A DNA stretch of 59,451 nucleotides from a virus. The position numbers and the translations under genes were made by a program. Location: IMG/VR virus record IMGVR_UViG_3300035670_000233, positions 1-59,451 of that record; one strand, written 5' to 3'. Shown here in pieces: positions 1-59,451 of this stretch. Position 1 is the first letter of the stretch, and each line of letters opens with the position of its first letter. The notes beneath the pieces are model-generated. The model searched no databases and was not told the origin of the DNA. It saw nothing but the letters and a program-made list of their open reading frames with translations.

Positions 1-202
1 AGAAGAAAGTATGCTACCTGTCTCACGCAGCGTGGGAGAATGATTCTGAATTTCTGACCTTGAACGGAAATCGTCTTTTTAGCCCCTTATTTAATATATA
101 GAAAAAAAAAAAAAAAAATATTTATATATAATAATAGAACCTCCTGTTAGTAAGATTTAAGTTTCCATACAGAAATATGGAATCATCTATGTCCATATAA
201 AA
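1..202. other. AT-rich gene-free segment at the left end
   Basis: No supported gene. A run of 17 A residues at about 102-118 is followed by alternating AT sequence. The segment lies beyond the terminator of the leftward operon. It could be an easily melted replication or packaging element, but nothing here identifies one. Confidence 0.5.
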
Positions 203-235
203 TGATTCGGGAGAGTTGTCGGCTCTCCCGAATCA
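203..235 (-). terminator. Intrinsic terminator of the leftward early operon
   Basis: A perfect 13-bp inverted repeat (203-215 with 223-235) encloses a 7-base loop. Read leftward it is followed by a short T-rich stretch (ATTTTATA). It begins 17 bases beyond the last stop codon of the operon, where a terminator is expected. Confidence 0.85.
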
Positions 236-251
236 CGCCCGATTTACGGAA

Positions 252-545
252 TCACTCTACAACAACCTTCGTCGGTTTTGTGGAATCCTTAGGTGCCTGG
301 GGCACCGCAGGTGCCTGGGGCACCGCAGGTGCCTGGGGCACCGCAGGTGCCTGGGGCACCGCAGGTGCCTGGAGGAACCTAACCTTGTCAATCATACTTC
401 TATTAACATCCACCACCCCGCGAGGTCCACGCATCATATTCTTACCGGCATACACGTACCATGTGCCGTCGATAAGAATCTCAACGCGGCCAGTTAGAAC
501 TTTGTCCAACTCAGTCTTATCCAGGTGTTTAATCAGTTCTTCCAT
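252..545 (-). CDS. Small protein with a C-terminal Ala-Pro-Val-Pro-Gln repeat
   Basis: Last gene of the leftward operon, 97 residues. Residues 1-58 form a compact charged domain of unknown function with an ILIDGTWYVY segment. Residues 59-85 are about four and a half copies of a six-residue APAVPQ unit, and the rest is a short basic tail. The repeat is encoded by an 18-bp DNA tandem. The start at 545 has an AAGGATTAAG ribosome site just after the stop of the nuclease gene. The repeat is probably an extended linker. I do not recognise the family. Confidence 0.75.
   Translation of the reverse strand: MEELIKHLDKTELDKVLTGRVEILIDGTWYVYAGKNMMRGPRGVVDVNRSMIDKVRFLQAPAVPQAPAVPQAPAVPQAPAVPQAPKDSTKPTKVVVE
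292..372. repeat. 18-bp tandem repeat inside the terminal gene
   Basis: Four full copies and one half copy of an 18-bp unit start at 292, 310, 328, 346 and 364. Each unit holds GGTGCC, TGG, GGCACC, a perfect small hairpin, so the array is both an in-frame protein repeat and a row of stem-loops just before the operon terminator. Confidence 0.95.
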
Positions 546-553
546 CTTAATCC

Positions 554-1411
554 TTAGCCTTTCCAGTGGGACGTATTCAACACACTGCGATAGTAGTCCT
601 CGTTTGCTCCTTTCGTGTTCTCGATAATCGCGTCCAGATCAGGACGCTCTGGCTTATAATTCCAGATTTCCAGAATCAGCTTACTCAAATAATCCTGATA
701 GGTGGAGGATACGAATCCACGGTACGTGGATACGCGCATCACCCCGCCCCTAAAGGATAGCTGTTCAATACCGGCCATGAAGTCAGACTCCAAAACCCAC
801 CCCGCAATGGTGTTCTGGAGCGCCCATTCTTCCGAATAGGTATCCATCGTGGCCGCATTGTATACCACGCCTTCGTGCATGGACAATATAGCATCGCGGT
901 GGGGTGTATTGCCCGGAGCAATATTAATGTATCCGGCGACGGGTGAAGCCGTGCTGAAATACCCGTTAACCTTGAAGTCGACCACGACCGTGATTAAACT
1001 CCCGTCCGATAGCTTCCGAACGAAGTAGAGGTCCGGCTTACAGAGCAACGGCACACCCTTGTGCTGTCCGCGGATCTCAAGCTCGAAGCGTGGTGAATAC
1101 TCTGCAATCTCCAATAATCGCAGAAGATTCCCCAACCCACCGGACTCGCGATATCGCTCCATAATCTCTCGCCCAATGGGACGTGCTTTATCCCGATTCT
1201 GCGGCTCAACTTGTTGCTCAAACAGGTCAACTTCGGTGCCAAAGAGCCTTCCTGTGAGGAACTTCTTTAGCTCCGCGTCGAACGCCGACCCAACCGCCAT
1301 GGGCATTGTTTGCGCTAATCGTGGCGGTCGTTGCGCCGCCAAGTATTTGAAGTAGAATTCATCCTTGTTTGCAAGGTACGTCTTAATCGAAGTAGGACTC
1401 AAATAATTCAT
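554..1411 (-). CDS. PD-(D/E)XK nuclease, RecB/Cas4-like
   Basis: 285 residues. The N-terminus (LSPTSIKTYL) is typical of PDDEXK_1 (RecB/Cas4-like) nucleases. GSAFD (41-45) supplies the N-terminal conserved segment, CKPDLYF (124-130) the first catalytic aspartate, and VVVDFKVNG (142-150) the D-x-K part of the core. Phage members of this family act as exonucleases in recombination or DNA end processing. No four-cysteine Fe-S cluster like that of Cas4 is evident. The gene starts two bases after the stop of the upstream gene with an AAGGAGATAAG ribosome site. Confidence 0.8.
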   Translation of the reverse strand: MNYLSPTSIKTYLANKDEFYFKYLAAQRPPRLAQTMPMAVGSAFDAELKKFLTGRLFGTEVDLFEQQVEPQNRDKARPIGREIMERYRESGGLGNLLRLLEIAEYSPRFELEIRGQHKGVPLLCKPDLYFVRKLSDGSLITVVVDFKVNGYFSTASPVAGYINIAPGNTPHRDAILSMHEGVVYNAATMDTYSEEWALQNTIAGWVLESDFMAGIEQLSFRGGVMRVSTYRGFVSSTYQDYLSKLILEIWNYKPERPDLDAIIENTKGANEDYYRSVLNTSHWKG

Positions 1412-1412
1412 C

Positions 1413-1643
1413 TTATCTCCTTATTTTAGCGGGCAATGGCATCCAGTGTGTTACTGGATCAGGAGTAAGATAATCTTCAAACTCCCAAGTCCAATCATAG
1501 CCAGTCACTCCACAGGCAGCCCAACGCCACCCCTTCCCCCTAGCACATTCCACCCGAAGACCGACGAGAATGGTTTTACCATCAGTCAGTAAGACTGGGG
1601 TACCCATTTCCGGCAGGCTTTCCGATACGTGCGTCCAGTTCAT
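1413..1643 (-). CDS. DUF551-like small protein
   Basis: 76 residues. The opening MNWTHVSESLPEMGTPVLLTDG and the ending VTHWMPLPAKI have the pattern of DUF551, a small domain common in phage genomes with no known activity. The ATG at 1643 is preferred over an in-frame ATG at 1658 because GGAGG lies just upstream of it. The stop is one base from the next start, so the two are probably coupled. Confidence 0.75.
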   Translation of the reverse strand: MNWTHVSESLPEMGTPVLLTDGKTILVGLRVECARGKGWRWAACGVTGYDWTWEFEDYLTPDPVTHWMPLPAKIRR

Positions 1644-1671
1644 TTTATTTCCTCCCACCGATCCTCAAAAA

Positions 1672-1686
1672 GGTGGATGCACCACC
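1672..1686 (-). terminator. Weak stem-loop with T run
   Basis: In a 104-base gap between genes, GGTGG, a 5-base loop and CCACC are followed on the minus strand by five Ts. The stem is only 5 bp, so it is at most a leaky attenuator within the operon. The gap 1644-1747 holds no credible gene. Confidence 0.35.
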
Positions 1687-1747
1687 GACATCAGTTTGCC
1701 CAACTATCTATATTGTAATCAGCCTCCCACCTACAGGTAATAGGATT

Positions 1748-1999
1748 TTAAACTCTATGACGGCACGTCGCACAACCCTCCTTGGCACGTTCCATTGCCA
1801 TGTAGATGGCGGTCACACTATCAAGCTTATCGTCAATGACCTGCACCAAGAGATCAAGAAACGGATTATCCTTATTATCCGCGTACCATTCCTCCCACTT
1901 CCTGCTCCCTCCCAACCCTCCTAACGACTTAATCAAACTTACATCTACTAGATCGGCGGCAATTTTATCGCCCGCCTCGCGCATCTGTGTTGTTACCAT
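1748..1999 (-). CDS. Unknown 83-residue protein
   Basis: A mixed charged protein, probably helical, ending in CATCRHRV, a possible partial metal or disulphide site. The start at 1999 is set by an ATGGTAA junction with the stop of the 25-codon gene upstream. I do not recognise the family. Confidence 0.65.
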   Translation of the reverse strand: MVTTQMREAGDKIAADLVDVSLIKSLGGLGGSRKWEEWYADNKDNPFLDLLVQVIDDKLDSVTAIYMAMERAKEGCATCRHRV

Positions 2000-2070
2000 A
2001 TCATCACCGCTATCATTTCCATCAGCCAGAACATCAAGATGAACAATATCACCTTAATCAGGAACCTCAT
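1993..2070 (-). CDS. 25-residue hydrophobic membrane peptide
   Basis: The peptide opens MRFLIKVILFILMFW, which is one membrane-spanning segment with a basic N-terminus. Its ATG overlaps the ligase stop (ATGA) and its TAA overlaps the next gene's ATG (ATGGTAA). This double coupling fills a gap that would otherwise be empty and is the main evidence that the gene is real. The function is unknown. Confidence 0.6.
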   Translation of the reverse strand: MRFLIKVILFILMFWLMEMIAVMIW

Positions 2071-3074
2071 TCTGGCTCCCGTACGCAGAGAAATCGAGCT
2101 TCCTGCGGAATACCTCCTTCCGAGATTCCAGAATACTGGAACGTGATCACTGTGCCTATAGGTAACGGATTTCTGCGCATCGCATCGTCCATGCCGGACA
2201 GTTCAAAAACCCGCTTAATCTGTCGTTTCTCAGGATCGGCCGTGATTATTTCAACCACGTACGCACCCATCATCCCAACGTACTTTCCTTTGCCCTCAGT
2301 GTACGCCACGATGCGACCTTCCATATCTTGGACATGCTTGTACTTGAGGATGTACTTACTCCTTTGTGTCTCATAGGCTTTATCGGGATGCCGGATGATT
2401 AATCCTTCGCCCTTGTGAGCTAGAACTTTGAACATAAGTTCATTAATCCGGCTCAGTGCCTTACCCGTCGTGAATGGAAGTAGCTCTTGCTCCACCACCC
2501 TACATGAATCACCTAGGTGTAGCCTATTCAGCATATAGTAGGCATTGCGGTATGGTGAATAGTCCATTCGATGCCAGAGCATGTCGTCTCGATATGCCCA
2601 CTCCACACACCCCGCAAGATTCTTCTTGTAGAATGGACTATTAATCGTCCTATCCGCAAACACAATCCCGAGCGGTGGAATATCAAACGCATAGAGAACA
2701 ATATCTTCCCACCCCGCACCAGGCGTTAGCTTCTTAATAATCGAAGATACTCTCTGTCGCTCCGCTACGTCGAATCCGCGCAACGAACCCAACTCACCAT
2801 CTAGCAGAACTCTAGGCATACGGTCCAACCACCAATCCGGTGCGTGGATTACATTGGCGTTCATGGTCCACAGTCCAGTGCAGACTTGTTCTTCAACGAA
2901 CCGAGAATCCTTGGACGTATTGGCCCAAGGAACCTCAGCCTTGGGCATACCCCGCGTGATTCCGCCGTCCCAAAACGCACGTTGGAAGTTGAGCTTTTCG
3001 CTCGCATACCATCCAGCGGCGCTGTGTTTGTTTTGATCAAACACAAATGCTTTCATTAAGAATTCTTGTTTCAT
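2067..3074 (-). CDS. ATP-dependent DNA ligase
   Basis: 335 residues. Nucleotidyltransferase motifs are in order: motif I EKLNFQRA with the adenylated lysine at about K27; motif III LLDGELGS (93-100); a YAFDIPP segment; motif IV EGLIIRHP near 225; motif V YILKYKHV near 240. An OB-fold domain follows, with the GxxxGxxGA loop of compact bacterial and phage ligases. Motif I departs from the usual KxDGxR: Asp is replaced by Asn and Gly by Phe. It would seal nicks during replication or repair. The start overlaps the upstream stop (ATGA) behind a GAGGGAAGT ribosome site. Confidence 0.85.
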   Translation of the reverse strand: MKQEFLMKAFVFDQNKHSAAGWYASEKLNFQRAFWDGGITRGMPKAEVPWANTSKDSRFVEEQVCTGLWTMNANVIHAPDWWLDRMPRVLLDGELGSLRGFDVAERQRVSSIIKKLTPGAGWEDIVLYAFDIPPLGIVFADRTINSPFYKKNLAGCVEWAYRDDMLWHRMDYSPYRNAYYMLNRLHLGDSCRVVEQELLPFTTGKALSRINELMFKVLAHKGEGLIIRHPDKAYETQRSKYILKYKHVQDMEGRIVAYTEGKGKYVGMMGAYVVEIITADPEKRQIKRVFELSGMDDAMRRNPLPIGTVITFQYSGISEGGIPQEARFLCVREPE

Positions 3075-3583
3075 ACTTCCCTCAAAGATTCTAGGAACGC
3101 CACTTCTTCCTCGCAGGCTTGGATTAACCCTCGTCTATCGGACTCTTTCCCCTGGAAAAGATATTCTCTAAGAAACGCGGCTTTGTCATAGGGCGTACCT
3201 CGGCAGTAGAGTTGTCCAGTTCTCTTAAATACGGGACAACCAACACAGCGACCATTTAGAAACAGCAAACATAAAGCACAGAACCTAGGGCTTATCCCTA
3301 TTAGCTTACCGCTCTTAGCCAACGCTACATTATCTTTCCAGTGCTCGATGCTTTCTTCTAATGCCTTCATAATAATCCCCAACAGAACATGTCCACTCTT
3401 AATCGTGTTGGTATTGCACTCAGAGCAGAATCCATCATGGCAGTCTGGTTCAACGAACTCCACCTGATTGCACCCATCATTGGTGCAAATGCCTGGAATA
3501 ACACTCTCGTCTCCATACTGATCGAGATAATCAGCCAGATCATCTAAGCCCTCAACCTCAAACAAATCATCAAGCTTGCTCAT
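3071..3583 (-). CDS. Protein with two cysteine-rich putative zinc sites
   Basis: 170 residues. An acidic N-terminus leads to a first site near residues 33-57 (CTNDGCNQ, then CHDGFCSEC). A second site lies in the C-terminal half (CALCLLFLNGRCVGCP, then YCRGTPYD). The first resembles zinc-finger-like segments of short phage proteins of unknown role, and the second looks like a separate small domain, so this may be a fusion. It is coupled to the sigma-like gene upstream and the ligase downstream. Confidence 0.7.
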   Translation of the reverse strand: MSKLDDLFEVEGLDDLADYLDQYGDESVIPGICTNDGCNQVEFVEPDCHDGFCSECNTNTIKSGHVLLGIIMKALEESIEHWKDNVALAKSGKLIGISPRFCALCLLFLNGRCVGCPVFKRTGQLYCRGTPYDKAAFLREYLFQGKESDRRGLIQACEEEVAFLESLREV

Positions 3584-4283
3584 TTCTTTTCTCCCTTCGC
3601 TTCTTCATGCACTCTTTGCACTTACCAAAGTAGGATCTTCGTTGATTGGGACCACGAACCCGCGTATAAAATTCCGTGGAACTCTTGATCAAACCACACT
3701 CGTTACATTTGATCTTTTCTTCTGGTTCTTCGCGGGGGTGGAATCCTTCCTCTAAAAGAACCCTCTTTATTCCAGTTAAACGCTTCACCACGGTGGAGTG
3801 ATCTAGCTCCAGCACTTGAGCTATTTCTTCCACCGTCCACCCATCGAGTCGTTTCTCGACGATTACACGATCCAGTGGCTCTAGTTGGAAGTCCTTAATG
3901 AGGTCATACTCATCATAGGTGTATCTTGGCGCACCAGAAATATCCAGACCCGAACTCAAAGATACGATAATCGGCCGCACGCCCTTCTTTAGTTGAACTG
4001 GCATCCTCGTTAAGGAATCTTCCTCAGGATCTGGATCTACCAAATCACGAGTGCGTGGTTTGTGTACTACACAGTCCGACACCACGAAGTTCTTACAGGC
4101 ACCTTTGCACCTTAAGAAGACAATCGCCTCAGGATTCTTATGCTCTCCATCGTGGGTGTTGGCGAAGACTGTTAGTTCCTCGTAGGCCAGCATCAGCAAC
4201 TCATCGTACAGATGCGGGTGTGTAGCCTTGAACAGATCAGCGGCTTTCTTAGCCGTGGGCATGAGTGCTTCGATGTTAATCAT
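3570..4283 (-). CDS. Sigma-70-like factor with C-terminal zinc ribbon
   Basis: 237 residues. A helical N-terminal part (about 10-75) could match sigma region 2. The helix-turn-helix at about 140-177 (VEEIAQVLELDHSTVVKRL) has the pattern of sigma region 4 or ECF factors. The end carries a zinc-ribbon-like CNEC (193-196) and CKEC (222-225). A phage sigma-like factor could direct host RNA polymerase to late or middle promoters, and the conserved elements before the three large operons are candidate targets. It could instead be a plain HTH regulator. Confidence 0.6.
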   Translation of the reverse strand: MINIEALMPTAKKAADLFKATHPHLYDELLMLAYEELTVFANTHDGEHKNPEAIVFLRCKGACKNFVVSDCVVHKPRTRDLVDPDPEEDSLTRMPVQLKKGVRPIIVSLSSGLDISGAPRYTYDEYDLIKDFQLEPLDRVIVEKRLDGWTVEEIAQVLELDHSTVVKRLTGIKRVLLEEGFHPREEPEEKIKCNECGLIKSSTEFYTRVRGPNQRRSYFGKCKECMKKRREKRNEQA

Positions 4284-4849
4284 TGCTTCTTCCTTTTCAA
4301 TACGGCCACAACATCAGACTGGATAATCCGTACTTCTCTGCTGTCCAGATGCAGGGCTTTGATGCTGTGATCACTAGCTGCCAAGCACACGTGAAGATCC
4401 AAACTCCCTGGTCCTACGAATACCTCTCCGCAGGCCGGTTTCCGTACTCCAAGAATAGTATATCCCCCAACATCTACTGGCATTTTAGAGAGTAGAACCT
4501 CGAATCTGCGGTCAATCATGTCCGCAATAGGATCGCGTCTCTGGTCCTCTGCTTTCGGAGGCAGACCCTGACACTCAAGTGTATCATGATTATGGAGTTC
4601 TTTGATTACCTTTAAGTAGTAAATTCCAGTAATCTCTCTGGGTGTACTGTGACTACTGGGAACAATTGAGGTTACACCATTATAGCCGGCAGGCCACCCA
4701 TCATGCAAAAATCCAGAGTAAAACAACGCTTTGTGCATAGGATTACAGGCGTCCATACTCACATCCACTAGATAGAGCGTGTGAGGCTTCCATCCCCCTG
4801 CTGGAGGAAAGATCGTTTGTGTCATGGTTCTTGGATCTTTAGTTTTCAT
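4280..4849 (-). CDS. Unknown 189-residue protein
   Basis: No recognised domain. The sequence alternates strand-like and loop segments, with GGWKPHTLYLVDVS near the start and a basic end (VLKRKKQ). The ATG at 4849 is chosen because GGGAGA lies five bases upstream and overlaps the end of the glycosyltransferase gene. An ATG at 4885 has no such site. It sits between a glycosyltransferase and a sigma-like factor. Confidence 0.65.
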   Translation of the reverse strand: MKTKDPRTMTQTIFPPAGGWKPHTLYLVDVSMDACNPMHKALFYSGFLHDGWPAGYNGVTSIVPSSHSTPREITGIYYLKVIKELHNHDTLECQGLPPKAEDQRRDPIADMIDRRFEVLLSKMPVDVGGYTILGVRKPACGEVFVGPGSLDLHVCLAASDHSIKALHLDSREVRIIQSDVVAVLKRKKQ

Positions 4850-5480
4850 TGCTTCTCCCAACAATTCTGACATATTCGTCAGCAAGATCTTTTCCGATCT
4901 GGCTAACCAACCACAACCGCCCGTCGTCGCTTACTTTATATCTTTCTGCTTCGTGTTGATTACTGCCGCACTTGCCAAAACCGTGCTTCATACCAATGGC
5001 ACAATAAGGTTCCTCTTGCTCTACCAGCCTCTTTCTAACCTTAAGATTGCGCCAGAGCCACAGATCCAAGAACGGATCATTTTCTCTAGGCCACCGGGTA
5101 ATCATTCCCCAACGGAAACCGGTGGTATATAGTGAACTGTGCGACGGAGTGTGGCGAATTCTAATCCTGGCCGTAGGTAGATGATAGTTGACCGTAGGTG
5201 TAAGACCTATCAAGTCCCCTGGGATTAGGGTCATGTTTCGGATGTAGTCTGGGCTGTACCAGTCATCATCTTCCATGATTAAGACCAGATCATGGTATCG
5301 GCACCTATTGATCCCAAGTTGAACCCGCCTCACGATGTCAACTCCATCACTCTCTGGTGGATCATTAACCACGATCCATTCATCAGGTGGATAGGTTTGT
5401 TGATCAATGAATCGGGCCAACAAATCCAGAAACGGTTTACGTTCCGGACTGCGGTGGGGCGTTATTACAGATACTTTCAC
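4839..5480 (-). CDS. Family 2 (GT-A) glycosyltransferase
   Basis: 213 residues with a GTG start behind GGAGAATCC. It opens with KVSVITPHRS and has IDQQTYPPDEWIVVND, the pattern of GT2 enzymes. The metal-binding acidic motif is LIMEDDDWYSPDY near residue 70. It should transfer a sugar from a nucleotide sugar, possibly to phage DNA, a virion protein or a host surface polymer. The acceptor cannot be told from sequence. No membrane segment is visible. Confidence 0.8.
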   Translation of the reverse strand: MKVSVITPHRSPERKPFLDLLARFIDQQTYPPDEWIVVNDPPESDGVDIVRRVQLGINRCRYHDLVLIMEDDDWYSPDYIRNMTLIPGDLIGLTPTVNYHLPTARIRIRHTPSHSSLYTTGFRWGMITRWPRENDPFLDLWLWRNLKVRKRLVEQEEPYCAIGMKHGFGKCGSNQHEAERYKVSDDGRLWLVSQIGKDLADEYVRIVGRSNEN

Positions 5481-5670
5481 TTAGGATTCTCCGGTATGCT
5501 GCATCGGCAGTTTCGATTTCAGTCTTAACACCTAGTTTTTCTAACGCACGCTGTAGCGTTATGGCGTCAGCCTCGCTGATTTTGTCTGCACGGAAGATGT
5601 TTGGAACGAATCCATTTACTTCCACACACCAAAACTTACTTTTGTTTAGGACTACTACGCGATCTTTCAT
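5437..5670 (-). CDS. Unknown 77-residue protein
   Basis: A small mixed protein starting MKDRVVVLNKS. It overlaps the DexA-like gene upstream by 35 bases and the glycosyltransferase downstream by 44. The ATG at 5670 is preferred over an earlier in-frame ATG at 5751 because the earlier start would lie deep inside the exonuclease gene. The family is unknown. Confidence 0.6.
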   Translation of the reverse strand: MKDRVVVLNKSKFWCVEVNGFVPNIFRADKISEADAITLQRALEKLGVKTEIETADAAYRRILSESICNNAPPQSGT

Positions 5671-6118
5671 CGAGGATTCCCCTGAGCGCGACCATTTGAT
5701 CAATGGCATCCGACCACGCGCTATGCTGATTGGTATAGAAAACCTTTTCACCCTCCAACAAAGTCCGAAGATCTCGCTCCTGCCGATAACTCCAATTAGG
5801 TGTAATAGCGCAACGGGCCATTGATTCTCGAATAATCACTAAGTCGAACTGGGGAGACTTAGCCCACACAAGATCGCCGGCGTGAATGTACTGATTCATT
5901 TCCCACAACGCACTATTGAGCGGAATTGTTCCTCCGAGTGTAATATTCTTTCCCCACCACTTGAGGGTTGCGGGTTCAATAATCCCACCAGCGGTTTCAA
6001 TATCTATTAACCAACTATGGCTTACGATCTCATCCCCAATTAGACGAGCCATGCCGATTTGCAGAATCGGGGCGGTGGGCTTAATACCCAACGTCTCAAT
6101 GTCGATCATGATATTCAT
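5636..6118 (-). CDS. DexA-like 3'-5' exonuclease
   Basis: 160 residues with the DEDDh fold of the T4 DexA/Rv2179c type. Exo I is IMIDIETLG (3-11), exo II is KSPQFDLVII in the middle, and exo III is HSAWSDAIDQM near the end, giving all four acidic residues and the histidine. It would remove nucleotides from 3' ends of RNA or DNA. The start overlaps the small upstream gene (ATGA). Confidence 0.8.
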   Translation of the reverse strand: MNIMIDIETLGIKPTAPILQIGMARLIGDEIVSHSWLIDIETAGGIIEPATLKWWGKNITLGGTIPLNSALWEMNQYIHAGDLVWAKSPQFDLVIIRESMARCAITPNWSYRQERDLRTLLEGEKVFYTNQHSAWSDAIDQMVALRGILDERSRSSPKQK

Positions 6119-6273
6119 TCTTTGATCACCAGTGCTGCGAGACCACGCCCCACGTGAAGCGCAGAAAGTTCTGTTACCAACAACTTACGATATTCTGTAT
6201 CGACGACTACCTCGTCAACCTGTGTTTCCTTACCATCTTTATCTATCTTAGTTACTGTGATTTTCAACTTCAT
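6115..6273 (-). CDS. Unknown 52-residue protein
   Basis: A strand-rich small protein starting MKLKITVTKID. It overlaps the genes on both sides by ATGA and has GGGAGATAGA before its ATG. It fills a gap that would otherwise be 150 bases. The function is unknown. Confidence 0.7.
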   Translation of the reverse strand: MKLKITVTKIDKDGKETQVDEVVVDTEYRKLLVTELSALHVGRGLAALVIKE

Positions 6274-6473
6274 TCTATCTCCCTATATACAGCTACACTA
6301 CCATCGAATCCTGAAAATGCAAACTCCCGATGTGGTACGCGCTCTCCAAGAGTTTCTTTTCCTATTGGTAGAATACTTTGTTCTAATGGTACTCTAATGA
6401 TTCTCCTTTCCAACGGCTCAGCTACTTCGTCCATCTTACTACATCCGCAGCGGGTAATTAGTTTAATCCTCAT
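6270..6473 (-). CDS. Unknown 67-residue protein
   Basis: It starts MRIKLITRCGCSK, with a CGC pair near the N-terminus that could bind metal. It overlaps both neighbours by four bases. Small proteins of this look are common in phage early regions, but no function is known. Confidence 0.65.
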   Translation of the reverse strand: MRIKLITRCGCSKMDEVAEPLERRIIRVPLEQSILPIGKETLGERVPHREFAFSGFDGSVAVYREIE

Positions 6474-6763
6474 AGCACTACCTCGTCATGTCCGTGTTGG
6501 GTCTGGTCTAATAGACAAGACGTAACTTCCCGACCAGATTTAGAACAAGACATATTCAATGAACAATCGTCGCACTTAGCCTCTGGTTCTTTTCCAAAGT
6601 AAACCGTGTACGGTCCTCGGGGATAATCATATACAACGTTCACCACGATAGGCCAGTGCTTTGCCAGTACACGCTGTCCCCGCATCCCATAGATGATTTT
6701 AGGTGTCCTGTCTCCTCTACGGAGACCAGGATCAGACTGAAAGCCTACAGCTTTAATCCTCAT
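6470..6763 (-). CDS. Unknown 97-residue cysteine-containing protein
   Basis: The protein contains CDDCSLNMSC near residue 63 and a further Cys at about 82, a possible metal site. It starts MRIKAV, like the gene after it. The start overlaps the upstream stop and has GGGAGTTAATCT before it. The family is not recognised. Confidence 0.65.
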   Translation of the reverse strand: MRIKAVGFQSDPGLRRGDRTPKIIYGMRGQRVLAKHWPIVVNVVYDYPRGPYTVYFGKEPEAKCDDCSLNMSCSKSGREVTSCLLDQTQHGHDEVVL

Positions 6764-7169
6764 AGATTAACTCCCTATAGTCCTCCGTGACGACCACTGA
6801 GATTTTGGAGGGGCCACGCATGGCAATTACATTAACTCGCCCGCTCCGCCACGCCACATACGAGTCGCCGGTGTGTACCTTTAGGTAGTTAACTAGATCA
6901 GATATTACTTTGCTTACACTCTCTGGTGGAATTGCTGTGCCCTTAGCCCAGAAGTCTCCAGAATCTTCATCTGGAATGGAACAGAGCCTTCCCACATACT
7001 TCATACCTAGATCGGTCGTCCGGAATAATCCGTCGCTCAACAGCTCCAAAGCACCCAGGCTTTGCCATCTTGCAATAGCTTGTGCTACGCTGGGAGTATT
7101 GATGTATGGATGATGCTCTGTATGGTAATGATACCATATCAAAACTTCGATGTCAACGGGTCGTTTCAT
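6753..7169 (-). CDS. Possible winged-helix protein
   Basis: 138 residues. Residues 15-60 (TPSVAQAIARWQSLGALELL, then FRTTDLGMKYV) have the helix-helix-wing rhythm of a winged-helix DNA-binding domain. The second half is a small alpha/beta segment. The assignment is by pattern only. The start has AGGAAATAATC before it, directly after the upstream stop. Confidence 0.6.
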   Translation of the reverse strand: MKRPVDIEVLIWYHYHTEHHPYINTPSVAQAIARWQSLGALELLSDGLFRTTDLGMKYVGRLCSIPDEDSGDFWAKGTAIPPESVSKVISDLVNYLKVHTGDSYVAWRSGRVNVIAMRGPSKISVVVTEDYRELIYED

Positions 7170-7171
7170 GA

Positions 7172-7558
7172 TTATTTCCTAGGCAATAGATCATTTAGCA
7201 TCCTTGCCGCGATATGTGCAGCCAGATCTTCACAGTCTGCTACCGTCATTAATGGATTTAACACTTCACCACTGCCCCACACCACGTTTGAGCCATTAAT
7301 CTTATTGCGCTGAATCCACTCGCGGGTTTCAGCGAGCCACGCACCACCGCACTTCTTTACGTCACAGGCAAAGATCATGGCATCTCTCCTCCGCCGCGCC
7401 TCTTGAATCGCCTGCTTTATCCCGCCTGGAGCTTGTATGGCAGAGATTAACTCCCCGATTGAGGGAGTAATCTTCTTATCGGCACCACCCACCTTACGTA
7501 TGTGGTGCTCTTTTAGCAGCTGTTCCTGATGGGCTTTTTCTTGTTCTTCGGAGGTCAT
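7172..7558 (-). CDS. Unknown 128-residue protein
   Basis: A charged helical N-terminus (MTSEEQEKAHQEQ) leads into a mixed domain with FACDVKKCGGAW, which holds two nearby cysteines. The ATG at 7558 overlaps the HTH gene's stop (ATGA) and has GGGAG six bases upstream. The function is unknown. Confidence 0.65.
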   Translation of the reverse strand: MTSEEQEKAHQEQLLKEHHIRKVGGADKKITPSIGELISAIQAPGGIKQAIQEARRRRDAMIFACDVKKCGGAWLAETREWIQRNKINGSNVVWGSGEVLNPLMTVADCEDLAAHIAARMLNDLLPRK

Positions 7559-7770
7559 TTCAGTCTCCCAGTAATCAGCCATCGAGCATCAATTTCCGGC
7601 AATGCCGCCAATAATTTTCTAAGATTATCGAGACTTGGTTCTCTGTTACCACTTGTGAAGTGGGATATTGTAGTTTGATTCAGTCCGCTAAGTTTGGCTA
7701 GGCGACCGTTGCCCACACCAGTAACCCTCATTGACACCAAGAGCCGTTCTCCAAAGCTGCTGAAGTTCAT
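7555..7770 (-). CDS. XRE/Cro-type HTH regulator
   Basis: 71 residues forming one HTH_3 domain: GNGRLAKLSGLNQTTISHFT is the helix-turn-helix, followed by GNREPSLDNLRKLLAAL, the typical third and fourth helices. It lacks a dimerisation or cleavage domain, so it resembles a small Cro-like regulator more than a CI repressor. It sits within the run of small early genes and could act on the repeated operators in this genome. Confidence 0.8.
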   Translation of the reverse strand: MNFSSFGERLLVSMRVTGVGNGRLAKLSGLNQTTISHFTSGNREPSLDNLRKLLAALPEIDARWLITGRLK

Positions 7771-8105
7771 ATAAGCACCAGAATTTCCACTCCAGGATTA
7801 CTGTCCGCTTGATCAAGGGCAGTTGGCCAATCGCCACCTTGAGCTTTCAGATCCTCCCTGTCAGTGTGATCTCTTTTGAGAATATTTACTTTTCCATCGT
7901 CTCCACGGAAAACCTTTATGACGCAATAGTGTGTTAGGCAGTTGATTATCCGTGTTACATTTCTAACTCTATGGCCCGTGACTACGTCCTTACCGCCACG
8001 GTAGCAAACAGTTACTCGCTCTGGTGAACCCTGCCTGCGGAATAACTCATTTGCTTCTTCGGCAGAGATAACACCCGCCTGATAAAAGTGATTAATCTCC
8101 TTCAT
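7767..8105 (-). CDS. Unknown 112-residue protein
   Basis: It starts MKEINHFYQAGVISAEEANELF, a short helical hairpin, then a strand-rich central part. It overlaps both neighbours by ATGA. No recognised family. Confidence 0.65.
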   Translation of the reverse strand: MKEINHFYQAGVISAEEANELFRRQGSPERVTVCYRGGKDVVTGHRVRNVTRIINCLTHYCVIKVFRGDDGKVNILKRDHTDREDLKAQGGDWPTALDQADSNPGVEILVLI

Positions 8106-8266
8106 TTGATTCTCCGCATCGGTCCACCAAAGGTGTCCCGCACATAGATCCTACCCTTAGAATCCTTAGTTACCAATCCATTCTCCGACCGTGCGGGCAT
8201 CAGAATCCGGCGTTTGGAATTTTGACGGCGAGCAGGAGCATCCGATGTATTTGATCCTTCTTGCAT
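8102..8266 (-). CDS. 54-residue basic protein overlapping its upstream neighbour
   Basis: It starts MQEGSNTSDAPARRQNS and ends in a strand-rich basic segment (GRIYVRDTFGGPMRRIK). GAGGA lies five bases before the ATG and the stop overlaps the next gene by ATGA. It shares 67 bases in another frame with the gene at 8200-8391. A shorter start at 8200 is also possible. Confidence 0.6.
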   Translation of the reverse strand: MQEGSNTSDAPARRQNSKRRILMPARSENGLVTKDSKGRIYVRDTFGGPMRRIK

Positions 8267-8391
8267 AGTGCTTCCTCACTTTCACCGGTTAGCAGTATCT
8301 TTTTAATCTTATAGACCGCAAAGTCAAGATACACAATATCTTCGCGATCATTTCTCGGCCACGACACGTGAACTGAACCATGGTGAATCAT
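8200..8391 (-). CDS. Unknown 63-residue protein
   Basis: It starts MIHHGSVHVSWPRND, overlapping the upstream gene by ATGA. The last 22 residues overlap the 54-residue gene, so the C-terminal part may be constrained by both frames. The function is unknown. Confidence 0.55.
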   Translation of the reverse strand: MIHHGSVHVSWPRNDREDIVYLDFAVYKIKKILLTGESEEALCKKDQIHRMLLLAVKIPNAGF

Positions 8392-8600
8392 TGCGCCATA
8401 GAAGCTACTGATCTTTTCATCGCATCGAAGCGCGCAAGCACCTTCTTGCGGGCCAACGCAAATCCTTCTTGACGACCTTCTTCGCGAGCATCTTCCAGAA
8501 GGCTCCTGATGAAATCAAGCTCACCAATTCCAAACGGAAATGTGCGCGATGTTACATCTGTGTTTCTAAGCGATACCGTCTTACCGTCGAAGATAATCAT
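8388..8600 (-). CDS. Unknown 70-residue protein
   Basis: A short strand-rich start (MIIFDGKTVSLRN) leads into a long charged helix (EDAREEGRQEGFALARKKVL), likely a coiled coil. The ATG at 8600 forms a TGATG junction with the small gene upstream. The family is unknown. Confidence 0.6.
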   Translation of the reverse strand: MIIFDGKTVSLRNTDVTSRTFPFGIGELDFIRSLLEDAREEGRQEGFALARKKVLARFDAMKRSVASMAQ

Positions 8601-8752
8601 CACAGTTTCTCCAGAGCCGTAAGCAGTTCCAGACGATAGTTTTCAAGCTCCACCAAACTACCAGTGTAGGCCTCTCCGTGTACTTGCTGTTGGCGGATGT
8701 TGCTTTCAACCATACGCAACTCAGAGATTAATAGTTCAGTAACTCTGCTCAC
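8600..8752 (-). CDS. 50-residue helical protein
   Basis: A GTG start overlaps the stop of the kinase gene (GTGA) and the stop overlaps the next ATG (TGATG). The protein is almost entirely helical (VTELLISELRMVESNIRQQ). Without it there would be a 148-base gap. The function is unknown. Confidence 0.6.
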   Translation of the reverse strand: MSRVTELLISELRMVESNIRQQQVHGEAYTGSLVELENYRLELLTALEKL

Positions 8753-9117
8753 AGTTCAAACTCCTCTCGCATACGGACTACAGTTGCGCGCGGAACATTA
8801 TGCACCGACTCGAACTCTCCATTAGCAACGATTACCAGCTTACTGTTGGTTCTCAACCGAAGATACGGATAGGTGTGGTGCTTCTTGATGAAGGTGTTAC
8901 ACACCACGACATCATATCCCTGATCCAGAAGTTCCGTTGCCCGCTTCAAGCAGTCAGCATGAGCATCCGGTAGCTGTGTGGGATCGAAGAAATAATCACC
9001 GTTATCATCGGTGAAATATTGATCAGCCTCACACAGCCTGTAGTTGGGAAAGAGTCGCTTTGCGAGCGTCGTCTTTCCACTACCAGGCAATCCGCGAATT
9101 AGAACAAGATTCCGCAT
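8749..9117 (-). CDS. P-loop nucleotide/polynucleotide kinase-like ATPase
   Basis: 122 residues. Walker A is GLPGSGKTT right at the N-terminus, followed by KRLFPNYRLCEADQYF and a DVVVCNTFI segment, the layout of AAA_33/zeta-like kinases that phosphorylate nucleotides or nucleic acid ends. The ATG at 9117 has GGGGAG seven bases upstream. The ATG at 9123, overlapping the upstream stop, is an alternative. Confidence 0.75.
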   Translation of the reverse strand: MRNLVLIRGLPGSGKTTLAKRLFPNYRLCEADQYFTDDNGDYFFDPTQLPDAHADCLKRATELLDQGYDVVVCNTFIKKHHTYPYLRLRTNSKLVIVANGEFESVHNVPRATVVRMREEFEL

Positions 9118-9119
9118 AA

Positions 9120-9536
9120 TCATTCTCCCCAAACGTATTCTACCTTTGGTTGAACTGTCCAGCCGAACTGACCGTACCAAACAGGATCTTTCCACAATAA
9201 AGCAGCTTGGTGGCTGCGATGAATTTTCCCTCCAATCCACGAAGGATTATCGTAGCACATTACATACTTGGCCATCAGCAAACCAATCTCCCACGCCACA
9301 GAATCCGTGTAGCCCCGGCACTCCCACTCCTCGCAACAAACGATTGTGTAGTGAGCAAGAGCGCCGGCATAACCACGCCACATCCTAACCGCGGGGTGAT
9401 TAACCCAACCTTTGGACTGGAGGCCCACCAGAATCCGAAGAATCTGGTAAGCCTCCACGCGCTGCTTTCCAAGGCGAGCACGGTCAAGCGTCCTCGCAGA
9501 CTCCAAAAAGTCTGGGTATGGTAGAAAGGTCTGCAT
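9120..9536 (-). CDS. Pyr_excise/MSMEG_6728-like protein
   Basis: 138 residues. The pattern FLPYPDFLESARTLDRARLGKQRVEA, then GWVNHPAVRMWRGY, with HRSHQAALLWKDP near the C-terminus, matches the family often labelled pyrimidine-dimer DNA glycosylase (Pyr_excise, T4 DenV-related) or MSMEG_6728. Members are proposed to act in DNA repair. Activity has not been shown for this branch. It overlaps the upstream gene by 53 bases. Confidence 0.7.
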   Translation of the reverse strand: MQTFLPYPDFLESARTLDRARLGKQRVEAYQILRILVGLQSKGWVNHPAVRMWRGYAGALAHYTIVCCEEWECRGYTDSVAWEIGLLMAKYVMCYDNPSWIGGKIHRSHQAALLWKDPVWYGQFGWTVQPKVEYVWGE

Positions 9537-9702
9537 TTCGGATTACCGTATCGAAGTATTCCCAAGGATAATCCATTTCGGATATGTCGATTAACCGGAA
9601 CGGATCTTTGGGAGACTCCCGAACAAGGTCGAACGAAGTTACTGATCCCTCAGCAACAACTTTCCACCCATCAACTCCAGGAGTTATTCCTTCTAGGCTC
9701 AT
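9484..9702 (-). CDS. Unknown 72-residue protein
   Basis: It starts MSLEGITPGVDGWKVVAEGS; small and acidic. The ATG at 9702 overlaps the upstream stop (ATGA). The C-terminal 17 codons overlap the Pyr_excise-like gene in another frame. The function is unknown. Confidence 0.6.
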   Translation of the reverse strand: MSLEGITPGVDGWKVVAEGSVTSFDLVRESPKDPFRLIDISEMDYPWEYFDTVIRNADLSTIPRLFGVCEDA

Positions 9703-9914
9703 CCAAACAACTTGTCGAAACAAGCTCCACAGGTTTTGCTAATCAAAAGTTCCCGCTCGTCAACGCCCAAATATGGGAACGCGTTTTGGCAGAGCTTAAC
9801 TCCGCGCTTCCAATCATAGTAATCTTTGCGCCTAACCGTGATTTGGAAGTCCTTCTTGCAATCCCTGCACACGACTGTCAGCTGCGTATCTAATGATGTC
9901 AATTGCTTTGGCAT
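9699..9914 (-). CDS. Putative zinc-ribbon protein
   Basis: 71 residues. CRDCKKDF near residue 20 pairs with CGAC close to the C-terminus. Between them lie an RRKDYYDWKRG segment and DERELLIS. This resembles small phage zinc-ribbon proteins. The ATG at 9914 is a choice: the gene overlaps 9832-10059 by 83 bases from there, and by more if it starts at 9953. Confidence 0.6.
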   Translation of the reverse strand: MPKQLTSLDTQLTVVCRDCKKDFQITVRRKDYYDWKRGVKLCQNAFPYLGVDERELLISKTCGACFDKLFG

Positions 9915-10059
9915 TGATTCTTGCCCACCTTTCACCTTTTTTGAACACATCATACCACAACTGCTTATCGTCTGTCTTGACTGGAGCGATCATGCTAATA
10001 TCTTTCACTCCAAGACGATAAGTGAATCCACTACGTAGATATATGCCTATTACTTGCAT
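9832..10059 (-). CDS. Unknown 75-residue protein
   Basis: The sequence VIGIYLRSGFTYRLGVKDISMI, then DVFKKGERWARINAKAIDIIRY, looks genuine. The last 27 codons overlap the zinc-ribbon gene in a different frame. Either both genes are real with an unusually long overlap, or the end of this one is truncated or frame-shifted. Confidence 0.5.
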   Translation of the reverse strand: MQVIGIYLRSGFTYRLGVKDISMIAPVKTDDKQLWYDVFKKGERWARINAKAIDIIRYAADSRVQGLQEGLPNHG

Positions 10060-10376
10060 CGGCGAATGATTACCCGATCCTGCACCGTATGCAGCAGGCG
10101 GCGAGGTTGATCTTCCACTGGAGCGTTTTGGGCTACTGCGTAGAAGGCACCCAGGCCGAACACGCAGTAGTATTCGTTGCCGTCGCGGTCGATAATTACG
10201 TCGCGCTCGAAGATTTCACGCCCCGTGGAGTCCAACACTCCAGAGCCGTAGTCTAGTTCGATTTCCTCGGCGTCGTGAACCATATCATCCTCGTCGATGA
10301 TGGACCCACAACGATGAATCACAGAATCAACACCAACCATCCGCACTTCATTTTTCAGCCATGCACGCACGTTCAT
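10050..10376 (-). CDS. YopX-like protein
   Basis: 108 residues. The elements HRCGSIIDEDDM, LDSTGREIFERDVII and the end of a short beta domain resemble YopX-family phage proteins, whose role is unknown. The ATG at 10376 has GGAG eight bases upstream. Confidence 0.55.
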   Translation of the reverse strand: MNVRAWLKNEVRMVGVDSVIHRCGSIIDEDDMVHDAEEIELDYGSGVLDSTGREIFERDVIIDRDGNEYYCVFGLGAFYAVAQNAPVEDQPRRLLHTVQDRVIIRRCK

Positions 10377-10377
10377 T

Positions 10378-10974
10378 TTACCAACTCCAGTGCCAATAGT
10401 TAGGACACACAGACTCAAGAACATTCTTACCATTGGGGGTAATAGCCCCAGCTTTATTGAGGTATCCTTTCTTTGTTAGGGATTCTTTAACTTCGTTCCA
10501 CCGTTCGAGAGTGATGCCCGTTTTCTTGTGCACACAATGGAAACGGTAGTTGGGGATTCCGGCGTATGAAGACTTGAGGCTACGAATCGCAGCAAGGACG
10601 ATCTTCTCATCCTCAAGTAGCTCACCAGCCGGCGGTAGAGCCAACTGATTCATCGTCTCGGGCGCAACTCGAATGACTATTCCCAAGTCCTTCCCACAGG
10701 AAATGACATGCTGTACCACAGCGTATCCCACGGGAATGGACGGAAGAATCATTGTGGCTGGCTGGCACCAGTGCCCGCCACTCTCAGGGATGTCAATATG
10801 TTTACACGTTGCCAAGTCCATGAATACGTGCGTCGTGCGGCTACCGTCCGACCACGCGCTACGCAGATTAACCTGTCCCTGCGAAGGAACGATTTGAAAC
10901 TTGCGTCCCTTATATTCGGGGTACGCTGTTTGGACGATTCTCTCAAGCGCGGGCGTCAGCTTATCTAGGTACAT
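10378..10974 (-). CDS. Unknown 198-residue protein with a possible C-terminal HTH
   Basis: It starts MYLDKLTPALERIV. The first 100 residues are an alpha/beta domain with an HVFMDLATCKHIDIPESGGHWC segment. The last 75 (EDEKIVLAAIRSL, then ITLERWNEVKESLTKKGYL) have a winged-helix rhythm. GAGG lies seven bases before the ATG at 10974. The function is unknown. Confidence 0.6.
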   Translation of the reverse strand: MYLDKLTPALERIVQTAYPEYKGRKFQIVPSQGQVNLRSAWSDGSRTTHVFMDLATCKHIDIPESGGHWCQPATMILPSIPVGYAVVQHVISCGKDLGIVIRVAPETMNQLALPPAGELLEDEKIVLAAIRSLKSSYAGIPNYRFHCVHKKTGITLERWNEVKESLTKKGYLNKAGAITPNGKNVLESVCPNYWHWSW

Positions 10975-10982
10975 ACAGAACC

Positions 10983-11177
10983 TCACATGCAAAGGCCGAG
11001 AATAATCAGAACAACAATCACAATAACAAATAGAATCATTCCTCCCAATTCACTAGGGTCACCGGCCACAACAAAGCGCCCCAGTCGCCCGAGCGCATAC
11101 CATATCCTATTACCCACGCGAAAGAACGTGCCCGTGCGTGGGTGGATTTTCCAGTCTTTCATGTAGAAGATTTTCAT
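10983..11177 (-). CDS. Small membrane protein
   Basis: 64 residues. A basic N-terminal part (DWKIHPRTGTFFRVGNR) precedes one C-terminal membrane segment (MILFVIVIVVLIILGL, 47-62). Basic residues before the segment suggest the N-terminus faces the cytoplasm. GAGGG precedes the ATG and the gene overlaps the small upstream gene by TAATG. It is among the first genes after the 11.36-kb promoter, as expected for a host-takeover membrane peptide, but this is inference. Confidence 0.7.
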   Translation of the reverse strand: MKIFYMKDWKIHPRTGTFFRVGNRIWYALGRLGRFVVAGDPSELGGMILFVIVIVVLIILGLCM

Positions 11178-11281
11178 TACTTGGCCCTCACAAACACAAC
11201 GTACTTGCTAACTTTAGTTGGCTTCCTTTTGTTGATTTTGCGTACATACGCACGATCCAGAGCATGACAATTTAGCTTCAA
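11177..11281 (-). CDS. 34-residue basic protein with TTG start
   Basis: AAGGAGG lies five bases before a TTG, and the product is very basic (RKINKRKPTKVSKYVV). Its stop overlaps the next ATG (TAATG). It is the first gene after the internal sigma70-type promoter, which fits an early host-interacting or nucleic-acid-binding peptide. Confidence 0.6.
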   Translation of the reverse strand: MKLNCHALDRAYVRKINKRKPTKVSKYVVFVRAK

Positions 11282-11348
11282 ATAATCCTCCTTGCCAATA
11301 ATCAAATCATTGGCGTGATTTTTTGCATCCAATATTCCCCTTTCAGCA
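11282..11348 (-). promoter_or_regulatory. Structured leader of the internal leftward operon
   Basis: The leader between the predicted start near 11349 and the TTG gene holds an 8-codon ORF (11302-11328, MQKITPMI) behind AAAGGGG. It also holds a hairpin (GCCAAT 11294-11299 with ATTGGC 11309-11314) that abuts the AAGGAGG ribosome site. The loop carries the TGATTTGATTATTG motif. This could control translation or transcription, by inference. Confidence 0.4.
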
Positions 11349-11355
11349 TGGCGCT

Positions 11356-11384
11356 AATATAAGGTAGGGGCGCGGCTATGTCAA
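11356..11384 (-). promoter_or_regulatory. Consensus sigma70-type promoter (internal leftward operon)
   Basis: On the minus strand TTGACA (11379-11384) and TATATT (11356-11361) are separated by exactly 17 bases. Thirty-two bases upstream is TAGCACGGACTGGCA (11416-11430), also found upstream of the promoter at 58.66 kb. The sequence ATGGCGCTAATATA around the -10 box is identical in both. It should be read by the host's main sigma factor early in infection. Confidence 0.85.
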
Positions 11385-11455
11385 GCATAATTTTCACAAC
11401 TATATTTTTGCAAAATAGCACGGACTGGCACACTTCCTGCTTTGCAATAATCAAA

Positions 11456-11962
11456 TCACTGCGTAGATTTTACTTCAAACATCGACTTAGGGATTTCGCA
11501 AATTGTAACCTTTGGACCTTCAAGGGCTAGCACATCCCGACTAATGGAGCACGCAAGAATCAATACATGTTTCCCGTTTTCTACTAGATACTTGATCAAT
11601 GGAATCATATCCCCGTTGCCGCTACCAAGAACCAGCATATCCAAACCAGGCATATCGCGAATCATTTCCACCGTAATACCTACACTCCAGCAGAATTTAT
11701 ACTTTACCTTACCGTCTCTGGACTTAACCACCTTGGTCTTTTCATAGACTGGCTGTATGCCAATTTCAGCTAATCTCTCTAGGAACTTGGCCGCTTCATC
11801 AGCTACTTGAGAACCGTACGCCCTTGCCGTTAGGACTGTGCCTAGATCCTTGATGAACTTCATGTATGCTGCGTAATCAAGTTTGTATTCCTCGCCATAC
11901 TTGGTCTTGGCCGAGTAATACAGATTTGCGACATCAATATATACGCCGATTGTTTTTCTCAT
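11456..11962 (-). CDS. NYN-domain (LabA/PIN-like) protein
   Basis: 168 residues. TIGVYIDVANLYYS holds the first acidic residue and asparagine of NYN domains, YGSQV lies in the middle, and LDMLVLGSGNGDMIPLI carries the later acidic cluster. These PIN-like proteins are predicted ribonucleases, so a role in RNA turnover is likely. The ATG at 11962 overlaps the upstream stop (ATGA) behind GAGGACACG. Its stop lies within a TGATTTGATTATTG motif copy. Confidence 0.75.
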   Translation of the reverse strand: MRKTIGVYIDVANLYYSAKTKYGEEYKLDYAAYMKFIKDLGTVLTARAYGSQVADEAAKFLERLAEIGIQPVYEKTKVVKSRDGKVKYKFCWSVGITVEMIRDMPGLDMLVLGSGNGDMIPLIKYLVENGKHVLILACSISRDVLALEGPKVTICEIPKSMFEVKSTQ

Positions 11963-12285
11963 CGTGTCCTCAATATGCTTAGGTATTGGTGCCAATTCGG
12001 TTTGTCAAACAGTACTTTATAATCATCCGTTCCGGTCATTACCCACACCCCAGCGCCGTGTGATGTTAGCTGCGGGAATGTTTGGAGTTGCGCTGGTGTG
12101 AAGTGTGAGCCTACCATTCCAGGCAATTTACATTCTATCCACCTAATTCCATACATGCTATGGCAGGCAAATAGATCTGGAAATCCAGACTGGTACATGT
12201 TGCCGTGGGTGTCCTTAACGAACCACCCACGATCAGCCATGTATGCCTTAATCGCCTTTTGGATTTTGGACTCTCGCCTTACCAT
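11959..12285 (-). CDS. VRR-NUC nuclease
   Basis: 108 residues. The VRR_NUC core is complete: SKIQKAIKAYMADRG at the start, GFPDLFAC (34-41), WIECKLPG (49-56) and FTPAQ. The D and E-x-K residues form a PD-(D/E)XK site. Stand-alone phage members are structure-specific nucleases that can act on Holliday junctions or flaps. GGAGG precedes the ATG. It overlaps the upstream gene by 38 bases. Confidence 0.85.
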   Translation of the reverse strand: MVRRESKIQKAIKAYMADRGWFVKDTHGNMYQSGFPDLFACHSMYGIRWIECKLPGMVGSHFTPAQLQTFPQLTSHGAGVWVMTGTDDYKVLFDKPNWHQYLSILRTR

Positions 12286-12508
12286 CGGGTGCCTCCATGA
12301 TAATGATTAATATGGCCAAAGTACGGATGACCGAAATCAGCCCCGTGATTGTTATACCCTGTAGCTGCATCATTTTCAGGTCGGCCACTGCCCGCGCCAC
12401 GTAGACCGCAGGATTCGAGGACTCATAAATAATCCTAGCTTCTTTGGTGGTCGGATCAAACCTAATTGCGCCTAAAACCTGCCTCAATGCTGTTTTGGTT
12501 ATGTTCAT
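12248..12508 (-). CDS. Unknown 86-residue protein with hydrophobic C-terminal segment
   Basis: It starts MNITKTALRQVLGAIRFD. A hydrophobic stretch near residues 54-71 (ISVIRTLAILIIIM) could span the membrane, with a basic tail after it. It overlaps the methyltransferase stop by four bases. The function is unknown. Confidence 0.6.
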   Translation of the reverse strand: MNITKTALRQVLGAIRFDPTTKEARIIYESSNPAVYVARAVADLKMMQLQGITITGLISVIRTLAILIIIMEAPDGKARVQNPKGD

Positions 12509-12975
12509 AGCCTAAATCCGTATGCATAGACATGATCTTTATCCTCGGAAGTGAAGATCTTGCCGAAGTGCCGGCAGATCAAAACTTTTATTCCCTCGGC
12601 GGTGAATCTCCAATAGTCACTTGGAAATTCGTGCTTCGGGAATCCGATTCCAGGGACTGTAATTATGAGTATTCCTCCACCAGACATGCTCCCGTGTATT
12701 GCTGCAATCGTCCCGAACGGATCAGGATCATGTTCCAGCATTTCTAAACAGGTCACGCAATTGAATAATCCCAACCCCTCTGGAATGTTTTGACTGGTGC
12801 AGACTACATCAACGTTCGGGCCAGGTCGAGCATCTAATCCCGTATAGGGAATACCGCTCTTATCAAAGATATCTCTAACGGAACCATTGACGTCATATGA
12901 GCCTATGTCTAAAACCCTAGTGATGAACCTGCCTTTGACCACATTCTTAACGAACCTATGTACTTCTTTTGTCAT
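12505..12975 (-). CDS. SAM-dependent methyltransferase (class I)
   Basis: 156 residues. Motif I is RVLDIGSYDVNGS, followed by TGLDARPGPNVD (acidic residue binding the SAM ribose) and FNCVTCLEMLEHDPDP, which matches the Methyltransf_11 pattern. The substrate is unknown. Small-molecule, sugar or DNA-modification roles are all possible. The ATG at 12975 overlaps the upstream stop. Confidence 0.75.
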   Translation of the reverse strand: MTKEVHRFVKNVVKGRFITRVLDIGSYDVNGSVRDIFDKSGIPYTGLDARPGPNVDVVCTSQNIPEGLGLFNCVTCLEMLEHDPDPFGTIAAIHGSMSGGGILIITVPGIGFPKHEFPSDYWRFTAEGIKVLICRHFGKIFTSEDKDHVYAYGFRL

Positions 12976-13439
12976 AGTCTCACCACCAACCATGCTGCAC
13001 CGATAACGTAATCGGCTAGCGGTTTGATGAATCCATGTGGATCGTAGATCTTTTGCTCAGTAGAATTCCATGCTACCATATGTTCTGGCGAACTAGAGCC
13101 TCTCTTGCAGTAGATTAGCGCATCCCTAGATTGCAGATATCCCACGAACCTGCGACTGCACACGGAACGGTCCCAAATAATCTTTGGGGCGCTTTCCCTG
13201 TTTGGTGCGATAGTCGGGAATAGTTCTACTTGAAGTAGAATAATCCCAAGATCGTAGGCCACGTCAATCAATTCTTGAATGTGTATTCCCCTTAGTTGCT
13301 TCTGCCCTTCCTGCTCAGGAAAAGCAACTTCGGTACCATCATGGCCCAGTCTTTTGATTATGTCCTCAGGACTACAATCGAAAGCCATAGCTGCTGCGTA
13401 AATCATGCACCGCGGACCTTGTTGCGTAAGTAGTTTCAT
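12972..13439 (-). CDS. Papain-like/C39-like putative cysteine peptidase
   Basis: 155 residues. RCMIYAAAMAFDCSPEDIIKRLG resembles the catalytic helix of C39-like peptidases. MVAWNSTEQKIYDPHGF could supply His and Asp, with GSSSPEHMVAW giving the His. The usual Q-x-C arrangement is only partly present (QQGPRCMIY), so catalytic activity is uncertain. The ATG at 13439 overlaps the upstream stop by four bases. Confidence 0.55.
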   Translation of the reverse strand: MKLLTQQGPRCMIYAAAMAFDCSPEDIIKRLGHDGTEVAFPEQEGQKQLRGIHIQELIDVAYDLGIILLQVELFPTIAPNRESAPKIIWDRSVCSRRFVGYLQSRDALIYCKRGSSSPEHMVAWNSTEQKIYDPHGFIKPLADYVIGAAWLVVRL

Positions 13440-14080
13440 ACCTTTTTCTCCAGTACCGCTTTTTGCGTGTGATACCCGTTCCACCATGCTTTCGACAAGG
13501 GTGATCCCTTAGGGTAGGGACATTCCACACTCGTTAGGCTATTAGCTGCTTTGGCACCCTCATCCGTCGCTACACTTAGGCACCCCTTCAGCCAAAGAGC
13601 ATGATCCTCTGGGTTTTTGGGGTATGGAGGCAGTTGTCCTTTCCTACCTTCTTCCATTATTTTATCCAACTTTTCGGATCTAGGTGGCAAATCTAGCTTA
13701 AATTCGGTCCTCGATTTAATCCACGGCTGCGAAAGATTACCTAGATCAGCGGGAAGTAGATCTTTCTTGATACACTCTTCATTGTGTATGATTCCCATGA
13801 CGTTGAACGCCACCGCCGCGGCATGATCCTCATCACGATCTCCCTTAAAGAGTTGTACCAGGTGTCGGAAGGCACTTTCCATGTATCGTGCCGTCGGTTG
13901 CCCCTTCGCCCAGTTATGCTCACCGTACTTAGCAAGCCCCTTCTGCATGTGTAATCCAAGGCGCTCAAGAAAGTAGGGGCTAATGAGGTCGGGACGAGGT
14001 TTTCCTTCATTTGTATCTCTCCTTGATCCTGTTGGAAATTCTTCTCGCCTGCCCGAGTCTTTGACGATAAAATCACTCAT
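13436..14080 (-). CDS. DUF5664 (dATP/dGTP diphosphohydrolase-like) protein
   Basis: 214 residues. The segment KPRPDLISPYFLERLGLHMQKGLAKYGEHNW, followed by SAFRHLVQLFKGDRDEDHAAAVAFNVMGIIH, matches DUF5664, related to phage dATP/dGTP diphosphohydrolases. Conserved E and D residues in the last helix would bind metal. A role in nucleotide pools fits the nearby thyX. The C-terminal third (MEEGRKGQLPPYP onward) is extra. Confidence 0.7.
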   Translation of the reverse strand: MSDFIVKDSGRREEFPTGSRRDTNEGKPRPDLISPYFLERLGLHMQKGLAKYGEHNWAKGQPTARYMESAFRHLVQLFKGDRDEDHAAAVAFNVMGIIHNEECIKKDLLPADLGNLSQPWIKSRTEFKLDLPPRSEKLDKIMEEGRKGQLPPYPKNPEDHALWLKGCLSVATDEGAKAANSLTSVECPYPKGSPLSKAWWNGYHTQKAVLEKKV

Positions 14081-14228
14081 CGCAACTCTCCAAGTAAGCG
14101 TTCAATTGTTCTTCCCAATCACATTCCTCCAAGTCGTTCGGATAATCATTGGGTGACTGTTGTTGCCAGAAATACTTAAAGCGTTCGATTTTGTATAACT
14201 TAGTTTCAATGAATTCTTCTAGTTTCAT
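14073..14228 (-). CDS. 51-residue acidic protein
   Basis: It starts MKLEEFIETKLYKIERFKYFW and ends in an acidic helix (DLEECDWEEQLNAYLESC). TAGGAGCAAAGT precedes the ATG. It overlaps the DUF5664 gene by eight bases and fills a gap of about 145 bases. Short acidic proteins with this opening are common next to nucleotide metabolism genes in phages. The role is unknown. Confidence 0.7.
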   Translation of the reverse strand: MKLEEFIETKLYKIERFKYFWQQQSPNDYPNDLEECDWEEQLNAYLESCDE

Positions 14229-14824
14229 ACTTTGCTCCTAATCGTTAGATACCAATAATCACCTTCCTGCGACCACTCACCTACGTTGACTGATTTGCCA
14301 GTTTCGTCCTCTACTTCCACGAATCGTCCGACTTCGGGGCCAGGAAGTCCGTCAAACACAATCCGAATGGTTCCTTTGCTTACCTCTTCCTTGGATAAAA
14401 CCACCTTGTCCTTATAGGAAGGATCATATGCCTTGCGTAGATTAGCTGGTACAGGCAGGTTCCTATGTTCCAACATGTTGATTAAAGCAGTATTTGAGTC
14501 AATCAATTCGCGATTTAACTGATCAGCGAACTTCAAACTGTTCTTGAGGTCGTCAATCTCTTTGACCGCAACCTTACCACAACGCAGAGCGAGCCGACGA
14601 CGCCAAATATCCAAGGCGCCAGTTGGTTCTGCTTGTCCGCTAGAGCGGCCACCATGCCAGCCACTCTCAGTCCATCCAGTCAAGAGCTGATTTGCAACAT
14701 CTTCTATCACGTCATCTTCACAAGCAAGATACGTAGCGATTAATCGCTTATCATCAAATGATAATTGTTCCAAAATGTCTTGCAGCGAGATTTTAAGATA
14801 GTCTTTTTCCAGCGTTGGTTTCAT
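14225..14824 (-). CDS. Unknown 199-residue protein
   Basis: Residues 1-90 are helical and acidic, with ISLQDILEQLSFDDKRLIATYL. A central coiled coil follows (DDLKNSLKFADQLNRELIDSN), then a beta-rich end (TIRIVFDGLPGPEVGRFVEVED). It is coupled to the genes on both sides. I do not recognise the family. Confidence 0.6.
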   Translation of the reverse strand: MKPTLEKDYLKISLQDILEQLSFDDKRLIATYLACEDDVIEDVANQLLTGWTESGWHGGRSSGQAEPTGALDIWRRRLALRCGKVAVKEIDDLKNSLKFADQLNRELIDSNTALINMLEHRNLPVPANLRKAYDPSYKDKVVLSKEEVSKGTIRIVFDGLPGPEVGRFVEVEDETGKSVNVGEWSQEGDYWYLTIRSKV

Positions 14825-15057
14825 TTCCTACCCCAAGGATTATTTGTATCCACTGACATTGGCTGCAGCGGATTGTTAAATGTCAATACCATGACCCACA
14901 CCCTGCCAGTAACTAGTAACTTGATTCTTTCCCGCCAAGAAAGTTTCCAACAGGAAATCACCAGTCCTTCAGAATCTTTGTACGCGGGTAACGGGTTATA
15001 CTCTGACTGATCCTTGGCGTAAACGACGGTCTGTTGCTTAAATGGTACCGGTTTCAT
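14821..15057 (-). CDS. Conserved small phage protein
   Basis: 78 residues. MKPVPFKQQTVVYAKDQSEYNPLPAYKD, then CWKLSWRERIKLLVTGRVW and TFNNPLQP, is a pattern I recognise from many phage genomes with no assigned function. The TAATG junction with the DUF1937 gene sets the start at 15057. An amphipathic segment near residue 45 may touch the membrane. Confidence 0.75.
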   Translation of the reverse strand: MKPVPFKQQTVVYAKDQSEYNPLPAYKDSEGLVISCWKLSWRERIKLLVTGRVWVMVLTFNNPLQPMSVDTNNPWGRK

Positions 15058-15620
15058 TACCATATTCCATCCCGATGCTCAATCTTGAGAGCACCTAGAT
15101 TGTTCTTTATATACTTGCCCACCGGATCAGAGTCAGCTTTTTCCTTTAGGCCATTGGACCACAACCAATGCAGGTACGATGCGGGGACATCCTGCATCAA
15201 TTTGCCCATGTGCTTTCCATAGGGCATCCGATCCATGTCCTTTAATCCAGCCACTACTGGAGTGACCCATTGCTTAACCTTAGAAGCAAACCCTGGCCCA
15301 GGTTGAATAATCAACGTAGACAATCCACGACCCTCGGCCAGCTTAATTTCCATAGCCACGCCGATTGATTCCTTAAATCCTGGAATATTTAGAACTACAA
15401 GATGCGTACAGACTAACATCATCTTGGAGTTATGTTCTTTCCAATATTCCCATGTCTTGGGAAGTCCACCTGATTGGGCCAATAGATGTCCGTGGGTTAT
15501 CGGTGAGTATACCAATAATCCAAACTGCATTAGGTCTGCTGCGGCTTTGGTTACTACGCGAAAACGATCCTCCCGAACGAGAGGATCTTCGTGACTGTAT
15601 GGTGTTGCTAAGTAGATCAT
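15057..15620 (-). CDS. DUF1937-DUF3820 fusion
   Basis: 187 residues. The first 115 (MIYLATPYSHEDPLVREDRF, YSPITHGHLLA, GVAMEIKLAEGRG) match DUF1937, a fold like nucleoside 2-deoxyribosyltransferases. The end (RMPYGKHMGKLMQDVPASYLHWLW) matches DUF3820, a small domain found in exonuclease-type proteins. A part in nucleotide salvage or modification is plausible given thyX next door. The start overlaps thyX by four bases. Confidence 0.75.
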   Translation of the reverse strand: MIYLATPYSHEDPLVREDRFRVVTKAAADLMQFGLLVYSPITHGHLLAQSGGLPKTWEYWKEHNSKMMLVCTHLVVLNIPGFKESIGVAMEIKLAEGRGLSTLIIQPGPGFASKVKQWVTPVVAGLKDMDRMPYGKHMGKLMQDVPASYLHWLWSNGLKEKADSDPVGKYIKNNLGALKIEHRDGIW

Positions 15621-16489
15621 ACCATTCTCTCCAGTTTCTCCAAGAATTCTTTCATCTCCCTAGCTGTTAAGAACGGGTGCATTTCCTGAATTAATTGTGC
15701 TGGGTAGGTGGAAGGAAGCTCGTTCTTTCTCAACAGGTCACGAATAATCCTCCGAAGGGCTTCCACATCGTAGGCTGAGAAGGCTTCAGCTTCCAACCTA
15801 TATTGCGTAAACGCTATCCAGCAATCAGGAACAGCCTCAGACACAAATTGTGTTATGGCTTTAGCGTATTCTCTGATTTCCTGCTGTGCCGTTCGATGCA
15901 GTCTCTTCTCCAAGAAATGGAAAAGATTATGCAGGTCAATCTTCCAGTATGCTTCCGTATATGTAGATAGAGGAAGATCCTTTCTAGCTTGTTCCCTAGC
16001 CACACCCATAGCCAGGCGCTCTTTGTAAACACACCTTGCTAGGTCGTGCAATTCCAGTTCTCTTACGCTAAGGTGTTCCTGCGGATCATCACTTAATCTC
16101 AGAGCATCCTTACTAGGCCAGTGGATCGGCTCCATTCCAGATCCCTGTCTATTACCTTTTGATTGTCCCCGCCAGTACTGCGTCAGGGCCATAGAATCAA
16201 TGGCCTCTGAGTAGCGAGTAGAATATTCGTTAACATTGGCTGTTCTATGGCGAATCCATTGCCGCCAAGTATCCATTGGCACACGCACATGAAACTTAAA
16301 CTCCACCATTTCAAATGGCGTAGTGTGTCCATGCCGCATCAAGTAATTAATCAGCGTGCGATCATCCGAGGGGGTTTTCGTGCCCGCCCCGTACGACACT
16401 CTAGCGGCCTGAACAACGGAATGATCATCACCCATTACGTCCACGAGTCTGACGAATCCATCAGGAGCGACTGGTACGTTTGTGGTCAC
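15617..16489 (-). CDS. thyX: Flavin-dependent thymidylate synthase ThyX
   Basis: 290 residues. It catalyses dUMP to dTMP with FAD, NADPH and methylenetetrahydrofolate. The ThyX signature RHRTANVNEYSTR is at 80-92, and the HGHTTPFE segment (53-60) and the C-terminal LHNLFHFLEKRLH, AQQEIREYA helices are present. The GTG start is behind GAGGGCAATCC and overlaps the upstream gene by 29 bases. It supplies dTMP for phage DNA synthesis alongside the polymerase encoded upstream. Confidence 0.95.
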   Translation of the reverse strand: MTTNVPVAPDGFVRLVDVMGDDHSVVQAARVSYGAGTKTPSDDRTLINYLMRHGHTTPFEMVEFKFHVRVPMDTWRQWIRHRTANVNEYSTRYSEAIDSMALTQYWRGQSKGNRQGSGMEPIHWPSKDALRLSDDPQEHLSVRELELHDLARCVYKERLAMGVAREQARKDLPLSTYTEAYWKIDLHNLFHFLEKRLHRTAQQEIREYAKAITQFVSEAVPDCWIAFTQYRLEAEAFSAYDVEALRRIIRDLLRKNELPSTYPAQLIQEMHPFLTAREMKEFLEKLERMV

Positions 16490-16859
16490 GGATTGCCCTC
16501 TTTAGGTTAGCTACGTTGAACAAAGCTGGCCGATTCTTAATCGACTCCAGAAGTTGATTAACCGCATCCTTAAGCATCAACGCTTCCCGAGTATCTCCAT
16601 AGTCCTCGTACATTGAGTAATAGAGATCCCACTGAGATTCCGAAAGTAAACGCCTTACACGCACCGCACCCAGCAAGGTGGATTCTTCAATCTCAACGAT
16701 CCACCGATGTGCTTCATTTACTATTGGCGCTGGTATGTCGGAGTGATCAACAGTTTCAGTTACTTCCATGCGTCGAAAATGTTTCGTATGCCTAAGCACG
16801 GTGGAGTTAATCAACTCACACACCTTGCTGATGTGTTGCAGCTTTTCTTCTTTCTTCAT
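16461..16859 (-). CDS. Unknown 132-residue helical protein
   Basis: It starts MKKEEKLQHISKVCELINS and is nearly all helical and charged. Cysteine-free apart from one residue. It overlaps thyX by 29 bases and the Rho-N-like gene by 44. The function is unknown. Confidence 0.6.
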   Translation of the reverse strand: MKKEEKLQHISKVCELINSTVLRHTKHFRRMEVTETVDHSDIPAPIVNEAHRWIVEIEESTLLGAVRVRRLLSESQWDLYYSMYEDYGDTREALMLKDAVNQLLESIKNRPALFNVANLKRAIRDHKRTSRS

Positions 16860-17160
16860 ATTCCTCTATCTCCTGTACTAGGTCTAGCTTACTCAGTCGT
16901 GAGTAGTTTGTTATCTTAAGGGTCTTGGCCCGATCTTTCAGTTCGACCGAAGACATTTCTCCAATAGACTTTTTGTTATGGAACTTAATCCAGTCAGCCA
17001 CACCCTCCTTATTACAGTCTCGGATTAGCTGCCTCAACGTTTCTAATTCAGCCTTGGATGACTTAGCTACTAGAATCCCGAAAGTAATTGACCGAACTTG
17101 TGATTCGATAGATCGCAAGTTTAGGATTCTTTGATGCACTAATTGTTCAAATTCATTCAT
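16816..17160 (-). CDS. Rho-N/SAP-like domain protein
   Basis: 114 residues. The end (MSSVELKDRAKTLKITNYSRLSKLDLVQEIE) matches the Rho N-terminal/SAP-like helix-extended-helix nucleic-acid-binding fold. The first 60 residues are a long helix. It could bind DNA or RNA beside the polymerase, whose stop overlaps its ATG at 17160. No enzymatic domain is present. Confidence 0.65.
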   Translation of the reverse strand: MNEFEQLVHQRILNLRSIESQVRSITFGILVAKSSKAELETLRQLIRDCNKEGVADWIKFHNKKSIGEMSSVELKDRAKTLKITNYSRLSKLDLVQEIEEYEERRKAATHQQGV

Positions 17161-19493
17161 CCTGCCCAGTCCTTTAGATGTGTGTTCCAAGTCATTGCCA
17201 ATAAAGGCACGAGTTTCTTATATTCTGAAATGAAATCGGTGACTACTTTCTTGGCATCGTCCACATAGGCCGGTAGTGTCGGTGCCATCACTTCGTCATG
17301 AATGTTCAACAACATAATTCGCCAATGATTAATCCCAGACGGCTGCAACTCCCACAATCTGCGTTGCAGCTTTTTCGTTAGCTGGGCACCTGTGCCTTGA
17401 ATCACATGATTACCCGCTGCTCGCATGTTTGCTGCTTGGAGTGCAAAAGCCGAAGCGTACAAGGCAGATTGTACGGCTCCGGCCACAGATTGTTCTCGAT
17501 CCCTACGCTTAACACGAATCTTGATTGATTTCCACTCGGGAGGCGGTTTGTTGGCTAAATCATACAGAAACTTACAAACCATGTTCTCTAGCGTGAAGTA
17601 GCGCCTAAAGCCAAGCATTGTCTCGATATAATCCTTGGGATCAGCCCACTCGACCTGAGTACCAATTCCGTTGGGTTGGCGCATGGAACAGAACATATCG
17701 AAGTATCGTTGGCGCTCTTTTGCAAAGGTAGTGTATGTGGACAAAAATCTATTCATTGCTTGCAGAGCAACGTCGGGAGGAATACCCACGCGCGTATGCA
17801 GTGTGTGTTCGTTCCCCATATAGATTAATGCGAACACACCATTCTTGCTACGCTTATACTTGTCCTTCTCGCCGCCAAGGCCGTTAGTGGCGCATACTTC
17901 ATCGTAGGTCATTGGCGGGAATAAGAATGTGCCAAGAATCCCATGGATCTTTTTGCCACTGAGAAGTTCCTCACGCAACTTAGGATCACTATAGACGGCA
18001 TCTACGATGTTTACCTCGAAGCTGTCAAAGTCCCCGCCATTTAAGATCATCCCATCTGGTGCCAAGGGAAACTGCTTTCTGATTCTTTTTTCTTTATTAA
18101 TTCCTTGCGCGTTCAGCCCGCCACCACGACCCGACATGCGGCTTGATAGTGCGCCAATTACCTCAAAGCTGGCATGGAATCTCCCCGCCATAAGTAACTT
18201 GTCATAAAGCTGTACTTCCTTGTGAGCATGGCGGGCATCCAAAATCTCGCGGGCACGCTCGGCCGCGGGGTGTGGCTCCGTTGATTCTTTGATCCCGTCC
18301 TCACAGTTAATGCAGCCCTGTCCCTCACAATCTGGACATACTGTGGATTTAGTCCAACGAGAGATTTCTTCTAGCAAAAGTGCTTTAGTCGACACTTTAC
18401 CATCGACCATTAACGCTAACTTCTCATCACCCATCACTTCTGACAGATACCGATAACAAATTTCAGAGGAATTGAAGTTAAAGCGATCCTTCAATTCCTT
18501 TACCTTCGCCAGAGCCTCGCGGCGCAACTCAATAATCCCAGGGATATTGATCTTGAGGCCACGCCACCTAACGGCGGCAACCATGCAGGCTAGGATACTG
18601 TCGTCGTCGTCTACTTCTGGACGCCCGAAATGCTCGTATAACTCGCGTAAGTAGATAACGTCATTGGCTGCATACTTCCTAGCCAAAGGATTAAATCTCC
18701 AATAAGAAATATGGCTATGAATAACCTCCGGCCAAGTGCCGCGCCAGTTGCCTGGGCCAGTACGGACATATTTACGATTCTTTCCGATGAAGCATCCAGC
18801 CGTAGCGAACGGGGCGTAGCCGTATTCAACTGGCTTTAACTGTTCTGGCAAAGCCACGTCCTCGAAGGTAGTGATGTCAAGATCAGGATGAAGGGCATCC
18901 TTAACTAGAGCCTTGAGGCTGGTGGATGGAGCAAACTGTAAAACGACATCCTTGAAATCAGCATTAATGTCGCCTAATCCAGTTACAATATCGCGCACCT
19001 TCCATCTTGTAGAATTCTTTCTCTTGGAAAAATTAATGTCTCGAAACTTGATTGTAGAATCAAGGAGTGCAGCCAATTTATAGGCCAACACCGAGGGTAC
19101 GCGCTTGATAACGATGTCATCACGGTCCATCGTCGATTGATATGGACCCTTGCGTGCGTGCAACATGAGATCCAAAGCGTGCGTGGGCTTCAGACAGTAG
19201 CCATCGCGGGCTTTTGATTCTACAGAGGCCACTTCTTCTGGATCTGGCAGGGCGTCCTTATCTTCCAGAAGGCTGAAGGTGGTGTATAGTTTGCAGATAT
19301 GGAACCAATCAAATGCCAGATTGAAGGCGACCACACCACCTTCATCGAGGCAAATTGATTCTATCAGTTCAAGGGTATCCTTAACAGGACGTTCCCACGG
19401 GCAGAACAATTCCACTTCGGAATCGTCCTTGGCCCACTGAATCAGAATCGCAGGACCATGGAACCCACAGGTCTCTGTATCCAAGTATATCAT
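17157..19493 (-). CDS. Family A DNA polymerase with 3'-5' exonuclease domain
   Basis: 778 residues. The N-terminal exonuclease has DTETCG at 5-10, FNLAFDW near 57 and YAANDVIYL near 278. A CPDCEGQGCINC segment near residue 382 may bind zinc. Polymerase motif A is GGDFDSFEVN near 483, motif B KRSKNGVFALIY near 545, and motif C NIHDEVM near 729. This is the replicative phage enzyme. The active-site aspartates are intact. The stop overlaps the next ATG. Confidence 0.93.
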   Translation of the reverse strand: MIYLDTETCGFHGPAILIQWAKDDSEVELFCPWERPVKDTLELIESICLDEGGVVAFNLAFDWFHICKLYTTFSLLEDKDALPDPEEVASVESKARDGYCLKPTHALDLMLHARKGPYQSTMDRDDIVIKRVPSVLAYKLAALLDSTIKFRDINFSKRKNSTRWKVRDIVTGLGDINADFKDVVLQFAPSTSLKALVKDALHPDLDITTFEDVALPEQLKPVEYGYAPFATAGCFIGKNRKYVRTGPGNWRGTWPEVIHSHISYWRFNPLARKYAANDVIYLRELYEHFGRPEVDDDDSILACMVAAVRWRGLKINIPGIIELRREALAKVKELKDRFNFNSSEICYRYLSEVMGDEKLALMVDGKVSTKALLLEEISRWTKSTVCPDCEGQGCINCEDGIKESTEPHPAAERAREILDARHAHKEVQLYDKLLMAGRFHASFEVIGALSSRMSGRGGGLNAQGINKEKRIRKQFPLAPDGMILNGGDFDSFEVNIVDAVYSDPKLREELLSGKKIHGILGTFLFPPMTYDEVCATNGLGGEKDKYKRSKNGVFALIYMGNEHTLHTRVGIPPDVALQAMNRFLSTYTTFAKERQRYFDMFCSMRQPNGIGTQVEWADPKDYIETMLGFRRYFTLENMVCKFLYDLANKPPPEWKSIKIRVKRRDREQSVAGAVQSALYASAFALQAANMRAAGNHVIQGTGAQLTKKLQRRLWELQPSGINHWRIMLLNIHDEVMAPTLPAYVDDAKKVVTDFISEYKKLVPLLAMTWNTHLKDWAG

Positions 19494-19505
19494 ATAATTG
19501 ACTAT

Positions 19506-20345
19506 TTAGAAGGTTGTTTCTTCTTCGGGAATCAAACTCTCCATTTCCTTGTACTCCAATCCTTTAGAGTCGCACCTAGCCTTGATGTCATTTTCAAGTT
19601 CCTTAGTGCTGATTTCACCAGCCGCCCAAGCCAGGCAGCGAGTAGCGAAGCTATTGCCGAGATTATTCTGGATATGCGATTGCATTTCGAAAATCTCTGG
19701 CCGTTTACGGTGGCGCTTAGCATTGAGCCTAGTTTCCTTCGATTGGACTTGATGATCCTTGAGTCCACGTTGTTTTGCCGACTTCATTTCCCTAGCCTGC
19801 TCCAACGCCGCCTGTGGCCCACCGCGCCGCAAGGTCGTGTACAGCTCTCGGATGTTTGTTTGGTTAATCAACCCAGCCACAACGTCTGGATAGATGTCCT
19901 TGGGCAACGAAAGCAGCATGAATCGGATCTGCACCCACCCACGCGACTGTCCGATTAGGTTAGCCGTTTCCACTTCTCCGACGCCAAGATTACGCATACG
20001 CGCAATAGCTTTGGCTTCTTGTACGATATTGAGCTGTGCACGCAGAAGATTCTCTTTGAGATTCATCGACAGCGCGTCAACGTCAGACATTGGCGGCTGC
20101 ACTTCTGCCTTAATCTCTTCTTGTTCAAGGGACCGGCAGCAGAACATTCTACGGAATCCGGCAATCAGCTTATACTTCTTGCCCCATTTAGCCTGTTGCT
20201 CAGGAGTACATTCGCATACGATAATCGGTTGCAGCAAACCATGCTGTGCAATATCACGCTGCAGATCGATTACGTCGATAGGTGCAATAGCACCACGGCT
20301 GTTGAATTCTTCGTCGATATGGATGTCAGCTATTCGTATATTCAT
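19506..20345 (-). CDS. ParB/Spo0J-like protein (second of three)
   Basis: 279 residues. The ParB-like catalytic domain has DVIDLQRDIAQHGLLQPIIV, then YKLIAGFRRMFCC (the GxRR box) and NLKENLLRAQLN. An HTH follows (EVETANLIGQSRGWVQIRFM). CTP binding or a nuclease-type role are both known for the family. The C-terminus is charged, and it overlaps the helicase stop by 20 bases. No ParA gene is visible. Confidence 0.8.
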   Translation of the reverse strand: MNIRIADIHIDEEFNSRGAIAPIDVIDLQRDIAQHGLLQPIIVCECTPEQQAKWGKKYKLIAGFRRMFCCRSLEQEEIKAEVQPPMSDVDALSMNLKENLLRAQLNIVQEAKAIARMRNLGVGEVETANLIGQSRGWVQIRFMLLSLPKDIYPDVVAGLINQTNIRELYTTLRRGGPQAALEQAREMKSAKQRGLKDHQVQSKETRLNAKRHRKRPEIFEMQSHIQNNLGNSFATRCLAWAAGEISTKELENDIKARCDSKGLEYKEMESLIPEEETTF

Positions 20346-22242
20346 CTAACTCTCCCATTGTTATGTCTTGCAACCGACGCTTCTTCTTCAGATTTTCCAG
20401 AATCAGTTTGTCTACCGGAAGATGCAAATAATCCTTAATTGTGCAGCCGCGATTATGATCAGCCCCAGGTCTGTGGAAGCGATCCTCAGCCTGCATACGA
20501 GCCTCACCCTTGAAGGTGTTGCTGTAGAACACTTCGGTGGGGCTGCCAGTTAGATTAAGGGCCATACCACCAGCTTCGGGGCTGCCTATAAAGCACAACC
20601 TAGGAATCTGCTGGCGGAGATACTCGAAGTCGGGATGTGATGCATCAAATGCATTTAGGGCTAGCCTAATTTCAAAGGGCTTATTGTCATATGTTGATGC
20701 GAAGAATCCACGACCATCCACCCTAAGGACTGCCCAGCCCTGTTGTTTGGCTAGACGCTCCAGTTTGTCTATTGTGCCAGTAAATCCTCCCCACACCACA
20801 AGGCGACCAAGATCGTCGTGAGCATCAAGTTCGTCGATGAAGTATTGATCCTTCGGGGAACTATCACTCTCGACCACTACTCGGGTAAATACTGGAACTT
20901 CCTTAGCTCCACCGCACTTATGGCAGGTAATCTCTTTCTTTACGTACTCTACCTGTTCGGTGTTTGGAGCCTGTGGATCGAAATCTTCCGGAGGAACTAG
21001 ATCGATTATTGTGCCCTCTCCCTTACAGAGATCGCACGTCTCTACTCCGGTTTTCTGTGGCTGATACTGAAATCCATCCGACAATTCGCGCAGCAAGGTG
21101 AGGGCTTGAATTGCCGTTGCACACTGTTCCTTGATTAACTTAGCCGTCCGAAGAATCTCAACAGTGGGCTTAATCTGAATAATCTCGTAGCGTTTCTCAG
21201 GCAGGTCCAGGCAATCCTTCTTGAAGCGTACGAGCGTAAGTCCCTTCATTCGACGATACAGCTTTGCCACTTCATTTACAGACTTTTGGTAGTCATGATA
21301 ATTCTCACCAGCTAACACATGATTAATATGGTCCTTCGGTTGCCCGCACACAGAACACTTGGTTTCATCGTCCAACCAAGTCACTATTTGTGCATACACA
21401 CCACCAGCCGGAGATTCTTTTTCTTCAACCACAGACAATCTGCGTCGAAACTTGGGTAAATTTCCTTCTTTCAAATACCCAGGTCTAGCAATCTCACACT
21501 GAGACCACCAGTCAGCGGGGGACTTAGGTGCTGGTGTACCAGACATAAGGACGATTCTTGAGTTATCTCCCCATGTATCACGTACTAAATTGGCGAGTCG
21601 CAGGCACGCTTCTGTGCGTTGGGCGGTTGGATTCTTCACCTTGCTGCTCTCGTCGAAAGCAACCATTCTAGGAATCTCGATGTCCTTGCCAACCAGGTCG
21701 ATGATGCTGGTAAGTTTTTCGTAGGTTAGATGCCTAGCTGGGAATACTTTAGCCTTCCATTTCTCGAAGTCTCGCTGCACGGCATAGATACCTGAACGCG
21801 GACCAACGTACCACAGATGATCTTTGGTACCATTTAGGAAACGTTCCGCTGATTCAATAAGCATCAATGTCTTGCCGGTGCCCATTTCGCAGGCAAGAAT
21901 AGCAGAAGGACGGCTCAGAACGTGGGCCACGCCTTCGCGCTGATGATTATACAGCGGACGCTCGAAAATAAGTTCGGGCAACTCAGCTTCGTATGGAGCG
22001 TAGGGATTTCTTCCCTGCAAGAACTCAAGCTGGAACTGATTACGGCAAGAGTTTACAATGGACCACATCTTTACTGGAGGATCTTCGAATCCGTGCCACT
22101 TGGCTTGTTCCATTGCTTTAACGAATCCGAGAATCACCTTATTGTACTTGAACTCCAGCCAAATACGATGGCCACGATAGTGGAGTTTGACCGGACGCTT
22201 GTATCCATCAACTGTAAAGAAAGTTTCTACCGTAGTGTCCAT
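20326..22242 (-). CDS. SNF2-like DEAD/DEAH-box helicase with inserted zinc sites
   Basis: 638 residues. Motif Ia/Q-type YNHQREGVAHVL, Walker A ACEMGTGKT (117-125), motif II FDESSKVKN near 195 and SGTPAPKSPADWW near 234 match SNF2 ATPases. C-terminal motifs V and VI are GGMALNLTGS and RMQAEDRFHRPG. Between the lobes are CSVCGQ (about 296) and CDLCKGEGT with CHKCGGA (about 400-440), likely zinc sites. It probably unwinds or remodels DNA. Confidence 0.88.
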   Translation of the reverse strand: MDTTVETFFTVDGYKRPVKLHYRGHRIWLEFKYNKVILGFVKAMEQAKWHGFEDPPVKMWSIVNSCRNQFQLEFLQGRNPYAPYEAELPELIFERPLYNHQREGVAHVLSRPSAILACEMGTGKTLMLIESAERFLNGTKDHLWYVGPRSGIYAVQRDFEKWKAKVFPARHLTYEKLTSIIDLVGKDIEIPRMVAFDESSKVKNPTAQRTEACLRLANLVRDTWGDNSRIVLMSGTPAPKSPADWWSQCEIARPGYLKEGNLPKFRRRLSVVEEKESPAGGVYAQIVTWLDDETKCSVCGQPKDHINHVLAGENYHDYQKSVNEVAKLYRRMKGLTLVRFKKDCLDLPEKRYEIIQIKPTVEILRTAKLIKEQCATAIQALTLLRELSDGFQYQPQKTGVETCDLCKGEGTIIDLVPPEDFDPQAPNTEQVEYVKKEITCHKCGGAKEVPVFTRVVVESDSSPKDQYFIDELDAHDDLGRLVVWGGFTGTIDKLERLAKQQGWAVLRVDGRGFFASTYDNKPFEIRLALNAFDASHPDFEYLRQQIPRLCFIGSPEAGGMALNLTGSPTEVFYSNTFKGEARMQAEDRFHRPGADHNRGCTIKDYLHLPVDKLILENLKKKRRLQDITMGELDEYTNS

Positions 22243-22703
22243 GTTCCATCCCTATACGTATATGTGTCATCGTTTAATCTTACTCTTTCAAGCCTTGATA
22301 GGAGGGTACCAAAGTCCTGAGATTCTAGGTACATGTACAGTTCCTGTGCGAATATCCGCATGGGTTTAGTCCACTGGTGCTTAAAGAATCTGAGTAAAGC
22401 ACCGAGAGAAAGACTGTAAAGAACTAAATAATCTTCGGTATCTTGTAGAGCACGAAACTCACGGTCGGCATCCTTAAATTGGCCCAGCTCCACACACAGG
22501 CGGCGATTAAGGATGAAAGAAATAGTTACGAAACTGTGCTCTGGATGAACACAGATTGCCCACGCTGCAGGGTTGGTGGTAGGAATAGCATTTCGATCAA
22601 GAATCCTAGTTGGATACTCGTCGAAATGATCCTTCATTAAAGCAGAATAGCCGCGCCAATTTGGTGCGGTCACTGCCATCAACTTGAACTTATAGTCTGG
22701 CAT
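22227..22703 (-). CDS. Unknown 158-residue protein
   Basis: It starts MPDYKFKLMAVTAPNWRGY. The sequence is a mix of strands and helices without recognised motifs. GGTGGGG precedes the ATG, in the 3' arm of a small CCACC/GGTGG hairpin. It overlaps the helicase start by 16 bases and may work with it. Confidence 0.6.
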   Translation of the reverse strand: MPDYKFKLMAVTAPNWRGYSALMKDHFDEYPTRILDRNAIPTTNPAAWAICVHPEHSFVTISFILNRRLCVELGQFKDADREFRALQDTEDYLVLYSLSLGALLRFFKHQWTKPMRIFAQELYMYLESQDFGTLLSRLERVRLNDDTYTYRDGTWTLR

Positions 22704-22781
22704 GGAATAATCCCCACCGAAGGGGTGGACCTATCAGCTAGGGCTATAGTGACAGCCACCCACTTCGGCAGAGAAAGTCTG

Positions 22782-23507
22782 TTACATTTCGCGGGTCGGA
22801 GCGGCTTCGGCCTTCTCAGGCAACTCAGTCTTAGGCGGATTATTGAACTTCTGCAGCTCATCCGTCAGAGACGGTTCCTGCGGAAGTGCTTCCACAGGAG
22901 GAATGGTTGAACAATCAATCGCGTAGATCGAGTAGTACGGCTTATACTTCTTGCTCTCAATCTTCTTCGATGTGAGTGTCACCATCTTACCGATTCGGCT
23001 GACCGCAAAGCCAGCATCCCGACGCGCCGTCTTTGTTCCGTAGAACAGCGTGGCGTAGGTCTTCCGGCTTGGAATCCAAACCAGGAAATCAACGCCATAC
23101 ATGGCCCCAGGCATTTCCCCTTCCACCTTCGTATCTGCCTTGCGAACAATGGCCTCGAAGACGGGATCTGGAACCTTCTTACCATCCCTAATCACTGGCT
23201 GACCTTCGGCATCCAGCAACACAGGAGAGTAGCAGAACACCGGACTCCCGTTAGGATCATCAATGGCCAGCGGACGAACGCTCAGAAGCAGAACATCCAC
23301 GTTGGTCCCGAGGTCTTCCGTACTACCGCCGGTGACGAGTCCCCAGTGATTAATTGGGAAACTGCCATCCTTGCAGGAAGATGAAAACGCCGTGAATAAT
23401 TGCAGACGCGGAAGGAACGATCCTTGCAGAATCATTCCAAGAGAATCTTCACCAATACGTTCGAGAATGTTACCCTTGGGCAGATTAACCAATGCTTCGT
23501 TACTCAT
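22782..23507 (-). CDS. Possible ssDNA-binding or accessory replication protein
   Basis: 241 residues. The core is beta-rich (FLPRLQLFTAFSSSC, DVLLLSVRPLAID, YGVDFLVWIPSRKTYATLF), followed by an acidic, proline-rich tail (LPEKAEAAP). That plan and the place between a ParB-like gene and a helicase suit an SSB functional analogue, but no family signature is visible. The codons are more GC-rich than those of neighbouring genes, a hint of strong expression. Confidence 0.5.
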   Translation of the reverse strand: MSNEALVNLPKGNILERIGEDSLGMILQGSFLPRLQLFTAFSSSCKDGSFPINHWGLVTGGSTEDLGTNVDVLLLSVRPLAIDDPNGSPVFCYSPVLLDAEGQPVIRDGKKVPDPVFEAIVRKADTKVEGEMPGAMYGVDFLVWIPSRKTYATLFYGTKTARRDAGFAVSRIGKMVTLTSKKIESKKYKPYYSIYAIDCSTIPPVEALPQEPSLTDELQKFNNPPKTELPEKAEAAPTREM

Positions 23508-23583
23508 GATTCTTACTCTTTTCCTTTTTCTTTACTCGTTTAGCGTATAATTCAGGGGGCGCTTTTTGTGTTTCCACAGCCAA
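23500..23583 (-). CDS. Candidate 27-residue basic peptide
   Basis: A TTG or GTG start leads to a lysine-rich peptide (LYAKRVKKKEKSKNHE) whose stop overlaps the next ATG. No good ribosome site is visible. The remaining gap to 23640 holds a 7-bp hairpin (CTAGCTC/GAGCTAG) and an 8-bp inverted repeat of TCAGGGGG. Weakly supported. Confidence 0.25.
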   Translation of the reverse strand: MAVETQKAPPELYAKRVKKKEKSKNHE

Positions 23584-23639
23584 GTCTGGTGGCCCACCCC
23601 CTGACTAACATCTAGCTCCCCGAGCTAGTCTTTACCTGA

Positions 23640-24611
23640 TTATTCCTCGTCTTCGAGGGCGGCCTTGGCTTCCTCAGCTTCCTGCTGAGCCTTGCGGGCC
23701 TTCTCAGCCTTCGCTTCGGCCTTCTTCTTAGCAGCCTCAACACGCTTCTGCTCGCGCTCAGCCTCGCGCTGATCAAACGCAGCCTTCTGAACCTCGACCG
23801 ACTTCGGATCAAGGTGCAGAACCCACTGCAGGGCGACCGTTGCAGCCGCCGCCGGATCGGTGATGCCACCAATCACGCCGCTGAGGTTGTTGATGTCCGC
23901 CGCCGCATCCTTAATCTCGCTCAGCTTACGCAGGTGAGCGACAGGCGCGAACGTGGGCGGTGCAGCATCCTTGCCTGCGCGCGAGGATTCACGAATCTCC
24001 TTCGCACGAGCCTGCACTGCCGGACCAAACTCCTCGAACTTGCTCGTCATGGCGCGCTCAACCCACTCAGGAATCTCCGACGCCGGAAGCTTCGTGAGTG
24101 CGAACGCGTTAGACAGAGGAATCTTGCCCTCGTTAATCAGCTCGGCAACCTTCGGGTTGTCGATCTTGTTCAGGCCGAGACGATTCTGGATGAACTGCGG
24201 GCTAGCACCCAGGCGATTCGCCAAATCCATCTCAGTCATCATCGGATTACGCGCAAGAATACGCCGAAGCTGCTTGGCGTACTCCATCGGCTTCGTGTCC
24301 ACCTTGTGGAAGTTGGCCATGATCTGCATTTCGAGCAGACGGTCCTGATCCAGAGGACGCACCTCAGCGTTAATCTCGTCGAGGCCCGCATCCTTGGCGG
24401 CAGAGTAGCGATGCAGACCGTCGATAATCTCGTAGTACGACTGATTGGTCTCAGGATCGGTCTGAGGCCGCACGGTAATCGCACCAAAGAATCCAACGGA
24501 GCGCATCGACGCAACAAGACCCTGAAACGCCTCGCTCTCACGGTTGACAGCGCGCAGCGCAACAGGGTTCTCACGAATATCCGACAGCTTGATCTTGATA
24601 ACTTCGCCCAT
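23640..24611 (-). CDS. ParB/RepB-like nuclease-domain protein
   Basis: 323 residues, the first gene of the long leftward operon. The ParB N-terminal domain has IKLSDIRENPVAL, then YEIIDGLHRYSAAKDAG (the GxHR box near 65) and MQIMANFHKVDTKPMEY. The HTH is MTEMDLANRLGASPQFIQNRL. The last 70 residues are a Lys/Glu/Ala coiled coil (AEREQKRVEAAKKK). It is more GC-rich than its neighbours, suggesting high expression. It may bind sites in the adjacent control region. Confidence 0.8.
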   Translation of the reverse strand: MGEVIKIKLSDIRENPVALRAVNRESEAFQGLVASMRSVGFFGAITVRPQTDPETNQSYYEIIDGLHRYSAAKDAGLDEINAEVRPLDQDRLLEMQIMANFHKVDTKPMEYAKQLRRILARNPMMTEMDLANRLGASPQFIQNRLGLNKIDNPKVAELINEGKIPLSNAFALTKLPASEIPEWVERAMTSKFEEFGPAVQARAKEIRESSRAGKDAAPPTFAPVAHLRKLSEIKDAAADINNLSGVIGGITDPAAAATVALQWVLHLDPKSVEVQKAAFDQREAEREQKRVEAAKKKAEAKAEKARKAQQEAEEAKAALEDEE

Positions 24612-24727
24612 GACTATTAATCCTTCTTCTACGTTGATTACTCTTGCTCGTCACCTATACGATTATTGTATCAGCACCCCCTTTCCAATAATCAAATCAC
24701 TGTCAGCGGTCCTACGTCCGCCTCACG

Positions 24728-24782
24728 ACTATACACGCGGATATGGGTAAATTGTGACTTACTGACTTTGCCCTACTATACC
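24728..24782 (-). promoter_or_regulatory. Conserved control element, left arm
   Basis: Read leftward it carries GTCACAATTTACCC, six bases, GCGTGTATAGT, which matches the right arm and the element at 57.2 kb. GTCACA with TGTATA at 17 bases is promoter-like. It stands about 117 bases before the leftward ParB-like gene. Confidence 0.65.
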
Positions 24783-24825
24783 TTATATACATTTTGACTA
24801 ACAACAAAATAAATACAATATAGTA

Positions 24826-24880
24826 GGTTATAGGGTCAAAAGTTAGTAATTCACAATTTACCCATATCGGCGTGTATAGT
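24826..24880 (+). promoter_or_regulatory. Conserved control element, right arm
   Basis: The inverted partner of 24728-24782, with only a few mismatches over 55 bases. In the plus direction it carries TTCACAATTTACCC, six bases, GCGTGTATAGT, with 17 bases between TTCACA and TGTATA. It is 63 bases before the primase start. The 43-base spacer between the arms is strongly AT-rich. Confidence 0.65.
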
Positions 24881-24891
24881 ATTGGCAGCAC

Positions 24892-24919
24892 TGATTTGAT
24901 TATTGTACTAATCAAATCA
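24892..24919. promoter_or_regulatory. Perfect 11-bp inverted repeat (operator candidate)
   Basis: TGATTTGATTA (24892-24902) and TAATCAAATCA (24909-24919) flank TTGTAC, 25 bases before the primase ATG. The half-site recurs at 24686-24699, 11445-11458 and 11296-11309, all in control regions. It is a good candidate for binding by the small HTH protein or a ParB-like protein. Confidence 0.6.
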
Positions 24920-24943
24920 CAGTAAAGTTTTGAGGAAATAATC

Positions 24944-27631
24944 ATGCCGACAAAAACTGAAGCTATAGCTAAGTGGTTAAGCGTATCCACACACCGCGAT
25001 CTAGCGGATCTGTATAATCCAGACATGGAATGTCAGGTCAATGTAGCCCAGGATGAAGGCGAAAGAATCAGTGGCGAATATCGAGGACGCAAGTGGATCG
25101 GTTGGACAGATGGCATTACAACATGGAAGCCATTTAGAATTCCAAGAAATGCCTCTACCGATCCCGAATATGAAGATTCGGAAATCAAATTTGATCTTGC
25201 CAAACATGCCGAGGGAATAGGTCTTACTGGCTGGGATTGGAAGAATAAGCTTTCAAGGTGGGTAGCTTTCGATTTTGATTCTTTAATCAACCATGGTAAG
25301 GGATTAACTGTTTCTGAGTTGGACGAGATACGAAGAATCGCCTCCGAAGTTGAATGGGTTACGATTCGCAAGTCTACCAGTGGGCGCGGACTACACCTAT
25401 ACATATTCTTAGAGGGTGTAGAGACAGCTAATCATACGGAACATGCCGCTCTTGCTCGCGCGATCCTGGGTACGCTATCGGCTATAACCGGCCACGACTT
25501 CCAAGCTGCCGTTGATTGTTGCGGTGGAAATATGTGGGTGTGGCATCGCAAGATGTCCGGCACCGATGGTCTTACTCTAATCAAACAGGGGTGTGCCTTA
25601 AAACATATTCCCCCAAACTGGAAAGATCATCTTACAGTAGTGTCTGGAAAGCGCCGTAAGAATCTTCCACAGCAGATTGAACAATCGGCCATTGATCCAG
25701 ACATCTTTGAGCAACTGTGCGGTCAGAGAGCTAAGATTCCACTGGATGAGGATCACCAAAAGGTAATTAGCTTTCTAAGAGACAATGATCTTCTTTGGTG
25801 GTGGGATCAGGATCATCATATGTTAGTTACCCACACCGTGCACCTAAAGCGTGCACACGAAGAATTACAGCTTCGTGGATTCTTCGACACTAACAGTCCA
25901 GCTACGAATCTAAATGAACAGAATTGCTTTTGTTTTCCGCTGCGTGGTGGCATATGGGGTGTGCGTAGATACACACTAGGAATCCAAGAACATGAGTCCT
26001 GGGAGCAGGATGGTGCGGGGTGGACTAGGTGTTATCTAAATAAGAAACCTGATCTACGAATCGCTGCACGCGCCGGTGGTGGTGTAGAAGACGACAAGTT
26101 TGGATTCAATTTCCGGGAAGCAGAAGTAATGCAGCAATCAGCTGCCTTGCTTGGCATTGACGTTAGGTTCGGAAAATCTTTCATGGGTAGACCGGCTCGC
26201 ATGTCTGAACATAAGGATGGAAGATTAGTAATTAGCATCGAGCGTAAGGAAACAGACGACGGTTCAGAAATGCCTGGGTGGTTGGCTAAGAAGAAAGAAT
26301 GGGTAAGAATCTTTAATGCCCAGACCTCCGACCCAGTGGAGTCCGAGGTTGGTAACTATGATGACCTAATCCGACATCTAGTTACTGGCGGTGGTGAAGA
26401 CTGTGGCTGGATGATTAAGTCATCTAATCTGTGGCGCGAGGAACCGCTTACGCACGTCAAGCTAGCTCTTGGCTCCCTAGGATTAAAGCAGTCTGAGGCT
26501 AATACCATTCTAGGTCAAAGTGTTACTAATTGCTGGAAGCTTGTATGCAGACCCTTTCAACCGGAATATCCAGGTGATCGAGAATGGAATAGAAAAGCTG
26601 CCCAATTCCGATTTACTCCAACTCTCGACCTAGAGAATCTTTCTTATCCACACTGGGACAAGATATTGAAACACTGTGGAGAGGGACTGGACGAGGCTGT
26701 ACGTAATAATCAATGGGCTAGAAGTAATGGAATAATGACGGGAGCAGACTACCTAAAAGTATGGATTGCTTCTCTATTTCAACACCCGAATGATCCATTA
26801 CCATATCTATTCTTATACAGTGCAGAACAAAATACTGGAAAATCAATTCTGCATGAAGCTCTTAGTCTACTGGTCACTGGTGGATATGTTAGAGCTGATG
26901 CTGCCTTGGTATCACAGGGTGGATTCAATGCAGAGCTTGAGGGCGCAGTAGTCTGTGTTGTGGAAGAACTAGACCTACGCAAGAATACGAGCGCGTACAA
27001 CCGAATTAAGGATTGGGTTACTTCGAGAGAGGTATTAATCCATCCAAAGTTCGCTACTCCCTACCAAGCTCCGAACACAACACACTGGATTCATTGTGCT
27101 AACTCCCACAATGCCTGCCCAGTATTTCCAGGCGATACCCGCATAACTATGATGCGAGTGAAACCGCTCGATCTGATAGAATTGATTCCAAAGAAGAAGT
27201 TTCTGGCTGCTCTTGAAAAGGAAGCACCTGACTTCTTAGCAGCCATTCTAAGTTTGGATATTCCAGACTCGGCTGATCGTCTAAATGTGCCCGTAATCGT
27301 AACGGAAGATAAGCTGGTGGCCGAGCATCTGAACAAATCGCCAGTTGAGCTATTCTTGGAAGAACACTGCAAACCGGTGGAAGGCTGTAAGATTAAATTC
27401 AGTGAATTGTTCGAGCGATTCCAGCAGACTCTTGATGCAAATGATTTTTCGAAATATACCAAGCAGGCGTTTGGTAAAGACCTTCCACCTATGTATCCCA
27501 AGGGTCGATCTACGACGGATGCGCAGCTGTATGTTGGAAATATTGCTTGGAAGACAGACGCTAATCAATACGCTGGTAAATATGTCTTAAAAGACATATA
27601 CCTAGTTAAAAGAGAGGAGGCGCAACTATGA
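24944..27631 (+). CDS. Primase-helicase (AEP domain fused to SF3-type helicase)
   Basis: 895 residues. The N-terminal archaeo-eukaryotic primase has the catalytic VAFDFDSL (108-115), SGRGLHLYIFL (146-156) and DCCGGNMWVWHRK near 190. The C-terminal helicase has Walker A SAEQNTGKS near 630, VVCVVEELDLRKN as Walker B, and HWIHCANSHNACPV as sensor-like. This is the plan of phage NrS-1-like and plasmid primase-polymerases. It would prime and unwind DNA for the family A polymerase. GAGGAAATAATC precedes the ATG. Confidence 0.88.
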   Translation: MPTKTEAIAKWLSVSTHRDLADLYNPDMECQVNVAQDEGERISGEYRGRKWIGWTDGITTWKPFRIPRNASTDPEYEDSEIKFDLAKHAEGIGLTGWDWKNKLSRWVAFDFDSLINHGKGLTVSELDEIRRIASEVEWVTIRKSTSGRGLHLYIFLEGVETANHTEHAALARAILGTLSAITGHDFQAAVDCCGGNMWVWHRKMSGTDGLTLIKQGCALKHIPPNWKDHLTVVSGKRRKNLPQQIEQSAIDPDIFEQLCGQRAKIPLDEDHQKVISFLRDNDLLWWWDQDHHMLVTHTVHLKRAHEELQLRGFFDTNSPATNLNEQNCFCFPLRGGIWGVRRYTLGIQEHESWEQDGAGWTRCYLNKKPDLRIAARAGGGVEDDKFGFNFREAEVMQQSAALLGIDVRFGKSFMGRPARMSEHKDGRLVISIERKETDDGSEMPGWLAKKKEWVRIFNAQTSDPVESEVGNYDDLIRHLVTGGGEDCGWMIKSSNLWREEPLTHVKLALGSLGLKQSEANTILGQSVTNCWKLVCRPFQPEYPGDREWNRKAAQFRFTPTLDLENLSYPHWDKILKHCGEGLDEAVRNNQWARSNGIMTGADYLKVWIASLFQHPNDPLPYLFLYSAEQNTGKSILHEALSLLVTGGYVRADAALVSQGGFNAELEGAVVCVVEELDLRKNTSAYNRIKDWVTSREVLIHPKFATPYQAPNTTHWIHCANSHNACPVFPGDTRITMMRVKPLDLIELIPKKKFLAALEKEAPDFLAAILSLDIPDSADRLNVPVIVTEDKLVAEHLNKSPVELFLEEHCKPVEGCKIKFSELFERFQQTLDANDFSKYTKQAFGKDLPPMYPKGRSTTDAQLYVGNIAWKTDANQYAGKYVLKDIYLVKREEAQL

Positions 27632-27834
27632 TCTCGGAGATCCTAAAGAAGCTTCCTCAAGATCAGCAAAAAGCGATTCGTGAAGCCTTTGACTCGGAAG
27701 TATCCTTCATGCTCAAGTTAAAGGACGGATACTTTCTAGGAGTGCATCTTCTACCGCATGAAGACTATACGATTATTGAACAGGTTGGTGTTTGGACTTA
27801 CGGGACACTGAAATCTGGAGGACAGATAGCGTGA
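27628..27834 (+). CDS. Unknown 68-residue protein
   Basis: Its ATG overlaps the primase stop (ATGA). A helical start (ISEILKKLPQDQQKAIREAF) is followed by strands (YFLGVHLLPHEDYTII). Its stop overlaps the GTG of the next gene. The function is unknown. Confidence 0.65.
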   Translation: MISEILKKLPQDQQKAIREAFDSEVSFMLKLKDGYFLGVHLLPHEDYTIIEQVGVWTYGTLKSGGQIA

Positions 27835-28070
27835 GAGTGCTATACAAGAAACGGCCCTATGAAGCCGTCAGAATTAACGGTACGTTAGAGCAAGCTGAAA
27901 GACTCTGCATCGAACTCAAACATAGGGTATGGCCACACTACGATGGCACTAGATTCTTAGAGGGAATAGAAACCGAGCTACAGGAGATTGGCAAGGAAGG
28001 AGAGTGGCTGATTTGGGATCACAAGACAATAATGGTCAAGAAGAATCTTAGAGGATTTAAGCATGAGTGA
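27831..28070 (+). CDS. Unknown 79-residue protein with GTG start
   Basis: The GTG overlaps the upstream stop (GTGA) and GGAGG lies nine bases before it. The product (VRVLYKKRPYEAVRINGTLEQAERLC) is a small alpha/beta protein. An ATG at 27792 is in frame but would sit inside the upstream gene without a ribosome site. The function is unknown. Confidence 0.6.
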   Translation: MRVLYKKRPYEAVRINGTLEQAERLCIELKHRVWPHYDGTRFLEGIETELQEIGKEGEWLIWDHKTIMVKKNLRGFKHE

Positions 28071-28926
28071 TGCACTTAGTATTCTGGAGGGGCTGGATGC
28101 ATTGGACCGATCCAGTAAGCAAATAATCCGTGCCCCATTTCCTTATGTTGGTGGTAAATCTCGGACGGTCAATAAGATCATAGCCAGATTGCCCCCACAC
28201 ACCACCTATGTTGAACCATTCTGCGGCACAGCAGTAGTGTTGCTGAACAAGCCCGTCTCAAAATTAGAAGTAATCAATGACATGGATTCCGGTATAGTAT
28301 GTTTCTATCGGTGCCTTAGAAACGACGCCCTAAGAGATAGGCTAATCGACTTAATCAGAAACTCTGTACACGCCCGCGAAGAGTGGGTGTTCTGTAAGGA
28401 AACCTGGGAATCAACACCAGATGACGTTGAACGTGCTTTCAAATGGTACTATGTTGTTAATTACTCTTTTGGTGGACTTAGCCGTAATTTTGGTCGCGCA
28501 TTAGTTCCGCGTGGCATATTCGCTGGTAAGATACAATCAAAGATACCAGAATTTCACCCAATAGCTCAACGATTAAAGAACGTTCAGGTAGAGCATATGG
28601 ATGCTTTACAGTGTATCCGTGAATACGACGGAATGGACGTTTTGTTCTATGTAGACCCACCCTACATCGAAGGGGATCAATCCTGCTATAAAGCCAGATT
28701 TGACAAATCAAGACATGTAGAATTACTTGATACTCTTTTTGCCTCGAAGGCAAAACTGGCTGTATCAGGATATCATAATCCGCTGTATGATAAGTATCCG
28801 TGGACAGACTCCTATTCCTTCACGGTTTACCAATCAATTCAGAGCGAAGGCACAGGAACTAAAGTACAGTATGCTGGCGTAGAAGCACGCGGGCACGGAA
28901 AGGAAATGTTATGGGTAAGAGCATGA
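28063..28926 (+). CDS. D12-class N6-adenine DNA methyltransferase
   Basis: 287 residues. PFPYVGGKSR (25-34) and YVEPFCGTAVVLL (49-61) are the SAM-binding motifs, and LFYVDPPYIEG near 195 is the catalytic DPPY box. This is the Dam/D12 class. It could protect phage DNA from restriction or regulate promoters. No restriction enzyme partner is visible, so this is an orphan enzyme. The target site is unknown, GATC being the family's usual one. Confidence 0.9.
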   Translation: MSDALSILEGLDALDRSSKQIIRAPFPYVGGKSRTVNKIIARLPPHTTYVEPFCGTAVVLLNKPVSKLEVINDMDSGIVCFYRCLRNDALRDRLIDLIRNSVHAREEWVFCKETWESTPDDVERAFKWYYVVNYSFGGLSRNFGRALVPRGIFAGKIQSKIPEFHPIAQRLKNVQVEHMDALQCIREYDGMDVLFYVDPPYIEGDQSCYKARFDKSRHVELLDTLFASKAKLAVSGYHNPLYDKYPWTDSYSFTVYQSIQSEGTGTKVQYAGVEARGHGKEMLWVRA

Positions 28927-29543
28927 TTCATTGGAACGGGGATATGGCCTGCGCTTTCGACACCGAAACCTCAGGCACAGATCCAGATTGGCATGAGATT
29001 GTTCAAATCGCCGCACTTCCGCTGGACTCTAATTTTGATCCACGGAACGATGTAATGCCTTTCTACGTTAACATGAAACCTAACCACCCTGAACGGGTAG
29101 ATCCAAAGGCCCTACGAGTTAGTGGACTTAGTCTTAGTGATCTAATGACCAGAGGACTAGATCAAGAAAGAGCACGCGACCTATTCTTGGAATGGGTTGA
29201 CGGGCTAGGATTACCATACACCCCAGGTGGGTATCGGAAACGGCTAATTCCAGTCGGACACAATTACTTCTTTGATAGAAACTTTATTAGTCGCTGGTTG
29301 GGACAAGAAACCTACGATGAACTAATCAGCCATTTTGCCCGCGACACTATGACAGTTGCGGCCTTCTTGAACGATAATTCTGCGTTCAAGGTTAATCCTC
29401 CACACTTCCAGAAACTAGACCTGCGCTATGTGTGCTCGAAACTAGGCGTAGAGAAATATGATCGCCACGATGCGCTGGAGGACTGTGCTATGGCCGCTAG
29501 AGCCTACAAAGCCCTGGTCTCTAAGGGCGAATGGTGTGTGTAA
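28911..29543 (+). CDS. DEDDh (DnaQ-like) 3'-5' exonuclease
   Basis: 210 residues. Exo I is ACAFDTETSGTD (13-24), exo II PVGHNYFFDRNFI in the middle, exo III YDRHDALEDCAMAARAY near the end, with all DEDDh residues present. Probably proofreading or nucleic-acid trimming, working with the primase in the same operon. An ATG at 28923 that overlaps the methyltransferase stop is an alternative start. The end overlaps the convergent late gene by 40 bases. Confidence 0.85.
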   Translation: MGKSMIHWNGDMACAFDTETSGTDPDWHEIVQIAALPLDSNFDPRNDVMPFYVNMKPNHPERVDPKALRVSGLSLSDLMTRGLDQERARDLFLEWVDGLGLPYTPGGYRKRLIPVGHNYFFDRNFISRWLGQETYDELISHFARDTMTVAAFLNDNSAFKVNPPHFQKLDLRYVCSKLGVEKYDRHDALEDCAMAARAYKALVSKGEWCV

Positions 29544-30232
29544 GAGAATCCGGCCTCGGCTATGGCCTGTTCTAGTTTTACGCCATGGCCTATGAATCTT
29601 TGTACCGGTCCCCACTTACGGGGATCGGTACCTAGACATTTAGCGTAGTCTGTATTACCAAACATCCCATCAAAAGCGACTAATCGTACACCAGTGGCTC
29701 CACACATCCTCAATAATCGTACGGCCGCTACTGCTGTTATGCAACTTCCACTACGGACACCAAGATCATGCCTAGTGAACAACATCCGTCTAGGATAGTC
29801 TGCGTACTGGTGGGCTGCACGCACCGAAACAATCAGTGTAGCTTTCTTGGGTCGAGCCTTGCCCTTCAAGAAAGCATCTTGAACCATGCAGAACGTAGGA
29901 TTGTCCAATCCTAGGGATTCCACCTTCACTATCGAATCATTGACTGCAATGATTGGTATATGTGCCTCAAACCACCACGCTTGAATACGATCAAGTGTTG
30001 GTCCTTTGCCCACCAAATAGACTTGCTTGCCGGAGAACACCTCTGTTAGATCGGAGAGATTCTCTTTAGTTAGTGATGGTTTAATCCATCTAAGTTCATT
30101 TGGCAACCTGATTAGTTGACTATCTAAAATCTTTTCTGCCTGAAAATGAGATCGGCTAAGTGCTACGGTCCCATCTGGACATTCAATTAATCTTGTGCCT
30201 TTGATCTTTGCGGGATCGAACAGGTGCTGCAT
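29504..30232 (-). CDS. DUF115-like putative sugar-related protein
   Basis: 242 residues, the last gene of the late operon. The segment VYLVGKGPTLDRIQ, then IIAVNDSIVKVESLGL, followed by TAVAAVRLLRMCGATGVRLVAFDGM resembles DUF115, a Rossmann-like fold linked to flagellar and surface glycosylation. It could help glycosylate virion or host surface components. GAGG lies five bases before the ATG at 30232. The 3' end overlaps the plus-strand exonuclease gene. Confidence 0.55.
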   Translation of the reverse strand: MQHLFDPAKIKGTRLIECPDGTVALSRSHFQAEKILDSQLIRLPNELRWIKPSLTKENLSDLTEVFSGKQVYLVGKGPTLDRIQAWWFEAHIPIIAVNDSIVKVESLGLDNPTFCMVQDAFLKGKARPKKATLIVSVRAAHQYADYPRRMLFTRHDLGVRSGSCITAVAAVRLLRMCGATGVRLVAFDGMFGNTDYAKCLGTDPRKWGPVQRFIGHGVKLEQAIAEAGFSYTHHSPLETRAL

Positions 30233-30477
30233 ATATTCCTCGTAGTCTTGTGTTTGAACTTGTCGCAATAAGCTACCTTCCTAGTACCGCAACAAGAACT
30301 GTACCTATTAATCGTTGATCTGTAGGGGCAAGGAACCATCTTCACTACGAAAACATGCGGATCTTGAGTAGGCTCATATCCCTCCGGACACTCCTTTGGA
30401 GGAGAACTACTCCTGACATAGACTAGGTATGGACCTACTCTACGAGTATTAGGTAAACTCTGAGATACCATGACCAC
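30187..30477 (-). CDS. Unknown 96-residue cysteine-rich protein
   Basis: GTG start behind AAGGA. The second half holds SSCCGTRKVAYCDKFKHK and NICSTCS, likely a zinc site. It overlaps the next gene by 46 bases and the preceding by 43. It sits at the end of the tail operon but has no structural signature. Confidence 0.55.
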   Translation of the reverse strand: MVMVSQSLPNTRRVGPYLVYVRSSSPPKECPEGYEPTQDPHVFVVKMVPCPYRSTINRYSSCCGTRKVAYCDKFKHKTTRNICSTCSIPQRSKAQD

Positions 30478-30854
30478 AGTGTTCCTTGATGCGGTGCTTC
30501 GACCGTTATCTTAATCTGTGTTCCATTAGCGTCAGCCTCACCCTCTACTGTCGCAGAGTCCACCACCCAGCCCGTATCAATCAATACGTTACGGGGTGGA
30601 TATTCCACTACGAATCTATCTGGAACAGCGCCGTGCCCGTCATAGGAAAAGTACCATTTAATCTTTCGTAGAGTTTCTCCAGGCGGGATTTCATTTGCGA
30701 AGTCTAAGTCCCAGACTCGGGCTGCCTCAAGTCTCTCACCTTGACCGTACTCAACGAACATCAAGTCATATTCGTTGCAGCAACACTCCGACATCAACTC
30801 ACCGTTGGGGTGGGTCAGGTGATGTCCGGTAACTTCGCTATAGTAGAGTTGCAT
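30435..30854 (-). CDS. Tail-tip-associated protein of unknown function
   Basis: 139 residues, beta-rich, with a GELMSECCCNEYD segment and an end rich in strands (DANGTQIKITVEAP). It starts one base beyond the stop of the large tail protein. Position suggests a tail or fibre-associated protein. I do not recognise the family. Confidence 0.55.
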   Translation of the reverse strand: MQLYYSEVTGHHLTHPNGELMSECCCNEYDLMFVEYGQGERLEAARVWDLDFANEIPPGETLRKIKWYFSYDGHGAVPDRFVVEYPPRNVLIDTGWVVDSATVEGEADANGTQIKITVEAPHQGTLWSWYLRVYLILVE

Positions 30855-30855
30855 A

Positions 30856-33800
30856 TTAGCTAGTCGGTGGACACGGACTTGCACGCAGCAGTTCTTGCCA
30901 ATCCCCGAAGTCAGTAATTCGCATTTCTCCGGTGTTTAATACCCTTAATTTACGGGTTCGATATTGCAGAATCTTTATTGTTCCAGTTGATCCTGTTTCA
31001 GTAGTCTCTTGGAACTCAACCAAAGCCATCAGTTGCTCTGGATTATTTACCGGATCATAGTCAGGATCATAGTTACTATCATCCTCATCGGACGATGGTT
31101 CATATGGATCTTCTTCGACGATAGGTATAGTACCTGACTCCGCCTCAATTTCCTCATCGGGATCGCACTCGCTAGGTGTAGCACTAGCTATGATCTTAAA
31201 GGTATCTGCACCAGCACCACCCACCACTGTTAAGGTAAAAGTATCCTCACCACCAGTAAGTGTTTGCTGTATTCCTTGAGCACCCAGCGTATCTTTGGGG
31301 TCGGTATTGGAACCGATTTTGAAGATAACTACCGTTCCTTCCTTTCCTTCCACAGATACCTCGAATGGCTCTGTTCGTCTTACTTCAACTGGAATACCCG
31401 TAAATCTGACAACTGAGGTAACTAATCCCTCACCTTCTTCTGGAAGGTCTACTGGAATGTCATCAGTCTTATCGGGCTTGATTGTTAAATCACGATCATA
31501 CTCTCCGGTATGCTGGCCGTCTTGATTAAGTCTAGGAATGACTGCTCTAGCAAAGATGTGGACTCGATCCAGTTCTACTGCCGCGGTGATTGTTAGATCG
31601 AAGGTAGAAAGTCCGCCATCAATATAGCGATAGTGTTTTGCTAGATCATGCAGTGGAATGATGCTGTTCCCCTTATATCCAATTACCTCTAATTCAACCC
31701 ACGTCCCCTGTTTGATGGGTGGGGTTTTGGGGGTAGGATCGTCATAGAGTCCTAACTTAAAGATCGAGGGTAGTCCTTGGTAGATGTATGACGGTGTACA
31801 CCGCCATACCAAGTATTTAGTTTCCTTATCGGGATTATTTGGATCTGTTATTCCACCACCAGAAGAATCATCTTCAAGAATTTCGTCGTCATTTTCCAGA
31901 ACCAAGCCATACAATGGGTCTTTGATTGTGCCTAAATCAATACCAGGCACCCACCAGTACAGCGGATTCTCAATGACTGTTCCTGCATTGGCGGCAATCT
32001 CCATTCCTAATTCCACCACTGGAGAATTGGGATCGAGATTAACTGACTCAATTACACCATTGATGCTGTTAGGCCCGATAACTCCATAAAGTACCTCACC
32101 GATGTCGAAAACCTGTAGGTGGGTATTCTTTATGAACGTTTTCAGACTGGCCGTGCGCCACACATTAGAATAACGATAACCCCAAAATCGCACAGATGCT
32201 TTTACACAATCTTCAATATTGTAGATTGTGAACTGGCGAGAGGCTTCGATTAATCCATAGGTACTTATGTTGTTCTTGTACGTGTACTCGTGAGAGGCAT
32301 CCTCGTCCCCAGAGTAATTATGTACCCACGTTCCAGTTAGTTTGGTTACAACTGAATCAAATGAAGATAATCCTAGAACCAGACTGTTCTCTACGGTGGA
32401 ATCCTCATCCAAGAAAACCGAACTCACAGGATTCTTGGAAAGATATCTGATGTAGACGACATCGTTCTCAATCAAAAGGGCACACCTAGCTTGCCAAGCA
32501 ATATCCTCACACAACTGAATAACTTTCTCCTGATCAAAGACAGCGAAACTGGAGGGATAGCTAGCTATGTCCGCAGCCACCGAATTGAACGATGCAGTAT
32601 CCGTAGTTAATCCCGTGGCATAGGTGTCTAAAAGCCACTTGATTATCTTGGCCGTGTTAGATTGCGGTGCCGTGTCATTAGGTTGAGACGACCTTAGAGA
32701 AACAAATACTTCACCGGACCACCCCTGATTATCATACTCATTCAAGGGCTTGGGAAACTTAATAAGCGTGCAATCAATTCCCGTTAAAGCTGTGCCAGAG
32801 GTTACCTCATAATAACTAGAGGGGATTACCGTGTAGACCGTCATTCCTTTGTAGGATCGCTTACCTAGGATTTGTAGAACGGTAGAAGGCAGTAGATTAG
32901 CAACATAGGCATCAAATCGGCTTGCCGAAGTCCAGTGTTTAACTATAGTACCATCAGAAATAGTCCAAGCATCGGTACCAGCGGTCACATCTACCATAAC
33001 AGAAATAGATGGATTCTCCCATGAGGATAACATCACCGCAGAAATTTCGTCTATAGTATCTCCGGTGGTAGCTAATTCATTGGCGGCAAAACTAGCACTG
33101 AGAGTACAGCGAAGTCCATCTTGCTCGATACAGTAGTTGACGTACTTTTCCCCATCAATGGTAGCTAGGAAGTACCTATTTTCAAGGTTAACATAACTTG
33201 ATAGCCACAGAACATTGGAACTATTTTCTCCCACGTCTCCAGATACTCTAGCCCCTATGTTTACGCCCGCTGAGAACTCGGGCTGTGCCATTTTCGTTAC
33301 TGTAAACTTCGTACCTTGAAATGATCCTAAAATCGTAACCCCACTTACCACAATCTCGATGGCCCTACCCTGCGGAAAGGATTCTCCATTATCTACGTAG
33401 AAGGATGTAGTATTTGGTCCAATAGCAGACTGTAGACTACCCTCTATAGCTCCAAGAATCCTTACAGCTGGAACTTTATTAATGGACCCAAAACATAGCG
33501 GCCATGTTACGTCTACAGCCTCGTCCAACAGTCCGGCAAAGTCTCCCTCAGCGGGAGCGTACCCAACTTCGTTGTTGGTGATGAATGTATCTACCGTAAA
33601 GGACAGTGTACGCTCACCTTCCGACCAGGCGATGTCCGAAGTGATTTTACCAATCATCAACAACACATTGTCACTGTGCGAAGACAGTGTTGGATAGTTG
33701 ATGTAGACCTTAGCTACTATGTGCTCCAAGTTGTGCTGATTAAGTAGTTGCCTAAGAGAATCGTCAGTATCATCTAATGTAATACTTACACTAGACACCT

Positions 33801-34005
33801 GAGCGGTAGCCGTCTGTTTTCCTTGGTATTGGACAGACTCAAAGTTAAGGAGTTTACCTTGATAGGTTCTCCCACTAATCGTCCGTGTAGTATAGCTGTA
33901 GTATTGGGTGCCCGATGGCCATGCAATCTCTATGAATGGCGTAAGCTCGGTGCCTAAACGCTTCGCCAATTCTACAGCAGTATTGCTAGGTATTGTTCTA
34001 CTCAT
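30856..34005 (-). CDS. Large tail tip / baseplate-like protein
   Basis: 1049 residues. The N-terminal region (ELTPFIEIAWPSG, DDTDDSLRQLLNQH, IGKITSDIAWSEGERTLSFTV) looks like the tail hub or central tail protein of siphoviruses. The middle has a hub-like segment (VEASVRFWGYRYSNVW type). The C-terminal third has Ig-like beta segments (GTVVIFKIGSN) and an acidic stretch (DEDDSNYDPDYDP near 1000). It follows the tape measure block, as expected for a distal tail protein involved in host contact. Start at 34005 behind GGGGCGAAG. Confidence 0.7.
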   Translation of the reverse strand: MSRTIPSNTAVELAKRLGTELTPFIEIAWPSGTQYYSYTTRTISGRTYQGKLLNFESVQYQGKQTATAQVSSVSITLDDTDDSLRQLLNQHNLEHIVAKVYINYPTLSSHSDNVLLMIGKITSDIAWSEGERTLSFTVDTFITNNEVGYAPAEGDFAGLLDEAVDVTWPLCFGSINKVPAVRILGAIEGSLQSAIGPNTTSFYVDNGESFPQGRAIEIVVSGVTILGSFQGTKFTVTKMAQPEFSAGVNIGARVSGDVGENSSNVLWLSSYVNLENRYFLATIDGEKYVNYCIEQDGLRCTLSASFAANELATTGDTIDEISAVMLSSWENPSISVMVDVTAGTDAWTISDGTIVKHWTSASRFDAYVANLLPSTVLQILGKRSYKGMTVYTVIPSSYYEVTSGTALTGIDCTLIKFPKPLNEYDNQGWSGEVFVSLRSSQPNDTAPQSNTAKIIKWLLDTYATGLTTDTASFNSVAADIASYPSSFAVFDQEKVIQLCEDIAWQARCALLIENDVVYIRYLSKNPVSSVFLDEDSTVENSLVLGLSSFDSVVTKLTGTWVHNYSGDEDASHEYTYKNNISTYGLIEASRQFTIYNIEDCVKASVRFWGYRYSNVWRTASLKTFIKNTHLQVFDIGEVLYGVIGPNSINGVIESVNLDPNSPVVELGMEIAANAGTVIENPLYWWVPGIDLGTIKDPLYGLVLENDDEILEDDSSGGGITDPNNPDKETKYLVWRCTPSYIYQGLPSIFKLGLYDDPTPKTPPIKQGTWVELEVIGYKGNSIIPLHDLAKHYRYIDGGLSTFDLTITAAVELDRVHIFARAVIPRLNQDGQHTGEYDRDLTIKPDKTDDIPVDLPEEGEGLVTSVVRFTGIPVEVRRTEPFEVSVEGKEGTVVIFKIGSNTDPKDTLGAQGIQQTLTGGEDTFTLTVVGGAGADTFKIIASATPSECDPDEEIEAESGTIPIVEEDPYEPSSDEDDSNYDPDYDPVNNPEQLMALVEFQETTETGSTGTIKILQYRTRKLRVLNTGEMRITDFGDWQELLRASPCPPTS

Positions 34006-36961
34006 CTTCGCCCCTATAGAATAGAGCAAACTCAGACCATTCGCCGGCCGGCATTTCAGAACTGACTACATTAGGCAAGGATCGCAACCGCCACATGTAG
34101 TAGTTATCCTCAACAAGAACTAGTCCATTCCTTTCTTCACTAGCCAAATGGTACTTATTCCCAGTGCTTGACCTAGTATTCTCCATGTACCCAAGGTACG
34201 AGTAGATTGGAACATCAGCAAACAATGCGTAGTATTGAACCATACTCACAGTGTGTGAACCACTGGGAGCAGAATAATCGAAGTTGAATACTCCGGTTAC
34301 GTAGTTGACATCGCCAACATCCACGCTACCATTATCAACTATATTGAGTCCGCTAGTGTGATATGTTCTAACCGTTTCTGTTTCGTCCTCTGTGATGGTT
34401 ACTACGAAGACCACACTATTTGTTTTGATATTAGTTCCAAGATCACCTTCGATATCGCCAGCATTAAGAGTGGGACTGCTAACAACTTCGGGTGAAGACT
34501 CGTACATTTCCAACTGAATTGTGCTATACTGATCCCATCCAGAATAGGTGAACTCTACAGTGTTGGAATTAATCTCTACTAGTTCACTCGGCCACTTGGC
34601 GATGGATGCTGGTCCAGCATTACCTTGATTACTTCCATCCCCGAACACGTCAATACCAAGAAATTCACGTTCCACTGTTGGTGTAGTGGCCGGAATCTCA
34701 AACAGTTGTAGGTTCATAAGTTCGTAGGGATAAGAATAAGGTAACCCACCACGACCAGATGATAGATAATCAATTTCACAGAGAAACCTACGATTTCTGA
34801 TAGACGTATCGAACACCTGAATAATCTGCTCATCTTCCGCTGGGATATCGATTTGTTCTGGATATTCGTAGACCTGACCACCTGTAAGGGCAGCACTGGT
34901 CTTTTCATACCCACCACTGTCTTCATGAAAAATCTTAACTGCACCACCCACACCAGTGCCGGCGGAAGCATCCAAGGTTGCATGGTCAAGCCGAATATTG
35001 GGAGCTTTGATTAAAATACCACCACCCGCTCCCTGACCACCGTTACCACCACTGTAAGGATACACGATTACAGCACAGTTGGGAGAAGAGATGTTCTGAT
35101 AGGCTGTACCACCAGACCCTCCAAGTCCAGTACCGCTAATACTGGTAGACCCACCAGCACCACCGGCACCAGCATCAGAAGCCGACGATGCAGCAGCGGT
35201 AGCATTGCCACCATTGCTCCCATTGCCGGAAGTGTTCCCTCCCTTAACATTGATTCTAGCAGTATTACCCCCGATACCCATAATTTCAACGGATGGGCGT
35301 GTTGGTGAGGTAGCCTTACCAGAGGCATACAGCCAGATAGCTGCACCACCATTTCCACCAGCCCCACCACCACCACCGCCAGCACCAACTGCTGAGGTAG
35401 GTAAGGAACCTGTATATACACCACCACTGCCGGCTCCACCTGATCCTCCAGATCCGCCAGATCCAATATAAAGAGTGTGGCTCTTTAAAGCTTCACGATT
35501 ATTAGCGCCAATAGCATTATATCCTGCATTAACCCCATGCTGCCTGTCTCGCAAAGTAAATTCATATGGAGCATAGACTCCACATCCACCACTGATCCAG
35601 TCTTGGATACTTGTAGTAGTAGGATCTCCACGATAGGGTCCCCAACCAACTGCGCCAATACCTCCAGAACCGCCATCGAATCCTGGGTACCCAGGATTTT
35701 GCTTGATTCCGGCTGTACCAACACCGCCCCAAACACCATTACCGGTACCTCGTGCGCCTGCTGCACCAACTAGATCATGTACATGGGCAAGGCTGCCGCC
35801 GCCACCACCGCCGCCATTGCCACCTGGGTATCCACGATTACTTCCCTCAATGGTACCGTAGATGAAGATATTGGTAGCGAAAATCACTAGCCAACCACCA
35901 GACTGATCCGTACTGGAGTACCCTTTGATGTAGATAGTTTCGTTGGTTCCAACTAAGAAGTCACCAATGTAGTTATGAACTCCGCAAATCGTGCTACCAT
36001 TGGCTGGGTGCCAAGCATTACCCCCGTGGCTACCGCCACCAGTTAGAGTGAAGTCCGATGCAGGAATGTTGGCATTGCCTATTTCGGTAGAAATAATCTT
36101 AGCCTGAATATCGTGGGAACTATTAACGTCCGTATAGGCCCAGCCAATACGTGGTGAAGTACCCTTCTTATCAACTAGGTTGAAGCGAATAACCTTGGCA
36201 TCACTAGCTGTGGAAATAATCTGAGGATTATGTTCTGCTAGAGCGCCAGGTTCAACACCGAGCAACTTAGTTGTCTCACTAATCTCACTATAGTCATTAA
36301 AGATTTCATCTTCATTAGAGTCGAACCAAGCATACCACCAAGTTTGACCAATTAGGTTAGCTTGAATTGGAATCTGGTAAGAAGGGCCGGCCGCCAGATT
36401 CGACACATCATACTCAGCCTCATAGATAGGCCACCCATACATAGCTTCTGAATCATAAGCCTCGAAGTGAATGGTTCCATCCTTTGATCTACCACTTGTA
36501 GGATAGTCCACCTGCAACAAAATGTTGCCTGGAAGGATTACTACGCCATCTTCCGTGGTGGTCCAGCTTGTAATCGTCACCCCGCCAAGAGTAATGGACT
36601 CGAACTCCCCATTACCAACATTCTGGAGGTCTTGGCCATTAGCATCAACTGGACATTGCCAATTGTACCATGGTGCGGTGCATTGATCAATTAGGCCGTC
36701 CAATAGCTCTTGGACTTGCTCACAGTCGTCGACTACCCCGTCTAAGTCCGTGTCATACACAGATTTCTGCATATAGACAGATCCATCCGTGACTAGTCCT
36801 GGATAGGCCGCATTAATCGCTGCGACGGCATCAGCATCACTGTAGATTTCTTCTTCCACGCCGGTTGGTTTGAATGTACCAGTATCTGAGTCGTAGGCTA
36901 CTGGTACATACGACCCAAAAGCTACACTAACCAACAAGAAAAACAGAACTACTAGTTTCAT
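33998..36961 (-). CDS. Secreted glycine-rich fibre-like protein with signal peptide
   Basis: 987 residues. The N-terminus MKLVVLFFLLVSVAFGSYV is a signal peptide. Near 66-79 is YDTDLDGVVDDCEQ, a calcium loop of the thrombospondin type 3 kind, and near 205 DSNEDEIFNDYSE is a second acidic loop. Residues ~380-690 are very Gly/Ser-rich (GGNGGGGGGGS, GGSGGSGGAGSGG), then beta-rich. It sits between the tail tip gene and the distal tail genes, so a fibre or adhesin is likely. AAGGAG precedes the ATG at 36961. A signal peptide on such a gene is unusual. Confidence 0.7.
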   Translation of the reverse strand: MKLVVLFFLLVSVAFGSYVPVAYDSDTGTFKPTGVEEEIYSDADAVAAINAAYPGLVTDGSVYMQKSVYDTDLDGVVDDCEQVQELLDGLIDQCTAPWYNWQCPVDANGQDLQNVGNGEFESITLGGVTITSWTTTEDGVVILPGNILLQVDYPTSGRSKDGTIHFEAYDSEAMYGWPIYEAEYDVSNLAAGPSYQIPIQANLIGQTWWYAWFDSNEDEIFNDYSEISETTKLLGVEPGALAEHNPQIISTASDAKVIRFNLVDKKGTSPRIGWAYTDVNSSHDIQAKIISTEIGNANIPASDFTLTGGGSHGGNAWHPANGSTICGVHNYIGDFLVGTNETIYIKGYSSTDQSGGWLVIFATNIFIYGTIEGSNRGYPGGNGGGGGGGSLAHVHDLVGAAGARGTGNGVWGGVGTAGIKQNPGYPGFDGGSGGIGAVGWGPYRGDPTTTSIQDWISGGCGVYAPYEFTLRDRQHGVNAGYNAIGANNREALKSHTLYIGSGGSGGSGGAGSGGVYTGSLPTSAVGAGGGGGGAGGNGGAAIWLYASGKATSPTRPSVEIMGIGGNTARINVKGGNTSGNGSNGGNATAAASSASDAGAGGAGGSTSISGTGLGGSGGTAYQNISSPNCAVIVYPYSGGNGGQGAGGGILIKAPNIRLDHATLDASAGTGVGGAVKIFHEDSGGYEKTSAALTGGQVYEYPEQIDIPAEDEQIIQVFDTSIRNRRFLCEIDYLSSGRGGLPYSYPYELMNLQLFEIPATTPTVEREFLGIDVFGDGSNQGNAGPASIAKWPSELVEINSNTVEFTYSGWDQYSTIQLEMYESSPEVVSSPTLNAGDIEGDLGTNIKTNSVVFVVTITEDETETVRTYHTSGLNIVDNGSVDVGDVNYVTGVFNFDYSAPSGSHTVSMVQYYALFADVPIYSYLGYMENTRSSTGNKYHLASEERNGLVLVEDNYYMWRLRSLPNVVSSEMPAGEWSEFALFYRGEDE

Positions 36962-36972
36962 GTATTGCTCCT

Positions 36973-37221
36973 TCATGGCGTTTTAAGTAATCCTCCCTCG
37001 AACTCAAGAGTAACTGGATCGCCGGTAGTTGGGTCTACGGCCACCACTTCAATGGTGCGCCCACTACCACCGCTCAGAATCGAGGCCACAACGGCATTGA
37101 CCAGATTCTGGAAAGTTATTTTCTTTGTGGTGGCCGTACCTGTCAGGTCAGTTACGCATACCAATAAGTCTCCCGCAGCGAGCGTGGAGGAACTTGGTAG
37201 TTCTGTTATCTTCTTTGCCAT
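36973..37221 (-). CDS. Small tail-fibre-type protein
   Basis: 82 residues. MAKKITELPSSSTLAAGDLLVCVTD, then TATTKKITFQNLVN, is a pattern found at the start of phage fibre and tail proteins and as small stand-alone genes. It stands alone here before the glycine-rich protein and could be its N-terminal anchoring partner. GGAGAGACC precedes the ATG. Confidence 0.7.
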   Translation of the reverse strand: MAKKITELPSSSTLAAGDLLVCVTDLTGTATTKKITFQNLVNAVVASILSGGSGRTIEVVAVDPTTGDPVTLEFEGGLLKTP

Positions 37222-37229
37222 GGTCTCTC

Positions 37230-37592
37230 CTATACTACGATTAGGTCAAGCTTGCCCTCAAATATCTCACAGTCTTCGCCATCGCGGATAGCCGCATACT
37301 CGGAAGGTGTAGTGATTATCCTCACGCTAAACGTGCGGCTTTTCCAGTCTCTGAAAGTAACTGTTACGTTAGCATGGGCCTCTATGAAAGTAATCAGGTC
37401 TTCCACGTTCTCTGCGCTGAGTCTATCGAAGACTAGAGTGAGTCTACGACCCACCGCGGTGTATTTGTAGGTATATACCTCGCCACGCATAGAGAATAAG
37501 TTGCGTGTTTTAGTATCCAATTCATCACCATCCCCCAAAATGGGATTTGGTAAATCAAGGATATCGAGTCCTACGGAAAGTCTAATGCTCAT
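37230..37592 (-). CDS. Distal-tail-like protein A
   Basis: 120 residues. It shares the pattern (D/E)LPNPxLGxxxxxDxKTxxxxxxxGExxxY with the next gene upstream, so the two are probably paralogous. A beta-rich fold with VNVTFRDWKSRTFSVRI-type strands suits distal tail proteins. It overlaps its neighbour by 11 bases. Confidence 0.6.
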   Translation of the reverse strand: MSIRLSVGLDILDLPNPILGDGDELDTKTRNLFSMRGEVYTYKYTAVGRRLTLVFDRLSAENVEDLITFIEAHANVTVTFRDWKSRTFSVRIITTPSEYAAIRDGEDCEIFEGKLDLIVV

Positions 37593-38034
37593 AATGCAGT
37601 TCTTCCGTGTTTTCCAGCAGGACGGATTCTTCTGTTTGGGTGAGTAGATTATACGTGGTTACTGCCAGTCCGGTATAATCAAGGATCTCAAATCCCACGT
37701 CGTATGAACAATCGTCGCGGCGGGTAACGATGTTGAAAGCCGGTGTTAAGATATAGCAGGTCGATTCTGCGCCAAGATGATCTATTAGGGTTAATTCCTT
37801 ACCTGCGGTATTGGTTAGGAAGGTCTGGAGTGCCGTTACTTTAGTTCCGATTAATCCTCTAAATTCAAACTTCCTAGTAGTAATCGGAACCCTACCTACC
37901 GGAATAGCTATACGGTACTCTCCCGCGCGCGTAGTTCTAACTATGGTCTTGTGGTCCCTAGTTAGGGTATTGCCTAACAGAGGATTAGGTAGCTCTATGC
38001 TGGTCGCTGGGTCGGTGCAGGTTAGGGTAATCAT
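37582..38034 (-). CDS. Distal-tail-like protein B
   Basis: 150 residues. ATSIELPNPLLGNTLTRDHKT and TRKFEFRGLIG resemble the preceding gene, and DCSYDVGFEILDY ends the strand-rich domain. It directly follows the tape measure gene (ATGA overlap), the normal place for the distal tail protein. Confidence 0.6.
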   Translation of the reverse strand: MITLTCTDPATSIELPNPLLGNTLTRDHKTIVRTTRAGEYRIAIPVGRVPITTRKFEFRGLIGTKVTALQTFLTNTAGKELTLIDHLGAESTCYILTPAFNIVTRRDDCSYDVGFEILDYTGLAVTTYNLLTQTEESVLLENTEELHYEH

Positions 38035-41000
38035 AATGTGAGTGTTCCGCGCCTAATTTCACGCTTAATCGCATGGCCGATTGCTACGGCGTCTACACTA
38101 GCTCGACCACTACTATTAAGAGAAATATTGATGTCCCCGACGTTGGTGGTCTTGGCTGAGCCACCAGAGTAGCGATTAGTATTCATAGCCACTAGTTGAC
38201 TGTAGAATCTCTTACTGGCAACGGCATTGACCACGAACTCACCTGGGCTAAGCAGAGTTGGGATAACATCCCTGCCGGATGGAATAATTCCACCGAGTGC
38301 TCGCTTCACGGGAATATCTGACGTTGAACTAAGATTTCTTACAAATTCTGCCGTCCTCTCGAACTCTTTACGAATTTCTGCCAGCATGATCAATGTAGAC
38401 TTTGTGACTTCCTTGGTAGCCTCGTCAACAGCTTTCGTCCCAAGTCCGACATCGACCTGCAGCCCCAACATTTCCTTATTAAGTTGTAGAATCTGATTCT
38501 TAGCTTCAGCTATCTGCTGTTCTAGTTTCTGCCTGGCTTCAGAGGATAGCGAAGCTGGAATCTGAGCTTCATTGAAAATCTCGTTCAGTTTTTTGTTCCA
38601 CTCATCCCAACCAAAAAGGTCCGTAATCCATGTTCCAACTCTAGCGAATTCTTCCGTTGGAGTAGACTCTCTCCACAATGTGCCCTGTCTTCCAGCGGCG
38701 ATGAGTCTTTCTCTCAGTAATTCCCAGCTCTTTAGGCGAGCCTCATCGGCGGCCAAACTAGCATTTGCGGCCTCTATTGATTTTTGCAACTTTTCGATAG
38801 CTTGCTGACCAGCCTCTAGTGGCAGGATTTTTTCGTCCTGTTCCATTCGACCAGAGATACGATCAATTACCAGTTGTTGCCAGCGATCCAAAGCAGCGGT
38901 GTCCACACCTGGAGTCAACGTCTCAAGCAAGCTCTTGTACTCACCAGATACCTTAGCCCACTCCTCAGCTACTTTGAGAATATCCTCACGCTTACCGCCT
39001 TTATCAAGAAGATCTTTTAGTTCTTCGTCTACCTTCTCGAAAGACTTGGAGTAAAGATCCAATTCCACTTCCTGCTTACGCGCAGTAGCTAGTTCAAGCT
39101 CTTTCTGTTTGCGTTCCTCGATTAAAGCCAACTCTTGTTCTCTGAGAGCAGCCCGTGCTTCGTCTTGAGCACGCTTCACAGACTTGATTAAATCGAATTC
39201 AGCTGACTTGATTACTCCGATGTCTTCCAGTTTCTTATCCAACTGCGCTTTTTCAAGTGCAGCGGCCTCGTCAAAGTCTTGGAGGGCAGCTTGGGCTTCC
39301 TTTAGCTCCTGATTCTTAGCATAGACAGCCTCGCGTCGGTCCTTGCCCCTAGTCTCCCTTGTAGTAGTAGCAATCTCTTCTTCGATCTTAGCTACCGCCC
39401 TAACTAATTCGCGCCTCTTAAGGGCATCTTCAGCTGCTTGCTTGCCAGCCTTACTCTGCAGGTCGGCTACTTCTTCTTCGTGTTTTAGGCGAATATCATT
39501 GATCTGCTTAAGAAGCGACTGAATTTCGTTTGTGGCCCCTATAATGCGTTCGGGAGTAGCATCTTCTTCATTTCTTACCCGCCGAAGTTCAGCAATCCTA
39601 CTAAGGATTAATTCAATTTGCTTCTGGGCATTATCAGCTCCAGCAAAAGTAAGGTCAAATTGAAGGTCGCGAACAACATCCTTTGATGAATCATTGAATT
39701 CTTTTATCTTGTCCAGAGATTTGTCAATTTCGGAGATACTGTTCTTAATTACATTTACGGTATTACGGAAGGCAGATTCGATATCTTCGGCCATCAGCCC
39801 AACATCAATCTTCGTACTTTCAATGCTCTTACTTAGAGCGGTATCCATCTGAGTGACTGCTCTGCGAGTAGCAGCAATCTCTCTACCAATAAGCTGAGAA
39901 AGGCTACTGGTTACCTTCAAAGCAGCGGCCGATCTAATTTCGGCCAGTCGCTTTGCGTGTTTTTCAGCTTCACGTTGCTGATTTTCCAGATCGTCGAATA
40001 CCTTAGACTGTGCCTTGTAGTATTCCCGCGTAATCGCAGTCAACGTAACGAAGGCCACTGACAGTGCTACTACCGCTGCTACGGCGGGATTACTAAGCAT
40101 CATCAACTGTCCAAGACGCAGGAATTGGCCTAGGCGATATAGTAGTCCCACTATAGCAGCGGCTGCCACTGGGGCCGCAGCCACCAGCGTATAGAGTGCG
40201 CCCTCTACCAATGGAATTCTACTTACAAAGAGTGAGATAGCCTGTACAGCATCTTGCCCTAGGTCCACAGTGAAGAATTGTTTTAATTCCTGTAGAGCAA
40301 TTCGATTCTTGATGCCCGCATTTTGCACCATGATGTCTACGGCAGTGGTAAATTCCTTGCTTGAATTCGTGATTAGGTCAAGAGCATTGGCTGCTTTTTC
40401 GCCACCCTCACCCATGAATACCATCGTACCGCTTACGCCGCGAATACGATTAATGTATTGATAGATTTCAGTAGACGATCCATTGGTGGCTTTCTCAATC
40501 TCTCGAATAACCCCGAGCAATCCGAGAGCCTTAACTGCTGCTTCACCTGACTCGAATCCTAGCGAACGTAGAAGTTCCTTAGTCTCATCCGTGGGCTGGA
40601 TGAGCTTAATCATAATGCCGCGTAGCTGTGTGGATGCTTCATTATACTTAATACCAGCGATTGTCATTTGAGACAACATCGCCAACACTTCCTGATAACT
40701 GGCACCCAGCTGACCGGCGATAACCGTGACGTTACCGATTGTGCTGGCTAGGTCTTGCAGTTGGAATCGTCCCAAGTCAACAGCCTTGAACAAAGCTCCA
40801 GAAATCTCTGCTGACTTCGACACTTCCAAATTGTAGGAATTGAGCACCGAAGATAGGAAATTGACCGCATCAATCTGTTTGCTGTTAGTAGCGATTGCTA
40901 GCTTATTGGCTTCCTCCATGAAGCCAATAATGTCAATGCCTTTGCCCATTTGGTTGGATAGAGCTTCATAGGCGGCAGAAGCGGTATCAAGAATATCGAA

Positions 41001-41672
41001 TCCAAATGAAGCTGAAACTCCCTGCAGGGCTTCGGCCCAGGCTCTAGTGCCAGAAACAGCATCTTGGGACAGTGTTTGGATTTGACCAATCTTGATTACT
41101 AGTTCATTGGCTTGAACGACACCTTCCCTAAATCCGCTGATTAAATCGGCTGCAAAGCGGTGGGCTATTTGTACGCCAAACAACCGCATCATTGATCGCC
41201 AGCTAAGGTGCAGTTCCTCACTGGCCGTCCTAGCCTGCTTGGTGCTGCTAGTGAGGCTATTTACAGTCTGGATAGCCTGCTTTGAACCTCCAAGAGCGGC
41301 CATTTGATTATTTAACTGCGCCACGCCTTGTGCGGCCAACATTGCGTTGGCTTTAACTGCCTGTAACTGGGCAATCTGCGCGCCGATCTGTTTTGGTGGA
41401 CCGGCGATCCCACCTGCCGCATCCAAGTTCTTTTGGCGGGTAAGCTCTGCCACCATTTGCCGTAGAGCATGAGCATTAGCAAGAGCTTGCTTTTCTTGAA
41501 TTTTAATTGCTGAATTGGTATTAAGAATCTCTGTCTGAGCCTTAGACAGAGCTTTGGTCATATTGTCATAGTGGACCGTGGCAGCATTTAGAGCCGCAGT
41601 TAGACTCCTAGAGTCCCCACGAATCTCTACGGTATCCCCTTCTTCAAAGGCGGGTATGAAAGGATTATTCAT
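38031..41672 (-). CDS. Tail tape measure protein
   Basis: 1213 residues. The TP901-type core is at about 200-450 (GTRAWAEALQGVSASFGFDILDTASA, FLSSVLNSYNLEVSKSAEISGALF, LRGIMIKLIQPTDE). A hydrophobic segment near 500-560 and long coiled coils (EDIESAFRNTVNVIKNS, EEEIATTTRETRG) follow. At roughly 1.5 angstrom per residue a tail near 180 nm is expected. GGAG precedes the ATG at 41672, overlapping the upstream stop. Confidence 0.9.
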   Translation of the reverse strand: MNNPFIPAFEEGDTVEIRGDSRSLTAALNAATVHYDNMTKALSKAQTEILNTNSAIKIQEKQALANAHALRQMVAELTRQKNLDAAGGIAGPPKQIGAQIAQLQAVKANAMLAAQGVAQLNNQMAALGGSKQAIQTVNSLTSSTKQARTASEELHLSWRSMMRLFGVQIAHRFAADLISGFREGVVQANELVIKIGQIQTLSQDAVSGTRAWAEALQGVSASFGFDILDTASAAYEALSNQMGKGIDIIGFMEEANKLAIATNSKQIDAVNFLSSVLNSYNLEVSKSAEISGALFKAVDLGRFQLQDLASTIGNVTVIAGQLGASYQEVLAMLSQMTIAGIKYNEASTQLRGIMIKLIQPTDETKELLRSLGFESGEAAVKALGLLGVIREIEKATNGSSTEIYQYINRIRGVSGTMVFMGEGGEKAANALDLITNSSKEFTTAVDIMVQNAGIKNRIALQELKQFFTVDLGQDAVQAISLFVSRIPLVEGALYTLVAAAPVAAAAIVGLLYRLGQFLRLGQLMMLSNPAVAAVVALSVAFVTLTAITREYYKAQSKVFDDLENQQREAEKHAKRLAEIRSAAALKVTSSLSQLIGREIAATRRAVTQMDTALSKSIESTKIDVGLMAEDIESAFRNTVNVIKNSISEIDKSLDKIKEFNDSSKDVVRDLQFDLTFAGADNAQKQIELILSRIAELRRVRNEEDATPERIIGATNEIQSLLKQINDIRLKHEEEVADLQSKAGKQAAEDALKRRELVRAVAKIEEEIATTTRETRGKDRREAVYAKNQELKEAQAALQDFDEAAALEKAQLDKKLEDIGVIKSAEFDLIKSVKRAQDEARAALREQELALIEERKQKELELATARKQEVELDLYSKSFEKVDEELKDLLDKGGKREDILKVAEEWAKVSGEYKSLLETLTPGVDTAALDRWQQLVIDRISGRMEQDEKILPLEAGQQAIEKLQKSIEAANASLAADEARLKSWELLRERLIAAGRQGTLWRESTPTEEFARVGTWITDLFGWDEWNKKLNEIFNEAQIPASLSSEARQKLEQQIAEAKNQILQLNKEMLGLQVDVGLGTKAVDEATKEVTKSTLIMLAEIRKEFERTAEFVRNLSSTSDIPVKRALGGIIPSGRDVIPTLLSPGEFVVNAVASKRFYSQLVAMNTNRYSGGSAKTTNVGDINISLNSSGRASVDAVAIGHAIKREIRRGTLTL

Positions 41673-42327
41673 CTTCAAATTCTCCACCGGCTCCAGTTGG
41701 GATGTGTAGTCCACCAAACATTTCTTGAGCTACTAAAGCAGGTACCGTACGCTTCAATTTACGCATTTCAGTTTTGAACTGCTTCATGAAAGTCTTATTA
41801 GCCCTGCCTAAGCTATCCATAATCTTAGGTGACTTCCAACTATTGGCAGACCATCTAGGGCTAACTATCCCAACTTCATGCAGAGCATGCTGTAAAGTAC
41901 CGATAGTAACTCTGAAGGTGAATACTGCTCGTTGTGGGCTACCGTAGTAGATTCCCATTTGCTTAGAGGCTAATAGGTAACGGCCAACAGCTAGTCCAGA
42001 GGAAATCGATTTTGTATCGTGATCAGGATCATGGAAGTTTTTGGCATACCAGATGCCTTCTTTTGTTCTAGCCCGCCTAACCTTGCCGGTTCCAATGTAT
42101 CCTTGCAAACCGGCCACTTTAAGAATCCTACCCATAGGCACCAGAGTACCGATAGACATGCCAGTATCTTCGTGGCAATCACGCATTAGAAGAAACATGG
42201 TCCGTAAGGCTTCGCGGGCACAGCGATCCCACGAAGCACTTACGGATGCATGGACGCGCTTGGTAATGCGTGGCCCCTTGTAGTGGGATCGCTTACCTTT
42301 TATTTCAATGGTGGCAAACTCAGACAT
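41665..42327 (-). CDS. Unknown protein before the tape measure gene
   Basis: 220 residues, basic N-terminus (IKGKRSHYKGPRITKRVHAS), then helical and strand segments (SIGTLVPMGRIL, GIYYGSPQRAVFTFRVTIG). It sits between the chaperone pair and the tape measure, which would suit a tail completion or assembly protein. The family is not recognised. Confidence 0.5.
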   Translation of the reverse strand: MSEFATIEIKGKRSHYKGPRITKRVHASVSASWDRCAREALRTMFLLMRDCHEDTGMSIGTLVPMGRILKVAGLQGYIGTGKVRRARTKEGIWYAKNFHDPDHDTKSISSGLAVGRYLLASKQMGIYYGSPQRAVFTFRVTIGTLQHALHEVGIVSPRWSANSWKSPKIMDSLGRANKTFMKQFKTEMRKLKRTVPALVAQEMFGGLHIPTGAGGEFEDE

Positions 42328-42527
42328 TCTTTTCTCAGCTTATCTTCTTCCCAGTCTCTAAGTTGCCCATAGGCTATGATGTTACACATCACCACGTCGT
42401 TATTCGTATCCCATTCGCTGCGCACACATGGGGGTAACACTCCCAGCCTCTCACACGCTCTCCATATCGCATACTTCATTGTCCTGAATGGTGGAAACTG
42501 GCGCGTCTCAGTCCCTCCACCATCCAC
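42300..42527 (-). CDS. Tail assembly chaperone, T-like segment (frameshift candidate)
   Basis: 75 codons, in the -1 frame relative to the upstream chaperone. The domain (MKYAIWRACERLGVLPP, then AYGQLRDWEEDK) fits the T part of G-T chaperones. There is a poor GTG at 42527 and no good ribosome site. The upstream gene ends AGT TTT TAA, where a slip back by one on TTTT would enter this frame. An independent start at GTG 42527 or ATG 42479 is the alternative. Confidence 0.65.
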   Translation of the reverse strand: MDGGGTETRQFPPFRTMKYAIWRACERLGVLPPCVRSEWDTNNDVVMCNIIAYGQLRDWEEDKLRKECLSLPPLK

Positions 42528-42529
42528 GG

Positions 42530-43018
42530 TTAAAAACTTTGTAGAGCCGCCTCCATGTTATCGGGGGTTAGCCCATTCACTTGATTGATTGCTAACTGAA
42601 TCTTGTTTTGTTCAGCCTGAGTAAATCCGGCCTGAGTTAGTTCCTCTCGGAAGTTACCCCAGGTATCAGGATTATTCATGTCAACCGTTTCCCACTCCAG
42701 GTTCTCTGTAGCCTGTAGCGAGACTAATGAAATCCAGTTGGCCTTTTTAGTAGCCCAGGCATCAATGGCATCTTTGAACTTCGGATCGTCAAAGACTGCC
42801 ACTTTCTGCCCACTGGACATAATCCTGATGGGTGGCGTCGGCTGTGGGAGTAGCTTTGCCACAGCCGATTCATCCACCACTGCCTGCACCGTAATCTCGA
42901 CGAAGAATGGAACCTTCCTGCCAGTCGGTTTTCCCTCGACGATTTCCGGCTGTTCCCCTCGTGGGAACCGCAGGGTTTTCTTGTGCACAGCGTATAATTT
43001 TTGACCATTCAGCTTCAT
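42530..43018 (-). CDS. Tail assembly chaperone, G-like protein
   Basis: 162 residues. It starts MKLNGQKLYAVHKKTLRF, has VFDDPKFKDAIDAWATKKANW and ends FREELTQAGFTQAEQNKIQLAINQVN, a helical C-terminus seen in G-like chaperones. Its place between the tail tube and the tape measure is as in lambda-like phages. It may also be made as a longer frameshifted product with the downstream T-like segment. AAGGAAAGTACC precedes the ATG. Confidence 0.75.
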   Translation of the reverse strand: MKLNGQKLYAVHKKTLRFPRGEQPEIVEGKPTGRKVPFFVEITVQAVVDESAVAKLLPQPTPPIRIMSSGQKVAVFDDPKFKDAIDAWATKKANWISLVSLQATENLEWETVDMNNPDTWGNFREELTQAGFTQAEQNKIQLAINQVNGLTPDNMEAALQSF

Positions 43019-43065
43019 GGTACTTTCCTTTTTGTATATCTCTAACTATAACTTATAGTTGATTG

Positions 43066-43596
43066 TTAAGACTGGGCTTGACGCGTCACGATTGCCTTCG
43101 TGGCATTGCACTTACCTGTGCAACTAATCGTGCCAGCACGCAGGTCATGAGACAGATCCTCATACCGGAAGTCCGGCAGAACAATCGTTTCCATGTCACC
43201 GCAGCCACTCGGACTCGGGACGTTCTCAAGCACAATGTCCACGGCGTAAGGACGACACGCGTCACTGTCCGTAGAAGTCCACCCAGCAGCCTGTCCAACC
43301 TGCTTCAATGCATCTTCGATGGAAGGCGGTGCATCGCTGGACAACGAAGACCCTTGAATATAGTCCCACTTAAAGTCGAAGCGGACATCCATAGGCTCTT
43401 CATCACCATTACGAACCTCGTCAAGAAGACCACGGTCCTTCATATACTCACGGGTCACCTTCTCCGACCACGTAAGATTACCCTCCCCGATCTTAATCTC
43501 CAACTCGTTAGCTGGAGTTGCTCCATCACGCACCTTAAGCGTGACATTCTTGAGGTCAATCTGTGCAAATGCAGTGATCCACGGCGTGCTATTCAT
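43066..43596 (-). CDS. Major tail tube protein
   Basis: 176 residues. It has ITAFAQIDLKNVTLKVRDG and KIGEGNLTWSEKVTREYMKDRGLLDEVRNGDEEPMDVRFDF with a single-domain tube fold. It shares at least 30 recognisable positions with the gene at 44062-44898. It is GC-rich compared with its neighbours, which suits an abundant virion protein. RBS GGAAACTAAG. Confidence 0.7.
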   Translation of the reverse strand: MNSTPWITAFAQIDLKNVTLKVRDGATPANELEIKIGEGNLTWSEKVTREYMKDRGLLDEVRNGDEEPMDVRFDFKWDYIQGSSLSSDAPPSIEDALKQVGQAAGWTSTDSDACRPYAVDIVLENVPSPSGCGDMETIVLPDFRYEDLSHDLRAGTISCTGKCNATKAIVTRQAQS

Positions 43597-43597
43597 C

Positions 43598-44065
43598 TTA
43601 GTTTCCTTCGGCTAGTTCTACCTCGTACCCGAATTCTACAGTTGTATGTAGAATCCTTTCTGCAGTCCCTTGCTTACCATAGTCAGTTATACGTATAGGG
43701 CTACCGTCCCGATTTAGACAACCTAAATGGGCCGGCACTTGTTCTCCGTAGCTAAATAAAGGTATAGTCGTAGCTTTTGCAGCGATTATTCCTGACAGAG
43801 TGTGTACATGGTACAGGTCAACGGACTGTGCTACCTGTACTGGGCACTGAATCAGAACGTCTACTCCTACTGAGGCATACCATTCATCCCTAGTAGCTAC
43901 TTGGAAGATTGGACCAAGTATGCGTACCTCGTACACTGGAATCTTTAGATTCTCGAAATCACGAGGACGCTCATTTTCAATGATCATCTTAAAGGTGGCC
44001 GTCTCGGCACCCTTGAAATAATCATTGATAGATGCTTTAATCCATCTGTTCCAGTTGGGATTCAT
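43598..44065 (-). CDS. Head-tail or tail completion protein
   Basis: 155 residues. It starts MNPNWNRWIKASINDYFKGAE; alpha/beta with VEFGYEVELAEGN at the end. It lies between two tail tube paralogues, a usual place for a tail terminator. No specific family recognised. It overlaps the upstream gene by ATGA. Confidence 0.5.
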   Translation of the reverse strand: MNPNWNRWIKASINDYFKGAETATFKMIIENERPRDFENLKIPVYEVRILGPIFQVATRDEWYASVGVDVLIQCPVQVAQSVDLYHVHTLSGIIAAKATTIPLFSYGEQVPAHLGCLNRDGSPIRITDYGKQGTAERILHTTVEFGYEVELAEGN

Positions 44066-44898
44066 GCCTGGGTTTCCATTGGGTCAATGCGTACATCCGG
44101 ATTTTCGGGATCATCTTCGGTGGTGTAGTCTCCGAATGGTTGATACTCTGTACCGAAGGGATTATCAAGACTGTACTCATCTGTCGTAGCTTCTGGATCT
44201 GGTACCCCAGGAGACAAGAAACTGGTTATGTACTGTATGTAGTATCTATATTGGCTATCCTGTCCCTGCTTAAAGATTACCCTTGCAATCCTGGGTTCAA
44301 GAATCGTCTTTTGCCAGATACCATACTTCACTCCAGCCACTTCGTTAAATCCGCTCAGGGTATAGGTCCCCGCAAATGAAGGGGTAGTAGGTCCAATGTG
44401 CTCCTCCAACACAAAAGATTTAAGGAATCTGCCAACAGAAGATTGAACTCGGTTACACTTTCCAGTAAATCTAATGGTGCCCTGCCTAAGATCAAAAGAA
44501 GAATCCTCAACTCGGAAGTCTTTTAGTTCCAGATATTCTGCCTCAACTAGAGTGCCGGAACATGTAGGAGAATGTAGAATCAAAATATTGACTGAGTATG
44601 GCTCACATTCGTCGGAAGACGTAGAGGTCCAAGCAGCTGCATCACCAGTCTTCGTAAGGGCTTCTCGGATGGACGGAATAGATCCGTTGCCTTGCAAGTA
44701 TTCCCACATACAATCAAAACTAACGTCTACTGCTTCTTCGTCGGCTCTCCTAACGTCGTAAAGCAGCCCCTTATTCTTGGTATATGCGAGCGGCCTCTTT
44801 TCAGAAAATGTAACGTTACCTTCACCTAGGACCACTTCCACTTCAGATCCACTCCCGTCACGTATGAAGATGGAGGCGTTCTTGAGGTCAATAATCAT
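44062..44898 (-). CDS. Tail tube paralogue with C-terminal extension
   Basis: 278 residues. The first 160 follow the tail tube protein (DLKNASIFIRDG, GEGNVTFSEKRPLAYTKNKGLLYDVRRADEEAVDVSFD, RQGTIRFTGKCN). About 115 extra residues follow, strand-rich and acidic. A minor tube-like or capping protein is likely. It starts within an ATGA overlap. Confidence 0.65.
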   Translation of the reverse strand: MIIDLKNASIFIRDGSGSEVEVVLGEGNVTFSEKRPLAYTKNKGLLYDVRRADEEAVDVSFDCMWEYLQGNGSIPSIREALTKTGDAAAWTSTSSDECEPYSVNILILHSPTCSGTLVEAEYLELKDFRVEDSSFDLRQGTIRFTGKCNRVQSSVGRFLKSFVLEEHIGPTTPSFAGTYTLSGFNEVAGVKYGIWQKTILEPRIARVIFKQGQDSQYRYYIQYITSFLSPGVPDPEATTDEYSLDNPFGTEYQPFGDYTTEDDPENPDVRIDPMETQA

Positions 44899-45314
44899 GA
44901 GCCACTCTCCGTGGGAACAATCATTCCAGTTGTTTGCTTAACCAACAGCAAGAAAGAGTTATTGGTTTCCGCCTCCACCATCTTCTCAATGTCGTAAATC
45001 TGTGTACCGATAATCACATGATCTTCTTCTTTGAGGCTTGGAGCATCCGCCTTGTCAATGATGATTAGTCGGCTATCAACTGAACGTGGATTGGCAAACT
45101 GAAACTGTCCACCGGATAACATTCGGGCATAGCGAAAGAGCGTAGTTACTGACCCTACGATGGCTCGTCTAATCTCAATGCGTGTATGTTCGGTGACTTG
45201 CTGTCCGGTCTTTGGATCGACTACTGGATCATCTACCTGCAAAATGGTTATTGGCATACCGAAGTCATGCTTGAGTCGGTATGTCAGGTTCTTAATTTGT
45301 TGCAGGATATTCAT
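44895..45314 (-). CDS. Putative head-tail connector protein
   Basis: 139 residues. It starts MNILQQIKNLTYRLKHDFGMPI, mixed alpha/beta with IDKADAPSLKEEDHVIIGTQIYDIEKM. Position after the capsid gene suits a neck or connector protein. No clear ribosome site is visible; a GC-rich hairpin occupies that place, so translation may be low. Confidence 0.55.
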   Translation of the reverse strand: MNILQQIKNLTYRLKHDFGMPITILQVDDPVVDPKTGQQVTEHTRIEIRRAIVGSVTTLFRYARMLSGGQFQFANPRSVDSRLIIIDKADAPSLKEEDHVIIGTQIYDIEKMVEAETNNSFLLLVKQTTGMIVPTESGS

Positions 45315-45320
45315 GGGCTA

Positions 45321-45347
45321 GCCCGCCCAGGGATTGCCTGGGCGGGC
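45321..45347 (-). terminator. GC-rich hairpin after the capsid gene
   Basis: A perfect 11-bp stem (45321-45331 with 45337-45347) with a 5-base loop lies between the capsid stop and the next ATG. There is no T run, so it is more likely a partial terminator, an mRNA 3'-end stabiliser or a translation-limiting structure than a full terminator. Confidence 0.6.
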
Positions 45348-45364
45348 ATTACCTCCAGAATCAT

Positions 45365-46750
45365 TTAGCCAAGCACAGGAACCGCGAGGTTGCTATTCAG
45401 CACGGCCACGCCGAGCAGATTATCAACCGTCACGCGGTGACCCTGAGCCTTACCGTCGTAGGTAATCACGACACGGACGGCCATGCCGTTATACACCGCA
45501 ACGTAGGCACGAGCACCAGTGCCAGGCATCGGAGCCGCCAGCGGCCGCGAGACGAGGCCGATAGCATCCCGATGGAACAGCATGTTGTAGTTGCCCGCGG
45601 GACCAATACCCATCAGGGTATCGTTAGCCAACAGCGCAGCCAGAGGGCGATCCAGCATAGTGGCCGTCGTGGTGGGAGTACCGATAGCAGCATACCGAGC
45701 CGCCGAAGCACTCGTCCCGAAGGACACAAGCTGCCCGCGCTTAGGAGCCACCGTGAACCCATCGTGGGCAATGGCCTTGGCATAGCCAGCGGCATAACCC
45801 GCAACAAGGTCCACAGCGCCAGGCGCATAGGCCGTGATTACCGCATCGTTAGCAACCGCACTACGCAGACCAGGACTGACCGTCAGCTGGGTCGGCGTGG
45901 CGTTGTTAACGGCAGTCACGAACTGCGGGGTCATATCGCCCGCAATCGTCACCCACCAACCAGCGGCGCACTCGCCAGCACCGAAACCGTCGCAGGCGAT
46001 AACCGTCGTACCAGCCGCGTAGCCAGCCGACAGATTAACTGCACCGGCAGTCGTGGTGTTACCGGCCACGATGCTCGGAGTGTTCTGCGCCATCAGGATG
46101 TTCATCCCGAAACGCATCCCAAGGATCGCCTGCTTGACAGCCAAGCCAGCATCACCGACCTCATTGGCCTTCACCAACGCGTCAGTATCCAGAACGTCGC
46201 CTTCCGACGCACTCGAAAGCGCGAGGATACGTCCGTTCATGGGGATCTTGAGATCATTGGCCTTCTCGCGTGCAGCAACCAACGTGGACTTGCCCACGCC
46301 GGTACCGAGCTTGCCAACGCAGTTCCCTAGGAACTGATACACCTGACCAGCGATGATCTGATCCACACCTTCGGCGTGGGCGATCAGCGCGGGACGCAGG
46401 TGGTAGTTCAAGAGATTCGTGAATCCCTTGCTCAGTTCACCGTCCTTGATGATGAAGCTGATGTGCAGCCACTGATCAAGGGGCACGGGCACCTTGGTCG
46501 AGGAAGCCGTCTGAGTATCAACCTCATCGTCGTCGGTCTTACGCTTCATTTCGAACGTACCAGGACGATGAGCATTGACAACATCGCCGTACTCGGCAAT
46601 CTTGTCCTCAAAGTCACGGTACACGAGATTCCCGTAGACCATGTTGTTTTCCAGAATCATCAATGCCTCCTGCGCCCAAACTTCAGGCACAAGAGGATCG
46701 TTGTCGTTGAACGCAGTAACAAACGTAGCAATGATCATCGCAGTCTTCAT
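45365..46750 (-). CDS. Major capsid protein, P22 coat-like
   Basis: 461 residues. VPEVWAQEALMILENNMVYGNLVYRDFEDKIAEYGDVVNAHRP, VPVPLDQWLHISFIIKDGELSKGF and DQIIAGQVYQ match the N-terminal arm and E-loop of P22-like coat proteins. A Gly/Ala/Thr-rich segment (GNTTTAGAVNLSAGYAAG, about 230-340) looks like an inserted beta domain. The gene is markedly GC-rich relative to neighbours, in line with high expression. RBS AAGGAAGAAC. Confidence 0.82.
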   Translation of the reverse strand: MKTAMIIATFVTAFNDNDPLVPEVWAQEALMILENNMVYGNLVYRDFEDKIAEYGDVVNAHRPGTFEMKRKTDDDEVDTQTASSTKVPVPLDQWLHISFIIKDGELSKGFTNLLNYHLRPALIAHAEGVDQIIAGQVYQFLGNCVGKLGTGVGKSTLVAAREKANDLKIPMNGRILALSSASEGDVLDTDALVKANEVGDAGLAVKQAILGMRFGMNILMAQNTPSIVAGNTTTAGAVNLSAGYAAGTTVIACDGFGAGECAAGWWVTIAGDMTPQFVTAVNNATPTQLTVSPGLRSAVANDAVITAYAPGAVDLVAGYAAGYAKAIAHDGFTVAPKRGQLVSFGTSASAARYAAIGTPTTTATMLDRPLAALLANDTLMGIGPAGNYNMLFHRDAIGLVSRPLAAPMPGTGARAYVAVYNGMAVRVVITYDGKAQGHRVTVDNLLGVAVLNSNLAVPVLG

Positions 46751-46758
46751 GTTCTTCC

Positions 46759-47598
46759 TTACAGGGTTTGACCACTAGCACGAGCTTCGCGGTATGCCTT
46801 AGGATCGGATTTTGCCAAATCGGCCAACTTGCGGGTGGCAGGACTCCCACCAGGCAGCCGAAAGACTCCGCCTACGGCCTTACCGACAAACAGATTAGCA
46901 TATTCTTCCATTTCACTCATCTTTTTGACGGCATCCTTGACAGGAAGTACCAACTGTACATCCTTTCCGCCGCCATCTTTACTCATAATTGTTACCTTAG
47001 CTGTAAATTTCCCAGTAGGCTTACCTTCCCCATCAAGGTCTTCGGCTAGTTGCGTTTGCGGGCGCAACAAAACGACGAGTTGATTTGGATTGTACGCCTT
47101 ATGCTCCGCTGCCGAAGCAAGAATATCGCTTGTGATTACTTGCTCCGTAAAACGATTCTTCCATCCATCGCGTTCCTGAGTGAGCTTCTCAGTAGCCTTA
47201 CGCGCATCAGTTTCGAGCTTCTTCTGCTTTTCAGCAGCCAACTGTTCCTTGGTGAGAAGCTCAGTGCGCATAGACTCGATTCTAGAATCAAGCTCAGAGC
47301 GTTCCTGCTCAGTCAACTTCGCTTTGGTGCGTAAAGTTTCGAGTTCCGTCAGAGCGTCGTTCTGCTGCTTCTGCCACTTCTGGCGTTCAGCAGCGATCAT
47401 TTGATCGACCTGCTCTTTGGTAATGGCCCCGGCTCCACCAGCGGCTCCACCAGCGGCTCCACCAGCGGCTCCACCGGCGGCTGCTCCGGCTGCTCCGGCT
47501 GCTCCGGCTGCTCCGGCTGCTCTGGCTCCACTAGCGGCTCCACCAGCATCTTCAAACGCCGTAATCCACGTTGCTTGAGTATATTCTTCGCTTTGCAT
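46759..47598 (-). CDS. Scaffolding protein with Ala/Gly repeat
   Basis: 279 residues, directly before the capsid gene. An Ala/Gly-rich tract (residues ~18-57) is followed by a long coiled coil (EQVDQMIAAERQKWQKQQ to about 165) and a C-terminal domain ending RKLADLAKSDPKAYREARASG. Coiled-coil content and position indicate scaffold. The tract comes from 12-bp and 9-bp DNA repeats. Confidence 0.75.
   Translation of the reverse strand: MQSEEYTQATWITAFEDAGGAASGARAAGAAGAAGAAGAAAGGAAGGAAGGAAGGAGAITKEQVDQMIAAERQKWQKQQNDALTELETLRTKAKLTEQERSELDSRIESMRTELLTKEQLAAEKQKKLETDARKATEKLTQERDGWKNRFTEQVITSDILASAAEHKAYNPNQLVVLLRPQTQLAEDLDGEGKPTGKFTAKVTIMSKDGGGKDVQLVLPVKDAVKKMSEMEEYANLFVGKAVGGVFRLPGGSPATRKLADLAKSDPKAYREARASGQTL
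47430..47550. repeat. Tandem repeats encoding the Ala/Gly tract
   Basis: Units of GGCTCCACCAGC (12 bp) and GGCTGCTCC (9 bp) are repeated in tandem over about 120 bases. Such arrays can change length by replication slippage, so the linker is probably variable between relatives. Confidence 0.85.
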
Positions 47599-47600
47599 GA

Positions 47601-48050
47601 TTAACTCACCCTTGTTAGTCTTACCGCCGCGGTTTCATATAAATATGGCTGAATACGAATCCATGCTTCCCAGCTGGGAATACCATGGAGAACGTTAATC
47701 GCCACGCGTGATCGGTCGTATGTTGACTTTATATTCTCATATTGAAAAGATGACATGAATTGATTCTCAAATTCACGTTCTGGATCAACATCGTCCAATA
47801 ATCTTACAGCCAGAAGAATGGTAGCTTCCTTAATAGCTTCGGGGACTTCTGTATCTCCGCCGCGCGGAAATTGAAGCTCCTGGCTGCTATCGGTCTTATC
47901 GCCCAAGAAATTGAGTGCGTCAATCTTCTTAGTAGAGATATTTAGTGCCTTAGTACGAGTAGCCTCATTAGCAGAATCCCAAGGGAGACTATTAATCAGA
48001 TTGCCTGCAACATAGGCAGCGGCTTCTTCGAGTGTTACATAGCTACTCAT
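47601..48050 (-). CDS. Head-tail connector / DnaT-like protein
   Basis: 149 residues. MSSYVTLEEAAAYVAGNLIN, then ALNISTKKIDALNFLGDK and EAIKEATILLAVRLLDDVD, is a helical pattern seen in the neck-protein group often called DnaT-like ssDNA-binding proteins. The ATG at 48050 is behind GGGAGG and overlaps the portal stop. Confidence 0.65.
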   Translation of the reverse strand: MSSYVTLEEAAAYVAGNLINSLPWDSANEATRTKALNISTKKIDALNFLGDKTDSSQELQFPRGGDTEVPEAIKEATILLAVRLLDDVDPEREFENQFMSSFQYENIKSTYDRSRVAINVLHGIPSWEAWIRIQPYLYETAAVRLTRVS

Positions 48051-49722
48051 CTTTTTCCGCCTCCCCACTCTTTGGATCTGGGTCTAAATCTTTGGCCCCA
48101 CGTGAAGCTGGATTAATTAATTTGCTTTGGGCTGCTAGTGTAAGCATTATCCTGTCCGCATGATCCTTCTTAGCTTTGGTAGCCTCAGCTTCATTAAGAC
48201 CAAGAATCTTTGCTCCGGTACCCGTACTTAAAAGTTGGTTTTCAATTGCATCGGTAATCATGTCCAACGTTGCATATCCTAGTTCAGACCCATCAATTTC
48301 AACCAGGATGGCATCGAGCTTATCCTTAGGGAGCTTATGCCCTATGGAGGCAGTCACAATAGCCTTAGCCAGCTCCTTACGCAAAAGCTTACTTTCTACA
48401 GAGTAGAGGGTCTTAACTAGCTTCTCTGATTCTTCGTATCTCTTGGTATCTGACTTTAGACTATAGTCCTTGGGATAGCTGATCGTAACCGTATTGCTCT
48501 CACCTACATAGAGTGCCCAAAGCTCAACAAATTCGCGCTCAATATACTGCAGGACTAATCCAATATAGGAAAGACCTGCCTCAAGAGTACGCTGACTAAC
48601 TTCTTTAGCTTCCGCGCTTTCTCTTTGTGGTTCGAGATTAGCGATATTCAGTCCAATGATTTCACGAATTTCTTTCCGGAGTTCACGCTGCTTTTCTAAA
48701 CTCGCAGTTATTGGATCAGTAGGTGGCCCAATGAAGTCAGGCTTCTCCAAGCCTTTGGGGTATCTGCGTCCAGTAGCTGCCCCAATACGTACTTCGTTCA
48801 TCTTGGCTACTGTTTCTGCTGCGGCACTACCGGCTTCCGAAGTATCGCCCTCAGTCTTTACGATGTCATGCAGTGCTCGACGAAGATGCGTAAGCTCAAC
48901 AGCAGGATCATACTGTTCAGTGTAGAAGGTAAAGTTGGCCTTCATCGAGTAGATCAAGTCCGATGAAGCTAGGTTGAGAAGGGCAATCTGGTATCCGTCA
49001 ATGTTCTTTAGCAGGCTATGTGATAACTCCGCGATAATCAACGGAATCCTGTTGAGCTTGAGTACGGTTGTCTGGTCTGTTTGTTCAACGCCCGCGGAAT
49101 TAAAGAAGCGCACTCTTACTTGCCCCTCCTCCAGAGTCAGAAGGCGGTATACTGCCACTCGTTTGGAGGTAAGCCCGTACTGTTTGTCTACTTCATCTTC
49201 ATATTCACGCAGAAGGACTGCCGTGAGAATCCCGTTCTCATAGGTCCAGGATAGGATATTTTCAGCCGTATAGACATAGCAATATGGGTGCAGACTTTGT
49301 GTGTCAGCTTTAGTTTGACCAGCAATCATTGGCATATCAACGTAGATGCCTACCTTACCCATACCAAGAAGCTCGATTAAAACATCATCCCCAAGGAACT
49401 CCATGATACTGTGTCCTTGGCGATCTACTCCCAGATGCTTCCCAGCGATGGTTTCTTGGAAAAGTGGAGTGCCACCGCTTCTAACAGCATCTGCTAGACG
49501 TTGATAGATCGCATTCTTAATCTCTGTTAGCGCGGCCTCAGCGTGTGCTGGGCAGTATGTAATGCTGAGGCGATCAGAGAAATCCTTTGCTTCTTCTCGT
49601 TCGGAAAACTTAATCAGGTACTTCTCAACGAACTTGGTACCGCCAGTAAGGATATACCGATAACGTTCCCAAGTGGTAAGGGAGTTTGCATATTCTGGAT
49701 GTTGTAGCTGCATTATGCTCAT
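48043..49722 (-). CDS. Portal protein (DUF4055-like)
   Basis: 559 residues. HPEYANSLTTWERYRYILTGG, YLIKFSEREEAKDFSDR and YRLLTLEEGQVRV, PLIIAELSHSLL, LIYSMKANF are features of the DUF4055 portal family. A long stem-helix region follows. The dodecameric portal forms the DNA entry vertex. GAGG precedes the ATG at 49722; the terminase stop is only one base away. Confidence 0.85.
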   Translation of the reverse strand: MSIMQLQHPEYANSLTTWERYRYILTGGTKFVEKYLIKFSEREEAKDFSDRLSITYCPAHAEAALTEIKNAIYQRLADAVRSGGTPLFQETIAGKHLGVDRQGHSIMEFLGDDVLIELLGMGKVGIYVDMPMIAGQTKADTQSLHPYCYVYTAENILSWTYENGILTAVLLREYEDEVDKQYGLTSKRVAVYRLLTLEEGQVRVRFFNSAGVEQTDQTTVLKLNRIPLIIAELSHSLLKNIDGYQIALLNLASSDLIYSMKANFTFYTEQYDPAVELTHLRRALHDIVKTEGDTSEAGSAAAETVAKMNEVRIGAATGRRYPKGLEKPDFIGPPTDPITASLEKQRELRKEIREIIGLNIANLEPQRESAEAKEVSQRTLEAGLSYIGLVLQYIEREFVELWALYVGESNTVTISYPKDYSLKSDTKRYEESEKLVKTLYSVESKLLRKELAKAIVTASIGHKLPKDKLDAILVEIDGSELGYATLDMITDAIENQLLSTGTGAKILGLNEAEATKAKKDHADRIMLTLAAQSKLINPASRGAKDLDPDPKSGEAEKDE

Positions 49723-49723
49723 T

Positions 49724-51367
49724 TTAACCTCTAAAGTCCCTATTACCACCAAGTTGAACGCCTAGGGCTAAAGCTATCTCGGCATAGTTTCTAGCATGTG
49801 CATAGTGGTCAGGATTCTTTCCAGACTCGTATCTTCCCACAGGATTTCCGTCACGATCCTTATCGTAGATGCGAGTAGGAGCGCAGATATGCTCGCGGTA
49901 TTCTACGTCCACATCTGTGGGGAGGGTAATAGTGCGCTTCTTGAAGCGGCCCAATGAAAGATCCAGCCAAGACGTACGATTAACCTGTACGCTCAATTCC
50001 TCTGGATTATCCTTAATAAGCTTACCAGAGACGCCTTGGGCATATTTGCACATGCGAACAGAGTGCAAGAATCTCTTTGCAAACTCAAGAGAGCTACGAG
50101 TCTCAGGTTCAATATCAATCACGCAGTACCCTACCCGAAATTCGAGCATTAGTTCGTCAAGATCATGAAAGTTAGGCACCCGTAGGAATTTAAGAACGCG
50201 GCAGGAGGCCAGAGCATTAAGGTCGGCTTCAAAGACCCGATGATTAAAGTTCCACTCATCAATCTCTACGTGGAGCACCTTGCCTACGTCAACACCCATC
50301 GTAACGAAGGAATTAGAAGAAGGACGGACATCGCAATTATGCCCGATACAGGCAGTGATTTGTTCATCTGTGACCTTTCCACCCTTGACAACGTGTGGCA
50401 ATCCACCCTTACTATTATAGAGTTCCTGCTCATCGGTAGGGTCTTGCTCAGCTTTGAAGCACAACTCGGCAATCTTGTAGGGAGGCAGAATGATAGAGTA
50501 CAGCTGATTAATATAGTAGCTAACAATCTCCGTGCCTTGTACGGTAGGCACCCATTCCGCATTGCCCTTTGCCAAGAAAGTCTTCTTGGCAGCATGATCC
50601 AACTTGTGCTTGCACTCTTTACAGAAAATGTAGGATTCTTTAATCGCTGGATCTTCAAAAGAATCCCCACAGATGTGCAGACAATCGGGGAAAACTAATT
50701 CCGTTAAGCGGGAGCAGTGTGGACATTTGAACATGTAGTGGCGCTGATCGCCTTGCTTAAAGTAGACGTTAATGCCAAAGTTCTCAATGGTCGGCGTAGA
50801 AATCATATAGACCTGGCGCTGCAATTGTCCAGACATGCGCTCCATGGCCAATGTGATATTCTCAAACACCATTTCGTCTACTTCATCGAAAACAATAAGG
50901 TTAGCCGGAATTGATTTTAGCTGCGAACGGCTTCGACTGCCTCGAATGAATAGATTAGCTGATCCAGCGCGTTTGTGCCCGATGTTCTTTACGTCAGTGA
51001 ATAGGCTAGCAAGGTGCGGAGATAATTCCAGAGCGGCATCAAACCGTGATGTTGAAAAATCACGCGCATCGGGATGCAGGGAAGGTAGAATGTACAATAC
51101 GTTATAGGCATCAATATCAATGGCCTTGAACGTCTTGTTGAGTGCGATTTCAGTGAACGCCATCTGCGCCGCTTTTTGCGCGACCATTTGCTCTGCAATA
51201 CACTCCTGCGGTTCTTCGGCCCACGGATGGTGTTCGTAGGACCATCGACCTGGGCAGGGTGGACCCATAATCCGGTATTCCTGTGCCCATTTGCCGGCAG
51301 TCGTAATGGACTTCCGACGTAAGCCGGAAGCCACGCGCTGCTTCAAGAGTTGGGCCAAGTCTTCCAT
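49724..51367 (-). CDS. terL: Large terminase subunit, GpA-type
   Basis: 547 residues. The ATPase has a deviant Walker A AQKAAQMAFTE (63-73), with the lysine upstream as in lambda gpA, and Walker B LIVFDEVDEM (157-166). A zinc site CPHC and CKEC lies at about 215-255. The nuclease domain starts at TMGVDVGKV and ends with ARNYAEIALALG. It cuts and packages concatemeric DNA. Nuclease and ATPase residues look complete. Confidence 0.92.
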   Translation of the reverse strand: MEDLAQLLKQRVASGLRRKSITTAGKWAQEYRIMGPPCPGRWSYEHHPWAEEPQECIAEQMVAQKAAQMAFTEIALNKTFKAIDIDAYNVLYILPSLHPDARDFSTSRFDAALELSPHLASLFTDVKNIGHKRAGSANLFIRGSRSRSQLKSIPANLIVFDEVDEMVFENITLAMERMSGQLQRQVYMISTPTIENFGINVYFKQGDQRHYMFKCPHCSRLTELVFPDCLHICGDSFEDPAIKESYIFCKECKHKLDHAAKKTFLAKGNAEWVPTVQGTEIVSYYINQLYSIILPPYKIAELCFKAEQDPTDEQELYNSKGGLPHVVKGGKVTDEQITACIGHNCDVRPSSNSFVTMGVDVGKVLHVEIDEWNFNHRVFEADLNALASCRVLKFLRVPNFHDLDELMLEFRVGYCVIDIEPETRSSLEFAKRFLHSVRMCKYAQGVSGKLIKDNPEELSVQVNRTSWLDLSLGRFKKRTITLPTDVDVEYREHICAPTRIYDKDRDGNPVGRYESGKNPDHYAHARNYAEIALALGVQLGGNRDFRG

Positions 51368-51597
51368 TACTTAATCCTGCGAAGTTTCACATCGAGAGCC
51401 TTATCAACAATATCTCGTCGAAAAAAGATACCCTCAGTACGATTAGTGTACTCTATTCCGTTCGGCAGAACGAAAAGTGTACCAGCAGGGCATGTAAAGC
51501 ACGACTCACGCTCAATAGCGATTATCTGTGTTTTACATCCCGCTGCGAACAGAATTAAGAATCCTGCTCGCATCACCGTTTTTCCAAGCGTCTTCAC
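51367..51597 (-). CDS. Outer-membrane spanin-like lipoprotein
   Basis: 76 residues from GTG 51597, or 68 from ATG 51573. ILFAAGCKT is a lipobox, giving a lipidated cysteine and a short periplasmic tail. It begins inside the preceding gene in another frame, the classical Rz/Rz1 arrangement. It would bridge to the inner-membrane partner during lysis. The tail also has CFTC, which could form a disulphide. Confidence 0.65.
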   Translation of the reverse strand: MKTLGKTVMRAGFLILFAAGCKTQIIAIERESCFTCPAGTLFVLPNGIEYTNRTEGIFFRRDIVDKALDVKLRRIK

Positions 51598-51715
51598 GTT
51601 CGTTGATCGCCTTTAGCATCTTTTCTTTTTTATCTTGACTTCGTTCCCGTAACCATCCAATGATTGTTGGTGTTAGGGCCAACAGTTCTAAAATTACTGT
51701 ACTCCACTTAGTCAT
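51533..51715 (-). CDS. Inner-membrane spanin-like protein
   Basis: 60 residues with one N-terminal membrane segment (WSTVILELLALTPTIIGWL) followed by a highly charged helix (RERSQDKKEKMLKAINERE). The Rz-type plan and the overlap with the lipoprotein gene support an i-spanin, though it is shorter than Rz of lambda. Confidence 0.65.
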   Translation of the reverse strand: MTKWSTVILELLALTPTIIGWLRERSQDKKEKMLKAINEREDAWKNGDASRILNSVRSGM

Positions 51716-51924
51716 TTCTTGCTCGGATGAGCTTTCTTCGAGCGGAAAACACCAATAATAAGACTAGCTGCTGTGATTAGTCCATACACACTGGTCAGCA
51801 GGTCATTGAAGATCGGGATGGCCGTATCAGCTTGTTCCTTGGACATCACTCCGATGGTGGCCAGAACACCAAATACTACTGGAACAACCTTCATACCGAC
51901 CGAAAGAATCAATTCACCGTTCAT
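51712..51924 (-). CDS. Holin-like two-TM protein
   Basis: 70 residues. Two hydrophobic segments (SVGMKVVPVVFGVLATIGVM and VYGLITAASLIIGVF) with a basic end (RSKKAHPSKK) fit a class II holin. The ATG at 51924 overlaps the transglutaminase-like stop and has AGGAG upstream. It sits directly before the spanin pair, as in many lysis cassettes. Confidence 0.7.
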   Translation of the reverse strand: MNGELILSVGMKVVPVVFGVLATIGVMSKEQADTAIPIFNDLLTSVYGLITAASLIIGVFRSKKAHPSKK

Positions 51925-52550
51925 TGTGCGCTCCTGGGTTTTACTTCGTGGCTTGGAAACTCTGACCAAGCATTTTCGTCGTTAAAACTGAACCAAACCT
52001 GATCGCCTCCAAAATACTTTGGATTCTCCTTCACTGGAATAGTGTAATCCTCAGGCCAATAGCACCAATCCAGAGGAATCCAAGCCTCATCCGTTTCTCG
52101 GCAATAAGTAGCCCAAGCATGACCAGCTCTTTTACCCTCAGACTGCACGTATCCAGCTGCTACTCGAATACGCCAAGCCGGCATACCTAGATTTCGCAGA
52201 ATCGAAACGATTAAAATCGCACCATCTTCACAATCACCTTGGCCCAACTTCGTTGTCTCAGTAGGAAATAGCCAAAATTCTGGAGTACCAAGAGTAGTGT
52301 CGGCAACATATTTGATTCTTTGCCGCACAAATTGATGTACTGCGTAGGCCATATGGTCTGAGCGTTGATTAGGTAGGCTATATAGCGGAGCGAAACTGTC
52401 AATGTATTGCTTAATCACAACATCATCAGCCCAAATGAACCTTCTCAGATCCATGGGGAATCGCTCATCCTTACTTGGAATTGGCCTGCCTGCGTAGACC
52501 AGATCCCTTTTGGGATGCTTTGTATTCCAAAATGCTGGGCCACGCATCAT
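51921..52550 (-). CDS. Transglutaminase-like cysteine peptidase
   Basis: 209 residues. The catalytic triad is in the order typical of transglutaminase-like folds: GQGDCEDGAIL (Cys near 105), AGHAWATY (His near 140) and WIPLDWCYW (Asp near 158). It lies directly before the holin. A cell-wall endopeptidase acting as endolysin, or a virion maturation protease, are both possible. No signal peptide is present. Confidence 0.7.
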   Translation of the reverse strand: MMRGPAFWNTKHPKRDLVYAGRPIPSKDERFPMDLRRFIWADDVVIKQYIDSFAPLYSLPNQRSDHMAYAVHQFVRQRIKYVADTTLGTPEFWLFPTETTKLGQGDCEDGAILIVSILRNLGMPAWRIRVAAGYVQSEGKRAGHAWATYCRETDEAWIPLDWCYWPEDYTIPVKENPKYFGGDQVWFSFNDENAWSEFPSHEVKPRSAQ

Positions 52551-53434
52551 TGAACTGCTCCGATTGCCTTGATTGCCGGAATCTGATCCTCTACGGACTT
52601 AATTCCTGTTCCAGTGTAGATGCAGACGCCATTACCCTTAGCGCGGCCACGGCGCACAAAGTCTGCCGCGGTGTTTGGGTTGATTATTGTGCCCGTGTTG
52701 AAATTTCCGCCAGTGTAAAGTGGCCCGTCCAAGTACAGATCCAGAACAGCAGGTTCATCATTTGCATCAGTGTAAGCGTCAATGGCCGTTCCACAATCAG
52801 GAATAAGCAGGATATTTGAGCCATTTCCTAGATCACTCAGCTTGCAGGAGTGATAAGCCCGAGTCCATGCGCCGCCGTTCGACGTTGGGCGGGAGCCACG
52901 ATTATAGCAAGTCTTGAATCCGGCCTGATTAAAGGTCTTCAACCATCGTGTTTCATAATCCCTGCCGCGACTCGTTTGTGTTTCAGCAACAGGCTGGACG
53001 ATTACGTTAGCCGGACCAGCTTCGAGGACTATCTGTGCAGCCCGCTCACACTCTTGTGGAAAGTGGGAAATGTCATGTACTCCACTTTGGCCCCACTTCT
53101 TGATGTGCATATTGTCGTTAACGATCGAAACGAAGAGAGTTAAATTACGCTTGCGGCACTCTTTCAAGAGGGCAAGATAATCATCCTTGAGAGCATCTGC
53201 ACCGCCTGGGCGATATCCGTGCTTGATGGAAACGGTGCTCCCCATATACTCTATGTCTGTTATATTGCAGCCGCTCTTAGCAAGAGCCTCGCAGAGAAGG
53301 GTATAGTCCTTACCTGGCCAGTTATAGGAAATTCCCAGTCCTTTAGCCTCCCGTGGATTATTAACTGGAGTAACCTTTGTTACCACATCAGGATTACACC
53401 CAGCCAGAAGAAGCAGAAAGATTATTTTCTTCAC
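52547..53434 (-). CDS. Putative lipoprotein with a TIM-barrel-like domain
   Basis: 295 residues with a GTG start. MKKIIFLLLLAGCNP is a lipoprotein signal with lipobox LAGC. The rest (GLGISYNWPGKDYTLLCEAL, YLALLKECRKRNLTLFVSIV, ANVIVQPVAETQ) has the alternating helices and strands of a glycoside-hydrolase-like barrel, with possible acidic residues. It could act on the cell wall or capsule. The family is not certain. Confidence 0.6.
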   Translation of the reverse strand: MKKIIFLLLLAGCNPDVVTKVTPVNNPREAKGLGISYNWPGKDYTLLCEALAKSGCNITDIEYMGSTVSIKHGYRPGGADALKDDYLALLKECRKRNLTLFVSIVNDNMHIKKWGQSGVHDISHFPQECERAAQIVLEAGPANVIVQPVAETQTSRGRDYETRWLKTFNQAGFKTCYNRGSRPTSNGGAWTRAYHSCKLSDLGNGSNILLIPDCGTAIDAYTDANDEPAVLDLYLDGPLYTGGNFNTGTIINPNTAADFVRRGRAKGNGVCIYTGTGIKSVEDQIPAIKAIGAVQ

Positions 53435-53730
53435 TTTTCTGTTCCTTGATGAAGTAACATAGGAGCAGATTCCCAGTTATTAGCCTGACGATTCTGCTTC
53501 TCAGTACGACCGGCCCAGTCCACGAAGTCCCCATAGCGAATAACCGACCTCTTAAATAACTTCCACTCCGTCTCGCGCGTAACTATGAAAGCTGTTCCAA
53601 GAGCGACAGCCACAAGAATCATCCAGAATTGACGGGCATTTTGACGTATAGTAATTTGTTGTAGTGTTTTCAGCTCACTGATGTCAATATCAGATGAGCG
53701 CCGTCGCTCAAGAGTAGCATCTTCTGACAT
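53431..53730 (-). CDS. Single-TM membrane protein
   Basis: 99 residues. A charged helical N-terminus (SDIDISELKTLQQITIRQNARQ) precedes one membrane segment (FWMILVAVALGTAFIV, 35-50) and a polar tail. It is in the lysis region and may be a holin-accessory or antiholin-type protein, but this is inference. GAGGAG precedes the ATG. Confidence 0.6.
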   Translation of the reverse strand: MSEDATLERRRSSDIDISELKTLQQITIRQNARQFWMILVAVALGTAFIVTRETEWKLFKRSVIRYGDFVDWAGRTEKQNRQANNWESAPMLLHQGTEK

Positions 53731-53763
53731 CTTGTATCTCCTCTCGGAAGCGAGTAAAATCTT

Positions 53764-54336
53764 TCACTCGTCCTTCTTTGGTTTCTTCAACTTCTCGCTG
53801 AACTCAACAGCCGCCAGCATGTTTGTGGCCGCGTCCTTGGTGGCTTTATCAAGTTTCGTGTCCGCCACAATCGCGGCGAGCAGCGCCTTGTAGGCAGCCT
53901 TCTCGGCCTGATGAGCCGCAATCGCCGAATCACGCCGCGCCTGTAGCGTAGGATCATCGGGGCGCGGACTTTGGTGATCCATATACGTCACAAGATCGCC
54001 GTCGTCGCTGGCGATGATGCCGATACCCCAATCGTTTGTACGCGACTGGAGCACGATCACCGGAGCCTCTATGCCGTTTGGCTCGCTACGCGGGGCTGTC
54101 TCTTCGGCCAATTCCGCGATGTACTGCGCTACTATGTCGGGATCGTTTGTGTGTGCTCGAATCTCTTCTATCGGCGTTCCATTGCTTGTACGTATACGTT
54201 CGACGTCATCCTGAATGAATCGAGCATCCGGACCCTCATCACGACGCAGCACAAGCACTTCTAGGTCAGCAGCGCGGGCAATTGATGTCAACGCAAACAG
54301 ACAAGCGGCCAAAACTCTAATAAAGGCGGATCGCAT
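53764..54336 (-). CDS. Secreted helical protein with signal peptide
   Basis: 190 residues. MRSAFIRVLAACLFALTSIARAAD is a typical signal peptide with an ARA cleavage motif. A strand-rich middle is followed by a charged helix (AAHQAEKAAYKALLAAIV). It is GC-rich. GAGGG precedes the ATG and the start overlaps the previous gene by 20 bases. No enzyme motif is visible. Host-surface or periplasmic action is likely. Confidence 0.65.
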   Translation of the reverse strand: MRSAFIRVLAACLFALTSIARAADLEVLVLRRDEGPDARFIQDDVERIRTSNGTPIEEIRAHTNDPDIVAQYIAELAEETAPRSEPNGIEAPVIVLQSRTNDWGIGIIASDDGDLVTYMDHQSPRPDDPTLQARRDSAIAAHQAEKAAYKALLAAIVADTKLDKATKDAATNMLAAVEFSEKLKKPKKDE

Positions 54337-55399
54337 AGACGTACCCTCCGTATGTCATTGTGTATATGTTACCACCGGCATTATTATTAATCACCGGAAA
54401 GAACTTTTGTGACAGTACAGTATTATATCCAACAACAATCCCTGTCACTTCCAGAAATGTAGCCTTTGCGGCTGTTGGCTGACTTGCGTTGATTCTACGG
54501 GTTACGTTGGCATACCAGTTAGGCTGATATGAAAACCCAACTCCTATGTCGCTATTTGCTGTCGTGCTGTTGGTATACGCAAACGACATGCCCCAAAGAA
54601 TGCAGAAGTGTTCATTTTGGCCAATTGTCTCAAATCCATTAGTACGATTCCAATCACCGCTAATAATGTTAAGTGTCGGCGTTACGGTAGCAGCGGCTGA
54701 AACATAGGTGGCTCCAATGGACGCGATCCAAATATCGTTCGAAGCTATGCTTCCTCCGGTTGATAGTCCGGCGACCAAGGATGATACCCAGTTGCTCACT
54801 CCCGATGAGTCAGGAAAAACCCCAGCCGTGCCTGAGAGCGTTGCCTCAGTGTTCGTCCACACCAGAACGTCACTAGGAATCCGTGCAATTGGGACCAGAT
54901 TAGTGTCGCTGTCCATGAAGGCGAGTTGACCAAGATCGTTTGTCCACGAATCACTTAAAGCAGCGGGTGGGTTTGTGATACCAGCATAATCACCATACGC
55001 GGCCCGCGTGATTCCATTTGTCCAATTATCGTCGTTTCGGTAGGCAGAGTCGGCGTTAGCATCAAGTTGATTCGTTGTGAGCGTGGGAATGCGCGACAAC
55101 TCTACCGCGTTCGTGTCGATGTCCATGAAGGCCAATTCACCAAGGGTGTTGGTAAATGTTCCCATGGCCGATCCGCTGACTGGATTAGTTGAGTCATTGA
55201 TTGATTGCTGAACATCAGAATAACGTATCGCGTCAGTAAGATCGTTAGTTACCGTACCTAATGCATTGGTAACTGAGCTAATTTGATTTGTAAGATCTGT
55301 AATACTTTGTGGCAGCTGTTCCACACCAATTGGATTGGCTAGTTGCCCGAAAACATTACCAGCGAACAATAGAGCCGAAATGATTATCTTACCTCTCAT
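54317..55399 (-). CDS. Secreted fibre-like protein with signal peptide
   Basis: 360 residues. MRGKIIISALLFAGNVFGQ is a probable signal peptide. The N-terminal half is Asn/Thr-rich and repeats LGELAFMDIDTNAVELSRIP and a close relative (LGQLAFMDSDTNLVPIARIP) plus NALGTVTNDL-type units, as in fibre stalks. The C-terminal half is strand-rich with Gly/Thr/Ser. AAGGAG precedes the ATG. Likely an adhesin or fibre. Confidence 0.65.
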   Translation of the reverse strand: MRGKIIISALLFAGNVFGQLANPIGVEQLPQSITDLTNQISSVTNALGTVTNDLTDAIRYSDVQQSINDSTNPVSGSAMGTFTNTLGELAFMDIDTNAVELSRIPTLTTNQLDANADSAYRNDDNWTNGITRAAYGDYAGITNPPAALSDSWTNDLGQLAFMDSDTNLVPIARIPSDVLVWTNTEATLSGTAGVFPDSSGVSNWVSSLVAGLSTGGSIASNDIWIASIGATYVSAAATVTPTLNIISGDWNRTNGFETIGQNEHFCILWGMSFAYTNSTTANSDIGVGFSYQPNWYANVTRRINASQPTAAKATFLEVTGIVVGYNTVLSQKFFPVINNNAGGNIYTMTYGGYVYAIRLY

Positions 55400-55408
55400 G
55401 ATTACTCC

Positions 55409-56308
55409 TTAGGGCAGTGTAGTATCGGTAGTAGAAGTGTCGGTCGTGGTGGAAGTGTCAGTCGTGGTAGTAGAAGTAGTAGTCGTACTATCGGTAGTCG
55501 TACTATCGGTAGTCGTACTATCGGTAGTCGTACTATCGGTAGTCGTACTATCGGTAGTCATACTATCGGTAGTCGTACTATCGGTAGTCGTACTATCGGT
55601 AGTCGTACTATCGGTAGTCGTACTATCGGTAGTCGTAGAGGATGAAGTAGTCGTACTATCGGTAGTCGTAGTCGTGTCGGGTGTGGTGGTAGTAGAACTA
55701 GTGGTGGTAGTAGTAGTAGAACTAGTAGTAGTAGAACTAGTAGTAGTAGAACTAGTAGTGGTGTACGTGGCTTCATAGGTCCAGGGATTTATGAAGTCCG
55801 AAAGGACCCACGTCGTAGAATCAAAAGCCATAAGCGTGACCTGTGACCACGCCGCGGTGTTGGTTTCGGAATAGCCAGAATAGACGGCGTCATATCCTGC
55901 AATGCTATCAGAATCATTCGCGATCAGATATAGAAGAACTCCCCTCTGCTTAACAACAATCTTAAGAGTCTCACCTGCAGCTGTAATCTTAGGCAGAATA
56001 GACTCAAAAATCTTAACATCAGTTAGATCGTAGGTAACCGTAGAATTAAGATTATCACGAGTCAAAACTGCGGGTCCAATAGTTGCTCGCATCTGGTTAG
56101 TTGCAGCGTTCCAATTATTGGTATCCAGAGCCATCTGATTAGAGATTCTTTGGGACTCTGTGTATCCTGAAACACCCAGGGCTACATCCGCCTCGATAAG
56201 AACCTTATCAGCAGACCAGACCGGATCGCTCTCATTCACACCTGGAGTGATTGTATCTGCCCTAGCAAGTAGAGCTAAGGAAAAGAAAAAGGCAATTAGC
56301 TTCTTCAT
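55409..56308 (-). CDS. Secreted protein with Thr/Ser/Asp repeat tail
   Basis: 299 residues. MKKLIAFFFSLALLARAD is a signal peptide. A beta-rich domain (about 25-190) with an LKIVVKQRGVLLYLIANDS segment follows. The C-terminal ~110 residues are almost only Thr, Ser and Asp (DSTTT units), a low-complexity stalk that could be glycosylated. AAGGGAATAATC precedes the ATG at 56308. Confidence 0.7.
   Translation of the reverse strand: MKKLIAFFFSLALLARADTITPGVNESDPVWSADKVLIEADVALGVSGYTESQRISNQMALDTNNWNAATNQMRATIGPAVLTRDNLNSTVTYDLTDVKIFESILPKITAAGETLKIVVKQRGVLLYLIANDSDSIAGYDAVYSGYSETNTAAWSQVTLMAFDSTTWVLSDFINPWTYEATYTTTSSTTTSSTTTSSTTTTTTSSTTTTPDTTTTTDSTTTSSSTTTDSTTTDSTTTDSTTTDSTTTDSMTTDSTTTDSTTTDSTTTDSTTTDSTTTTSTTTTDTSTTTDTSTTDTTLP
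55481..55630. repeat. 15-bp tandem repeat encoding the Thr/Ser/Asp tail
   Basis: Ten copies of AGTCGTACTATCGGT (one with a single base change near 55560) encode repeated DSTTT. The flanking sequence has shorter related triplet repeats to 55760. Confidence 0.9.
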
Positions 56309-56318
56309 GATTATTCCC

Positions 56319-56588
56319 TTATTGCAGATATGCGACTTGGAGAACGCCACTGGTTCCTGTAGCCCTCGTGGTGCGAAAGCCCACCAGACTGCTCTTACGA
56401 TCAATGTTGAGCGTCGATCCAGCGGTCAGCAGCAGGCCGGTTGTGGTATCAGGACTGGTACCGTCCAACATGATTCTCACGGGTGCTGTTTCGCAGGTGA
56501 TCAGTGCACCCGTGATTAATCGGTTCGCATACTTACCCGAGTTGAGACTCTTAACTGTATCGTCTACGGTGATCTTCTCGAAAGCCAT
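56319..56588 (-). CDS. Small structural-type protein
   Basis: 89 residues. It starts MAFEKITVDDTVKSLNSGKY and has CETAPVRIMLDGTSPDTTTGLLL, a beta-sandwich pattern I associate with small phage structural or decoration proteins. It is the second gene of the late operon. Function unproven. Confidence 0.55.
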   Translation of the reverse strand: MAFEKITVDDTVKSLNSGKYANRLITGALITCETAPVRIMLDGTSPDTTTGLLLTAGSTLNIDRKSSLVGFRTTRATGTSGVLQVAYLQ

Positions 56589-56591
56589 TGC

Positions 56592-57125
56592 CTACTCCTT
56601 CTTGTCTATCGCTTCGATAATCTTGGAGCTTACACGCTCCAGAATTTCTTTTCCGCCCTGCAGGGAGTCCAATTCATCGCTGAGAATTTGGACTACTTCC
56701 GAGGCAAACTGCAAAATGGCTGATTTGTCAAGCAGCTTGCCAGAAGATTTTTCAATCGAGTGGCAGGATGAAACGAGCTTCTCAATCTTAAGAGTAAGAT
56801 CTGAGATACGGCCGGCATGGATTACTACATCCACTGGCTGCTCGCAGCGATTGAGAACCTCCTCCAGAGTGATTCTCAGGATTCCGATTTCATCCCGCAG
56901 TGATTTAATCGCCGGAGCGTTCGCCTTTTCATCTAGGCGTGATTGGAACAATCGGACTCGATACTGACTGGTTGCCTTTTTCTCTTGGGCGCGGACTGTA
57001 GCTGCTCCTCCGTGTACGTAACAATACTTCCCACCAGGCACAGCCTCATGGATACACTGGCGAAATGATGTTACCGCTTGGCAGCGGGTAGGAGAATCGG
57101 GCTTTGCTACTACTAAGTTATCCAT
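56592..57125 (-). CDS. Candidate small terminase / DNA-binding protein
   Basis: 177 residues, the first gene of the late operon. The start holds CQAVTSFRQC and KYCYVHGG, a metal-binding-like segment. A long helical region (LRDEIGILRITLEEVLNRC, SDLTLKIEKLVSSCHSIE) follows. This layout is seen in proteins next to terminases, and no other small terminase is visible. The ATG at 57125 is preferred over a TTG at 57188. An AGGA lies upstream. Confidence 0.5.
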   Translation of the reverse strand: MDNLVVAKPDSPTRCQAVTSFRQCIHEAVPGGKYCYVHGGAATVRAQEKKATSQYRVRLFQSRLDEKANAPAIKSLRDEIGILRITLEEVLNRCEQPVDVVIHAGRISDLTLKIEKLVSSCHSIEKSSGKLLDKSAILQFASEVVQILSDELDSLQGGKEILERVSSKIIEAIDKKE

Positions 57126-57175
57126 GATTCTGAAATCCTGTTTGTTAGGAGAATCTTTTTGGGTACTTCTCCGCA

Positions 57176-57208
57176 ACCATACACGCAACGACGGGTAAAA
57201 TGTGAATT
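57176..57208 (-). promoter_or_regulatory. Conserved control element before the late operon
   Basis: Read leftward: TTCACATTTTACCC, six bases, GCGTGTATGGT, matching both arms of the repeat at 24.7-24.9 kb, at the same orientation to transcription. It is about 50 bases before the first late gene. A GATTATT follows at 57211. Confidence 0.65.
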
Positions 57209-57442
57209 TTGATTATTAATCATGTCTGATGTATGGAATCATCTGATTTAGGAAAGCAGGAGAAATGCTAGGAGCCTAAATGATTAGAGGCTAATCTAAA
57301 AGTTGGGTGCTAGGAGCCTAAATGCTAGGAGCCTAAATGATTAGAGGCTAATCTAAAAGTTGGGTGCTGGGTGTGGGGTCGGTACGGGTGGGTAAGGGCG
57401 GGGCGGCGGGGGATACCCGCCACCCCAAACCCCGACCGCCGC
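57209..57442. other. Gene-free stretch between short operon and late operon
   Basis: No gene seen. It holds two perfect 49-bp repeats and, at about 57393-57425, a GC-rich stem-loop with one G-U pair and no T run. The stem-loop could end transcripts of the ParB-like gene. Confidence 0.6.
57264..57369. repeat. Two perfect 49-bp direct repeats
   Basis: Copies at 57264-57312 and 57321-57369 are identical, with period 57. Each carries GCTAGGAGCCTAAATG and a GATTAG, AGG, CTAATC hairpin. Part of the unit also fills the spacer. Confidence 0.9.
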
Positions 57443-58276
57443 TTAGTCGTCGCCCTCCGCGCTATCTTGTCCCGCGTCAAAGCCACAAGCAAGGTCAAGA
57501 TCTACCGCGTCCCCGCCTAGAATTGCGTCTAGAATATCGCGAGGATCGGCGCTGTCCACCCCGCCCTTGTCTAGCGCGGCGCGCACACGTTCAATTTCCT
57601 TGCGCGACACGCACTTAACCGCATTGCCCCTTTCCTTTACGGTCAATTCCTTGTCGAACGTATCCCGCTTATTTGGAGACTTGAGCACGCGTTGACAAGC
57701 TTCCTTGTCAAGCTTGCTAACTTTCTCAACCGGAAAGCCAAGCTTTACAAGCTTAGCTTGCCGGAAAAGCAACTGCTGCCGTCCGCGCAATGCGGGGATG
57801 TCCTTTTCCTTGCGATACACTCCCGCATTAACGAGGGCAACGACGGCCTCCAGTGTTTCCTTTGCGCGCAACTTGGCAATGACAAGACTTGCCAAGTTAG
57901 CGGTGTGACTAGTCGCTTCGGCTTCTTCTTCTGCAATCTCAATACAAGGCCAGTCTGCCGTTAGTGCGTAATGAGCCCGCGCCGCCAGATAGGCAACAGC
58001 ACGATGCCGCCCGTCCGCAATAACAGGATATTCCTTACTACCATACTCGCGCATGATAGCGTCAAGAATAACGTCCTTACTGTCCTTACGGCTCCCGATA
58101 ACGTTGACAGTATCGGGCAGATAGCGCGCCAGTTCTTCCCGCTCCAAGTAGGCAGTTTTGCCCGCAAAAGTCACGAGGACATTACCGGCGACGATGCCAC
58201 TATTAACGATTGCCGTCAAAATGGCGGCAGTTGTTTCCGGTTGCGGACTGCGAGGATTATTTCCGATTGCGTACAT
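57443..58276 (-). CDS. Third ParB-like protein
   Basis: 277 residues. YPVIADGRHRAVAYLAARAHY near 85-105 is the ParB-like GRHR box, preceded by strand and helix elements. A long middle with AIVNSGIVAGNVLV opens the protein. No clear HTH is seen. The end is acidic (LDLACGFDAGQDSAEGDD). It is GC-rich. It is the last gene of the short operon behind the 58.66-kb promoter, so it should be made early. RBS GGGAG. Confidence 0.7.
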   Translation of the reverse strand: MYAIGNNPRSPQPETTAAILTAIVNSGIVAGNVLVTFAGKTAYLEREELARYLPDTVNVIGSRKDSKDVILDAIMREYGSKEYPVIADGRHRAVAYLAARAHYALTADWPCIEIAEEEAEATSHTANLASLVIAKLRAKETLEAVVALVNAGVYRKEKDIPALRGRQQLLFRQAKLVKLGFPVEKVSKLDKEACQRVLKSPNKRDTFDKELTVKERGNAVKCVSRKEIERVRAALDKGGVDSADPRDILDAILGGDAVDLDLACGFDAGQDSAEGDD

Positions 58277-58281
58277 GACTT

Positions 58282-58377
58282 TTACTCCCAGCGTATACCA
58301 TACATGCTAAACACAACATACCAATATACCAGCGTTAATAGCGTTGCCAGCGCGGCTTTCGGCAATGTTCCTTTCAT
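58282..58377 (-). CDS. 31-residue single-TM peptide
   Basis: AAGGAATAAC precedes the ATG. The product (MKGTLPKAALATLLTLVYWYVVF) has one membrane segment and a short tail. It fills the gap between the two larger genes exactly. The function is unknown, though an early membrane peptide fits. Confidence 0.6.
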   Translation of the reverse strand: MKGTLPKAALATLLTLVYWYVVFSMYGIRWE

Positions 58378-58378
58378 G

Positions 58379-58612
58379 TTATTCCTTGCTAACTAGACTC
58401 GCACAAATTGTATTAAGGCCGGTCGCTGCACGAGACAAGACTCTTTCCGCTTGCGCGTAGGGCTGCATAGCACGGAGTGTCTTTTCGCAGTATTCCCGCG
58501 CCGTTTGACATTTATCGGGACCGGCCCCCATATCCACGGACATACCGTCTTGCATGCAATACTCTGCGATATGCTCCCGCATATCCGCCATATCTTTCAG
58601 GATGTCATTCAT
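58379..58612 (-). CDS. Unknown 77-residue helical protein
   Basis: It starts MNDILKDMADMREHIAEYC; helical, with four Cys. First gene behind the promoter at 58.66 kb, so probably early. AGGATAACCA precedes the ATG. The family is not recognised. Confidence 0.65.
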   Translation of the reverse strand: MNDILKDMADMREHIAEYCMQDGMSVDMGAGPDKCQTAREYCEKTLRAMQPYAQAERVLSRAATGLNTICASLVSKE

Positions 58613-58658
58613 TGGTTATCCTGTCCTTTCGTTGCGCTTGTGCTCTCACGATGGCGCT

Positions 58659-58687
58659 AATATAGAGTGTCCCGCGCCCCTTGTCAA
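58659..58687 (-). promoter_or_regulatory. Consensus sigma70-type promoter (short operon)
   Basis: On the minus strand TTGACA (58682-58687) and TATATT (58659-58664) are 17 bases apart. The ATGGCGCTAATATA around the -10 box and the upstream TAGCATGGACTGGCA (58730-58744) are shared with the promoter at 11.36 kb. Confidence 0.85.
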
Positions 58688-58757
58688 TAGGGGGAGCCCA
58701 ACTTTTTTGAAAATTGTTTTTCGCATTTTAGCATGGACTGGCATGGTTTGTGCTTTA

Positions 58758-58834
58758 CAGCATGAACTGTGCCAAGTCTCCCGTTTTGGCCGATTGCGTT
58801 AGGGATTAACGAATAGCAGCATGAACTGTGCCAA
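58758..58834. repeat. 18-bp direct repeat (operator candidate)
   Basis: CAGCATGAACTGTGCCAA occurs at 58758-58775 and 58817-58834, 59 bases apart. A diverged relative is at 58730-58747 and another at 11416-11431. On the minus strand each copy reads TTGGCACAGTTCATGCTG, near the sigma54 pattern TGGCAC-N5-TTGC. Confidence 0.85.
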
Positions 58835-58907
58835 ACGCCGCAAATGGCCCTAGGACACGTCGCAAGGTGGGGGTGCCAGTAGTTCTATGGTTTGGGGGGT
58901 GTGACGC

Positions 58908-59060
58908 GTCCTAGGCCCATCCTAGCGCGTTTAAAGGGCATAGGCTCTTAAACGCCTTAGGATGGTCCTAGGACCGTTTTACCCTACCAGATAAGGCAAA
59001 GACTAGGGTGGTACCCTGTCAGCATGTTCTAGGACCATCCTAGCGCGTTTAAGAGCCTAT
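58908..59060. repeat. 35-bp inverted repeat and third related copy
   Basis: 58941-58975 and 59026-59060 are inverted copies with 32 of 35 bases matching; each holds TCTTAAACG/CGTTTAAGA and a CTAGGAC box. A third copy at 58908-58934 is in the orientation of the right arm. A perfect palindrome GGTCCTAGGACC sits in the left arm. Confidence 0.85.
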
Positions 59061-59130
59061 TACGCGAGCCTAGCGCAGCACGGCGGCGCGCATGCGGCGG
59101 GTGGGCGCGCCCGTGCTCTATATTCCACGC

Positions 59131-59177
59131 ACGCGCACGCGCACGCGCACGCGCACGCGCACGCGCACGCGCACGCG
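59131..59177. repeat. Hexamer tandem repeat
   Basis: About eight copies of ACGCGC or GCGCAC in a row. The alternating purine-pyrimidine sequence can adopt Z-DNA. A reading frame through it would give Cys-Ala repeats and is not a gene. Confidence 0.9.
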
Positions 59178-59225
59178 AAAAATGATGCGGAGAATCCGCC
59201 TAAAATTATGATTAGATTATTTGAA

Positions 59226-59324
59226 ACCACCCCACACGCAAAATGATTCTTGTTGCCTTGCTTGCAACAAAAATCACGTTGCGTGTGGGGTGGTCCCCGC
59301 CCGCAACAAAAAAAATCACGTTGC
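59226..59324. repeat. Nested hairpin with repeated small stems
   Basis: A perfect 16-bp inverted repeat (59226-59241 with 59279-59294) encloses a second stem (TTGTTGC 59250-59256 with GCAACAA 59264-59270). GCAAC, A-rich loop, GTTGC occurs at 59264-59282 and again at 59303-59324. Confidence 0.85.
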
Positions 59325-59332
59325 ATGGGATT

Positions 59333-59394
59333 AAATGGTCCGTGGATTCCACCTAAAACAAAAGCCTAAAATGGTCCGTGGATTCCGCCTAAAA
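59333..59394. repeat. 26-bp direct repeat
   Basis: Copies at 59333-59358 and 59369-59394 differ by one base (AAATGGTCCGTGGATTCC, then A/G, CCTAAAA). A related GAATCCGCCTAAAA lies near 59192. Confidence 0.85.
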
Positions 59395-59451
59395 ATGAGA
59401 TAAACGTTACAGGGATTTTTCTATATGGGGCGTGGCGGGTGTGGGGCGACT

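Follow-up and report, generated by a model that had tools for sequence, protein, structure and literature searches.

The intergenic region between the ParB-like gene and the DUF5906 primase-helicase gene of the analyzed virus DNA is a long inverted repeat and is probably a mirrored divergent promoter/operator region that co-regulates both replication clusters. The whole stretch of 59,451 nucleotides, a virus record classed as linear in IMG/VR (IMGVR_UViG_3300035670_000233), is referred to here as the window. Coordinated transcription control is suggested by the position of the region, its mirrored sites, its leader boxes and a second locus that shares the box and, in two genomes, also the operator. 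Each arm would carry one outward promoter and the same regulatory site, followed by the same leader box. The leftward cluster of ParB-like, helicase and DNA polymerase genes and the rightward cluster of primase, methylase and exonuclease genes would be switched together. The regulator acting on both arms would be encoded by the phage and might work with the phage's own sigma-like protein. The arms may be kept alike by template-switch homogenisation of the quasi-palindrome and/or by symmetric selection through one co-evolving regulator. We infer the role of the arms as promoters, the identity of the binding protein and the homogenising mechanism.

The inverted repeat and its gene context

The inverted repeat is a real feature, and its geometry was refined relative to the initial annotation, which had described 55-nt arms that match almost fully. 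An ungapped core of 42 nt per arm was 93% complementary (Table 1), but over the 55 nt only 43 positions paired without gaps and the inner 13 nt needed small gaps. The symmetry also proved longer than first described. Gapped and weaker toward the centre, it spans 24686-24905 and includes outer parts (Table 1) and inner segments, in which 24772-24789 pairs with 24810-24827. The 43-base AT-rich spacer was found as annotated, and it sits within the stretch of lowest G+C in the window, the first ~130 bases of the window excepted. The region had a local self-complement score of 103, whereas none of its 2000 mononucleotide shuffles exceeded 47, and this repeat was the best inverted repeat anywhere in the window. 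As single-stranded DNA the region folded into one long hairpin (z = -14.4).

Other repeats were found in the window. Near the right end, 58940-59060 holds a 35-nt inverted repeat (91%, 51-nt spacer), and 59226-59294 a 31-nt inverted repeat with a 7-nt loop. Tandem repeats of ~15 bases (GTACTATCGGTAGTC) lie in or beside a gene at 55430-55680, and tandem GGTGCCTGGGGCACCGCA-type repeats are located near the left end (290-370).

The placement between divergent operons and before the primase-helicase gene was borne out, with the ParB-like gene starting at 24611 (-) and the primase gene at 24944 (+). The same arrangement was present in the relatives examined, and in those with enough flanking DNA the ParB-like gene was usually divergent from the primase gene. 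The leftward cluster comprises the ParB-like gene, genes without family match, a SNF2-type helicase, a second ParB-like gene, a DNA polymerase A and nucleotide-metabolism genes. The rightward cluster is short, containing only the DUF5906 primase-helicase, a D12 adenine methylase and an exonuclease. No DNA similar to the window was found in named phages; among the matches listed, those of the primase to named phages covered only ~15% of its length. An Rfam search gave no match at the gathering threshold.

Table 1. Positions of the features in and around the inverted repeat, at the second control locus and of the sigma-like gene
Feature	Position	Strand	Basis or remark
Sigma-70-like protein, region-4 helix-turn-helix, C-terminal zinc-ribbon-like Cys pairs (CxxC)	3570..4283	-	Iterated search
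TGATTTGATTATTG box, second control locus	11296..11309	-	Downstream of promoter-like site 11384-11356 (-)
TTGACA-17-TATATT promoter-like site, second control locus	11384-11356	-	By eye
TGATTTGATTATTG box, second control locus	11445..11458	-	Overlaps stop codon of NYN-domain gene
ParB-like gene (ParB_N + HTH_ParB), first of leftward cluster	23640..24611	-	Domain matches
Outer left mirror part	24686..24702		Pairs with 24889-24905; contains TGATTTGATTATTG, oriented as the leftward (ParB) leader
Left arm, core of inverted repeat	24728..24769		42 nt, pairs with 24839-24880 at 93%
Candidate leftward promoter GTCACA-19-TATAGT, mirroring the rightward one	24728..24758	-	By eye; not above chance
Operator-like GTGACTTACTGACT in left arm (motif M1)	24754..24767		Motif sampling and scan
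M2 TATAAGGTATAGT, outward (leftward)	24772..24791	-	Genome-wide top match; motif learned from other phages
AT-rich centre (spacer)	24783..24825		43 nt, 16% G+C
Weaker mirrored M2 copy, outward (rightward)	24808..24827	+	Second-best genome-wide match
Right arm, core of inverted repeat	24839..24880		Pairs with left core
Operator-like AGTTAGTAATTCAC in right arm, mirrored	24841..24854		Motif scan
Candidate rightward promoter TTCACA-19-TATAGT	24850..24880	+	By eye; not above chance as sigma-70 match
Outer right mirror part	24889..24905		Pairs with 24686-24702; contains TGATTTGATTATTG, oriented as the rightward (primase) leader
Leader hairpin TGATTTGATTA-6-TAATCAAATCA, upstream of primase ribosome-binding site	24892..24919	+	Folding
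DUF5906 primase-helicase, first of rightward cluster	24944..27631	+	Domain matches

Symmetry in related phages

Relatives of the primase were detected in 40 viral contigs and nine genome contigs. The latter, MAG contigs, carried the labels Planctomycetota, Planctomycetaceae, Pirellulales, Bacteroidetes, Patescibacteria or Thioalkalivibrio, which indicate candidate host groups. A total of 31 intergenic regions were scored, four of them giving no usable comparison; L024, L025 and L036 were too long for shuffling and L010 was a repeat of L007. This left 27 phage contigs, one of them the window, in which the ParB/primase gap was <700 nt and was compared with 60 mononucleotide shuffles. The inverted-repeat score was above the shuffle mean in all 27 gaps (L043 barely) and above all 60 shuffles in 22 (exceptions L017, L022, L031, L032 and L043), the 27 contigs not being independent cases because some are close kin, such as L005 and L008. 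Upstream of the primase in distant MAG contigs, the inverted repeat exceeded all 40 shuffles at seven of eight loci (exception L064), with the shuffles scanned at a coarser step and L059, L061 and L064 represented by 500 nt of sequence before the primase gene. The repeat of L061 was a short hairpin, not a long mirror.

The likeness of the arms was high within each genome and mostly absent between orthologous arms of different genomes. Alignment columns of two genomes were counted in which both arms agreed within each genome and the genomes differed, versus columns in which orthologous arms agreed while the arms of one genome differed. Aligning such divergent sequences biases this test somewhat toward the within-genome pattern, which was ahead in the window and L027 (18 vs 1), L035 and L007 (23 vs 1), L011 and L034 (18 vs 2) and L021 and L023 (18 vs 2). 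Close pairs displayed the reverse, namely arm-specific differences (L005 and L008, 2 vs 24; L013 and L040, 0 vs 63), and intermediate pairs were mixed (L005 and L020, 9 vs 7; L037 and L044, 10 vs 12). The unpaired differences in close pairs suggest that homogenisation of the arms proceeds slowly or not at all on short time scales. Since far pairs are concerted and near pairs reversed, symmetry appears to be restored or selected over longer times and not with each substitution. As judged from these alignments, the mirror symmetry is maintained while the letters of the arms turn over between phages.

Operator-like sites and candidate promoters

Motif sampling in 25 intergenic regions yielded two motifs. 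The information of M1 (CTkACTGACT) was 253, and three shuffled sets gave 207-216; for M2 (TATAAGGTATAG) it was 274, and shuffled sets gave 224-234. M1 is a short motif occurring widely and was ruled out as a specific marker by itself. With a matrix built without the window, M2 scored 21.7 in the region, and its best match in the rest of the window scored 12.8. The region also ranked first genome-wide in L027, L034 and L035 but not in L011, L015 and L007, where M2 was weak. M2 matches pointed outward in 35 cases and inward in 17 (p ~0.009 if independent, but the matches overlap and are not independent), so the outward excess is only suggestive of outward promoters.

An operator shared by both sides of the divergent region was found in records G001 and G005. 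In G001, the palindrome TAAGTCACCTAATTAGGTGACTTA occurred once per arm and twice at a second locus ~11.5 kb off and nowhere else (chance expectation 0), and in G005 a pattern related to the G001 operator marked the arms and a second locus. The arms of the group L007, L005 and L020 hold a palindrome such as TAAGTCACGTAATTACGTGACTTA. By eye, the window arms carry GTGACTTAC and GTGAATTAC at the corresponding place, which are related half-sites only.

Sigma-70-like promoters in 27 intergenic regions showed no outward enrichment over inward ones or over shuffles. The candidate arm promoters of the window (Table 1) are not above chance as sigma-70 sites, which weakens their reading as host promoters. 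The lack of sigma-70 enrichment would be compatible with the use of a sigma factor of the phage itself.

Leader boxes, second control locus and sigma-like protein

In the window the TGATTTGATT box stands near the head of both leaders and is oriented with each transcript. In phages having it, the box was mostly found in this region and at a second locus. A TGATTTGATT hairpin precedes the primase gene in many phages, and elsewhere an unrelated hairpin takes this place; the loop lengths of the primase-leader hairpins vary widely and their stem sequences are unrelated in distant phages. The primase leaders of L037 and L044 have TTGTTAAGCTTAACAA palindromes instead of the TGATTTGATT hairpin. Summed stems reached 269 in primase leaders, compared with 170-179 in shuffles, and 224 in ParB leaders, compared with 160-177. 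In the window, 6 of 200 shuffles folded as well as the primase leader, so that it surpassed most of them, and the ParB leader did not differ from its shuffles in this way. No compensatory changes within the TGATTTGATT hairpin were seen by eye in the box family, leaders of L027 and L017 included.

The second control locus of the window contains two boxes and a promoter-like site (Table 1). A second leftward TTGACA-17-TATATT promoter-like site (AGCGCCAT) is located at 58687-58659 (-) and by eye resembles the one at 11.36 kb, nearby upstream sequence included.

In several relatives the gene that follows the second locus encodes a protein in which sigma-70 regions 2 and 4 are present. By iterated search, the protein encoded at 3570-4283 in the window and its L027 counterpart joined this family, in which all 12 aligned members matched NCBIfam sigma70-ECF (TIGR02937) at E<=0.01 and the best PDB match of the family profile was a sigma factor (3e-19). 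Alone, the window protein scored 23.1 bits against a cut-off of 25.7 (Pfam) and 19.5 against 42.9 (NCBIfam). Its gene lies ~7 kb beyond the second locus along the leftward genes and not at the locus itself. The protein also has endonuclease VII-like PHROG matches. It is a candidate recogniser of the putative arm promoters.

Alternative explanations

The initial annotation had offered phage origins and paired divergent promoters as the usual contexts of such a structure. The promoter half fits the comparative data, promoter activity being predicted only, on account of the mirrored operator-like sites, the leader boxes on both sides, the operator class at the second locus and the sigma-like gene. 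The origin half was left undecided by skew and DnaA boxes. As an origin, the region would be bound at the mirrored M1 repeats by the primase-helicase or the ParB-like protein, which would open the AT-rich centre for two forks as in the SF3-helicase virus origins of SV40 and AAV, and promoters may overlap it. The low G+C of the centre, the short tetranucleotide-spaced repeats in both arms, the genome-wide top rank of M2 in the window and L027 and the adjoining primase gene in the relatives examined are in agreement with this, but we consider it unlikely. Two phages have the operator class at a second locus as well, the third-position skew on the two sides of the region was inconsistent among seven phages, and the region has no DnaA boxes, TTWTNCACA occurring only at 26644 and 32200. 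The skew switch near 24.8 kb that the annotation had proposed as a check does exist locally near 25 kb, but it tracks gene direction and is uninformative on an origin. Equally doubtful is a double role of the lineage-wide symmetric region, with arms evolving in concert through template switching or co-evolution with one regulator, as both a bidirectional promoter and a symmetric origin for the primase-helicase.

The leader boxes might be the functional elements, through RNA hairpin antitermination of the HK022 put type or translational control, and the arms merely duplicated promoter DNA. The stems of the primase leaders, which exceed those of shuffles, and the box in both window leaders would suit this, but shuffles fold as well as the ParB leader of the window, mismatches are uncompensated and the likeness of the arms reaches well past the boxes, making it improbable. 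A priming or primase assembly site formed by the single-strand hairpin, like the ssi sites of plasmid RSF1010, would account for the long hairpin beside a primase gene; it is very improbable, as shared leader boxes and second-locus operators are unexpected for such a site. Binding of the arms by the ParB-like protein for partition (a parS centromere) is suggested by the ParB_N and HTH_ParB domains encoded beside the repeat. However, no ParA was found among the genes scanned (part of the ORFs) and the spacing of the inverted boxes varies widely between phages, so that we regard a centromere as extremely improbable. The promoter/operator reading also has evidence counting against it, namely the absence of sigma-70 enrichment, the unpaired arm differences in close relatives, the overlap of M2 matches, the weakness of M2 in L011, L015 and L007 and the sub-threshold scores of the window sigma-like protein against curated cut-offs.

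Significance and comparison with known systems

Replication control regions in phages without a cultured member can be sought through a control site of this kind, recognisable from its symmetry and position and not from its letters. With primase identities from 75% down to ~40%, the relatives make up a natural series for dating the concerted evolution of inverted-repeat arms, and the site ties a sigma-like phage gene to specific candidate promoters.

In the lambdoid pL/pR layout and at other divergent early promoters of phages, two outward early transcripts have shared operators. The region described here is alike in its two predicted outward transcripts and shared operators, but it forms one continuous mirror with arms of up to 60-130 nt and is flanked by replication genes to the left and right; no repressor gene was seen, and the arms turn over in concert. 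The origins of the SF3-helicase viruses SV40 and AAV lie between divergent promoters. An AT-rich centre, mirrored short repeats and an adjacent helicase gene are common to both; here, in contrast, a second locus also has the operator class. In phage HK022, structured put leaders are reported at the start of early transcripts (PMC9378689). As with put RNA, the leaders in both directions open with a matching element, whereas the sequence here is unrelated, a stable hairpin was found in the primase leader only and antitermination would be hypothetical. In yeast, template switching reportedly homogenises the arms of inverted repeats (PMC8604942). As in such homogenised quasi-palindromes, the arms here are closer within than between genomes; they differ in belonging to a single control site that a phage lineage has conserved. 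The region is of a known kind, that of mirrored divergent phage promoters, and its unusual part is the lineage-wide concerted symmetry with sequence turnover.
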